Virus record (IMG/VR): IMGVR_UViG_3300017719_000085
Location: 1 to 32,668 of that record
Source of the DNA: a virus
Reading direction: 5' to 3' (one strand)
Length of the DNA stretch: 32,668 nucleotides
Below are positions 1-32,668 of this stretch, piece after piece (position 1 is the stretch's first letter; every line of letters starts with the position of its first letter). A program made the position numbers and the translations under genes. The notes below the pieces were generated by a model. It saw only the letters and a list, made by a program, of their open reading frames with translations, made no database searches and had not been told where the DNA came from.

Positions 1-123
1 ATAAACTGCCAGTTGCTAAATATTTGCCTAGCTGAATAGACCGCTCTTTGACCCTCACCGTAGACTCGCCAATAGTCTGGGTCTTTTTCCCTCATTCGCT
101 CTATTTCTTTTACTATCTCTGGA
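1..123. repeat. Terminal direct repeat, left copy (circular assembly overlap)
   Basis: These 123 bases are identical to 32546-32668. The large terminase frame continues in phase through the join when the two copies are merged. The simplest reading is that the assembler closed a circular or circularly permuted genome and left one overlap, giving about 32,545 unique bases. A genuine short terminal repeat inside the terminase gene is much less likely. Confidence 0.95.
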
Positions 124-674
124 GCTAAAAAGTTATTGTCTTTGTATGTTGTTATAATAGTTTCGCAGTCATCTCTGGTAATTATATCTTCATAAATCCA
201 ATGTATAGGGTCAGATGGGTTAAAGTCTATTATAATCTTTTCGCTACACCTAAAAGCTACTTGTACTAGGTCTTCTTTATCCAGCTCATTACCCTCATTT
301 AAAACGGCTATATTTCTTTTTGACCCTCTTATTTTTTGTGGCTGGTCTATTGACAAAAACCTTACTAGGTGCTTACCATACTGAAACGTATTTTCTGCTT
401 TATTATGTACACCATCAAAATAGACCCCAGTAGATTCAGCAATACTAAAAAAATCTCTCATAATAGAGGCTTTAAGAGCTGGTAATGTTTTTCTAATAAC
501 ATCAATAACTATAGGGTCTTCTCTAACAGTAAGCAAGTAAATTAAGTATTGACAAATAGCGTAAGTCTTACCAGAGCGAGTTCCGCCTTGGCTAACAAAG
601 TATCTAGCCTCTGAATTTATAAGGTCGTAAAATTGTCTATTGCAAAGCTGGTTTACTTTTTGGCTGGCTTCCAT
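1..674 (-). CDS. terL: Terminase large subunit, N-terminal part (continues at window end)
   Basis: ATPase part of the DNA-packaging motor. The frame starts at the ATG at 674 (protein begins MEASQKVNQLCNRQFYDLI) and overlaps the end of the small terminase gene by 22 bases. The Walker A motif GGTRSGKT is at residues 30-37, a Walker B-like stretch ends in NEGNE, and FNPSDPIHW matches the coupling region of terminases. The frame is open to base 1 and continues at 32545 in the same phase, ending at 32035. The joined protein is 394 residues, a normal length for PBSX/Terminase_3-type subunits. It was split only because the circular map was opened here. It should act with TerS and dock on the portal, whose gene follows. 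Confidence 0.93.
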   Translation of the reverse strand, partial: MEASQKVNQLCNRQFYDLINSEARYFVSQGGTRSGKTYAICQYLIYLLTVREDPIVIDVIRKTLPALKASIMRDFFSIAESTGVYFDGVHNKAENTFQYGKHLVRFLSIDQPQKIRGSKRNIAVLNEGNELDKEDLVQVAFRCSEKIIIDFNPSDPIHWIYEDIITRDDCETIITTYKDNNFLAPEIVKEIERMREKDPDYWRVYGEGQRAVYSARQIFSNWQF

Positions 675-1009
675 TCAATAAGCGTTGACTTTATACCGCC
701 CTCGTGTTTAATTTCTTGTCTAGTGCCATTAAGCCTATGAGCCTCGTGTTCTTCGCTAATCATTTTCATAGCTGCAATCTGCAAGCTAGGAGTTTCTGAA
801 TTTATCCAGTTGGATAACATCTTTGTTTTTTTAGAAACTCGCATTTCCTCAACTGCCTTTTTTATAGTGTTCGATTCGTGCAGTTTTAAATCATAAAAGG
901 TAGTTTTAGAACAAGGTAAAAACGCTACAATATGTTCTATAAACATAAGTTTATGCTTATCTATTGCGGCTAATGCTTTTTTTTCTAATTCTTTTGGGTC
1001 GTATGCCAT
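653..1009 (-). CDS. terS: Terminase small subunit
   Basis: 118-residue DNA-recognition subunit of the packaging machine. An N-terminal helix-turn-helix-like segment (about residues 22-50, around LPCSKTTFYDLK) is followed by a helical middle with the segment NWINSETPSLQIAAMKMIS, a pattern seen in small terminases of Bacteroidetes phages. The C-terminus is basic and ends PAKK. The gene follows a 44-residue ORF without a gap and overlaps terL by 22 bases, the usual terS-terL arrangement. It should bind the packaging start site, which was not identified. Identity rests on the segment pattern and position; the alternative of a general HTH protein is unlikely. Confidence 0.85.
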   Translation of the reverse strand: MAYDPKELEKKALAAIDKHKLMFIEHIVAFLPCSKTTFYDLKLHESNTIKKAVEEMRVSKKTKMLSNWINSETPSLQIAAMKMISEEHEAHRLNGTRQEIKHEGGIKSTLIEWKPAKK

Positions 1010-1144
1010 TTATTGCCATCTAAAAGAAATGCCTAAAATACCTAAATATATATCTATTGACTTCATAGTATCGACTTCAAAAGCGTCTAAGTATTCTACG
1101 CCAATACAAAAGCCCATTAAAGGATATATTTGTACTTCACTCAT
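1010..1144 (-). CDS. Small conserved-looking protein, 44 aa, before terS
   Basis: Short frame encoding 44 residues, beginning MSEVQIYPLMGFCIGVEYL and ending SFRWQ. It overlaps the end of the preceding gene by 8 bases and its stop codon directly abuts the terS ATG. That spacing fits a translated, coupled gene rather than a gap. The peptide is hydrophobic with an acidic middle; it has no clear membrane helix and no motif I recognise. Its place between replication and packaging genes does not reveal its job. Confidence 0.7.
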   Translation of the reverse strand: MSEVQIYPLMGFCIGVEYLDAFEVDTMKSIDIYLGILGISFRWQ

Positions 1145-1346
1145 TTCTAAGTTTATTGTACAAAGTTAGGTAAAATTCCCAGATTACTTCTTGATAATCT
1201 TTTTTAGAATATTCTTTACCAGAGGTTTCTGTTTTACCATTGCGCTCTAAAATTAGAATAAAGTTTTTACCTTTTATTTTAGGGTATATTCTTATGTTAT
1301 TGTCAGTTGCCCATTTAAAGGCTTTATAATGGTCTTCTGTCATCAA
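1137..1346 (-). CDS. Hypothetical protein, 69 aa
   Basis: Small basic/aromatic protein (MMTEDHYKAFKWATDNNIR...) with a predicted beta-rich middle (KIKGKNFILILERNGK) and a helical C-terminus. It starts inside the end of the primase-helicase gene with an ATGA-type overlap and itself overlaps the next small ORF by 8 bases, so it is part of the same coupled operon. I recognise no domain. Proximity to the primase-helicase suggests, but does not show, an accessory role in replication. Confidence 0.75.
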   Translation of the reverse strand: MMTEDHYKAFKWATDNNIRIYPKIKGKNFILILERNGKTETSGKEYSKKDYQEVIWEFYLTLYNKLRNE

Positions 1347-3016
1347 AAAGGCAGTTTATCGTTTATACTTGTTAGTCTTTGTTTTTCTTTATCTATACTA
1401 CAATAATAACCGCCATTCTTAAAGTCTGGAGCTATCATAAAAGAACCCTGCTGCCCATTCTCTTTACGCTTAACTTTTTGAATGTGAATCTCTACAGCAT
1501 CAGTTCCAAACTTAGTTATTTCGCCTAGCTTTCTGTATATAGTTAAGCAGTTGTAGGCTTTATTAAAGAAATCACTAGAGCCAGAAATATCGTAAGGCGT
1601 TGGCACTTTATAGGCTTCGCCCATAACTTCCATTTTTCTAGGGTGAGCTATTAAAAATAAATGCGTATTAGTCTGTTGTACAAACTGAGTTATTTGAGAA
1701 AGCATAGCGCCTATATAGCTATGGTCTTTTTGTGCTGAATGGTCTAACATATTCCAAGGGTCAATAACTAATATGTTAACGCCTTTTTGAAATACAAGCT
1801 CTTTAAACTTATCTAGTATAGACTTAAGAGTTAAGTTTTCTAGGTCAATCTTTATAAAATAAAAATGGTCTTCTATAAAGTCCTTTGTATTGTTTAGGTC
1901 ATCATTAGAGCAGTTTTTTTTATTTAGTTTATTAGCTATGCGTTTAATGTGACCTTCATAAGGAAACGACTCTGGCGCAAAAAAAGCAGTTCTAAAACCT
2001 TTTGTAAGTGCTAGATTAACAGCAATTTGGTCAAAGACGTCAGACTTACCAGCATTGGGTATGCCAGTAACAACAGACCACTCGCCAAAAGAAACATTAA
2101 AATAATTGTCAGAATCGCTAAGACCGATTGAGAAGTTTTTAATACCCTTTTCATTATAAAGCAAAACATTTTCCCAAATATCGTTAATATTTATAACTCC
2201 ATCTAAAGGGAACGACTTAGAGCCTTTTAAAATAGTGCGTAGTGTCTCAGCACCTTTCTTGATTAAAACCTCGTTAGCGTCCTTGTATTTGCTAAATTCT
2301 ACATACTTACATCGATACTTACCGAGACGTCTGGCTAGTTCGTTTCTTAAATTTAATCCAGCGTCGTCGTTATCAGTACAAAGTATTATTTCTTTTTTGT
2401 CTTCAAAGTAGCTATAGCAATTATCTAAATAGTCTAGTCGCTGATTACCTTTAGACGCTCCATTAGGAACTGAGACTACTGAATAAATACCAGCCTCAAA
2501 TAAACTTAGAGCATCCATTTCGCCTTCTACTATATAAGCTTTTGAGCTGTCTTTTATGTTGTCTAAGCCGTAAAAAATAAGTTCAGCTCCAGATACTAGT
2601 TTAAAGTTTTTCTCAGCATCCCTATATTTTACGTTTATTAGTTCGCCATCTCTATAATAGTTAAAGTTTATGGCTTTACGGTTTTTAGAAATCTGTGGAA
2701 AATACTCACTACTTTCTGTAATTTTCCAATTAACTACGGTAGCCTCAGAAATACCTCTTCTATTAAACCAGCCTAGGGTTCTGTCTCCTAAGTCAGATTT
2801 AATTACAACTGGCTTTACATATTCTTTTTTTGGTTTGAATTTTACATTACCTCCCCAGCCGCAATGGTGACAATTATATAAGCCCTCTTGTAAATTTACA
2901 CTAAGACAGCGGTCTTGTTTGTTTTTTCTCTGGTGAGAGCATTTTGGGCATTTTAGTTTTTGGTTGTTCGCATTGGATTTTACTTCTATTCCTAATGCTA
3001 AGAAGTCTTGAATCAT
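1343..3016 (-). CDS. T7 gp4-like DNA primase-helicase
   Basis: 557-residue bifunctional replication protein. It has a zinc ribbon (C23, C26, C49, C52; motifs CPKC and CHHC) and a Toprim domain with VEGEMDA (E164, E166) and TDNDDAG (D215, D217). A RecA-like helicase domain follows with Walker A GIPNAGKS (318-325), Walker B VNILVIDPWN (D419) and IAHPRK near 456. This is the domain order of T7 gp4/Twinkle-type proteins. It should prime lagging strands and unwind the fork. No phage DNA polymerase is encoded, so it probably loads host polymerase. It overlaps both neighbours by ATGA. Its extreme C-terminus, NDKLPF, resembles the tip of SSB proteins (see findings). Confidence 0.93.
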   Translation of the reverse strand: MIQDFLALGIEVKSNANNQKLKCPKCSHQRKNKQDRCLSVNLQEGLYNCHHCGWGGNVKFKPKKEYVKPVVIKSDLGDRTLGWFNRRGISEATVVNWKITESSEYFPQISKNRKAINFNYYRDGELINVKYRDAEKNFKLVSGAELIFYGLDNIKDSSKAYIVEGEMDALSLFEAGIYSVVSVPNGASKGNQRLDYLDNCYSYFEDKKEIILCTDNDDAGLNLRNELARRLGKYRCKYVEFSKYKDANEVLIKKGAETLRTILKGSKSFPLDGVININDIWENVLLYNEKGIKNFSIGLSDSDNYFNVSFGEWSVVTGIPNAGKSDVFDQIAVNLALTKGFRTAFFAPESFPYEGHIKRIANKLNKKNCSNDDLNNTKDFIEDHFYFIKIDLENLTLKSILDKFKELVFQKGVNILVIDPWNMLDHSAQKDHSYIGAMLSQITQFVQQTNTHLFLIAHPRKMEVMGEAYKVPTPYDISGSSDFFNKAYNCLTIYRKLGEITKFGTDAVEIHIQKVKRKENGQQGSFMIAPDFKNGGYYCSIDKEKQRLTSINDKLPF

Positions 3017-3405
3017 AATGAGTTTTTTAGTTTGGTTATTTTATAATAGTCGGCTAATTTATGTAAACATTCTTTTAGGTTTTGATTTCTTTTATAATTT
3101 ACGCCTCCAGAATAAATTCTATTTACTGTTGTATTTTCCATAGATACAATCTCTTGAGGGTCTGTATTATGCTCGCAGTATATTATAAAAGCATTGCCAT
3201 TAGTTTTTTCCCAACAGTCCACAATTCTTTTAAATACTAATTCTTGACCTATAGAATTAGGCACGCCTTTTAGTTTTATTTCAAATAGAATTAAGTACTT
3301 ATTATCAAATTCTAAAACAGCGTCTATATCTGTAGGGTGTATTTTAGAATTACCTACGCCTCTAAAGTCTAAAACTTGCTTTATTCTTTTATTGTATTTA
3401 ATCAT
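3013..3405 (-). CDS. Small PD-(D/E)XK-type nuclease, possible resolvase
   Basis: 130 residues. An N-terminal HPTDIDAVLEFDNKYLILFEIK segment carries the acidic pair D26/D28 and E42-x-K44, the beta-hairpin core of PD-(D/E)XK nucleases. The rest is mixed alpha/beta and ends in a basic helix. Its size and place between an HTH replication initiator and the primase-helicase fit a Holliday-junction resolvase-like or other structure-specific nuclease that would clear branched DNA before packaging. The fold call comes from visible motifs; the precise activity is inference. ATGA overlaps on both sides show translational coupling. Confidence 0.65.
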   Translation of the reverse strand: MIKYNKRIKQVLDFRGVGNSKIHPTDIDAVLEFDNKYLILFEIKLKGVPNSIGQELVFKRIVDCWEKTNGNAFIIYCEHNTDPQEIVSMENTTVNRIYSGGVNYKRNQNLKECLHKLADYYKITKLKNSL

Positions 3406-4070
3406 TTAGTTATAGCTTTAAAATCTTTATCGGCAAACTTTTGCAAAAACCTATCTAGCTTTCTAACGCCATTTTTAGATTTTCTTAAACTAACTAGAGA
3501 CAGAAAGTTATCAGCCCAAAATTCATCCTTTCTAACCTTTTCTAATAAATAATACAACTGCCTTGGGTTTATTTTATCTTCACTATTACATAATCTTATA
3601 ACGTCTAGCCATTGCTTTTTTTGGTATTCGTTTTTTGGTCTATTACGTTCTGGAAATAATGGCACTATGTACTCATAAGACTTTAAAACTTGTTCGCTGA
3701 AAGCGTGGTCACTATTATTATTTATATTATTAATACTAGTATATATATTATCTTTAACAATTTTGTTTATAGGGTATAAGCTTTTTTGCTCATAGGTATT
3801 AACAAAAATGTAACGCTTTTCAATTTGCTTATTTTTATTTCTTATAACTTTTGTTTTTATAAATCCAAATTTTTCAAGCTGTGAAATCCATCTACTTACA
3901 GTTCCTTTTTCTACGTTATATAACTCAGCAAAATACGAGTTTTGAGCAAAACATTTACCGCTCTTATTTGTTAGAGCGTTTATTTCTGCATAAAGGAGCT
4001 TTGAGTTTGGAGCTAGGTCTTCTGAGTACCTTACCTCAGCTGGTAAGATAGCGTAATAGCTTGGTTTCAT
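3402..4070 (-). CDS. Replication initiator-like protein with winged HTH
   Basis: 222 residues. The N-terminus (MKPSYYAILPAEVRYSEDL..LLYAEINALT) and the following HTH (about residues 30-85, CFAQNSYFAELYNVEKGTVSRWISQLEKFGFI) match HTH_36/DnaD-like phage initiators. A low-complexity linker (INNINNNS, near 110) leads to a helical C-terminal half, as in DnaD-type proteins that contact a helicase or its loader. It lies two genes before the primase-helicase, as such initiators usually do. A role in opening or marking the phage origin is inferred; no iterons were found. Confidence 0.78.
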   Translation of the reverse strand: MKPSYYAILPAEVRYSEDLAPNSKLLYAEINALTNKSGKCFAQNSYFAELYNVEKGTVSRWISQLEKFGFIKTKVIRNKNKQIEKRYIFVNTYEQKSLYPINKIVKDNIYTSINNINNNSDHAFSEQVLKSYEYIVPLFPERNRPKNEYQKKQWLDVIRLCNSEDKINPRQLYYLLEKVRKDEFWADNFLSLVSLRKSKNGVRKLDRFLQKFADKDFKAITK

Positions 4071-4073
4071 TTT

Positions 4074-4328
4074 TTAAGAGTTGTCTACTAAGTTTTTTAT
4101 ATGGTCGCAAAAGGTACGAATGTCGCCAAATATTCTAGAAAAAGCCTCTAGCGAAATTTCATTATTTTCATAAAGCTCGAACAGCGTTTCTATTAATAAG
4201 TCATATTCTGCTAAAGTCATAGTACCTATATACTCATAATTAACATTTTGTTCTAAAGCAGTTGTATTAGTGCGCCAGACCTTTTGGCTAGTCTCATTAT
4301 AAAAAACTTTTTTGTAATCGCTATACAT
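4074..4328 (-). CDS. Hypothetical protein, 84 aa
   Basis: Acidic, mainly helical protein (MYSDYKKVFYNETSQKVW...FCDHIKNLVDNS). It overlaps the upstream DnaA/VRR-NUC gene by 8 bases and ends 3 bases before the initiator start, so it belongs to the replication operon. No motif is recognised. High acidity and size would suit a small adaptor or DNA-mimic protein, but nothing specific supports that. Confidence 0.75.
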   Translation of the reverse strand: MYSDYKKVFYNETSQKVWRTNTTALEQNVNYEYIGTMTLAEYDLLIETLFELYENNEISLEAFSRIFGDIRTFCDHIKNLVDNS

Positions 4329-4986
4329 TTAAATCAATTCTATATTTAAAATAATTGTCTATTATGTCCTTTGCTTTATCAAAAGAGTTACACCAATGAG
4401 CGCTCCAGTTTCCATTCTCAAGCATTTTAAGGCACTCTAACTGACTTTCTGTTGGTTTATTATACCCAACCTTCAATTCAATAGCTAAACCGCTAAAACC
4501 GCCTCTATTTTCAAAACAGAGTATATCTGGCACTCCAGCCTTACCGCCTAAGTATTTAAATTTATATCGCTCAAAAGGAGTTCTACGACCTTCATTAGGG
4601 CAATGTATAGTTAAAGTCTTAGGAAAATTAAGCCTTAAATAAGATATTACTGCATTTTGCAGCTTATCTTCTTTTGATAGATATTTATCGAAGTTATTTA
4701 CAGTCAACGCTTTAAATTTATTTTCTAAGTTATTAAATTTTACTTTAAAATCTTGGTCATATTGTAAAAATTCTTTAGCTCGCCTTATAGAATGTAATAC
4801 GGTAGCGTGGTCTCTGTTTATTTCCTTGCCTATAATTGCTAAAGAATAATCAGTATATTTTCTAACAATAAGGCAGTAGATGTGCCTAGCCTCTACTAAA
4901 TTTCGACGCCTTGATTTTACAGATATTTTACAGTTTTGGTCTTTTTCAACCAGTCGTCTAATATGTATGGGTTTTATAGTAATCAT
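4321..4986 (-). CDS. DnaA domain IV-like HTH fused to VRR-NUC nuclease
   Basis: 221 residues with two recognisable parts. Residues about 25-75 match the DNA-binding domain IV of DnaA: SRRRNLVEARHIYCLIVRK, then IIGKEINRDHATVLHSIRR with the DnaA signature RDHATVLH (58-65). After a lysine-rich linker, residues about 110-205 look like a VRR-NUC (PD-(D/E)XK) domain: GGKAGVPDILCF (D154), LAIELKV (E170, K172) and Q182. VRR-NUC enzymes act on branched or flapped DNA; DnaA domain IV reads DnaA boxes. The join suggests a nuclease targeted to host-like origin sequences or to a phage origin (inference). The AAA+ part of DnaA is absent. Four-base overlap with the exonuclease gene. Confidence 0.82.
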   Translation of the reverse strand: MITIKPIHIRRLVEKDQNCKISVKSRRRNLVEARHIYCLIVRKYTDYSLAIIGKEINRDHATVLHSIRRAKEFLQYDQDFKVKFNNLENKFKALTVNNFDKYLSKEDKLQNAVISYLRLNFPKTLTIHCPNEGRRTPFERYKFKYLGGKAGVPDILCFENRGGFSGLAIELKVGYNKPTESQLECLKMLENGNWSAHWCNSFDKAKDIIDNYFKYRIDLNV

Positions 4987-5741
4987 AATACAATAGAACC
5001 GTCTTTATTAGTATTGTCGCTGTATATTCCTAGAATACCTTCACCGTCGAGGTAATGTTTCCATTGTCTGAGAGCGTGCTTATATTTAAAACGACCTCTC
5101 TCTATTTGGTCTTCATTTAAAGCATAAACAGCAACGTCAAAAGGGTGAACGTTTCTAATAGCTATAAATCTAAAACTAAAAGGGTTATAACCTAAACAGT
5201 CGCAATAAAAAGCAGCTTGTAAGTCGTAATTTCTAAAGTTTATTTCACTTCTAAACGCCCTTATACTTATATCCTTTGAAGTTTTAATATCTGAAATCCA
5301 ACTATCACTATGGCAATCTGGGCGAACTCTAACTGGTATGCCTTCAAAATCTAAATAGTGAGACTGTTCTACAATTCCATTACCGTAATGCATAGCTATT
5401 TTATTATCTTCAAAATGAGCTAGGATATTAAATAAGTTTTGGCTTTGTTCTTGGTCTATAAGAATTTTATCTCCAGCATCCTTTAAATACACTTTTTTAG
5501 CTTCTTTATTTGCCTTGAGCCTTAAATCTAACTTAGGCATAACATAATACTGCTTTTTAAACTCTTCACGACCTTCATAAAGTAGCGTATGAACCGCTGT
5601 GCCAAATTTCATTGCGTCGCTCTCAAAAGGTTTTTGATTTAAAAAATAATATACAGACTGGCTATATATAGTTTTTAATCCAGAGGCTGAAATACTGTCG
5701 CTTGAATGATACTCATCGTTGGTGTCAAATACTTTTCTCAT
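4983..5741 (-). CDS. RecE/DUF3799-like PD-(D/E)XK exonuclease
   Basis: 252 residues with the marks of the phage exodeoxyribonuclease VIII-like (DUF3799) family: FGTAVHTLLYEG (H51), VRVRPDCH (D142), SDIKTSKD (D151-x-K153) and NYDLQAAFYCD (Q175, Y179). These are the His, Asp, Asp/Glu-x-Lys and Gln-xxx-Tyr motifs of RecB/RecE-type nucleases. It should resect double-stranded ends to make the single strands used by the ERF-like annealing protein encoded upstream. The start at 5741 lies 17 bases inside the preceding coiled-coil gene. Part of a recombination set: ERF, SSB-like protein, exonuclease. Confidence 0.85.
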   Translation of the reverse strand: MRKVFDTNDEYHSSDSISASGLKTIYSQSVYYFLNQKPFESDAMKFGTAVHTLLYEGREEFKKQYYVMPKLDLRLKANKEAKKVYLKDAGDKILIDQEQSQNLFNILAHFEDNKIAMHYGNGIVEQSHYLDFEGIPVRVRPDCHSDSWISDIKTSKDISIRAFRSEINFRNYDLQAAFYCDCLGYNPFSFRFIAIRNVHPFDVAVYALNEDQIERGRFKYKHALRQWKHYLDGEGILGIYSDNTNKDGSIVL

Positions 5742-5964
5742 TTCTTTTATTTTGGTTGATTAGATTGTAATATTTATTTTTCCAGCTGTCTAGCTTTTTC
5801 TTATTATAATTAGCAGCAGCCTCTGCTATTACTAAATTTTCTTGAGCCTTTTTTAATTGCTTTTGTAAGTCGTAAACTTTGCCTTTTAAAAACATAGTAG
5901 ACGCCTCTAAAAACTCTAGGCTGTTTTTTTCTGTTTCGTCAATTATAATATTTTCGTTTGCCAT
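5725..5964 (-). CDS. Coiled-coil protein, 79 aa
   Basis: Acidic N-terminus (MANENIIIDETEKNS) followed by a long amphipathic helix from about residue 15 to 70 (FLKGKVYDLQKQLKKAQENL), probably a coiled coil. No enzymatic motif. It sits between the recombination and exonuclease genes and overlaps the exonuclease start by 17 bases. A scaffold or adaptor role is possible but not shown. Confidence 0.75.
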   Translation of the reverse strand: MANENIIIDETEKNSLEFLEASTMFLKGKVYDLQKQLKKAQENLVIAEAAANYNKKKLDSWKNKYYNLINQNKRNEKSI

Positions 5965-5975
5965 AATTTTAGTTT

Positions 5976-6233
5976 TTATTCTTTTATTTCTTCAATAAAG
6001 TCTTGTAAGGTAGTTAGTAAATAATATAAATTCTCTTCATCTAAATTTATATAGTTATACCCTTTAGTATTTAATTCTACAAATTCTTGATTAATAATTA
6101 CACTAATTGGGTCTAATTCAACATCAACTATTTCAACCTCATAACTAATTAGAGAATCGCTTTCGTTATAAGTTTTTTTTAGATTATATGAATTAGGATT
6201 TAATATTTTACTTATGTTAATTTCGTTTGCCAT
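5976..6233 (-). CDS. Hypothetical acidic protein, 85 aa
   Basis: Acidic protein (MANEINISKILNPNSYNL...LQDFIEEIKE) with predicted beta strands in the middle and a C-terminal helix. The leader lies just after a hairpin at 6248-6267, and the first codons (ATGGCAAACGAA) resemble those of the next gene. No domain recognised. Its place between the SSB-like protein and the exonuclease links it to DNA recombination only by context. Confidence 0.72.
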   Translation of the reverse strand: MANEINISKILNPNSYNLKKTYNESDSLISYEVEIVDVELDPISVIINQEFVELNTKGYNYINLDEENLYYLLTTLQDFIEEIKE

Positions 6234-6247
6234 ATTAAAAAAATTAT

Positions 6248-6267
6248 GGCGACCCCTAAGAGCCGCC
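6248..6267 (-). other. RNA hairpin between SSB-like gene and 85-aa gene
   Basis: On the transcript, GGCGGCTC and GGGTCGCC pair over 8 positions (two G-U pairs) around a TTAG loop. No T-tract follows, so it is not a classical terminator. It begins 14 bases after the SSB-like gene stop and ends 15 bases before the next ATG. It may protect the upstream message 3' end or tune translation (inference). Confidence 0.55.
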
Positions 6268-6281
6268 AGTTAATAAATAAA

Positions 6282-6530
6282 TTAAAAAGGTAAATCATTA
6301 GACTCTTCTGGAGCTTGTACTGGTTTAGTTTGGGCTGGTTGCATCTCAGAAATAAGACCGCCTAGATAATTTTTACCAGTTGATTTAGCTGTATTAACCC
6401 AAGCGGATACTCTAAACTGCTTACCGCTAGCGTCTGTCATTGTACCAGAATAATCTGGCTGTTTGTCTTCAGTCTTTTGCTCGTTTTTAAATAGACTAAA
6501 GGAGTTTGGTTTTTGTTCGTATGTACTCAT
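6282..6530 (-). CDS. Single-stranded DNA-binding-like protein with SSB-type tail
   Basis: 82 residues. The middle part (DYSGTMTDASGKQFRVSAWVNTAKSTGKNYLGGLIS) is a small beta-rich module resembling DUF736-like/OB-type phage proteins. The protein ends in a flexible Gln/Pro-rich tail with an acidic hydrophobic tip, ESNDLPF, very like the DDDIPF tip by which bacterial SSBs recruit partners. It starts in an ATGA overlap with the ERF-like gene. A role in coating single strands during ERF-mediated annealing or replication is inferred from the tail, size and neighbours. The OB fold itself cannot be proven by eye. Confidence 0.65.
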   Translation of the reverse strand: MSTYEQKPNSFSLFKNEQKTEDKQPDYSGTMTDASGKQFRVSAWVNTAKSTGKNYLGGLISEMQPAQTKPVQAPEESNDLPF

Positions 6531-6949
6531 AATTCAAAATTATTAGGGTTATTAATAGGTTTAATCGTGTTATTAGATTTGCGGCTAACTGTTTGGTTAG
6601 CGTCGTCGTCTTCGGCTTCTAATCCTAAAAGTGACTGTAAGCCATAACGTCTATAGTATGTAATCTCAGAGCCGCGCTCTTGAGGTTTTATAGATTGTAT
6701 TGCCAAACCTTCTGGCTTATCTGGAAAAACAGCGCCAGTATCTGAGTCTATAATTATTGTAATAACTTCATTTTTAATTATAGGCTGGCTTAAAAACAAT
6801 TTCTCAGATTTTAGTATTGGTTTTACTACTCTTAAAATTGAATTTATATCTGTATAATAGCTTTTAAAAAAAGGGTTTGATTTATCTTTCTTAATCGCCT
6901 CTACTTTGTGAAAGACGTTAAATATCTTTTTGGCTAATTCTGGCGTCAT
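6527..6949 (-). CDS. erf: ERF-family single-strand annealing protein
   Basis: 140-residue recombinase of the Erf family. The diagnostic core GSEITYYRRYGLQSLLGLEAEDDDAN (residues 93-118) is present. The N-terminus (FHKVEAIKKDKSNPFFKSYYTDINSILRVV) matches the family start in which Lys and Tyr residues precede the beta core. It is shorter than P22 Erf (about 200 residues) and ends in an Asn/Pro-rich tail. It should anneal strands exposed by the exonuclease encoded downstream, aiding circularisation or concatemer formation. It overlaps the HTH gene by 32 bases and the SSB-like gene by 4. Confidence 0.9.
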   Translation of the reverse strand: MTPELAKKIFNVFHKVEAIKKDKSNPFFKSYYTDINSILRVVKPILKSEKLFLSQPIIKNEVITIIIDSDTGAVFPDKPEGLAIQSIKPQERGSEITYYRRYGLQSLLGLEAEDDDANQTVSRKSNNTIKPINNPNNFEL

Positions 6950-7142
6950 AATATAATTCTAGTTGTAAATTAATTTCTAGCTGCGCTAGCTTTTTAAGTT
7001 CTCTAAAAGTAAACCTATCTGGGTTCACTACCTTAGCCTTAAGAGCTGGGTAGGTTATACCTAGCTCTTTTGCTACATCGTACCGCCTAAGCCCTAAGCG
7101 CTTAAGCTCTTTTTTAAAAATTTGCTCTAAACTTTCTGTCAT
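6918..7142 (-). CDS. Small XRE/Cro-like HTH regulator
   Basis: 74 residues with a helix-turn-helix at about 14-50 (GLRRYDVAKELGITYPALKAKVVNPDRFTFRELKKLAQ), the layout of Cro/CI-like and XRE domains. There is no C-terminal cleavage or oligomerisation domain, so it is closer in size to Cro than to a CI repressor. It is fourth in the early operon and may control the promoter at 7747-7777 (inference). A small inverted repeat at 7175-7190, just upstream, is a possible operator. The last 32 bases overlap the ERF gene. Confidence 0.75.
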   Translation of the reverse strand: MTESLEQIFKKELKRLGLRRYDVAKELGITYPALKAKVVNPDRFTFRELKKLAQLEINLQLELYYDARISQKDI

Positions 7143-7151
7143 ATATTTATT

Positions 7152-7229
7152 TTAAATAATTGCTCTTATAAATTGTAGTATGATTACTACTAAAAAGGTG
7201 ATTTGAAATACTGTGGTTAATGCTTTCAT
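7152..7229 (-). CDS. Predicted 25-aa membrane peptide
   Basis: ATG at 7229, one base after the stop of the preceding gene. It encodes 25 residues, nearly all one hydrophobic helix (VFQITFLVVIILQFIRAII) with a short positively charged flank. The tight coupling to the upstream gene and 9-base gap to the HTH gene support translation. Tiny early membrane peptides in other phages modify host membranes or proteases, but no function can be assigned here. Confidence 0.5.
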   Translation of the reverse strand: MKALTTVFQITFLVVIILQFIRAII

Positions 7230-7230
7230 A

Positions 7231-7506
7231 TTATCTAAATTTTCTAACTATTTTACTGCCTATAATAAGATTAACATTGTCATTAGGAAACTGCTTTATT
7301 AAGCTACCTAGTGCGTCTGTTTCTGATATTCCAAAGTCAGCTTGCAAACCCCAGAAGTCTTTTCTAGTTACTGCTATGGTTATGTGATTATGCGCATTGG
7401 CATTAAACTCTGAGGGTATCAAAGTACTAAAGCCGTCTTCAAAGCCAACCTCTAATGAGGTTTGACCTTGGTCGTTAATTGTTGATTGAATAAATAAATT
7501 TTCCAT
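7231..7506 (-). CDS. Hypothetical early protein, 91 aa
   Basis: Mixed alpha/beta protein (MENLFIQSTINDQGQTSLEVGFEDGF...LIIGSKIVRKFR) with a basic C-terminus. Second gene of the early operon, 13 bases after the 65-residue gene. No motif recognised. Position right behind the strong early promoter suggests a host-takeover or regulatory role (inference). Confidence 0.72.
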   Translation of the reverse strand: MENLFIQSTINDQGQTSLEVGFEDGFSTLIPSEFNANAHNHITIAVTRKDFWGLQADFGISETDALGSLIKQFPNDNVNLIIGSKIVRKFR

Positions 7507-7519
7507 TGTTTTGATTGTT

Positions 7520-7717
7520 TTAAAAAGTTCTAGTTATTTTAACTGGTTTATTAAGTATGAGTAATTCATACATAAACATATTCCTCACTTCAGTTTTTTT
7601 ACTGATATTCAAATCAGCAAAATCGCTGTTAAAATTCATTCTAGCTAATTCTTCAAGCCTAGTTGATGGTAATACTTCTATTGTTTCAATAGTTTTATTT
7701 AGAGATACTTCAGTCAT
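7520..7717 (-). CDS. First early protein, 65 aa
   Basis: First gene after the promoter at 7747-7777; the expected leader is about 25-30 bases and A-rich. The protein (MTEVSLNKTIETIEVLPSTRLEELARMNFNSDF...) looks helical with a short beta tail ending KITRTF. No domain recognised. As the promoter-proximal gene it would be made first and most strongly. The only other gene with a near-identical promoter is at 25763, which encodes an unrelated protein. Confidence 0.72.
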   Translation of the reverse strand: MTEVSLNKTIETIEVLPSTRLEELARMNFNSDFADLNISKKTEVRNMFMYELLILNKPVKITRTF

Positions 7718-7746
7718 TTTGATTGTTTTTGTTGTTAATTATGACG

Positions 7747-7777
7747 CTAATTTAAAAAATACTTTTAATTCTACAAA
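7747..7777 (-). promoter_or_regulatory. Early promoter, Bacteroidetes type
   Basis: On the minus strand, TTTG (7777-7774), exactly 19 bases, then TAAATTAG (7754-7747), close to the flavobacterial TTTG-N19-TAnnTTTG consensus. The following bases continue as CGTCATAATTAAC. The same TTTG, spacing, TAAATTAG and downstream TCATAATTAAC recur at 25796-25826. The promoter lies just after a terminator and 30 bases before the first early gene. Confidence 0.85.
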
Positions 7778-7796
7778 ACATTTTAAAGAAAATTTT

Positions 7797-7834
7797 AAAA
7801 AAAAAATCCCCTCCAGTTAAAAAACCTTTGGGGA
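7797..7834 (-). terminator. Terminator closing the tail operon
   Basis: Minus-strand hairpin with outer arms TCCCC (7834-7830) and GGGGA (7811-7807), an internal loop and a short GTT/AAC inner stem. It is followed by ten Ts. It sits 24 bases after the last tail gene stop and just ahead of the early promoter. The stem is not very strong, but the T-tract and position fit. Confidence 0.65.
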
Positions 7835-7857
7835 AAGCAAACAAAAAAAGATTTGTT

Positions 7858-9147
7858 TTACTCGTATTTTATGCTATAAGTACTAGCTAGGTCGTCGTCT
7901 TGATTTGGTAGGTGCATTGTAATATTATAAGTATTAGCCTTTAAATCGTAGGTCATTGCATCTATATAAGCGCTGACATCTTCCGTAAGGGTATTATTGG
8001 CAAAATTAAGCCATATTTTATTATGGAGCGCTACTGGTATAGGGTCAGTATTGTTATTGTAAAATTCGCCCTCATAACGCTTTACAAAAGCCCTATAATC
8101 GTTTAGTATTTCTTGGGTTATAAATTCGTCTAGCTTGCCTTCTGTTCCAGTATCTATTAGCCTTTCAAAACCGCCATCAAAACCGCCGTCAAAAAGACTG
8201 TCTCCAAGGTTATTAGATAATATTAGGTCTTCTGTTTTATGTATGCCAGTAAGTGTATCTGTAGAATTCGAAACCCTTTCGGCTATAAATGTATTAGATT
8301 CGTCCCAAATTTGGTCAATAAAAAAGTTATCTATATAATAAGCATTATGAGCGTTATGTGCAGCGGAAGTAGTATAAGTCAACTGCCTTAGTTGTACTTT
8401 TAAATTAACATTATTAGCCGTTATATTTTCAACGCTTTCTAATTCTATTTTAAAGTTATTCCAAACATCTTTATTAGTGTTTTTTATATATTTAAAATAT
8501 TTTTGATTTGCTGCCTCATCTATAAAAGTAGTTTGCTGAAAATTATCAAATTTGTTGTCTTCAAAATTATAATAATGATAATCATTATTAGGCGAATCGT
8601 ATATTGATATTTTTATTATAAAATAATAGTCTAAATCCACTAAATTAGTTACGCTGTTATCAATGTAATAACTAAATCCTACTTGGTATTTATTTCCAAC
8701 CCTTACACTAGTATAATCCTCTACGTTTTCAAATAAAATTCCTGGCGAATAAGTATCTATATCAGTATCGCCTAAATTAACAAATTCTTGTAAACCTTTT
8801 ATAAGATTATTGCTAGATAATGCTTTTGAGTTTTCCTCTATTTCAGCAGTTGTAGTGCCTAGATTACTAACAAAATCCATTCTAAAACCACCGTAGTTAC
8901 TAATAGGGTCTTGGTTAACTATGTTTAGTTTTTTTAGTTTAGTTTCCCTAACAACTTTTTTTACTGGTCTTAAATACTCTACGTTTAAAGATTGGTTTAT
9001 AGGTCTTAGAATAACTGGCGCTTTTAGTAGTACGTCTTGTTCGTAGGTGTCTATATAGTTTCCGTCTTTATCATAAAATTTAAAGTCTATCAACTCCTTA
9101 CCAGTCGTCGTTAAAAGTGCTTTTTGTGCTGTTGTTCTAGTACCCAT
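7858..9147 (-). CDS. Large tail-tip / baseplate-associated protein
   Basis: 429 residues, last gene of the tail block. The start (MGTRTTAQKALLTTTGKELIDFKFYDKDGNYID) does not look like a typical protein N-terminus. The middle is beta-rich with aromatic strands (YYFIIKISIYD, NNFKIELESVENI), a carbohydrate-binding or jelly-roll-like look, followed by a helical segment and LHNKIWLNF. I recognise no named family. It lies 2 bases after the previous large gene, and together the two have the size and position of the central tail fibre/baseplate hub of Flavobacterium siphoviruses. It may be a split-off C-terminal half of that protein (inference). Confidence 0.72.
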   Translation of the reverse strand: MGTRTTAQKALLTTTGKELIDFKFYDKDGNYIDTYEQDVLLKAPVILRPINQSLNVEYLRPVKKVVRETKLKKLNIVNQDPISNYGGFRMDFVSNLGTTTAEIEENSKALSSNNLIKGLQEFVNLGDTDIDTYSPGILFENVEDYTSVRVGNKYQVGFSYYIDNSVTNLVDLDYYFIIKISIYDSPNNDYHYYNFEDNKFDNFQQTTFIDEAANQKYFKYIKNTNKDVWNNFKIELESVENITANNVNLKVQLRQLTYTTSAAHNAHNAYYIDNFFIDQIWDESNTFIAERVSNSTDTLTGIHKTEDLILSNNLGDSLFDGGFDGGFERLIDTGTEGKLDEFITQEILNDYRAFVKRYEGEFYNNNTDPIPVALHNKIWLNFANNTLTEDVSAYIDAMTYDLKANTYNITMHLPNQDDDLASTYSIKYE

Positions 9148-9149
9148 AA

Positions 9150-10661
9150 TTATGTTATTTGTGATAGGTCAAAATTCTGCGGAAATACATAGCGCTCTAA
9201 AATTATACCATTTGCAACCCTTAAAATATATGCGTCATTTTTTAATGGTACATCTAAGCCAGTAATATCTCTTACTATATACTGTAAATCTGTTTGGCTT
9301 TTTGTTGCTAAATAGCCGCTATATAAACTAGAGTGCGGTACTGTTATTGATTGATTAGGCTCTACAAAGAAATGATTAATTTCAAACCAGCGCGTATCTG
9401 CTAAAGTTGTTCTATTATTGTCTAATCTATTGACGTATCTAGTACTCTCAGAGACAGCGTTAGGATTACTAGCTATAGCGTTAGCCATAGCCTCTATTAA
9501 AGTTTCACCAGTAAAGAAACGACCTTGGAAAGTACCAAAAGTTAAAGTTCCAGCAGCTGGCGCTATTGTGATTGAAACTGTAGCATCTATTTCTGAATCA
9601 TTAGAACCATTATTAGCTTTATAGGTAAACGAATCAGTACCCTCATAATCGGTAGAGGGTGTATATGTAAAGTCAGCTCCAGAAATACCAGAGACAGCTC
9701 CATTAGTTGGGCTGGTTACGGTTGAGAAAGTAAGCGCTAGATTACTTGGGTCATTACCTATAAACTCAGCATCTACAGCTGTATTAACTAGCGTTGCTAT
9801 CGAAATATCTTCTACAGATGGTATGCCTATATTTAATAACCTTTTGTCTACTATATTAGAGTTACTTATAACATACCAGCTTCCATTAGACTGAAATACT
9901 CTAGAGTTTGTAACTTTTAATATATGAGCTAATAACTCTTTAGATGTATATCTTTGGAAGTTGTCTTTTAGTAAACCAAACTCATAAATATCTATATCGT
10001 GAAATATTGTTTCGTTAGCAGCGCCATTTAATAACCTTATGTTATTAGCTATTCTTATATCAAAATCTAGCCCAGTATTTTCTAATATTTTTCTTAAATA
10101 GTAAAATAGGTTGTCAAAGTTTGACTGCGCAGCTGTAGGGTCTGGGTCGTCGTTTGAGTCTAATAAAACTTTAGAAAAAGGCGCATCAAAACCGTCTAAA
10201 GTTCCTAAGCCGTCTGAGGCTACTAATTTAATAGGAAATGGCTTACTTTGTACAGCTTCGCTGTATCTGTCTACAATTAAAAAACCCTCCCAGTAAAACT
10301 CAAAACCCTCGTTTCCTTCATCCCATAAAAAATTAGCGTCTTGCCAAGGGTCTTCTTGTAAGTCCCATTCCTTGCCCCCAATACTTGAGCCAGTTGATAT
10401 TTGTACTTTATATTCTCTTTCGTCTGCCTCGTACCAATTATCGTAATTAGTGCCGTCTGTTACATATAAATTAAGTTCGCAAGTTGAGCCAATAATTGGA
10501 GTATAAAAGTCGTCGTCTGAATCCCACTTAATTATTACTGGGTTGCCAGTTCCAACTAGAGGGCTAACGCTACCAGAATAATCTTTTTGTAAAATCGATA
10601 CTTTTCTGGCATTGCCTCTAACATCAGCAAAAGACAGACTAAATTTTTCTCCGTAGCTCAT
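9150..10661 (-). CDS. Tail-tip protein with Ig/cadherin-like domain
   Basis: 503 residues, directly after the tape measure gene where distal tail and hub proteins are normally encoded. Residues 1-280 include a beta-rich N-terminus (EKFSLSFADVRGNARKVSIL) and segments such as FEFYWEGFLIVDRY, then a Tyr/Asn-rich region. Residues about 283-367 form an Ig-like (Big_9/cadherin-like) repeat with the marker string FTYTPSTDYEGTDSFTYKANNG, normally found in bacterial surface proteins. It appears inserted between tail-hub-like parts. The Ig-like domain may bind the cell surface weakly. The exact hub family is not recognised. Confidence 0.75.
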   Translation of the reverse strand: MSYGEKFSLSFADVRGNARKVSILQKDYSGSVSPLVGTGNPVIIKWDSDDDFYTPIIGSTCELNLYVTDGTNYDNWYEADEREYKVQISTGSSIGGKEWDLQEDPWQDANFLWDEGNEGFEFYWEGFLIVDRYSEAVQSKPFPIKLVASDGLGTLDGFDAPFSKVLLDSNDDPDPTAAQSNFDNLFYYLRKILENTGLDFDIRIANNIRLLNGAANETIFHDIDIYEFGLLKDNFQRYTSKELLAHILKVTNSRVFQSNGSWYVISNSNIVDKRLLNIGIPSVEDISIATLVNTAVDAEFIGNDPSNLALTFSTVTSPTNGAVSGISGADFTYTPSTDYEGTDSFTYKANNGSNDSEIDATVSITIAPAAGTLTFGTFQGRFFTGETLIEAMANAIASNPNAVSESTRYVNRLDNNRTTLADTRWFEINHFFVEPNQSITVPHSSLYSGYLATKSQTDLQYIVRDITGLDVPLKNDAYILRVANGIILERYVFPQNFDLSQIT

Positions 10662-10664
10662 TTT

Positions 10665-13034
10665 TTATAATAGTCTTGAACGGTTTCTGTCAGCTCTTTG
10701 TAAAGCCATAACTAAATCTTGACCCTCTAGCCTAAATCCACCAGTTACATTTACAGCGGTTTCTCTTTGTCCTATCATACCTTTTAATTTATCCAATGGC
10801 GCTATTACTTCTGGATTACTTCTAGCTCCAGCATATTCTCCCATTAATCCTAAAGTTGGCGCTGATACAATACCACCGTTTGCAAATTTAGGTACGTTAG
10901 ATGAAAAAGCTGATTTTACAACTGCTACGCCTCCAGCTATCAATGCTGGTAATACAATAGGCGCTAAAGGTCCTGCTAAAAAAGAACCCTCCGCAGCTCC
11001 TTTAATTGCAGCGGCTGTAGCAACAGCTAGCGATGCGGCTATAGCATCCATTGCAGCGGTTATAAAAGCTCCAGCAAAACTTCCTAGCGCACCCTCTCCT
11101 AAGCCCATAGACGTAACTATAGTGTCTCCTAAAGAACTAAAAGCGCCCATTAATTGACCTCCTACAACTTGTGCTAGGTCGCTAAGTCTTTGTTGCGTTT
11201 GCTCTCTCGCCTCGTTCATTTCATAAAAACGAGCTGTATTTTCTTTAATAGATGAGCTGATAGCTGCAAAACTTGTAGTAGATTTTTTTGCAAAGTCTTC
11301 TACACCTTTACCAGCCTCGTCAAAAGGATTGCCTTGTATTGCAAAAATACTACCTAGGTCTTGGGTTTTAGGAGTCTCTACCTCTGGCATTGGTATTTTA
11401 GGCGCTCTAATTCCAACGTCAGACAATAAGCCACCAAATAACTCTTTAGCTTTTTTAGCAATAACCTCCATAGTAGGCGGTAGGTCGTTATATTTTTTGA
11501 TAATCTTAGCGCCGTCTAAATTGTCAGAAATTTCTTTTCCAGCTTTTAAAGAAATGTCAGCTAGTTTATTAGTTTGCTCTTGAAATAATGAAGTAAAATC
11601 AGCATCAAATCCATCCTTAAGAAATCTTTTTATTAAAGAGGTTGCTGTTTCAACCCTAACCATAAACTTTTCAAATCCAGCTTGGATTTTAACTAAAGCG
11701 TTTAATAATCCTACTTTTAAGTCTACAGTAAAATCATTAATTATATTACTTATTTCATTAAAATTAGCAGCTAATGCACCGACGACTATAACTACACCGC
11801 CAATAGGAGTTAATAAACTTCCAAAAAGAGTTAGAAGTGAACCCCCCACCATTAAAATAGAGGGTAATACAGCTGCAAAAGCTGCGAATCCTATAGCCAT
11901 CTGTTGTACTACTGGGTCTAATCTACCAAAGGCTTTAAATAATTTAGAGGCAAATCCTATAGCATCCGTTAGAACTGGTAAAAGGCTTTCCATTAAAATA
12001 CCGCCTAAATCAGTAAATTGGTTTTTTAATTCTATTAAACCTTTTCTAAGTTTAAACTCGGCTGAGTCTCCCAACTGGTCAAATGCCTTTTGGGTTATGC
12101 CAGCCGTATTGTTCATAGACTTAAATATTTGCTCAGTAGAGCCTAGGTTTTTACCCATTAAGTCTAAGACTCCAGACAAAGCTCTAGTATTTGCAAATAC
12201 TCTACCTTGAGCCTCTTCATTATCTCCAAAGGTTGTAGTTAATGTTTTAAGAGTTGATAGTAAGCCCTCCTCTTTTATTTGCCTTCTAAGTCCTTCAGCG
12301 CTTAACCCAAACTCTGCTAAAGTGTCGCTAGCTTGTTTTGACGGTTTTAATAAAGAAAATAATATACCTCTAATCTGAGTAGCTGCCATTGCGGCGTCTG
12401 TACCAGTCCTACTCATTGCAGCAAATGTAGCACCCACCTCGCTAAACTCTACGCCTAACTGAGAGGCTACTGGTAAAACTGTACCCATTGACTGGGCTAA
12501 GGTGTCGGCTGATAGTTTACCTTCTCTTACAGCGCCAGTAAGTACGTCAGTAGCTTGACTAGCTGATAGGTTTTCTACGCCATAAGCGTTAAGAGCTGAG
12601 GTTGCTAAATCAGCAATTACCTTAGTTTCTCCTAATCCGACCGCGGCTGCTTTTGTTGACTGTTCTAATACAGCCATAGCCTCAGCACCTCTTAGACCAG
12701 CTGAAGTAATAAAAAAGAGCGCGTCTGCCGCCTCTCCAGAGCTAATACCAGCCTCTGTAGCTAATCTTTTTACGCTGACGCTCATTGAGTCTACTGTATC
12801 GCCAGCAACGCCTACAAGCGTCTTAATTTGCGTCATTGACTTGTCAAAGTCCGCAGCCATTTTTATAGACGCTCCGCCAGCTGCTACCAATGGCAGCGTT
12901 AACCTAGTCTGTAAAGACGACCCTAAAGAACCAACTCTTTTGCCAAAACTTTTAAGACTTCTACTTGCTTTACCTAGGGAGCTATTTAAGTGTTTAGCGT
13001 CCCCTTTTAAAATTACTTCTAATATATTTGCCAT
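10665..13034 (-). CDS. Tape measure protein
   Basis: 789 residues. The N-terminal half contains the PhageMin_Tail/TP901-type core: SFGKRVGSLGSSLQTRLTLP, then long helices with ATEAGISSGEAADALFFITSAGL and alternating Ala-rich repeats (about 40-330). Hydrophobic segments lie near 375-430 and 650-705, as in other tape measures that insert in the membrane during ejection. It sets tail length: roughly 790 residues of mostly helix suggests a tail of the order of 100 nm (rule of thumb). It follows the two-frame tail assembly chaperone gene, the standard order. Confidence 0.93.
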   Translation of the reverse strand: MANILEVILKGDAKHLNSSLGKASRSLKSFGKRVGSLGSSLQTRLTLPLVAAGGASIKMAADFDKSMTQIKTLVGVAGDTVDSMSVSVKRLATEAGISSGEAADALFFITSAGLRGAEAMAVLEQSTKAAAVGLGETKVIADLATSALNAYGVENLSASQATDVLTGAVREGKLSADTLAQSMGTVLPVASQLGVEFSEVGATFAAMSRTGTDAAMAATQIRGILFSLLKPSKQASDTLAEFGLSAEGLRRQIKEEGLLSTLKTLTTTFGDNEEAQGRVFANTRALSGVLDLMGKNLGSTEQIFKSMNNTAGITQKAFDQLGDSAEFKLRKGLIELKNQFTDLGGILMESLLPVLTDAIGFASKLFKAFGRLDPVVQQMAIGFAAFAAVLPSILMVGGSLLTLFGSLLTPIGGVVIVVGALAANFNEISNIINDFTVDLKVGLLNALVKIQAGFEKFMVRVETATSLIKRFLKDGFDADFTSLFQEQTNKLADISLKAGKEISDNLDGAKIIKKYNDLPPTMEVIAKKAKELFGGLLSDVGIRAPKIPMPEVETPKTQDLGSIFAIQGNPFDEAGKGVEDFAKKSTTSFAAISSSIKENTARFYEMNEAREQTQQRLSDLAQVVGGQLMGAFSSLGDTIVTSMGLGEGALGSFAGAFITAAMDAIAASLAVATAAAIKGAAEGSFLAGPLAPIVLPALIAGGVAVVKSAFSSNVPKFANGGIVSAPTLGLMGEYAGARSNPEVIAPLDKLKGMIGQRETAVNVTGGFRLEGQDLVMALQRADRNRSRLL

Positions 13035-13038
13035 AATG

Positions 13039-13046
13039 CAAATTTA
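13039..13046 (-). promoter_or_regulatory. Possible -7 box before tape measure gene
   Basis: TAAATTTG followed by CATT and the ATG at 13034, the same arrangement as at the prohead protease. It matches TAnnTTTG; the -33 element is not evident. Confidence 0.45.
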
Positions 13047-13765
13047 CTAAATTTTAAACTCAGTTGTCTCCTTAACGTTTTCTACTTGTTCTAGGAATTT
13101 ACTAAGCTCTTCTGGAGTAGATTTAGGCTCAAACTTTCTTTTTTCTACTAGTTTATCTTGAGGTAAAGTAAAGAGGTCGGTAGGTTTTATAGTCTGGCTT
13201 TTTTTAGAGCAGTTTACATTATGTATAAGAGTCGCCAAATATCTAAGGCGCTCCCATTCTAAATTTTGCTTTACATTATAAGACTCGCCTAGAAGTTGAT
13301 TTTCGACCCAAGTATTATTCCAAAACTCATTTGGATTTATGCCGACTTGTCCTATAAAATAGTCGAGTAAGTCATTCCAAGTTAAGGAGTCGGCTGAGTC
13401 TTTCCCTCGCTTTTTGGGTTTCTTTCTATGCCTAGGTTAAGGTCATTACCTAATATCCTAGATTCAAGCATAGCGTTTACCATTTCTTCAAGCTCTTCTG
13501 GTTTTAAATCTTCTAGCCAGCTACCTACCTTAAACTCGTTGTAGTCAATTTCGTTACCTTCTTCTTGGTCGTATGCTAAAAGACCAGAGTAAACAAGCGC
13601 TCTAATGCCAGTAATAGATAAACCCCCTTCAAAAATATTACCTATTTTATCTAGAGGCGTTTTTAATATATCTGTAAAGTTTGCCCAGAAGTTCATAGAG
13701 AAATGTAGGTTTCTCTTTTGCCCACCGAGTTCTAGGGTATAATACCCTCTTTTTTTGTTTGCCAT
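13047..13765 (-). CDS. Tail assembly chaperone, -1 frameshift product (gpGT-like)
   Basis: Long form of the tail chaperone. Ribosomes read the first 122 codons from 13765 in frame 0, slip back one base on G GGA AAG (13406-13400) and continue in the -1 frame from 13400 to the stop at 13047. The result is about 239 residues. The -1 frame is open through the whole stretch, starting DSADSLTWNDLLDYFIGQVG and ending KETTEFKI. By analogy with lambda gpG/gpGT, the long form would bind the tape measure protein encoded 12 bases downstream and recruit tail tube subunits. The piece 13238-13047, which has its own non-ATG start, is probably not a separate gene. Efficiency cannot be read from sequence. Confidence 0.85.
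13382..13765 (-). CDS. Tail assembly chaperone, short form (gpG-like)
   Basis: 127-residue unshifted product. It begins MANKKRGYYTLELGGQKRNLHFSMNFW, a start typical of TAC proteins of Bacteroidetes and GTA-like phages, followed by helices and an acidic segment (DLKPEELEEMVNAML). It lies between the tail tube and tape measure genes, where this chaperone always lies. The last few codons contain the slippery heptamer used to make the longer form. Its low-complexity end KSEGKTQPTP is present only in the short form. Confidence 0.85.
   Translation of the reverse strand: MANKKRGYYTLELGGQKRNLHFSMNFWANFTDILKTPLDKIGNIFEGGLSITGIRALVYSGLLAYDQEEGNEIDYNEFKVGSWLEDLKPEELEEMVNAMLESRILGNDLNLGIERNPKSEGKTQPTP
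13400..13406 (-). promoter_or_regulatory. Programmed -1 ribosomal frameshift site G GGA AAG
   Basis: The minus-strand heptamer GGGAAAG lies in phase with the chaperone frame as G GGA AAG (GGA is codon 121), matching X XXY YYZ. It is the same heptamer used by lambda gpG/gpGT. It is 18 bases before the zero-frame stop codon, and the -1 frame runs on for 117 codons. Confidence 0.9.
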
Positions 13766-13782
13766 AATTTTAATTTAAACTC

Positions 13783-14214
13783 TTAGTTTGTGCTTTGAGT
13801 AATTGCACCAGTAACAGTTATAGTACCAGAGTATGTAGCTGGGCTTTCCATTTCAGCTGATTGCTCTAAAGATGCTATAAAGCCTTCACCAGTAAAAATA
13901 GTATCCCCAGTTGCAGCAGTCCCAAAGCTCCAGTCGATTTTAGTACGACCAGTTATTAAAGATGCAATACCGTCAACATTTTTTAGACTATCTGAAGTAT
14001 CAGTATAGTCAATAAGACCATCAAAAGAAAGCTCAGCGCTTCTTAATCCGCTTATTACTTCTTGAAATCCAGCGCTATCTTTTGTAGTCGCCTCTGGTAA
14101 GTCTTGAGAAATTGTCATAGAGCAGCTTGTAGAGTGTCCTAGAGCCTCTAGAGTCCCACCGTCTGCTACAAATTTTAAAACTAAGTTAGTTCCGTTAAAT
14201 ACGCTTGAAGCCAT
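13783..14214 (-). CDS. Major tail tube protein
   Basis: 143 residues, beta-rich, beginning MASSVFNGTNLVLKFVADGG and with the pattern SMTISQDLPEATTKDSAGFQEVISGLRSAELSFDGLI, which is characteristic of TP901-1/Gp8-type tail tube subunits. The C-terminal half is strands ending in TYSGTITVTGAITQ. It is immediately upstream of the chaperone and tape measure genes. A TATATTTG box at 14239-14246 may give this abundant protein its own promoter. Confidence 0.88.
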   Translation of the reverse strand: MASSVFNGTNLVLKFVADGGTLEALGHSTSCSMTISQDLPEATTKDSAGFQEVISGLRSAELSFDGLIDYTDTSDSLKNVDGIASLITGRTKIDWSFGTAATGDTIFTGEGFIASLEQSAEMESPATYSGTITVTGAITQSTN

Positions 14215-14238
14215 TTTTTACCTTTTTTAAATATTATA

Positions 14239-14246
14239 CAAATATA
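14239..14246 (-). promoter_or_regulatory. Possible -7 box before tail tube gene
   Basis: TATATTTG on the minus strand matches TAnnTTTG perfectly, 24 bases before the tail tube ATG, in a 114-base intergenic gap after the fibre gene. No TTG is present 19 bases upstream, so support is partial. Confidence 0.5.
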
Positions 14247-14328
14247 GTTATTTTATTTCTTATGTTATTTCTGTTTTTGATAATCCCAAGTGCAAATAGA
14301 TTCATAACTGCTATCTTCAAATCTTCCA

Positions 14329-17300
14329 TTACTTAATTGCTAGGTAAATCCAAGTTTGATTTGTTCCATTTAAATCAGTTGATATAAAACTAAATCCGTC
14401 ATCTTCAAAATTAACTCCATAACCTGGGGTATATTCTGCGTCACTAGTATTAGCATTTAAGAAATTGTTTCTTGGGTTTGATGTATTTCTTACAGAATCA
14501 ATCATATACCAATCTGATGCAGAGCTCGTTCTTTTGCTTAATAAAAACCTTGGTCTAAATCCTATAGTTTGTTTATTACCTGTCGTCCCTGTCCCTGTAT
14601 AACTCCCTATCTTCTGATAGCCTGTAACAGAGTGGAAGCAGTAAGCGATAACATCTGCATCATTAGTTATAGCATATCCTGTTTTCATATTAAACACAGT
14701 TGAACTTGGCGCAGTATTATTCCAAATATTTGTATTTCCTGTTATAGCAGCTGCCGAAGATTGTAACTGTAAATATGATTGTTGACCTAAAGAACTTACA
14801 TAAACGTGCCACCCAACTGCCCCGTCTGTTTCTTTAATGATAACTAATTCAGGAGCGGAAGAAAGTCCGTGACCAAAAGAAAAAGCTGTAGCATTAGTAG
14901 CGTGTGAACGGAATTTGCAAATACTAAATCCTGCCTCTGCATTTACACTTACTATACTATCTATAGTACCCTCTGTGTTTATCTGTGGGAGGTTGTCATC
15001 GTGGTCACCTGCTTTCCAACACCAAGCTACGTAGTCTTGTCCTGAAACATTCCTTGCCATTACGCCATTTCCTGACATACTAAACCCATTAGACGATATA
15101 CTAAAATCACTGTCAGTATATTCACTATTTGAGCCATCAGATATTAATGCCTTGTTGTCTCCCCTAACTGAATCAGAAAGAGTATGACTATATGTATTTG
15201 TTCTCACCTTTACCCAAACCAAATCAGGTTTAAAATCAGTAGCAATTTCTTGAGTTCCACCATTACCTGTATAAGTAACAACATCAAAGCTATTCTCTAC
15301 TGTTGGAGTTGTAATGTCAGGGTCTGCTGCTATAGCTAGGTAGATGTAGTCGTATCCACTAGAGTTACCTCCATAAGCCGTCTCCCAATACCAGCCTGTT
15401 TCAGTAAATTGCAATCTTTCGTAGCCTGTATTTTCTGCATTAGAATTGTTTGCAAATAGAAGTCCGTCTTTATTACCGTTTAAGTTTATTCTCTTATTGT
15501 CAAAAATATACCAATCTTCTAAGTGAGAGGATGACTTTATTAATAAGAAAGCAGGCTCAAAACCTACCTCAATGTGGCTTCCTGCACCTGTAACACCTGT
15601 AGAACTATAGCTACCGACTTTTTGGTAGTTGTCTACGCTGTGGAAGCAGTAGGTAACTATCTTATCACTACTTCCGTTTGTATGTATATCAGAACCTGTT
15701 GTTATTGTTGAACTATCCCAAGCGTAATAATATTGATTAGGTCTACTTAATACTGCTCCGTTAGAAAAAGTAAAAATATTTGCTTTTCCAATAGCGTCAG
15801 CGTTTATTATCCAAGCCTGTGCTTCATCTCTGTTTTTAGTAATTATTAATTCAGGAGGAGAACTCAATCCGTGACCGATAGTAGCACCAGACGTTCCGTT
15901 CCCTGTATAAGTCACAATACTAAACCCTGCATCCTGATTAGCTTTTACAGTACTTGCTATTGTATTACCTACTGTATTAGCTGCTATTGTTGTAGTGGTG
16001 TCTCCTGCGTTAAAGCACCAAGCTGCGTAGGTTACACCTGAACCATTTGTACCAACAGAGTTACCAATTAGTGTAAAGCCATTACTATCAAAAGAATCAA
16101 GGTTGTAGCTTGTATTGGTATCTTCTGCATTTGTTAAATTTGAACTTATTACTGCGTGTTCCCCTCTTACAGAATCAGTAAGCCAATTATGTAGTGGACT
16201 TCCTCCTGAACGACCCTTTATCCAAACCAAGTCAGGACTAAATTTAGTAGCCTCTTGGTAAGTTACGTTAGAAGCAGTACCGTTGTATTCAGTACTAGGA
16301 GTTTCCGCAGGGTCTGAATATGTTATAGAGGTAGCAGTACCGTTATAGTTTCCTGTTTCATCTGTAGCATCTCCATCTAGTTTATAATGCGCAGCTAGGT
16401 TAGCAGTAGGAGCATTAGTGTTTAAAGCTAAATTAGATATATCTGACGCACTTAAGGCAGTAGAATACATTCTTACTTCGTCTAATTCCCCATCATACAT
16501 ATCTGCGCTACCACTACCTTCAACTCTTCCTAGATAAATATCTTGTGTTACTCCGTTACCAATATTAAGAGACGTGTTATGGGTTGAATCTAATACACCA
16601 TTTAAATATAAAATTACTTGTGTTCCTGTTCTAACGTAAGCTATATGATTCCACTTGTTCTCTGTTAGTGTTCCTGTAGAGTAATAACTTGCTGAACTTG
16701 AACCTTTCTCATTAACCCTTACTGCACCTGTTGTGTGTTGACCAAAATACATACTTCTTTGGTTCTGGCTACCTGTACTCCATTTAGAAATAAATTGAGT
16801 AGCTTCTGACAAATTATGAGGTTTAGCAAATAAAGAGATTGTAAAATCTTCTGACGAAAAATCAATAGGAGTAGTAGCTGTTGCAGGTATTGTTACATAA
16901 CCTCCGTCTCCACTAAATACAGCACTCTGTCCGCTATCTATATCCTCGCCTATTATACCTGTATCATTTGCATTACCATCTAATTGGTATAAAGCAACAC
17001 CTGAATTGTCATTAAAAATATCCGTAGTTTCTATAGTAGTAGAAGCGTGAGTTTCGTTAGATAGAGTAGTTACTTCGGTAGAAGATAATTCTTTATTGAA
17101 GAATCTAACTTGGTCTACTGAACCTTTCCAAGTTGTTGGGGCGTAATTTTGTGCTTGATTCCCAATCACACTAATTGCATTAGACTGCACTACAGGAGTT
17201 GCGGATACGGTTTCAGAATCTACCTCCGTACCGCCAATATATAACTTTGTTACATTAGTAGTGTTATTTCTTGTAACTATAATGTTATACCAAACACCCT

Positions 17301-17700
17301 GCGTCAATGTATTTGTGTGTGATAATACAGTAGTGTCTGTGCTTTGTCCATCCCCTATTCCTACTGAAAAAAGTCCATTACTTGGCTTATACCTAACACT
17401 TAAAGTACCTGCCCATCCACTTGAAACAGCATTTAAAGATAATATTCTCAAGGTATTTGTAGTTGTTGTATCTCCAAGTCTAACCCAAACAGAGATACTT
17501 ACATCATCTGGAAAAGCATCTATTTTACCTAAATCTACCCTACTACTACTCCCATTAAATACTGCACCTCTGTTTATATACCCTCCTATACGTTGAGTAC
17601 TTCCGTTGCCTGTATAGAGTACGGTGTTAAAGTGTTCTGATGGAGTGAATACCGCATCTGCTGCTGCTGCTTTAGGAAAAAACTTTTTATTTAAAGCCAT
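14329..17700 (-). CDS. Large tail fibre / receptor-binding protein with LamG-like domains
   Basis: 1123 residues. Residues about 43-215 and 258-425 are two concanavalin/LamG-like domains, each starting AVFNGSSS or AVFSGDGG and holding SVWVRL/TISLFAKP and a GSVDQVRFFNKELSS/GELDEVRMYSTALSA end. A short LDGDATDETGNYNG linker follows. Then come two tandem units of about 310 residues (485-792 and 805-1123), both with LVWIK/LVWVK, LTDSVRG/LSDSVRG, AWCF/AWCWKAGD, FGHGLSS.PEL.I and CFHSV.GYQK.GSY, similar to DUF7483-type marine phage fibres. LamG domains often bind glycans, so this is the best candidate adhesin. The N-terminus (VLYTGNGSTQRI) repeats the start of a unit. Confidence 0.88.
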   Translation of the reverse strand: MALNKKFFPKAAAADAVFTPSEHFNTVLYTGNGSTQRIGGYINRGAVFNGSSSRVDLGKIDAFPDDVSISVWVRLGDTTTTNTLRILSLNAVSSGWAGTLSVRYKPSNGLFSVGIGDGQSTDTTVLSHTNTLTQGVWYNIIVTRNNTTNVTKLYIGGTEVDSETVSATPVVQSNAISVIGNQAQNYAPTTWKGSVDQVRFFNKELSSTEVTTLSNETHASTTIETTDIFNDNSGVALYQLDGNANDTGIIGEDIDSGQSAVFSGDGGYVTIPATATTPIDFSSEDFTISLFAKPHNLSEATQFISKWSTGSQNQRSMYFGQHTTGAVRVNEKGSSSASYYSTGTLTENKWNHIAYVRTGTQVILYLNGVLDSTHNTSLNIGNGVTQDIYLGRVEGSGSADMYDGELDEVRMYSTALSASDISNLALNTNAPTANLAAHYKLDGDATDETGNYNGTATSITYSDPAETPSTEYNGTASNVTYQEATKFSPDLVWIKGRSGGSPLHNWLTDSVRGEHAVISSNLTNAEDTNTSYNLDSFDSNGFTLIGNSVGTNGSGVTYAAWCFNAGDTTTTIAANTVGNTIASTVKANQDAGFSIVTYTGNGTSGATIGHGLSSPPELIITKNRDEAQAWIINADAIGKANIFTFSNGAVLSRPNQYYYAWDSSTITTGSDIHTNGSSDKIVTYCFHSVDNYQKVGSYSSTGVTGAGSHIEVGFEPAFLLIKSSSHLEDWYIFDNKRINLNGNKDGLLFANNSNAENTGYERLQFTETGWYWETAYGGNSSGYDYIYLAIAADPDITTPTVENSFDVVTYTGNGGTQEIATDFKPDLVWVKVRTNTYSHTLSDSVRGDNKALISDGSNSEYTDSDFSISSNGFSMSGNGVMARNVSGQDYVAWCWKAGDHDDNLPQINTEGTIDSIVSVNAEAGFSICKFRSHATNATAFSFGHGLSSAPELVIIKETDGAVGWHVYVSSLGQQSYLQLQSSAAAITGNTNIWNNTAPSSTVFNMKTGYAITNDADVIAYCFHSVTGYQKIGSYTGTGTTGNKQTIGFRPRFLLSKRTSSASDWYMIDSVRNTSNPRNNFLNANTSDAEYTPGYGVNFEDDGFSFISTDLNGTNQTWIYLAIK

Positions 17701-17701
17701 A

Positions 17702-18184
17702 TTATAAACTTATATCGTACTGTACTACTTGTGCTTTTGTGGTTAAATCATTTATTTCACTCTCTTTAGTTTCTACGCTTGTCCTTATTGCCGCTCTAGC
17801 ATCTGTTATAGCTGAATCAGTAGTATTTCCTAACTCAGTATCTCTTATAATAACCCAGTCTGTTTTTGATAGTTCAGAATTAGCATTTGATTTTAGGTTT
17901 GCAATCTTTTGTTCTTTTAGTTCGGCTAAAGTCTGACTCCAAGTCTTATTAGTCTTTGGGTAAGTAAATTGTGTATTAGCACTATCCCAAAATATCTCTC
18001 CTAAATCGTGTATTCTCGAATCGTAACCATCTGGTATTACAACGTCAAACAAACCTTCTGCCTTTTGCTCGCCTCTAGTTAATTGGTCAAAGCCGCCAAG
18101 ATATTCTTTTTGACTTCCCTCAAATGATTTAGGTACTGATTGATATACTTGTATTGTTCCGTTTCTATTAATTGCGTATGCCAT
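17702..18184 (-). CDS. Probable tail fibre assembly/attachment protein
   Basis: About 160 residues from the ATG at 18184 (MAYAINRNGTIQVYQS). An upstream ATG at 18217 would add MVSNLTNSIII but lies inside the preceding gene, so the inner start is preferred. The C-terminal half has AELKEQKIANLKSNANSELSKTDW, VIIRDTE and AITDARAAIRTSVETKESEI. The TDW-x-VIRD plus helical tail pattern is shared with fibre chaperone-like proteins (DUF4376-like and relatives). It lies directly between fibre genes, which suits a chaperone or a small fibre part; the family call is tentative. Confidence 0.65.
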   Translation of the reverse strand: MAYAINRNGTIQVYQSVPKSFEGSQKEYLGGFDQLTRGEQKAEGLFDVVIPDGYDSRIHDLGEIFWDSANTQFTYPKTNKTWSQTLAELKEQKIANLKSNANSELSKTDWVIIRDTELGNTTDSAITDARAAIRTSVETKESEINDLTTKAQVVQYDISL

Positions 18185-18186
18185 AA

Positions 18187-18576
18187 TTATGATGCTATTT
18201 GTGAGATTTGATACCAAGCCTCTGACGTAGATATAAATTTAAACTCAATTATATTTTTAGTTGAACTCGTGTCATCATAAGTACCTGCTAATTTATTAAA
18301 AGTACCTGCTGAACCATTAATATTCCCAAGCGCTAGTGTATATGAAGAACCGCCACCAGTAATTATTATAGTACAAGTTGAACCAATTTTAACATTTGTA
18401 AATGCTAATGTAGTAGAATGTCCTGCTGTCCAAGTAAATACATCAGCTGTAGAAGTGTTTATAGTAATTGCAGTTGCTGAAGTTACAGCACTACTAGCAG
18501 TATATCTATCTGCTAGTTGGTCGTGTCCAATAGCATCGTTTGCTATTACGTCTCCTGTTACTTTTGTTATCGCCAT
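18187..18576 (-). CDS. Small fibre-like protein, 129 aa
   Basis: 129 residues, Ser/Thr/Ala-rich and beta-rich. It starts MAITKVTGDVIANDAIGHDQLADRY, echoing the fibre motif NDDAVTVDKLAN in the neighbouring 500-residue fibre. The rest (HSTTLAFTNVKIGSTCTIIITGGG, WYQISQIAS) looks like a compact beta tip of a phage fibre. It probably forms a separate short fibre or tip. A TAAATTTG box lies 14 bases before the ATG. Confidence 0.68.
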   Translation of the reverse strand: MAITKVTGDVIANDAIGHDQLADRYTASSAVTSATAITINTSTADVFTWTAGHSTTLAFTNVKIGSTCTIIITGGGSSYTLALGNINGSAGTFNKLAGTYDDTSSTKNIIEFKFISTSEAWYQISQIAS

Positions 18577-18589
18577 ATCTTATTTTTTA

Positions 18590-18597
18590 CAAATTTA
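18590..18597 (-). promoter_or_regulatory. Possible -7 box before 129-aa fibre gene
   Basis: TAAATTTG on the minus strand, 14 bases before the ATG at 18576 and overlapping the stop region of the fibre gene. It matches TAnnTTTG; no clear TTG at the expected distance. Confidence 0.4.
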
Positions 18598-20097
18598 CGA
18601 AAGTTTTATATGAGTTACTTCTATATTATTAGTGCCTGTTTGTGGTGCGGTTGTAAAGGTCAAAGTAGTGCCGCTTGTTGAGTAATTTGATTTTGACTGA
18701 TAAACTCCGTCTATATAAATTTGAAGATTATTTTTATTGGCTGGCTCAGTTGTTAATGTAAATGTAGTATCCGAACCATCCCCATTAAAAGTATCTATTT
18801 CTATACTAGGAGTTCCGCCTATAGCCACAGCGTGCGTAACCTCAATATTATCTGTACCTGTAGCTGGTGCTGTTGAAAATGTTAACGTCGTCCCACTTGT
18901 AGAATAATTACTTTTAGACTGGTAGACTCCATCTATATAGATTTGAAGATTATTTTCGTTTGCTATAGTATTGTTTAAATTAAAATCTACTGTAGAACCG
19001 TCTCCATCAAAACTCTCTACGTTTATTGTAGTAGAACCTCCAACAGCTGTACCATTAGACGCTGATGTAATCCTGCCTTGAGCGTCAACAGTTATATCAG
19101 CAGTTGTATAACTGCCAGCAGTAACTGCTGTATTAGCTAGTTTGTCTGCGGTTATAGCGTCATCTATTACTTTATCAGTAGTTACCGCATTATTAGCAAT
19201 AGTTAAAGCCGTTGAACCTGTTACATCGCCTGTATGGGTTGCGTTAGTTATTTTAGCTGTATTTGCTGCAATCGCCGTATTTATTGAATTTGCTAATTTA
19301 TCTACAGTAACCGCGTCGTCGTTTATCATTGAAGTCTCTACAGCACTTGCTCCGATTGTAGTAACGCCAGCGCTACTAATAGTAACGTCTCCAGTTACAC
19401 TAACATTATTAAAATCAGTACCATTAGAAACTAAAATATCGCCACTAGTTGCGGCGCTTAAATTGTCATCAAACTGGTCAAGTTTTGGAGGAGTTACTGC
19501 ATTAGCTTGAATTGCGCTGGTATCAATATCAGCACTAAAAGTAGTGCCAGTAATATCAATACCAGTTCCAGCCGTTATTGCTAGATTAGCAAAAGCGTTA
19601 GCTTTTTCAGTTGTAGTTAGATTTTGATTGTTTATGTCAATTCTAAGCCTATTACCTAAAGCAGTTGTAACGGTTGTACTAAAGTTAGCGTCGTCTCCTA
19701 ATGCTGCGGCTAATTCGTTTAGCGTATCTAAAGCGCTAGGGGAGTTATCTATTAAGTTAGTTATTTCAGTATCTACATAATCTTTTACAGCGGCGTTACT
19801 GGGTACGTTAGAGTCTGAATCGTTAGAACTAATGCCAGAGCTTTCTAATGTTAAACTAACTACAGCTCCATTAGCCAAAAGTAATTGGGTCGAAGTTCCG
19901 CCAGTTTTTATTATGCTAGCTCCAGTAATAGTACCATCAGCGGTTAAAGCTCCAGTATTATTTATAGATATATTTATATCGTTACCTAAACCGTCTGTTA
20001 GCTCTATGTTAGATGACCCAACAGATGAATTATCTGACGTTTTTATTAAGCCATCATAAGTATCTTTTATTTTAGTTCCGCTTAAGCTAGTACCCAT
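18595..20097 (-). CDS. Tail fibre protein with duplicated C-terminal domain
   Basis: 500 residues. The N-terminus (MGTSLSGTKIKDTYDGLIKTSDNSSV) is typical of marine phage fibres. Residues about 100-150 contain a helix-forming DTLNELAAALGDDANFSTTV segment. Residues 195-350 hold repeats of the type DAVTVDKLAN and AITADKLANTAV (trimeric shaft). The C-terminal two units (358-423 and 432-497) are near copies, with NNLQIYIDGVYQSKSNYSTSGTTLTF in both. The shape suggests a trimeric shaft with two distal binding knobs. It probably cooperates with the LamG fibre in adsorption. Confidence 0.85.
   Translation of the reverse strand: MGTSLSGTKIKDTYDGLIKTSDNSSVGSSNIELTDGLGNDINISINNTGALTADGTITGASIIKTGGTSTQLLLANGAVVSLTLESSGISSNDSDSNVPSNAAVKDYVDTEITNLIDNSPSALDTLNELAAALGDDANFSTTVTTALGNRLRIDINNQNLTTTEKANAFANLAITAGTGIDITGTTFSADIDTSAIQANAVTPPKLDQFDDNLSAATSGDILVSNGTDFNNVSVTGDVTISSAGVTTIGASAVETSMINDDAVTVDKLANSINTAIAANTAKITNATHTGDVTGSTALTIANNAVTTDKVIDDAITADKLANTAVTAGSYTTADITVDAQGRITSASNGTAVGGSTTINVESFDGDGSTVDFNLNNTIANENNLQIYIDGVYQSKSNYSTSGTTLTFSTAPATGTDNIEVTHAVAIGGTPSIEIDTFNGDGSDTTFTLTTEPANKNNLQIYIDGVYQSKSNYSTSGTTLTFTTAPQTGTNNIEVTHIKLS
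18607..18804 (-). repeat. Fibre C-terminal repeat, copy 2
   Basis: About 66 codons encoding residues 432-497 of the 500-residue fibre. The core YIDGVYQSKSNYSTSGTTLT is identical to copy 1; the DNA has diverged at synonymous sites, so the duplication is old. Confidence 0.85.
18829..19026 (-). repeat. Fibre C-terminal repeat, copy 1
   Basis: First copy of the duplicated fibre domain (residues 358-423), 74 residues before copy 2. Both copies start with a (V/I)E(S/I)(F/D)..DGDGS-type strand and end with NIEVTH. Confidence 0.85.
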
Positions 20098-20111
20098 ACC
20101 TAAATTTTATA

Positions 20112-20119
20112 CAAAAATA
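20112..20119 (-). promoter_or_regulatory. Possible -7 box before 500-aa fibre gene
   Basis: TATTTTTG on the minus strand, in the 26-base gap between the 44-residue gene and the fibre ATG at 20097. It matches TAnnTTTG; the upstream -33 element is not clear. Confidence 0.4.
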
Positions 20120-20123
20120 CAAA

Positions 20124-20258
20124 TTAAATTTCGTTCCAGTTCTTATCTTCAGCGTTCCAGTTTTTGTCTCTGGTTTGCCAGAAATTTTTATTTTTTTTTA
20201 AGACTTTTTTTCTATAGCGACCAGCTTTTGGTCTTAATGTACCTCCAGCGCCTATCAT
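20124..20258 (-). CDS. Small basic protein, 44 aa
   Basis: ATG at 20258 in an ATGA overlap with the preceding gene, giving 44 residues: a Gly-rich start (MIGAGGTLRPKAGRYRKK), a lysine-rich middle and two NWN-type motifs (KNWNAEDKNWNEI). Coupling and lack of another explanation for this gap support it. The short W-x-x-N repeats suggest a structural or binding peptide. No family recognised. Confidence 0.65.
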   Translation of the reverse strand: MIGAGGTLRPKAGRYRKKVLKKNKNFWQTRDKNWNAEDKNWNEI

Positions 20259-20551
20259 TGTGGAATGTGGCGCAAATAGCAAATAATATGCCCTTTAGTT
20301 AACGTAATATCGGTAAAGTTGCCGTATATAATTTGCCCATCTAGTAGGTCGTAATCAGTTAGCGTAGTGTCTCCAGCTGGAGTATCATTAGTACCGCTAA
20401 AAGTCGCTGAGGTTATACATTCAATCATACAGAAATATTCACCGCTAACCGTAGTAAGATTATCAGCACCTTTAATAAGCGTACGCATTCCAAAGTCGCC
20501 AAATGACATTCTTTGAAAGTTGTTAGTTGAATATAAATCTTTAGTAGCCAT
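20255..20551 (-). CDS. Hypothetical small virion-like protein, 98 aa
   Basis: Beta-rich protein (MATKDLYSTNNFQRMSFGDFGMRTLIKGADNLT...IICYLRHIPQ) lying between the lysis and fibre genes. Its Ser/Thr/Gly-rich strands and size fit a minor tail or decoration protein, but no family is recognised. It shares an ATGA overlap with the 44-residue gene after it. Confidence 0.7.
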   Translation of the reverse strand: MATKDLYSTNNFQRMSFGDFGMRTLIKGADNLTTVSGEYFCMIECITSATFSGTNDTPAGDTTLTDYDLLDGQIIYGNFTDITLTKGHIICYLRHIPQ

Positions 20552-20553
20552 AA

Positions 20554-20643
20554 CTATTTCTTTTTTGCTGGTTTATTTCTGCCTTGTTTTTGCGCTCTAG
20601 TGCAATGACTATATTTACCTCTACGGTTTAATGACTTGCCCAT
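20554..20643 (-). CDS. Tiny basic peptide, 29 aa
   Basis: ATG at 20643 overlaps the holin stop codon as TAATG and encodes 29 residues. The peptide is strongly basic (MGKSLNRRGKYSHCTRAQ...PAKKK) and has one Cys-His pair. The 1-base coupling argues for translation. It could be a nucleic-acid-binding or structural peptide. No homology is recognised. Confidence 0.55.
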   Translation of the reverse strand: MGKSLNRRGKYSHCTRAQKQGRNKPAKKK

Positions 20644-21017
20644 TACTTTGTTTTATCTTTTAATTTCTCAAAAGTCCTTAAACCACCTAGCCCTAGCATC
20701 CCCATTAGGACAGTAAAAAGGCTATTAGTGTCAAACTCTATAACCTTAATATCCGTATATGATAAAAGCAATGGCATAATAATATAATGAAAAGCAAAAG
20801 CTATTCCACAGACCCAACCGATAAAAGGACGCCATCCAGCCACAAACATACTTCTATGCTGAGCCTCTACCTTGTTAATCTCCGCTTGGAGTTCTATAAG
20901 GCGCTGAGGGTCTAACTCTTTACCCTTAATAGCCTCTCTAATATCTAAAGCTAAACCGCCTAGATTAGAATTACCATTATTTCCTTTTCCTAATAAACCT
21001 AGTAAAAACTTAATCAT
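20643..21017 (-). CDS. Holin of three transmembrane segments
   Basis: 124 residues. The segment VAGWRPFIGWVCGIAFAFHYI (about 59-79) is the signature of the Holin_3TM/GTA-release family, followed by a hydrophobic helix (IIMPLLLSY) and a third hydrophobic helix near LFTVLMGMLGLGGLRTFEK. The N-terminal third is a soluble helical part. It should permeabilise the inner membrane to let the M15 endolysin act. It overlaps the end of the endolysin region (21044) with a 26-base gap and is followed by the 29-residue peptide. Confidence 0.88.
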   Translation of the reverse strand: MIKFLLGLLGKGNNGNSNLGGLALDIREAIKGKELDPQRLIELQAEINKVEAQHRSMFVAGWRPFIGWVCGIAFAFHYIIMPLLLSYTDIKVIEFDTNSLFTVLMGMLGLGGLRTFEKLKDKTK

Positions 21018-21043
21018 ATTTTAAAGTATTTCCGACAGTACCG

Positions 21044-21403
21044 CTAACTATATAACCAGATAACGTCTGGGTCTTTAGTTTCTGAGGTGTCGCAATGTAT
21101 AAAGGTACGTCCGATTCCAACCCTAGATATGCCAGCGTCAAGGAGTGCCTTTGTAATAATAAACCGCTCTCTTGAGTTTGTGCAATGTATATCTGCGGCT
21201 TTGCCTTCAATATGGGCTGAGTCTGGCTTTGAGTTTGGTAATGAGTCATTATGGGCTTGAGTTCTAAAACCAGAGTTAATTTTAAAGCTAATACCAGCCA
21301 AATCACGAGCCAAATCAAGTTTACTAAGAAAGTCGGAATCCATTTTAGACCCAGAGCCTTCTTCAGAGGGGCAGTCAAACTCATTTAAAGTAAAGTACTT
21401 CAT
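21044..21403 (-). CDS. M15-family peptidase endolysin
   Basis: 119 residues. The zinc peptidase motifs of the VanX/D-Ala-D-Ala carboxypeptidase-like M15 family are present: SGFRTQAHN (44-52), SAHIEGKAADIH (62-73, with H64 and D71) and FIHCD (H103). It begins YFTLNEFDCPS, as in many phage M15 proteins. It should cleave the peptide cross-links of peptidoglycan. No signal peptide is present, so it relies on the holin. Its ATG overlaps the stop of the 59-residue membrane gene (ATGA). Another frame over the same bases (21384-21010) is a shadow. Confidence 0.92.
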   Translation of the reverse strand: MKYFTLNEFDCPSEEGSGSKMDSDFLSKLDLARDLAGISFKINSGFRTQAHNDSLPNSKPDSAHIEGKAADIHCTNSRERFIITKALLDAGISRVGIGRTFIHCDTSETKDPDVIWLYS

Positions 21404-21579
21404 TTTTTTATTTTGCCAATTTCTTTTTTAATATCTGCTTTTAACTCCTTAAATTTATTTTCTAATGCGTCTGGTATTCCGTCTTTATCCTTATCAGTAA
21501 AAACACCGTAAAGAGTTAATCCCATCATTACAGCAGTAGCGAGCATTATGACTGCAATTATAATTATTAAAGTTTCCAT
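21400..21579 (-). CDS. Small membrane protein with coiled tail, 59 aa
   Basis: ATG at 21579 gives 59 residues: a hydrophobic N-terminal helix (about 4-25, LIIIIAVIMLATAVMMGLTLY), then a DKDKDGIPDALENK motif (a calcium-loop-like D-x-D-x-D-G stretch) and a lysine-rich helix. The stop overlaps the endolysin ATG. Placement and topology suit a lysis accessory protein such as a spanin-like or pinholin-type partner; this is inference. Confidence 0.7.
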   Translation of the reverse strand: METLIIIIAVIMLATAVMMGLTLYGVFTDKDKDGIPDALENKFKELKADIKKEIGKIKK

Positions 21580-21599
21580 ATTTATTTATTTATTGTTAT

Positions 21600-22004
21600 T
21601 TATTTTTTAGGGGGGTTGTGTTTGTTATCGAAATCAATAGCCGCCTTTAAGATAATTTTATCCATAACTGCATCTTGATTCTTTAACATTTCTTTTTGTA
21701 AATCAATTACCATTTCTTCTAGCCTATCTTTAGCAGCTACAAGCATCTGTATTTGATGTTCTTTTTTTTCTAATGTAGATTTTAAAATATTTACATCGTC
21801 TGGGATTGTGCCGCTTATAGTACTTATTAAAATCGGTATTGATGCCGCTATAGAACCAATTAACATTAGTACGATTTCTTTATTAGATTCTAATACTGGA
21901 AACTGTATTAATGTAATTATAATACCGACTATAAATAGAAATACAAATAAACTGCCTGCATAGCTTCGTATTGATTTTGCCGCTCCATTAGATGGTAGTT
22001 TCAT
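21600..22004 (-). CDS. Two-helix membrane protein with coiled coil
   Basis: 134 residues: transmembrane helices at about 17-37 (LFVFLFIVGIIITLIQ) and 44-62 (IVLMLIGSIAASIPILIS), then a long coiled coil (about 72-115, LKSTLEKKEHQIQMLVAAKDRLEEM) and a polar tail. No enzyme motif. It sits in the lysis block, 20 bases before the 59-residue gene, so a role as holin regulator, antiholin or spanin-like component is possible. Confidence 0.7.
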   Translation of the reverse strand: MKLPSNGAAKSIRSYAGSLFVFLFIVGIIITLIQFPVLESNKEIVLMLIGSIAASIPILISTISGTIPDDVNILKSTLEKKEHQIQMLVAAKDRLEEMVIDLQKEMLKNQDAVMDKIILKAAIDFDNKHNPPKK

Positions 22005-22009
22005 AATTA

Positions 22010-22156
22010 CTATTTTTTTAATTTATCTTTTATCTGTATCAAAGTCCAAATCAAAGAGGCTACTAAAACCAACGTACTTAATATCATATTTATATTTACT
22101 AGACTAAAACCTACAGCGCCCATATTAATAAACCAAAGTCTTAAATTTTCTTCCAT
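22010..22156 (-). CDS. Small holin-like membrane protein, 48 aa
   Basis: ATG at 22156 gives 48 residues with a hydrophobic region (about 12-42: MGAVGFSLVNINMILSTLVLVASLIWTL) and a lysine-rich end. The gene starts 4 bases after the tail terminator gene stop and ends just before the two-helix protein start. Size, charge and location fit a small holin or holin partner. No other frame explains the gap. Confidence 0.65.
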   Translation of the reverse strand: MEENLRLWFINMGAVGFSLVNINMILSTLVLVASLIWTLIQIKDKLKK

Positions 22157-22159
22157 TTT

Positions 22160-22597
22160 TTATATCTTTTCTACTCTGTTAGAAATTTCCATTATAGCTC
22201 TAAAGTATGTTTTATCTTGTAAGTCATCTTCTAAGTAAGTTGTATTCTCATTTATGGAAGTATAAACTTTAAAACCATCGCTACTTAAATCATAATAACC
22301 AGAGCTTCTAGTTCTAATAAGATTAAGCACTTCGGAAACTATTTGATTACTCTGTAGCTCTCCGCCGTCGTCTGAATTAAAAGCAGTTACTGCTTCTATT
22401 CTTGTTATACATTGAGAATTAAAACTAGTCGTATTGTTATCAATTTCGTTACTGCTTATAGAACTTACCTTTATATAGGGTTCAGAGGCACTAGACGGCA
22501 CTCTGTTATAAATTGGTACATAACTACCATTTATAGTAATTGCATCCGTTAAACGGTCTATAATTGCCTTTCTTATAAAATGTAGAGCCTCATTCAT
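22160..22597 (-). CDS. Tail terminator / completion protein (DUF3168-like)
   Basis: 145 residues. The N-terminus MNEALHFIRKAIIDRLTDAI...VPIYNRVPSSASEPYIKVSS is the usual start of DUF3168 tail completion proteins. A helical middle (SNQIVSEVLNLIRTR) and a beta end (TYFRAIMEISNRVEKI) follow. It should cap the tail tube or join it to the head. It overlaps the gp10-like gene by 4 bases and is the last of four head-tail genes in canonical order. Confidence 0.85.
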   Translation of the reverse strand: MNEALHFIRKAIIDRLTDAITINGSYVPIYNRVPSSASEPYIKVSSISSNEIDNNTTSFNSQCITRIEAVTAFNSDDGGELQSNQIVSEVLNLIRTRSSGYYDLSSDGFKVYTSINENTTYLEDDLQDKTYFRAIMEISNRVEKI

Positions 22598-23034
22598 TTA
22601 GTAGCTTTTTTAATTGTGTTATCTAGTCGGTCTAGTAATTTCTTTAACTCAACCCTTATAGAGCTAAAAAAAAATGGTCTAGCTGGTAGATTGACTTCTT
22701 TTATGCCCTTACCTTTGAACTGCATCGCATAAGAGGCTGGTAGACCTAAGTCCGTTAAGTCCTCTAAATCTACGAGCCGACCAGTTCCGAACTCTACATA
22801 AGGTGCGTAGTTTGCTTTTGCTTTTACAAAGCCTTTATTGTTTGACGCTCCAGCTACTATGCTTTGTTTTAAACCTCCTTTGTCTACTACGACGCTAGAC
22901 TTCATTCTATCAGCGCCTTTAAAAACAGTTTGCCCTATTTCATTAGATAGCTCTTGAGTTGACAGCTTTCTTAGCTTATCTAGTTTCCTAGTAAGTTTTT
23001 TAAGGTCTGTTTTATTTAATTTGACGTTAACCAA
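22594..23034 (-). CDS. HK97 gp10-like tail component
   Basis: 146 residues with the HK97_gp10 signature: basic N-terminal helix (DLKKLTRKLDKLRKL), then APYVEFGTGRLVDL and LPARPFFFSS near the end. Family members act in the head-tail neck or tail attachment. The start overlaps the head-closure gene by 8 bases, with ATGA-type coupling to the next gene. Confidence 0.9.
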   Translation of the reverse strand: MVNVKLNKTDLKKLTRKLDKLRKLSTQELSNEIGQTVFKGADRMKSSVVVDKGGLKQSIVAGASNNKGFVKAKANYAPYVEFGTGRLVDLEDLTDLGLPASYAMQFKGKGIKEVNLPARPFFFSSIRVELKKLLDRLDNTIKKATK

Positions 23035-23353
23035 TTTTAGTAGCTTTTATGGTTGAAAAATATTTATGAATTGAATCATAAACCTCTTTAATTCTATAAT
23101 CTCCAGAAACTCCAGAAATAGCTAATAAATCAGTTTTTAAAATAGTCTCCGCTGTTTTTTTTCTAACAGTCAGCTCTATTTCAAGATACTGCTGGCGCTT
23201 TCCGTTTTCTTGTACTATCTCGCCGCTAGTTTCTTTTTTATTAGCCCATATAGTAGAATTAACAGCGCTAGTAGAAGTAGTACCCCCAAAACCGTCAGCG
23301 GTCTTAGTAAGCCTCTTAACCTCTACTCTAGTATCTAGTTTTCCAGCGTCCAT
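23027..23353 (-). CDS. Head closure protein (SPP1 gp16-like)
   Basis: 108 residues, starting MDAGKLDTRVEVKRLTKTADGFGG and continuing with beta strands (IWANKKETSGEI, QQYLEIELTVRKK, YRIKEVYDS). This is the phage head-tail joining fold, PF05521-like. It should lock the portal/connector channel after packaging. It shares one base with the connector stop and overlaps the gp10-like gene by 8. Confidence 0.88.
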   Translation of the reverse strand: MDAGKLDTRVEVKRLTKTADGFGGTTSTSAVNSTIWANKKETSGEIVQENGKRQQYLEIELTVRKKTAETILKTDLLAISGVSGDYRIKEVYDSIHKYFSTIKATKIG

Positions 23354-23913
23354 TAAATAAACATAGTTTTATACCCAGATAAAATGCTTTTAACGTTTAT
23401 TGGTATAATGTTAACTTGTCGCTGACCTATAACAAACTCGGCTCTATTGTCGTAGAATGTAGATACTAGTCTTAGTACAGCTTGCTTTAATAAACTGTCA
23501 TCTAGCCCAGATGTAGTATAAGCTACTTGCACTTCTTTAGCTGGTAGCTCGTTTAGCTCTACAATCTCATTATCTAGACCTTTAACCTCATAGGTAGCCG
23601 CTGTGCCGTCAACAGTTACAGAAGTAATAGAGGCAACTGGCGCAAATGGTAAAACAAAGCGCTCTTTTTGGAATGGAGTATAATAGGTTCTAGTCTTTGC
23701 TACAAGGTCTTTAGTTATATAGTTTTCAATCCATATTCTAGCCTCTGTAATCATTTCGCCTATTATAGTGTCATCAGCGCTAGTATCAACTCTAATAAAA
23801 TCCTTAGCCTCTGAAGTAGTAACTAATTCGCTGCCAGTTGTAGAGTTAATCTTAACTTGGCTATGAAAGTCGTTAGGGTTTTCACTAAAGTATAAACTTC
23901 TATAATATGCCAT
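23353..23913 (-). CDS. Head-tail connector (gp6-like)
   Basis: 186 residues. The string ELVTTSEAKDFIRVDTSADDTIIGEMITEARIWIENYITK is the hallmark of the gp6/YqbG-like connector family, followed by VLPFAPVASITSVTVDG. The adaptor forms the ring under the portal. It starts one base from the previous stop and begins the neck gene set. Its N-terminal extension (MAYYRSLYFSENPND) is unusual but short. Confidence 0.9.
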   Translation of the reverse strand: MAYYRSLYFSENPNDFHSQVKINSTTGSELVTTSEAKDFIRVDTSADDTIIGEMITEARIWIENYITKDLVAKTRTYYTPFQKERFVLPFAPVASITSVTVDGTAATYEVKGLDNEIVELNELPAKEVQVAYTTSGLDDSLLKQAVLRLVSTFYDNRAEFVIGQRQVNIIPINVKSILSGYKTMFI

Positions 23914-24131
23914 TATTTAGCTTTTTTAGTAGCTCTTTTTTTTGGAGCTTTTGCTTCTTTGGTCTCTACCTTAGCCTTTACTTCTTTTACCTCTTTTACC
24001 TCTTCGGCTAATACTCCTATACCTCTATTAATATAGTGATTAGCTAATTTAGTTTCTAGGTCGTGAATTTCGCCTTCGCGTCTCCAGCCAGCTTGTCCAG
24101 ATATAACGTCTTTTTTTATTAAGATTTTCAT
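23913..24131 (-). CDS. Small protein with Lys/Ala/Glu-rich tail, 72 aa
   Basis: Start placed at the ATG at 24131 (MKILIKKDVISGQAGWRREGEIHDL), not at 24197: the longer version would begin inside the terminator at 24155-24186 with an implausible N-terminus. The first 45 residues form a small folded part, and the tail is charged and repetitive (EEVKEVKEVKAKVETKEAKAPKKRATKKAK). Similar short proteins lie between capsid and connector genes in other Bacteroidetes phages. Function unknown; a capsid-decorating or DNA-binding role is possible from charge. Confidence 0.72.
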   Translation of the reverse strand: MKILIKKDVISGQAGWRREGEIHDLETKLANHYINRGIGVLAEEVKEVKEVKAKVETKEAKAPKKRATKKAK

Positions 24132-24147
24132 AAGATTATTATTTATA

Positions 24148-24155
24148 CAAAGATA
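24148..24155 (-). promoter_or_regulatory. Possible -7 box restarting neck-gene transcription
   Basis: TATCTTTG on the minus strand lies at the end of the T-tract of the terminator and 16 bases before the ATG at 24131, matching TAnnTTTG. A TTG at -33 is not evident. It is needed in principle because three terminators precede the neck genes. Confidence 0.5.
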
Positions 24156-24186
24156 AAAAAAAAGCGCCATAATAAAATTACAGCGC
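24155..24186 (-). terminator. Rho-independent terminator after nuclease gene
   Basis: Minus-strand arms GCGCTGTAAT and ATTATGGCGC form a 10-position stem (two G-U pairs) around a TTT loop, followed by nine Ts. It lies 34 bases after the nuclease stop and before the next gene's start. Confidence 0.88.
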
Positions 24187-24220
24187 CTAACAACCAAAAC
24201 TCTTACTATGAATAAAAGAA

Positions 24221-24595
24221 TTATTCAAATGCAAAGTTATTAAAAAAAACTTTATGCTTATTAAATTTAGAAAGTCTTATAGAGGTAGGCATATTTTTTA
24301 CATTTTGAAAGATAAAAAAACCTTCATAGTATTTAACCCAGACGGCAAAATAATCAACTGCACTAGTGCTGTAAATTGACCTAGCGCTGGATATTCTACA
24401 ATGGACAGACTTGTTTAAGCCTATTGGCTTCTTACCAGTAGATTTTACTTGTATTTTAAAAAGATTTTTTCCATTATCTATAATACAATCATAGGCGCTA
24501 GAATCTAAAAGCGGAAAACTTACCTTATAACCTCTCTTTAAACATTCGGTAGCGAATAAGTACTCTGCTAAGCAACCTCTTAAATTATTATCCAA
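24221..24595 (-). CDS. PD-(D/E)XK nuclease of homing/intron-endonuclease type
   Basis: Probable start is TTG at 24595 (protein about 124 residues: MDNNLRGCLAEYLFATECLKRGYKV). The longer frame to ATG 24679 would read through a terminator. The core AEYLFATECLKRGYKVSFPLLDSSAYDCIID...NLFKIQVKST shows the catalytic Asp pair and QVK (Gln replacing Glu) of the group I intron-type PDDEXK_5 nucleases. Such free-standing enzymes spread or defend their own locus. It is bracketed by terminators and preceded by an 18-base palindrome (24606-24623). It was probably gained by transfer between head genes. TTG start and boundaries remain uncertain. Confidence 0.72.
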   Translation of the reverse strand: MDNNLRGCLAEYLFATECLKRGYKVSFPLLDSSAYDCIIDNGKNLFKIQVKSTGKKPIGLNKSVHCRISSARSIYSTSAVDYFAVWVKYYEGFFIFQNVKNMPTSIRLSKFNKHKVFFNNFAFE

Positions 24596-24605
24596 TTTGG
24601 TTTGG

Positions 24606-24623
24606 TTTGTACTAAAGTACAAA
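24606..24623. other. Perfect 18-bp palindrome before the nuclease gene
   Basis: TTTGTACT, two bases, AGTACAAA. The last bases overlap the T-tract of the terminator at 24621-24658, and the nuclease start is about 10 bases downstream. It looks like an operator or nuclease binding site, or an added hairpin after the terminator. Confidence 0.6.
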
Positions 24624-24658
24624 AAAACCCCCAGCTGAGTATTAACAGAGCTGAGGGT
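24621..24658 (-). terminator. Rho-independent terminator closing small-gene cassette
   Basis: Minus-strand ACCCTCAGCT and AGCTGGGGGT pair over 10 positions (one G-U) around a 12-base loop and are followed by seven Ts. It is located 31 bases after the stop of the 37-residue gene. Confidence 0.9.
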
Positions 24659-24689
24659 ACAATCAACTAAACAAAACAAACAAATTAAA

Positions 24690-24803
24690 CTAAGGCTTTT
24701 TTTTATCTATGCCCGAAAGATACTTATTTAAAATTATAATTTTTTTTATGCTTTTGTCTATTTGTTGCATACTTTTTTTAAAAGTGTCCTTCTCTATTTC
24801 CAT
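24690..24803 (-). CDS. Tiny lysine-rich protein, 37 aa
   Basis: ATG at 24803, overlapping the previous 50-residue gene by 26 bases, ending at 24690. The peptide (MEIEKDTFKKSMQQIDKSIKK...DKKKP) is an amphipathic, lysine-rich helix. It is the last gene before a strong terminator. No function recognised; overlap and position give moderate support for expression. Confidence 0.5.
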   Translation of the reverse strand: MEIEKDTFKKSMQQIDKSIKKIIILNKYLSGIDKKKP

Positions 24804-24930
24804 ACCTATAAATTACAAATGATATTAATAACATAAAAATAGAATCATACAAAGCGTTAAATCTGTAAATCATTCTAACAGACCACGCCATAAAAAAAAG
24901 TATTAAAATAATATTTACAGCTCTCTCCAT
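24778..24930 (-). CDS. Small membrane protein, 50 aa
   Basis: ATG at 24930, 2 bases after the previous stop, encoding 50 residues with two hydrophobic helices (ILILFFMAWSVRMIY and DSIFMLLISFVIYRY) separated by a short polar loop. Cassette location suggests an accessory role, for example superinfection exclusion at the membrane (inference only). Confidence 0.6.
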   Translation of the reverse strand: MERAVNIILILFFMAWSVRMIYRFNALYDSIFMLLISFVIYRYGNREGHF

Positions 24931-24932
24931 AA

Positions 24933-25073
24933 CTAACTAGTAAACATTAAAACAGCCAAACCTATACAGCCTAAAAAAACTAAAGTGTCTCTGGAAAACC
25001 ACCAGATAAAATTTAAAAGACCTTTAAGGTTTGATTTTTTCGATTCAATTTCAATAAAAATATATTTTCTCAT
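24933..25073 (-). CDS. Small membrane protein, 46 aa
   Basis: ATG at 25073 encodes 46 residues: an acidic/basic N-terminal part (MRKYIFIEIESKKSN) and a C-terminal membrane helix (TLVFLGCIGLAVLMF). It follows the hairpin at 25098-25115 by 24 bases. Orientation rules suggest N-in. Function unknown; possible membrane partner of the following gene. Confidence 0.6.
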   Translation of the reverse strand: MRKYIFIEIESKKSNLKGLLNFIWWFSRDTLVFLGCIGLAVLMFTS

Positions 25074-25097
25074 AATTAAAATTTAGTTAGACAATAA

Positions 25098-25115
25098 GAG
25101 GGCGTTGCCGCCCTC
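25098..25115 (-). other. GCAA-tetraloop hairpin upstream of 46-aa gene
   Basis: Transcript strand GAGGGCG-GCAA-CGCCCTC: seven pairs closed by a GNRA tetraloop. It lies 14 bases after the 95-residue gene stop and 24 before the next ATG. No T-tract follows. Confidence 0.75.
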
Positions 25116-25129
25116 CGTTTTGGTTGTTA

Positions 25130-25417
25130 TTAAATGTAATATATAGCGTTTTTAATAGCATCTTTTATAGCTGGCAAAAATGTAGTTTCGCCTCCATACA
25201 TAATTTCACCATTTGGGTATAGTATAGAAAGTTGATTGTTTTCATCTTTAAGAATGTGAAACATAAGATAATTTCCATTAATTAAAATTGCCTCATAAGT
25301 TTTTTTATGCTCAAAGTCATTAGGCATTCCAGTAGGTTTGTCATTATTACCTTTTAAACCTCTTATAATTAAAGGGTACTTTAAACCAGTTTCGTTAGTG
25401 TTAAATGTTTTTGTCAT
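25130..25417 (-). CDS. Hypothetical protein, 95 aa
   Basis: MTKTFNTNETGLKYPLIIRGLKGNNDKPTG...IKDAIKNAIYYI: mixed alpha/beta with strands (YEAILINGNYLMFHIL, LSILYPNGEIMYG) and a C-terminal helix. No domain recognised. Second gene of the accessory cassette, flanked on both sides by GCAA-tetraloop hairpins, which suggests separate control of its message segment. Confidence 0.7.
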   Translation of the reverse strand: MTKTFNTNETGLKYPLIIRGLKGNNDKPTGMPNDFEHKKTYEAILINGNYLMFHILKDENNQLSILYPNGEIMYGGETTFLPAIKDAIKNAIYYI

Positions 25418-25433
25418 TTTATTTAGTTTTAAT

Positions 25434-25451
25434 AGGGGGCTTGCGCCCCCT
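25434..25451 (-). other. GCAA-tetraloop hairpin upstream of 95-aa gene
   Basis: Transcript strand AGGGGGC-GCAA-GCCCCCT: seven pairs and a GNRA tetraloop. It lies 9 bases after the 100-residue gene stop and 16 before the ATG at 25417. Both hairpins are preceded by an AACAACCAA-like stretch. Confidence 0.78.
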
Positions 25452-25460
25452 TGGTTGTTG

Positions 25461-25763
25461 TTATTTTACTTCTAAGTTAATAAACTTAAACTCTGGGCTT
25501 CCAGCGTTTGTCCGCTTACCAGTTAACTTATAGAATCCTTTATTAATCTCCACAAAAGAACCATCAGCAAAACCTTCGTCATCAATTAGAGTTAATATAC
25601 CTTTTGTAGATAAAGTAGTAATTAAGGCTCTTAGTTGTCTTGAGTCTATGTTTATTTCGTGAACATTACACCAAGCTGGTGAATCAGACCCAAAATCTTC
25701 AGCTGTAAAATTTTGAATTGCTTTTAATACTTGATTTTCGTTATTTGTTATTTGTGTTTTCAT
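25461..25763 (-). CDS. Probable winged-HTH protein, 100 aa
   Basis: First gene after the promoter at 25796-25826. MKTQITNNENQVLKAIQNFTAEDF...DSRQLRALITTLSTKGILTLIDDEGFADGSFVEINKGFYKL reads as helix, helix, recognition-like helix and beta wing, fitting a winged helix domain. It might regulate its own promoter or the identical early promoter (inference). No exact family recognised. The leader is about 25-30 bases, A-rich. Confidence 0.7.
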   Translation of the reverse strand: MKTQITNNENQVLKAIQNFTAEDFGSDSPAWCNVHEINIDSRQLRALITTLSTKGILTLIDDEGFADGSFVEINKGFYKLTGKRTNAGSPEFKFINLEVK

Positions 25764-25795
25764 AATTGTTATTGTTTTGATTGTTAATTATGATG

Positions 25796-25826
25796 CTAAT
25801 TTAAAAGTATTTTTTTAATTACCAAA
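25796..25826 (-). promoter_or_regulatory. Accessory-cassette promoter, copy of early promoter
   Basis: Minus strand: TTTG (25826-25823), 19 bases, TAAATTAG (25803-25796), then CATCATAATTAAC. The element and spacing equal those at 7747-7777, and the downstream TCATAATTAAC is also shared, while the flanks and spacers differ. It lies just after the capsid terminator and 32 bases before the first cassette gene. Confidence 0.85.
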
Positions 25827-25869
25827 CCTTTTTAAAAGTTTTTTTTAAATTTTCTTATTTATAGAGCAT

Positions 25870-25898
25870 AAAAAAGGGCAACCTATAAAAGTTACCCT
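25870..25898 (-). terminator. Terminator after major capsid gene
   Basis: Minus-strand AGGGTAAC and GTTGCCCT pair over 8 positions (one G-U) around an 8-base loop, followed by six Ts. It lies 30 bases after the capsid stop codon. Confidence 0.82.
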
Positions 25899-25928
25899 CT
25901 TTAAAATTACTTACTTTATACCTTAGTA

Positions 25929-27146
25929 TTAAGAAGTCTCAAGTGCAGTTTTAGCTGTGCTAAACGTTCCTTGTACAATCGCGTTAGGCTGATAATTTGT
26001 CAAAGCGCAACGCTCTTGGGCGCGAACTGTAACAAATCCGTCTCTGAAATTAGTAGAATCTTCTCTTGAAAATTCGACTCCTAAACCGTCTCTAATCCAT
26101 AATTGAGTAGCAACGCTTAAGTTACCTACTAAGAATTTACCAGCAGTTACAGCTGTATTCAAAGTAATTGGCACTCCCATAATCGCTGGCTGTACGCCTT
26201 GGATTACTTGGTTTTTCAAATACTCATTAGCAGTAGATTTCAATAAAACGATTTTATGGAAGTCAACTGGGTTCAATATAATAGAATCAGCTTGATAGTT
26301 ACTAGCTGCTAACTGGTCTAAAGCTGCAATAAGTACATCGTACTCATTTGCTGACTCAATAGACTGGTAAAAATTAGCTGAGCTAGAAGTTACAAAAGCA
26401 GCTCCGTCAGTAAATAAACCATCTAGGTTAGGGCTTGAACCGTCACCGTTAAGAATCTCAGTGTCTTCAATAGAAAGTACTTTATTAGGTACTCTAGCTG
26501 ATAAATAGCTCGTAAGCTGTGGAGTATCTGCTAGCATCTCTTCAGTAATTCTCATAAAAGTGCCAATCTTTTCAACGTTTACAGACGTAGCTGTAATATC
26601 AAAGTCAGACTGTCCTAGAGTAGAACCTTGAGCTGTAGCAGCCGCTCCGTCGTCGTATGCGCTTTCTTTTGGAAAACGAATAGTTTGAGCATCAGTAGAA
26701 CCGTTAGGAATCAATGAGCGAATATGTACCGCTCTACTAGGGTCAAATTTAACGTCTGGAATTACAGTTTCGCCAGCTACAACACCAGTAAAGGCATTAG
26801 CCATTGTCATATCCCCAGCTTTTACTTCAAAGCGAGCAGCGTTTGTACTTCCTTTAATCATAGCGTCAATTGCGCCATCTTTTAAAGCAGCCTCTAAAGA
26901 CCCTTTAAAAGTTTTAGCAGTTGCACCGCTTAGAGTCTTTTTTGACTCCATCTCGATAGCGTCCATTCTTTTAGTAGCCGCCTCGAACTCTTCATTATAC
27001 TTATTAGTTAGATTGGAAATCTCAGACTTTAGAGATGCCTCAACTTCGCCTTTAGCGTTGTCTTGAGCAGCGTTAAACGCTTTCTCTATTTTTTCGTCTA
27101 CAATGTTTCCAATTTGGTCTAACTGGTTTTTAACTTCTTCAGTCAT
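25929..27146 (-). CDS. Major capsid protein, HK97 fold
   Basis: 405 residues. The N-terminal ~100 residues are charged helices (KNQLDQIGNIVDEKIEKAFNAAQDNAKGEVEASLKS), the delta domain that acts as built-in scaffold and is removed by the prohead protease encoded just upstream. The HK97 core follows: GAFTG-like ANAFTGVVAGE, VHIRSLIPNGS, FPKESAYDDGAA, KIGTFMRITEEMLADTPQLTSYL and a C-terminal FRDGFVTVRAQERCALTNYQPNAIVQGTF. It ends at a terminator, consistent with high expression. The mature protein should be about 300 residues. Confidence 0.95.
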   Translation of the reverse strand: MTEEVKNQLDQIGNIVDEKIEKAFNAAQDNAKGEVEASLKSEISNLTNKYNEEFEAATKRMDAIEMESKKTLSGATAKTFKGSLEAALKDGAIDAMIKGSTNAARFEVKAGDMTMANAFTGVVAGETVIPDVKFDPSRAVHIRSLIPNGSTDAQTIRFPKESAYDDGAAATAQGSTLGQSDFDITATSVNVEKIGTFMRITEEMLADTPQLTSYLSARVPNKVLSIEDTEILNGDGSSPNLDGLFTDGAAFVTSSSANFYQSIESANEYDVLIAALDQLAASNYQADSIILNPVDFHKIVLLKSTANEYLKNQVIQGVQPAIMGVPITLNTAVTAGKFLVGNLSVATQLWIRDGLGVEFSREDSTNFRDGFVTVRAQERCALTNYQPNAIVQGTFSTAKTALETS

Positions 27147-27152
27147 TTCAAA

Positions 27153-27842
27153 TTATTTTAATTTATTAAACAAATATTGATACATCTCGCTAACCTCATT
27201 CTTTACCTCGACTGGCTCAGTAACCTCTATATCGGTTGGCTGAGTAGATAATTTAGCAAATAGTGATTTTAGTTTAAGTATTTCAGCTTCTAGGGCATAG
27301 CCTAAGTCGTCTGAGATATTCCCCTTACGAATAAGTTTTGCCATATTGTCGTAGCGCTTAAGTACCTTGTTAGGGTCATAGTTCCCTTTTACGTCCATAA
27401 TAAGCGCTTGGTCGTTTGCTGCTAGAGTTACGGCTGAAACTTCATAAAGTTTAACCTCTGTAATATTTCTAACACCGTCGACCATATCTTTTTGAATAGG
27501 TAAAATACCTACTGAGTTTTCTGTAATAACTCCAGCTTTAATTAGTTCGATAACGTCGTTACCTAAAGTAGTCTTAGCTATTTTAGCCTCGAATACTAAA
27601 CCTTTGTCGTCCTCCTCTAGCATTGTCATTTTACCTAGAGGTTTGTCCATATCGTGCTGGTATAAGTATTTTACTCTTTGACCATTTTCTGTAATGGTTT
27701 TTCTATAAGAGCCTTTTCTTATAATATCATTATCTGAGTCTTTATTATCAAATACACTAGCATAGCCCTTGACTACTCCAGCTTTTTCATCAGCGTCTAG
27801 GAGTTCGCCTATAGGCGCTTGTTTATATAAAATTGTTTCCAT
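27153..27842 (-). CDS. HK97-type prohead protease
   Basis: 229 residues. The family marks GYASVFDNKDSDNDIIRKGSY, VKYLYQHD (H63) and ITENSVGI (S110) give the catalytic His and Ser of the U35/HK97 protease. A helical C-terminal extension (about 165-229) may be its own cleaved tail or scaffold part. It removes the delta domain of the capsid protein whose gene follows 6 bases later. A TATCTTTG box sits immediately before the ATG (27847-27854). Confidence 0.93.
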   Translation of the reverse strand: METILYKQAPIGELLDADEKAGVVKGYASVFDNKDSDNDIIRKGSYRKTITENGQRVKYLYQHDMDKPLGKMTMLEEDDKGLVFEAKIAKTTLGNDVIELIKAGVITENSVGILPIQKDMVDGVRNITEVKLYEVSAVTLAANDQALIMDVKGNYDPNKVLKRYDNMAKLIRKGNISDDLGYALEAEILKLKSLFAKLSTQPTDIEVTEPVEVKNEVSEMYQYLFNKLK

Positions 27843-27846
27843 AATG

Positions 27847-27854
27847 CAAAGATA
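27847..27854 (-). promoter_or_regulatory. Possible -7 box before prohead protease
   Basis: TATCTTTG then CATT and the ATG at 27842. An upstream TTTG lies 17 bases before the box. If used, transcription would start at or near the start codon (leaderless). Confidence 0.5.
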
Positions 27855-28046
27855 TTAATTTTCAATGTAATCAAAATCTAACCAGTCTGGTCGATTTCTA
27901 TCTGTTATTATTTTTATTTCTCGCCCTCTGCTTTGCTTTAATATTTCTAATGTAGTTTCCTCGCCATAGAAAAAAATTAAAGAAGTCAATGACTCAGCCT
28001 CTGGATAGTTTTCGGAGTATGTAAGCATTAATTGCTGTAGCATCAT
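27855..28046 (-). CDS. Small acidic protein overlapping the MuF-zincin gene
   Basis: 63 residues from ATG 28046 (MMLQQLMLTYSENYPEAES...RPDWLDFDYIEN), or 57 from ATG 28028. It overlaps the end of the metalloprotease fusion by 53 bases in another frame, and ends 12 bases before the protease gene. The C-terminus is acidic with RNRPDWLDFDY. A small gene directly after a MuF-type toxin-like fusion is where an immunity protein would be, but this is inference; a head-assembly partner is equally possible. Confidence 0.6.
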   Translation of the reverse strand: MMLQQLMLTYSENYPEAESLTSLIFFYGEETTLEILKQSRGREIKIITDRNRPDWLDFDYIEN

Positions 28047-29691
28047 ATTTAGTATTTATTAATAATTCATCAACTAATTTTATTAAGTCATCGTAAAGCT
28101 CTGGGAAATATTTTTTAAAGACTGGATTGCCTACAAACCTATTTTCGTAAGCGTGCGCCATAAACTCTTCATATTGCATACTTTTATATCTAAAATAATC
28201 TCTCCAGCCGTGACCCCATCCAATTTGGTTGTTAGACAAACTACATAGGTAGTCTGCAACTGCTCCAGAGTATTCTTTAATTTCTGTATCCGTAAGGTTT
28301 GGAAAATCTTTTCTAATCTTATTATCCAAATAAGGTCTATAGTTTTTCCAGTAGTTTTTATTAGAAGTAGCTGAGGTTTTGCCACCCCCCCAGTTTTTAG
28401 TTAAAGCCTTTCCTTTGTTAGTTAATTTTGCTGTAGCTCTATCCATAAAGATACTACTATGTTTTTTATATAAAGCCTCTATTCTAGCATCTGTTTTATA
28501 TATACTAATTAAATTTAAATCAGCATTAATAGCGTGTCCGAATTCGTGAGCTAATATTTGTTTTTCAAAACCCTTATAGCGCTCTGAAGATATCTGTATT
28601 GTTCTATTTCTATTATTAAACCAAGAGCCGTCTTCAACATTTTTACCTAGTCTTCTTGAATATTTAATTTTAGCCTTTTGTAGTTTTATTGGCTTTTTCA
28701 GATATTGTAAATACGAGTCGTCAAAGTCTTCTAAGCCTTTAAAGTCATCCCAGTTACTAGGTCTAAACTCGTATTTAGCTGCTTCTTCAGCCGCCTCGCT
28801 TACTTGCTGAGGTTTAGGTTTAAGTATATCGTCAACTGCATTAGCTGAGTCTAAACCTATAGCTCTACCAGCACTTAATCCATAATCAAAGCCAGTCAAT
28901 GGCGTTATAGTCTGAGCCTCTGCTTTTGGAAATGGCGCAATAGCACAGCGACAGTTTACAACGTTTGCAGCTGAGCCAGCTGGGTCTCCAGCTCGGTCTA
29001 GCATTTCTCCGCCTACTTTAAATTTATCGTTAAAGTCTACTATTTGACCATTAGCGAAAGCGTGAGCTGAGCGTTCTCTACCATCCATTGAGGTTATCCA
29101 TTTCTTCTGCAAGCTGTTTTTACCATAGACGTCAGTAGCCGACTGCATAACGCCTAAGTTAGCGGCATTAGTAGCCTCAGTTCTTACTATCCTTTCAGCT
29201 TGATAACGTCCTAGCTTATTAAACCTCTGCCTCAGAATGCGCCCTTTTTCGGCAGCACCTCGACTCTGGAAGTCCGCATCCGTCATTAATTTCTTTAATG
29301 TCTTCTCCAGCTCCTTTTTCGCAGTTCCTTGTACAGTTACAACTCTCGCCGCTGCAACCCTTTTTCCCTCTTTTGCAAATATTGTTTCCCAAGTGTCCTT
29401 ATATTTATTTGTATCTAATTGTTTTATTATGTACTTGTCAATGCTATTAGCATACCAACCAGCAAACCTAACAGCAATATCGACGTAAATAGACTCGTAA
29501 ATTTCATCGTATTGAGCCTTTAAAAATAAATCGTTAAAATTAGAGGTCTTTCCAGTTTTAAGAAACTGGTCTAAACCTTTATCATATTCTTTTTTATAAT
29601 AAGACCTTACAGCGCCTATCTGTTTTTTTTCTCCTATTCTAAGCTGCTTATCGTAGGCTCTTATATATTTGTCGTCTTTGACATCAGCCAT
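27994..29691 (-). CDS. Mu gpF-like minor head protein fused to zinc metalloprotease
   Basis: 565 residues. Residues about 1-255 form the phage head morphogenesis (Mu gpF/SPP1 gp7-like) domain: AERIVRTEATNAANLG (165-180), KKWITSMDGRERSAHAFANGQIV, and VVNCRCAIAP (244-253). After an acidic linker (285-310), residues about 310-565 hold a metallopeptidase-like domain: ILAHEFGHAINAD with HEFGH at 382-386, GWGHGWRDYF (491-500) and YEEFMAHAYEN (507-517) supplying a possible third zinc ligand. Fusions of MuF heads to effector domains are known, delivering enzymes with the DNA or processing the capsid. The function of this domain here is open. Encoded between portal and protease genes. Confidence 0.9.
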   Translation of the reverse strand: MADVKDDKYIRAYDKQLRIGEKKQIGAVRSYYKKEYDKGLDQFLKTGKTSNFNDLFLKAQYDEIYESIYVDIAVRFAGWYANSIDKYIIKQLDTNKYKDTWETIFAKEGKRVAAARVVTVQGTAKKELEKTLKKLMTDADFQSRGAAEKGRILRQRFNKLGRYQAERIVRTEATNAANLGVMQSATDVYGKNSLQKKWITSMDGRERSAHAFANGQIVDFNDKFKVGGEMLDRAGDPAGSAANVVNCRCAIAPFPKAEAQTITPLTGFDYGLSAGRAIGLDSANAVDDILKPKPQQVSEAAEEAAKYEFRPSNWDDFKGLEDFDDSYLQYLKKPIKLQKAKIKYSRRLGKNVEDGSWFNNRNRTIQISSERYKGFEKQILAHEFGHAINADLNLISIYKTDARIEALYKKHSSIFMDRATAKLTNKGKALTKNWGGGKTSATSNKNYWKNYRPYLDNKIRKDFPNLTDTEIKEYSGAVADYLCSLSNNQIGWGHGWRDYFRYKSMQYEEFMAHAYENRFVGNPVFKKYFPELYDDLIKLVDELLINTKYDATAINAYILRKLSRG

Positions 29692-29694
29692 AAC

Positions 29695-32007
29695 TTAAGC
29701 ATTTTCTGAAATGCGTTTAGCCCAAGATACCATAGCAGCTCCACCCCAGAGGTTGTAAGCTACATAGCCTTTGTCTCTCCAAGGCTCGTCTTTATATTGA
29801 GGGTCTATTTTAGCGTTTTCTTTATGCCTAGCTAGAAAGCTATTTACCCTCTTTACAGTTGATAAACTAAGCGCCTCTCTCTTAGCTAATTGATTTGCTC
29901 TTTGCCAGCCTACACTAGTGCCCCCTTGTACAACGCTACGCCCATATTTCTCACGCCATTCTAACATACGCTTAGCGTTATTAGTTGCGCCTTGAGGATA
30001 GTCGTCAAAGGTTTCTGCTTTATTTTTTTTAGAGCTGAGGTTATGCGCCTCTGGTAATAAATCAGTATCATAAGGCTTTCTCTTAAATTTACCAGTTCTT
30101 AGCGCATATAGTAAACCATTAACCCTACCTAAAGCCCATTGTTGCTCGTTACTAACGTTAGGTCTAACAGAGCTAGGATTAGTTCTATAAGCACCTACAC
30201 CTCTAACGAATGACCTAGCTAGCATTGAATAAGTAGCTCGTTTAGCTGGGTCGTCTCCATATTTCTCATTGTGGTCTTCTACCTTGTTTTTAAGAGCGCG
30301 CTCCATAGTAGCTGAAATTTGTGGCGCTTTAGTGATTACTTCTAAATTTTCAGAGTCTGTATTTTCGTCGTCATCATATTCTGAGTCTGTTTCATAATAC
30401 TGAGAGTCTAATTCAAAGTCGTAATTAAAAGCGTCGGCATCCATCTCGCCATAGTATTCATCTAGCTTATTATCTTTAGCCGCCTCATACTCCTCGTGGG
30501 TTTCAAAAGGCATATATACAGTAAAGCCATCAAAGATATGTTCGTGGTAACCTTCGCCACCCATTTCGTTAGCTCTAGCCCTAGCCTCTGCTATAGTAGT
30601 AAAAACGTCATTCATACCAGCTACCAGTCTTTTTTCAGTAGTATCTTCTTTTACTGGGTCTGGAGTCATATCTGGCATATCTGAATTACCTATAGGCAAT
30701 AAGTTAGCTGGAACATAATAGTCATTCATCTCTGTATTTTCTTCATCCTTACCGTAGCTCATTGCCATACGTTTCTCGTTAGGAGTAAGCCACCAGCTCT
30801 TAGACATTTGCTCTACTATCTTTTCAGTCTCCTCTTGGAGTTCTGGAATTACTGAGGTATCAAAGTCTATAAATAGATTATCGCCAAATTTAGGAGCTAA
30901 CCATCTGTTTAGCTCGTCTCTAATTTTATAAAGCTCTGGTATTACAGCATTAGTATAAAGCATTTTACGAGCCTCTTTTACATTGTTGTAAGTTGCTGAC
31001 TCTACATTGTTCAATAGTACCGCTGGTATATTGTAAACGTTACAAAGGTCTTTTATGGTTGTATTGTATTGTTCTATAAGAGAAAGGTCGGCAGCATTAA
31101 GCCCAAAGTTGACCCAGCTTAATTTTTTAGGAGTTATAATAACGTCCCCAGCATTATTAGAGCCTTGGTATTGTTTTCTAAACTTCTCTTTAAGCTGTCT
31201 GGCTTGCATTTCGTTGAGGTCGCCCTCTTCACTCATTAGCACCCCTCTAGCTGTTTGATTTTGTAAGTATTTAACTCCAGTAGTAAGCGCCTCGTTATTA
31301 GCATCCATTGACCTCAGCCCAGCTTTTAGCGGACTCATACCATACATATTAGCACCAGTTCCGTCTGCTAAAGGATTGTAGTCTTTTATATGACAAACAT
31401 CTTCAGCGGTCATTCTATAAGTACCGTTATACTCCATTGTATAATAGTCTACTGGTTTCATCAAACCGCCAGAGTGTATTTCCACAGTTTGGCTGGGTAA
31501 TACATACAGTTCACCAAATTTACCAGCGTTAACTCCATTCTCTGGAGCTATGCCATAGATATATCGGTTTCCAGTTAATTTACCAAAAGCTATTATCTCT
31601 TGCATAAAGCTAGAATAAGATTGAGCTGGATTAGGGCGCTCTAGTAATTCGTGTAACTCGGTGTCTTGTAACTCAACTAACGCATTTTTTAATGATATTT
31701 GCGCCCTTGGGTTTGTAAGATTTGCAAAGTCTCCAGAAGTAAGTGCCTTATATCTTTTAAGCTCGTTTGCATTTTGTACCTCATATACTTGAAAAGGAAC
31801 GGTAGACGCTGCTTTTGTTATAAGGTTAACTATTGCATATACAGTAGAGTTAAATCTATAGCCTTTATTTATATAGCTGTCGTCATTATCTTCTGAAGTT
31901 ATAAGCGTTTCGCCTAGAAAATTATAGATAGCTCTGTTAAAAGCTAAGTTCGTTTGTTGACTGTTTTTGTTTACTAAGTTTTTAAACTTATCTAATATTG
32001 ACGCCAT
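29695..32007 (-). CDS. Portal protein with long C-terminal extension
   Basis: 770 residues; typical HK97-type portals have about 400-450. Residues about 1-445 are the portal: YRFNSTVYAIVNLITKAAS, ELHELLERPNPAQSYSSFM, KLTGNRYIY, EDVCHIKDYNP, YNIPAVLLNN.E, LNRWLAPKFG. Then a short HxH-type module (MGGEGYHEHIFDGFTVYMP, 482-500), an acidic Asp/Glu/Tyr-rich linker (510-555), and two charged modules (about 565-660: HNEKYGDDPAKR, RGVGAYRTN, WALGRVNGLLYAL; and 665-765: AKRMLEWREKYG, SVGWQRANQLAKRE, WGGAAMVSW) that I recognise only as motifs in other phage virion polyproteins. The portal is the dodecameric DNA gate at one vertex. Confidence 0.9.
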   Translation of the reverse strand: MASILDKFKNLVNKNSQQTNLAFNRAIYNFLGETLITSEDNDDSYINKGYRFNSTVYAIVNLITKAASTVPFQVYEVQNANELKRYKALTSGDFANLTNPRAQISLKNALVELQDTELHELLERPNPAQSYSSFMQEIIAFGKLTGNRYIYGIAPENGVNAGKFGELYVLPSQTVEIHSGGLMKPVDYYTMEYNGTYRMTAEDVCHIKDYNPLADGTGANMYGMSPLKAGLRSMDANNEALTTGVKYLQNQTARGVLMSEEGDLNEMQARQLKEKFRKQYQGSNNAGDVIITPKKLSWVNFGLNAADLSLIEQYNTTIKDLCNVYNIPAVLLNNVESATYNNVKEARKMLYTNAVIPELYKIRDELNRWLAPKFGDNLFIDFDTSVIPELQEETEKIVEQMSKSWWLTPNEKRMAMSYGKDEENTEMNDYYVPANLLPIGNSDMPDMTPDPVKEDTTEKRLVAGMNDVFTTIAEARARANEMGGEGYHEHIFDGFTVYMPFETHEEYEAAKDNKLDEYYGEMDADAFNYDFELDSQYYETDSEYDDDENTDSENLEVITKAPQISATMERALKNKVEDHNEKYGDDPAKRATYSMLARSFVRGVGAYRTNPSSVRPNVSNEQQWALGRVNGLLYALRTGKFKRKPYDTDLLPEAHNLSSKKNKAETFDDYPQGATNNAKRMLEWREKYGRSVVQGGTSVGWQRANQLAKREALSLSTVKRVNSFLARHKENAKIDPQYKDEPWRDKGYVAYNLWGGAAMVSWAKRISENA

Positions 32008-32022
32008 TAAAATATATTTTTA

Positions 32023-32030
32023 CAAAAATA
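32023..32030 (-). promoter_or_regulatory. Possible -7 box before portal gene
   Basis: TATTTTTG in the 27-base gap between terminase stop and portal ATG, matching TAnnTTTG. The -33 element is not clear. Confidence 0.4.
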
Positions 32031-32034
32031 CTAA

Positions 32035-32668
32035 TTAAATTACAAAAAAATCGATACGCTTAGAATACTGCGAATAGGTGCAATATCTAAGGCTGTCCAT
32101 TAAATGATTTAAGCGGTCTTTTGGCTTGTTTATTATAGTGCCATCTTTTAATTGCTCCCAATAATAACCAGAGTACTCTTTAGCAAAGTTCTTAGATTCT
32201 TTAGAAACGTAAACGTCAAACTCCTTTAATAAACTAATGCCAGCATTAATAGAACCTTGACCCTTTATAGCCGCCTTTGCAAAGATACCCATTCTGCGCA
32301 ACTCTTCCCCACTCTTAGGCTCGGCGCTATCGTAAAAGATTATCGTGTTATCGTAGCCTTTCTCTTTAAAAAATGTAGCTAGGTCTTGGTTAGTCATTCC
32401 AGTTTTATATAGTATTTCGTGAACGTATAGCTTATTTTGTTTTTTAAATACTAAACAAGCTGCTGATGGGTCTGAGCTAAAGCCAAAGTCTAAGCCTATT
32501 ACCGCCTCGCTTTCTAAATCAAAGTCTGGGAAATCCTTATAAGGAATAAACTGCCAGTTGCTAAATATTTGCCTAGCTGAATAGACCGCTCTTTGACCCT
32601 CACCGTAGACTCGCCAATAGTCTGGGTCTTTTTCCCTCATTCGCTCTATTTCTTTTACTATCTCTGGA
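32035..32668 (-). CDS. terL: Terminase large subunit, C-terminal nuclease part (5' end at window start)
   Basis: C-terminal part of the large terminase, including the 123-base overlap with the window start. The RNase H-like nuclease domain that cuts concatemers is visible: the beta strand GLDFGFSSDPS supplies the first catalytic Asp, IIFYDSAEPKSGEELRRMG the middle acidic site, and NHLMDSLRY near the C-terminus the last Asp. This order is known from Terminase_6C/Terminase_3 proteins. The Met at 32640 is internal (equivalent to position 95) and is not the real start. The stop at 32035 lies 27 bases before the portal start. Confidence 0.93.
   Translation of the reverse strand, partial: PEIVKEIERMREKDPDYWRVYGEGQRAVYSARQIFSNWQFIPYKDFPDFDLESEAVIGLDFGFSSDPSAACLVFKKQNKLYVHEILYKTGMTNQDLATFFKEKGYDNTIIFYDSAEPKSGEELRRMGIFAKAAIKGQGSINAGISLLKEFDVYVSKESKNFAKEYSGYYWEQLKDGTIINKPKDRLNHLMDSLRYCTYSQYSKRIDFFVI
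32546..32668. repeat. Terminal direct repeat, right copy (circular assembly overlap)
   Basis: Second exact copy of positions 1-123, inside the large terminase gene. It supports completeness of the genome and suggests circularly permuted or concatemeric DNA, but does not by itself distinguish headful from cos packaging. Confidence 0.95.

Follow-up and report, generated by a model that had tools for sequence, protein, structure and literature searches.

A terminator-fenced stretch between the capsid and neck genes of an uncultured marine phage as a probable site of accessory-gene exchange

The stretch between the capsid and neck genes of an uncultured marine phage probably serves as a docking site at which accessory genes are exchanged and resembles the PeSL shuffling of T4 phages; on sequence comparison, we assign this reading a probability of roughly 0.7. 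The window analyzed is the entire 32,668-nucleotide IMG/VR record IMGVR_UViG_3300017719_000085, in which the proposed docking site, termed dock 1, is recognized by a comparison with related loci that reveals fixed fencing, turnover of the fenced genes, sharp edges of the exchanged stretch, obligatory 3' hairpins, sharing of genes with a second dock and swaps of nuclease alleles.

The 32.7-kb record, with a GC content of 35%, looks like a complete genome. Its first 123 bases (1-123) are directly repeated at its end (32546-32668), which suggests that the genome is probably circular or circularly permuted, with a length of about 32.5 kb. The minus strand carries every major gene as well as the features described below. 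The gene order is terminase, portal, Mu-F-like protein, protease, capsid, dock 1, connector genes, lysis and tail, followed by recombination and replication genes. The left neighbor of dock 1 is the gene of the HK97-type major capsid protein (25929..27146; PF05065, E=7.5e-36; phrog_10). On the other side, the neck and tail unit begins with p72 (23913..24131), present in most relatives and weakly matching phrog_2616, and the right neighbor of dock 1 is the head-tail connector gene (23353..23913; PF05135, phrog_442). The window has no close isolate phage; the nearest portals, about 34% identical, are those of Cellulophaga phages, and isolate phages searched with the dock 1 nuclease and with the cassette protein p100 gave no match. 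Since a search of 84,980 genomes of bacteria and archaea gave no capsid relatives, neither a prophage nor a host can be assigned. An integrase was likewise not matched among the ORFs scanned in the window. Terminators were counted in 62 related loci (61 for T3), and ORF clusters and the P1 promoter pattern were determined in 65 loci; groups A and B denote the two closest groups of relatives. Because the relatives contain near-duplicates, the counts overstate independence, and the variety of hairpins and the number of distinct clusters are the safer measures.

Along the minus strand the predicted terminator T1, a promoter of the Bacteroidetes type, five small genes, T2, a nuclease gene and T3 follow one another, with the three terminators contained in 1.75 kb. 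T1 (25872..25901; -15.6 kcal/mol) lies behind the capsid gene and occurs in 62 of 62 relatives with 24 distinct sequences; T2 (24627..24658; -17.9 kcal/mol) is found in 61 of 62 relatives as 33 distinct hairpin sequences, and T3 (24163..24187; -11.4 kcal/mol) in all 61 as 29. Each is followed by a T-run. Most stem positions show several pair types among the relatives which, together with the number of distinct hairpins, indicates that base pairing is preserved as the stem sequences diverge. The scan searched for hairpins and then for T-runs, with Markov shuffles of the genome as the control; the shuffled genomes contained 0-1 hairpins at <= -9 kcal/mol. In the whole 32.7-kb genome there are four strong non-coding sites that combine a hairpin with a T-run, namely, T1, T2, T3 and T4 (7834-7807), and apart from T4 the only other strong hairpin on the gene strand lies within the tape-measure gene. 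The claim of the first-pass annotation that three strong hairpin terminators are located within 1.8 kb was thus borne out. Random control windows contained a terminator-like hairpin in 6-10% of cases, which is an upper bound because such windows may contain terminator sites themselves, versus 61-62 of 62 relatives for T1, T2 and T3. In ten near-complete genomes of relatives T1-T3 were present throughout, and a -7-like box always followed T2 and T3. An Rfam search yielded no RNA family.

The predicted promoter P1 (25796..25826) has the form TTTG-N19-TAAATTAG, which belongs to the Bacteroidetes -33/-7 type and, with one deviation, matches the flavobacterial sigma-A box TAnnTTTG (PMC9723704). A scan for sigma-70 promoters is uninformative for such a host type, and the Bacteroidetes box was used instead. 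The strict P1 pattern occurs in 27 of 65 relatives compared with 2.6% of control windows, so that some relatives lack a clear -33 box; across the genome, it is no more frequent than expected by chance. A P2-like -7 box, TACTTTAG (24612..24619), directly adjoins the T-run of T2; of the 61 relatives with T2, 59 have behind it a TAnnTT box with a purine at the last position (TAnnTTWR type). After the T-run of T3 lies the -7 box of P3, TATCTTTG (24148..24155), identical in 54 of 61 relatives and replaced by TATTTTTG in 7 of 61. From these predicted promoters and terminators we infer how the dock is transcribed. T1 would end the capsid transcript and P1 would restart transcription into a unit composed of one to three variable small genes and a persistent pair of genes for small membrane proteins, which T2 would end. 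A weak promoter after T2 would feed the resident nuclease, whose transcript would end at T3, and P3 would restart the neck and tail genes. In such an arrangement swaps at the dock would leave head and tail expression undisturbed, and the fence, by separating the dock from the transcription of head and tail genes, would make exchange tolerable.

The interval between T1 and T2 contains five small ORFs of 100, 95, 46, 50 and 37 amino acids, of which the 46- and 50-residue proteins have one hydrophobic segment each and are predicted by hydropathy only to reside in a membrane. The earlier description of a promoter and five very small genes, at least two of them encoding membrane proteins, agrees with this result. 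The gene next to P1, p100 (25461..25763), has a weak predicted fold of the winged-helix (MarR-like) kind (VIA Z about 6), with Foldseek matches that were not significant. For other cassette genes, Pfam and PADLOC searches returned nothing. Among the viral contigs, p95 (25130..25417) was found only in the near-identical contig of locus L001, and a 66% identical homolog in genome G003 was detected by direct comparison. The remaining genes are tm46 (24933..25073), present in all group A relatives, tm50 (24778..24930; cluster c1, 19 loci) and p37 (24690..24803; cluster c6), which encodes a small charged protein and persists in close relatives. Based on this distribution, tm46 and tm50 are regarded as a persistent part of the locus and not as cargo. 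In many relatives the last gene before T2 is a member of cluster c3 (L072, L075, L077), which encodes small paired-cysteine proteins resembling zinc ribbons.

The variable genes turn over. In the 65 loci, clustering of the ORFs located between the capsid and nuclease genes gives 61 clusters, many of them private, and the part adjoining P1 changes most. The window and L001 carry p100 and p95 in this slot, L002, with 99% capsid identity, carries one unrelated gene of 177 amino acids and L003 yet another; all pairs of group A with less than 99.5% capsid identity differ in slot content. Acquired genes that vary among close relatives, a trait of morons, are therefore seen at dock 1. A DNA comparison of the window with L002 gives 97.6% identity down to 25758, unrelated sequence from 25758 to 25132 and then 83% identity. 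The left edge of the exchanged stretch is formed by an A-rich leader (25764..25795) and the right edge by a GC hairpin before tm46, GAGGGCG-GCAA-CGCCCTC (25097..25116). The latter has no T-run, displays paired changes in L002-L036 and is maintained in these loci irrespective of the preceding gene. Clusters c15, c18 and c13 have different gene company in groups A and B, indicative of new combinations. Relatives that carry the same genes without terminators had been named as the finding that would speak against an island; the opposite was found, namely, different genes with the same terminators.

A further constant feature is a GC-rich tetraloop hairpin after the stop codon, present in 36 of 36 promoter-proximal slot genes of groups A and B versus 0 of 111 neighboring structural genes. 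The loops are GCAA, GAAA, GTAA, TTGC or TCAT, and a T-run follows in 1 of the 36. The hairpin after p100, GGGGGC-GCAA-GCCCCC (25434..25451), has no T-run in the window, but a near-identical stem behind p100 in the unrelated contigs L089 and L090 does, which suggests that the window hairpin may be a terminator that has lost its T-run or else a hairpin with another role. Neither the two T-less hairpins of the cassette nor the promoter-like boxes behind T2 and T3 figured in the first-pass annotation. At L100-L103 (genomes G005 and G006), palindromic terminators of the form AAGGGATCAT..CGATCCCTT recur within one genome, at dock 1 and elsewhere, each adjoining a small gene.

Where the early operon begins, a second dock (7231-7834) follows T4 (7807..7834; -10.6 kcal/mol), a predicted terminator that ends the structural operon and occupies the same place in relatives. 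Its predicted promoter P4 (7747..7777) has the form TTTG-N19-TAAATTAG, with the boxes and spacing of P1; the local alignment of P1 with P4 scores 72, whereas none of 300 shuffles exceeds 40. The genes of dock 2 (7231..7717) encode proteins of 65 (7520-7717) and 91 (7231-7506) amino acids, and different small genes occupy this place among relatives. When the slot genes were compared with the window and ten genomes of relatives, all matches outside dock 1 lay in dock 2. These include the p95 homolog of G003 and cluster c29, for which dock 1 of L026 and L027 and dock 2 of G004 show about 97% DNA identity over a stretch that runs from position -66 to 33 nt downstream of the gene and takes in everything from the promoter to the end of the hairpin. 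The 91-residue protein of the window is 34% identical to c54, a dock 1 gene product of L056. Sharing between the docks thus concerns three gene families only (p95, c29, c54), one of them at 34% identity. In L119, T4 and the P4-like promoter are separated by additional sequence that apparently carries a gene in the opposite orientation.

The cassettes also occur beyond this phage group. Copies of p100 with 80-84% identity are found in the same dock of L087 and in seven contigs from phages of an unrelated group, where p100 is located directly behind the terminase gene (terminase identity about 34%) and is accompanied by matching promoter and leader sequence. In several of these contigs the next gene encodes a small membrane protein related to dock 1 cluster c0 or c12; in L083, L085, L086 and L090, at about 3330-3580, p100 follows terminase and precedes a membrane protein related to c0. 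In the best case the exchanged unit consists of promoter, leader, gene and 3' hairpin. Related phages have such units again in the same dock, and they are also encountered in dock 2 before the early operon and in unrelated phages.

The terminators might instead balance expression, with a step-down after the abundant capsid and a restart for the tail, and the variable genes would then be passive passengers in a tolerant gap. The universality of T1 and of T3/P3 and the presence in Cellulophaga phage phi17:1 of a post-capsid terminator without an insert are consistent with such a function. However, it leaves unexplained the hairpin behind every slot gene, the matching promoter of dock 2 and the genes shared by the docks, and we consider it rather unlikely as an alternative to the docking site, with which it is compatible as an added role. 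Equally, the locus might be a unit of superinfection exclusion or defense, with the host envelope as the site of action of its small membrane proteins. Small single-pass membrane proteins do occur in most relatives, but neither they nor the cassette proteins match defense families in PADLOC, and the membrane genes form the stable part of the locus, contrary to the variation expected of exclusion genes, which makes this function quite improbable.

The gene between T2 and T3 (24221..24595) encodes a PD-(D/E)XK nuclease that matches PF11645 (PDDEXK_5) in 30 of 30 and adopts the fold of I-Ssp6803I (PDB 2OST, E=3.4e-8). I-Ssp6803I is the top match in the fold comparison, followed by SPARDA nuclease domains and Holliday-junction resolvases (Hjc), and the active-site residues E11, D36 and Q49-x-K51 are invariant in 30 of 30. 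Translation probably starts with TTG at 24595, which would place the end of T2 only about 30 nt upstream of the nuclease. The start codon is GTG or TTG in 45 of 62 relatives; in 31 it lies only 3-7 nt after the post-T2 box, from which a nearly leaderless message may be expected, with the reservation that starts placed by rule in a few relatives may be off. The nuclease is present in every relative with a complete region and is single-copy at the same place in eleven relatives. A mobile insert was rejected for these reasons; the patchy presence with intact empty sites that is typical of homing endonucleases was not seen. Of the homing-type nuclease originally proposed, the type stood and the mobility did not: judged by its fold the protein is of the homing-enzyme type, and judged by its distribution it is a resident core gene.

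The nuclease gene itself is subject to exchange. The flanks of the gene have 98-100% identity between L070 and L071, and T2 and T3 are unchanged, yet the nuclease genes of these two loci share only 70% nucleotide identity, and the central part of the gene (L070 6988-7350, L071 5406-5768) is replaced by a diverged allele. Among 149 close pairs, nuclease identity falls below 75% in 11, versus none for five other genes. These data indicate that nuclease alleles are swapped between phages at a fixed place. The dN/dS of the nuclease was not used, synonymous sites being often saturated. The nuclease might drive slot conversion by cutting the DNA of rival phages at this site or by resolving junctions, as the folds of I-Ssp6803I and Hjc, its constant position next to dock 1 and the allele swaps between near-identical phages could imply, but dock 2 also varies and has no adjoining nuclease of the PDDEXK_5 family, so that we regard this as very unlikely. 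It is highly improbable that a single insertion brought promoter, genes, terminators and a mobile homing nuclease together, for although phi17:1, one of the nearest isolates with a similar portal, has adjacent capsid and connector genes with only a terminator between them and the nuclease has a homing-enzyme fold, the terminators and the nuclease occur in all relatives with a complete region while the cargo differs, which contradicts a one-off island as a complete account, and the nuclease is a single copy in one place. The moron island in the head operon originally suggested is retained as an accessory region with its own promoter and terminators, but not as a static insertion, in view of its reuse for exchange and of the second dock.

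The docking site would most likely exchange its units when phages co-infect a cell and recombine homologously, with leaders, hairpins and terminators as the shared sequence. We infer this route from the enzymes encoded by the phage, an Erf-like single-strand annealing protein (6527..6949; phrog_2324, E=1.5e-31) and an exonuclease VIII (RecE)-like partner (4983..5741; phrog_412, E=2e-54), which would assist exchange across the conserved modules, given that Rad52-like phage recombinases of the Erf/Red type join diverged DNA and build mosaics (PMC3945230). A more elaborate proposal, which we consider improbable, is that units of promoter, leader, gene and hairpin move between the late and the early dock, with the tetraloop hairpins as signals for exchange or RNA processing and with the participation of the I-Ssp6803I/Hjc-like nuclease. 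Were it true, the move of a cassette from one dock to the other would shift the timing of expression of one and the same accessory gene.

Among known systems the nearest parallel is the PeSL (promoter early stem-loop) of T4-like phages, reported by Arbiol (2010) and Comeau (2014, Genome Biol Evol); PeSL shuffling in T4-like phages is cited in PMC4503421. Composite modules of promoter and stem-loop reportedly lie on either side of small genes that have no known function and mediate the recombinational shuffling of these genes. The repetition of the composite at several places is also found here, where T1-P1 and T4-P4 share boxes and leader and genes are exchanged at both. The dock works alike without being a member: it belongs to a 32-kb phage that is not T4-like, with an HK97-type capsid and Bacteroidetes promoters of the host type, and it is distinguished by two fixed positions, by the hairpin without a T-run after each cassette gene and by the resident nuclease between two terminators. 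The morons of lambdoid phages resemble the dock in that accessory genes with their own (here predicted) promoter and terminator lie between genes that are adjacent elsewhere, as in phi17:1. However, the fencing of the dock is constant and outlives its cargo, the cargo units recur in two docks, and no integrase that would point to expression from a prophage was found among the ORFs scanned. I-Ssp6803I and the PDDEXK_5 family agree with the dock nuclease in fold, in the E...D...QxK active site and in size; the latter differs in not being located in an intron, in its occurrence in all relatives with a complete region and in the swapping of its alleles at a fixed place. Relaxed Rad52-like recombination (PMC3945230) shares with the proposed route annealing proteins of the Erf/Red type that build mosaics across diverged homology, but was described in temperate coliphages, whereas regulatory modules would be the exchange points here. 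Integron cassettes, too, are arrays of small genes separated by hairpins, yet the dock lacks a detectable integrase in the ORFs scanned, its cassettes carry or share promoters and its tetraloop stems are short.

These comparisons provide a testable account of how small phages can acquire accessory genes and pass them among one another while the structural operon stays intact. Because the docks are recognizable by their punctuation alone, uncharacterized small genes with likely roles in conflict with hosts or phages can be collected from metagenomes; for the cargo described here, a role in host takeover or competition between phages is likely only by analogy. That phages unrelated to the T4 type have an architecture like that of PeSLs suggests a general role of regulatory modules as exchange points in phage evolution. 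Outside the docks, the Mu-F-like head protein of the window (27994-29691) has an extra C-terminal part that weakly matches a metallopeptidase (PF06114, phrog_87), and L087 encodes a 285-residue version without this metallopeptidase-like part.
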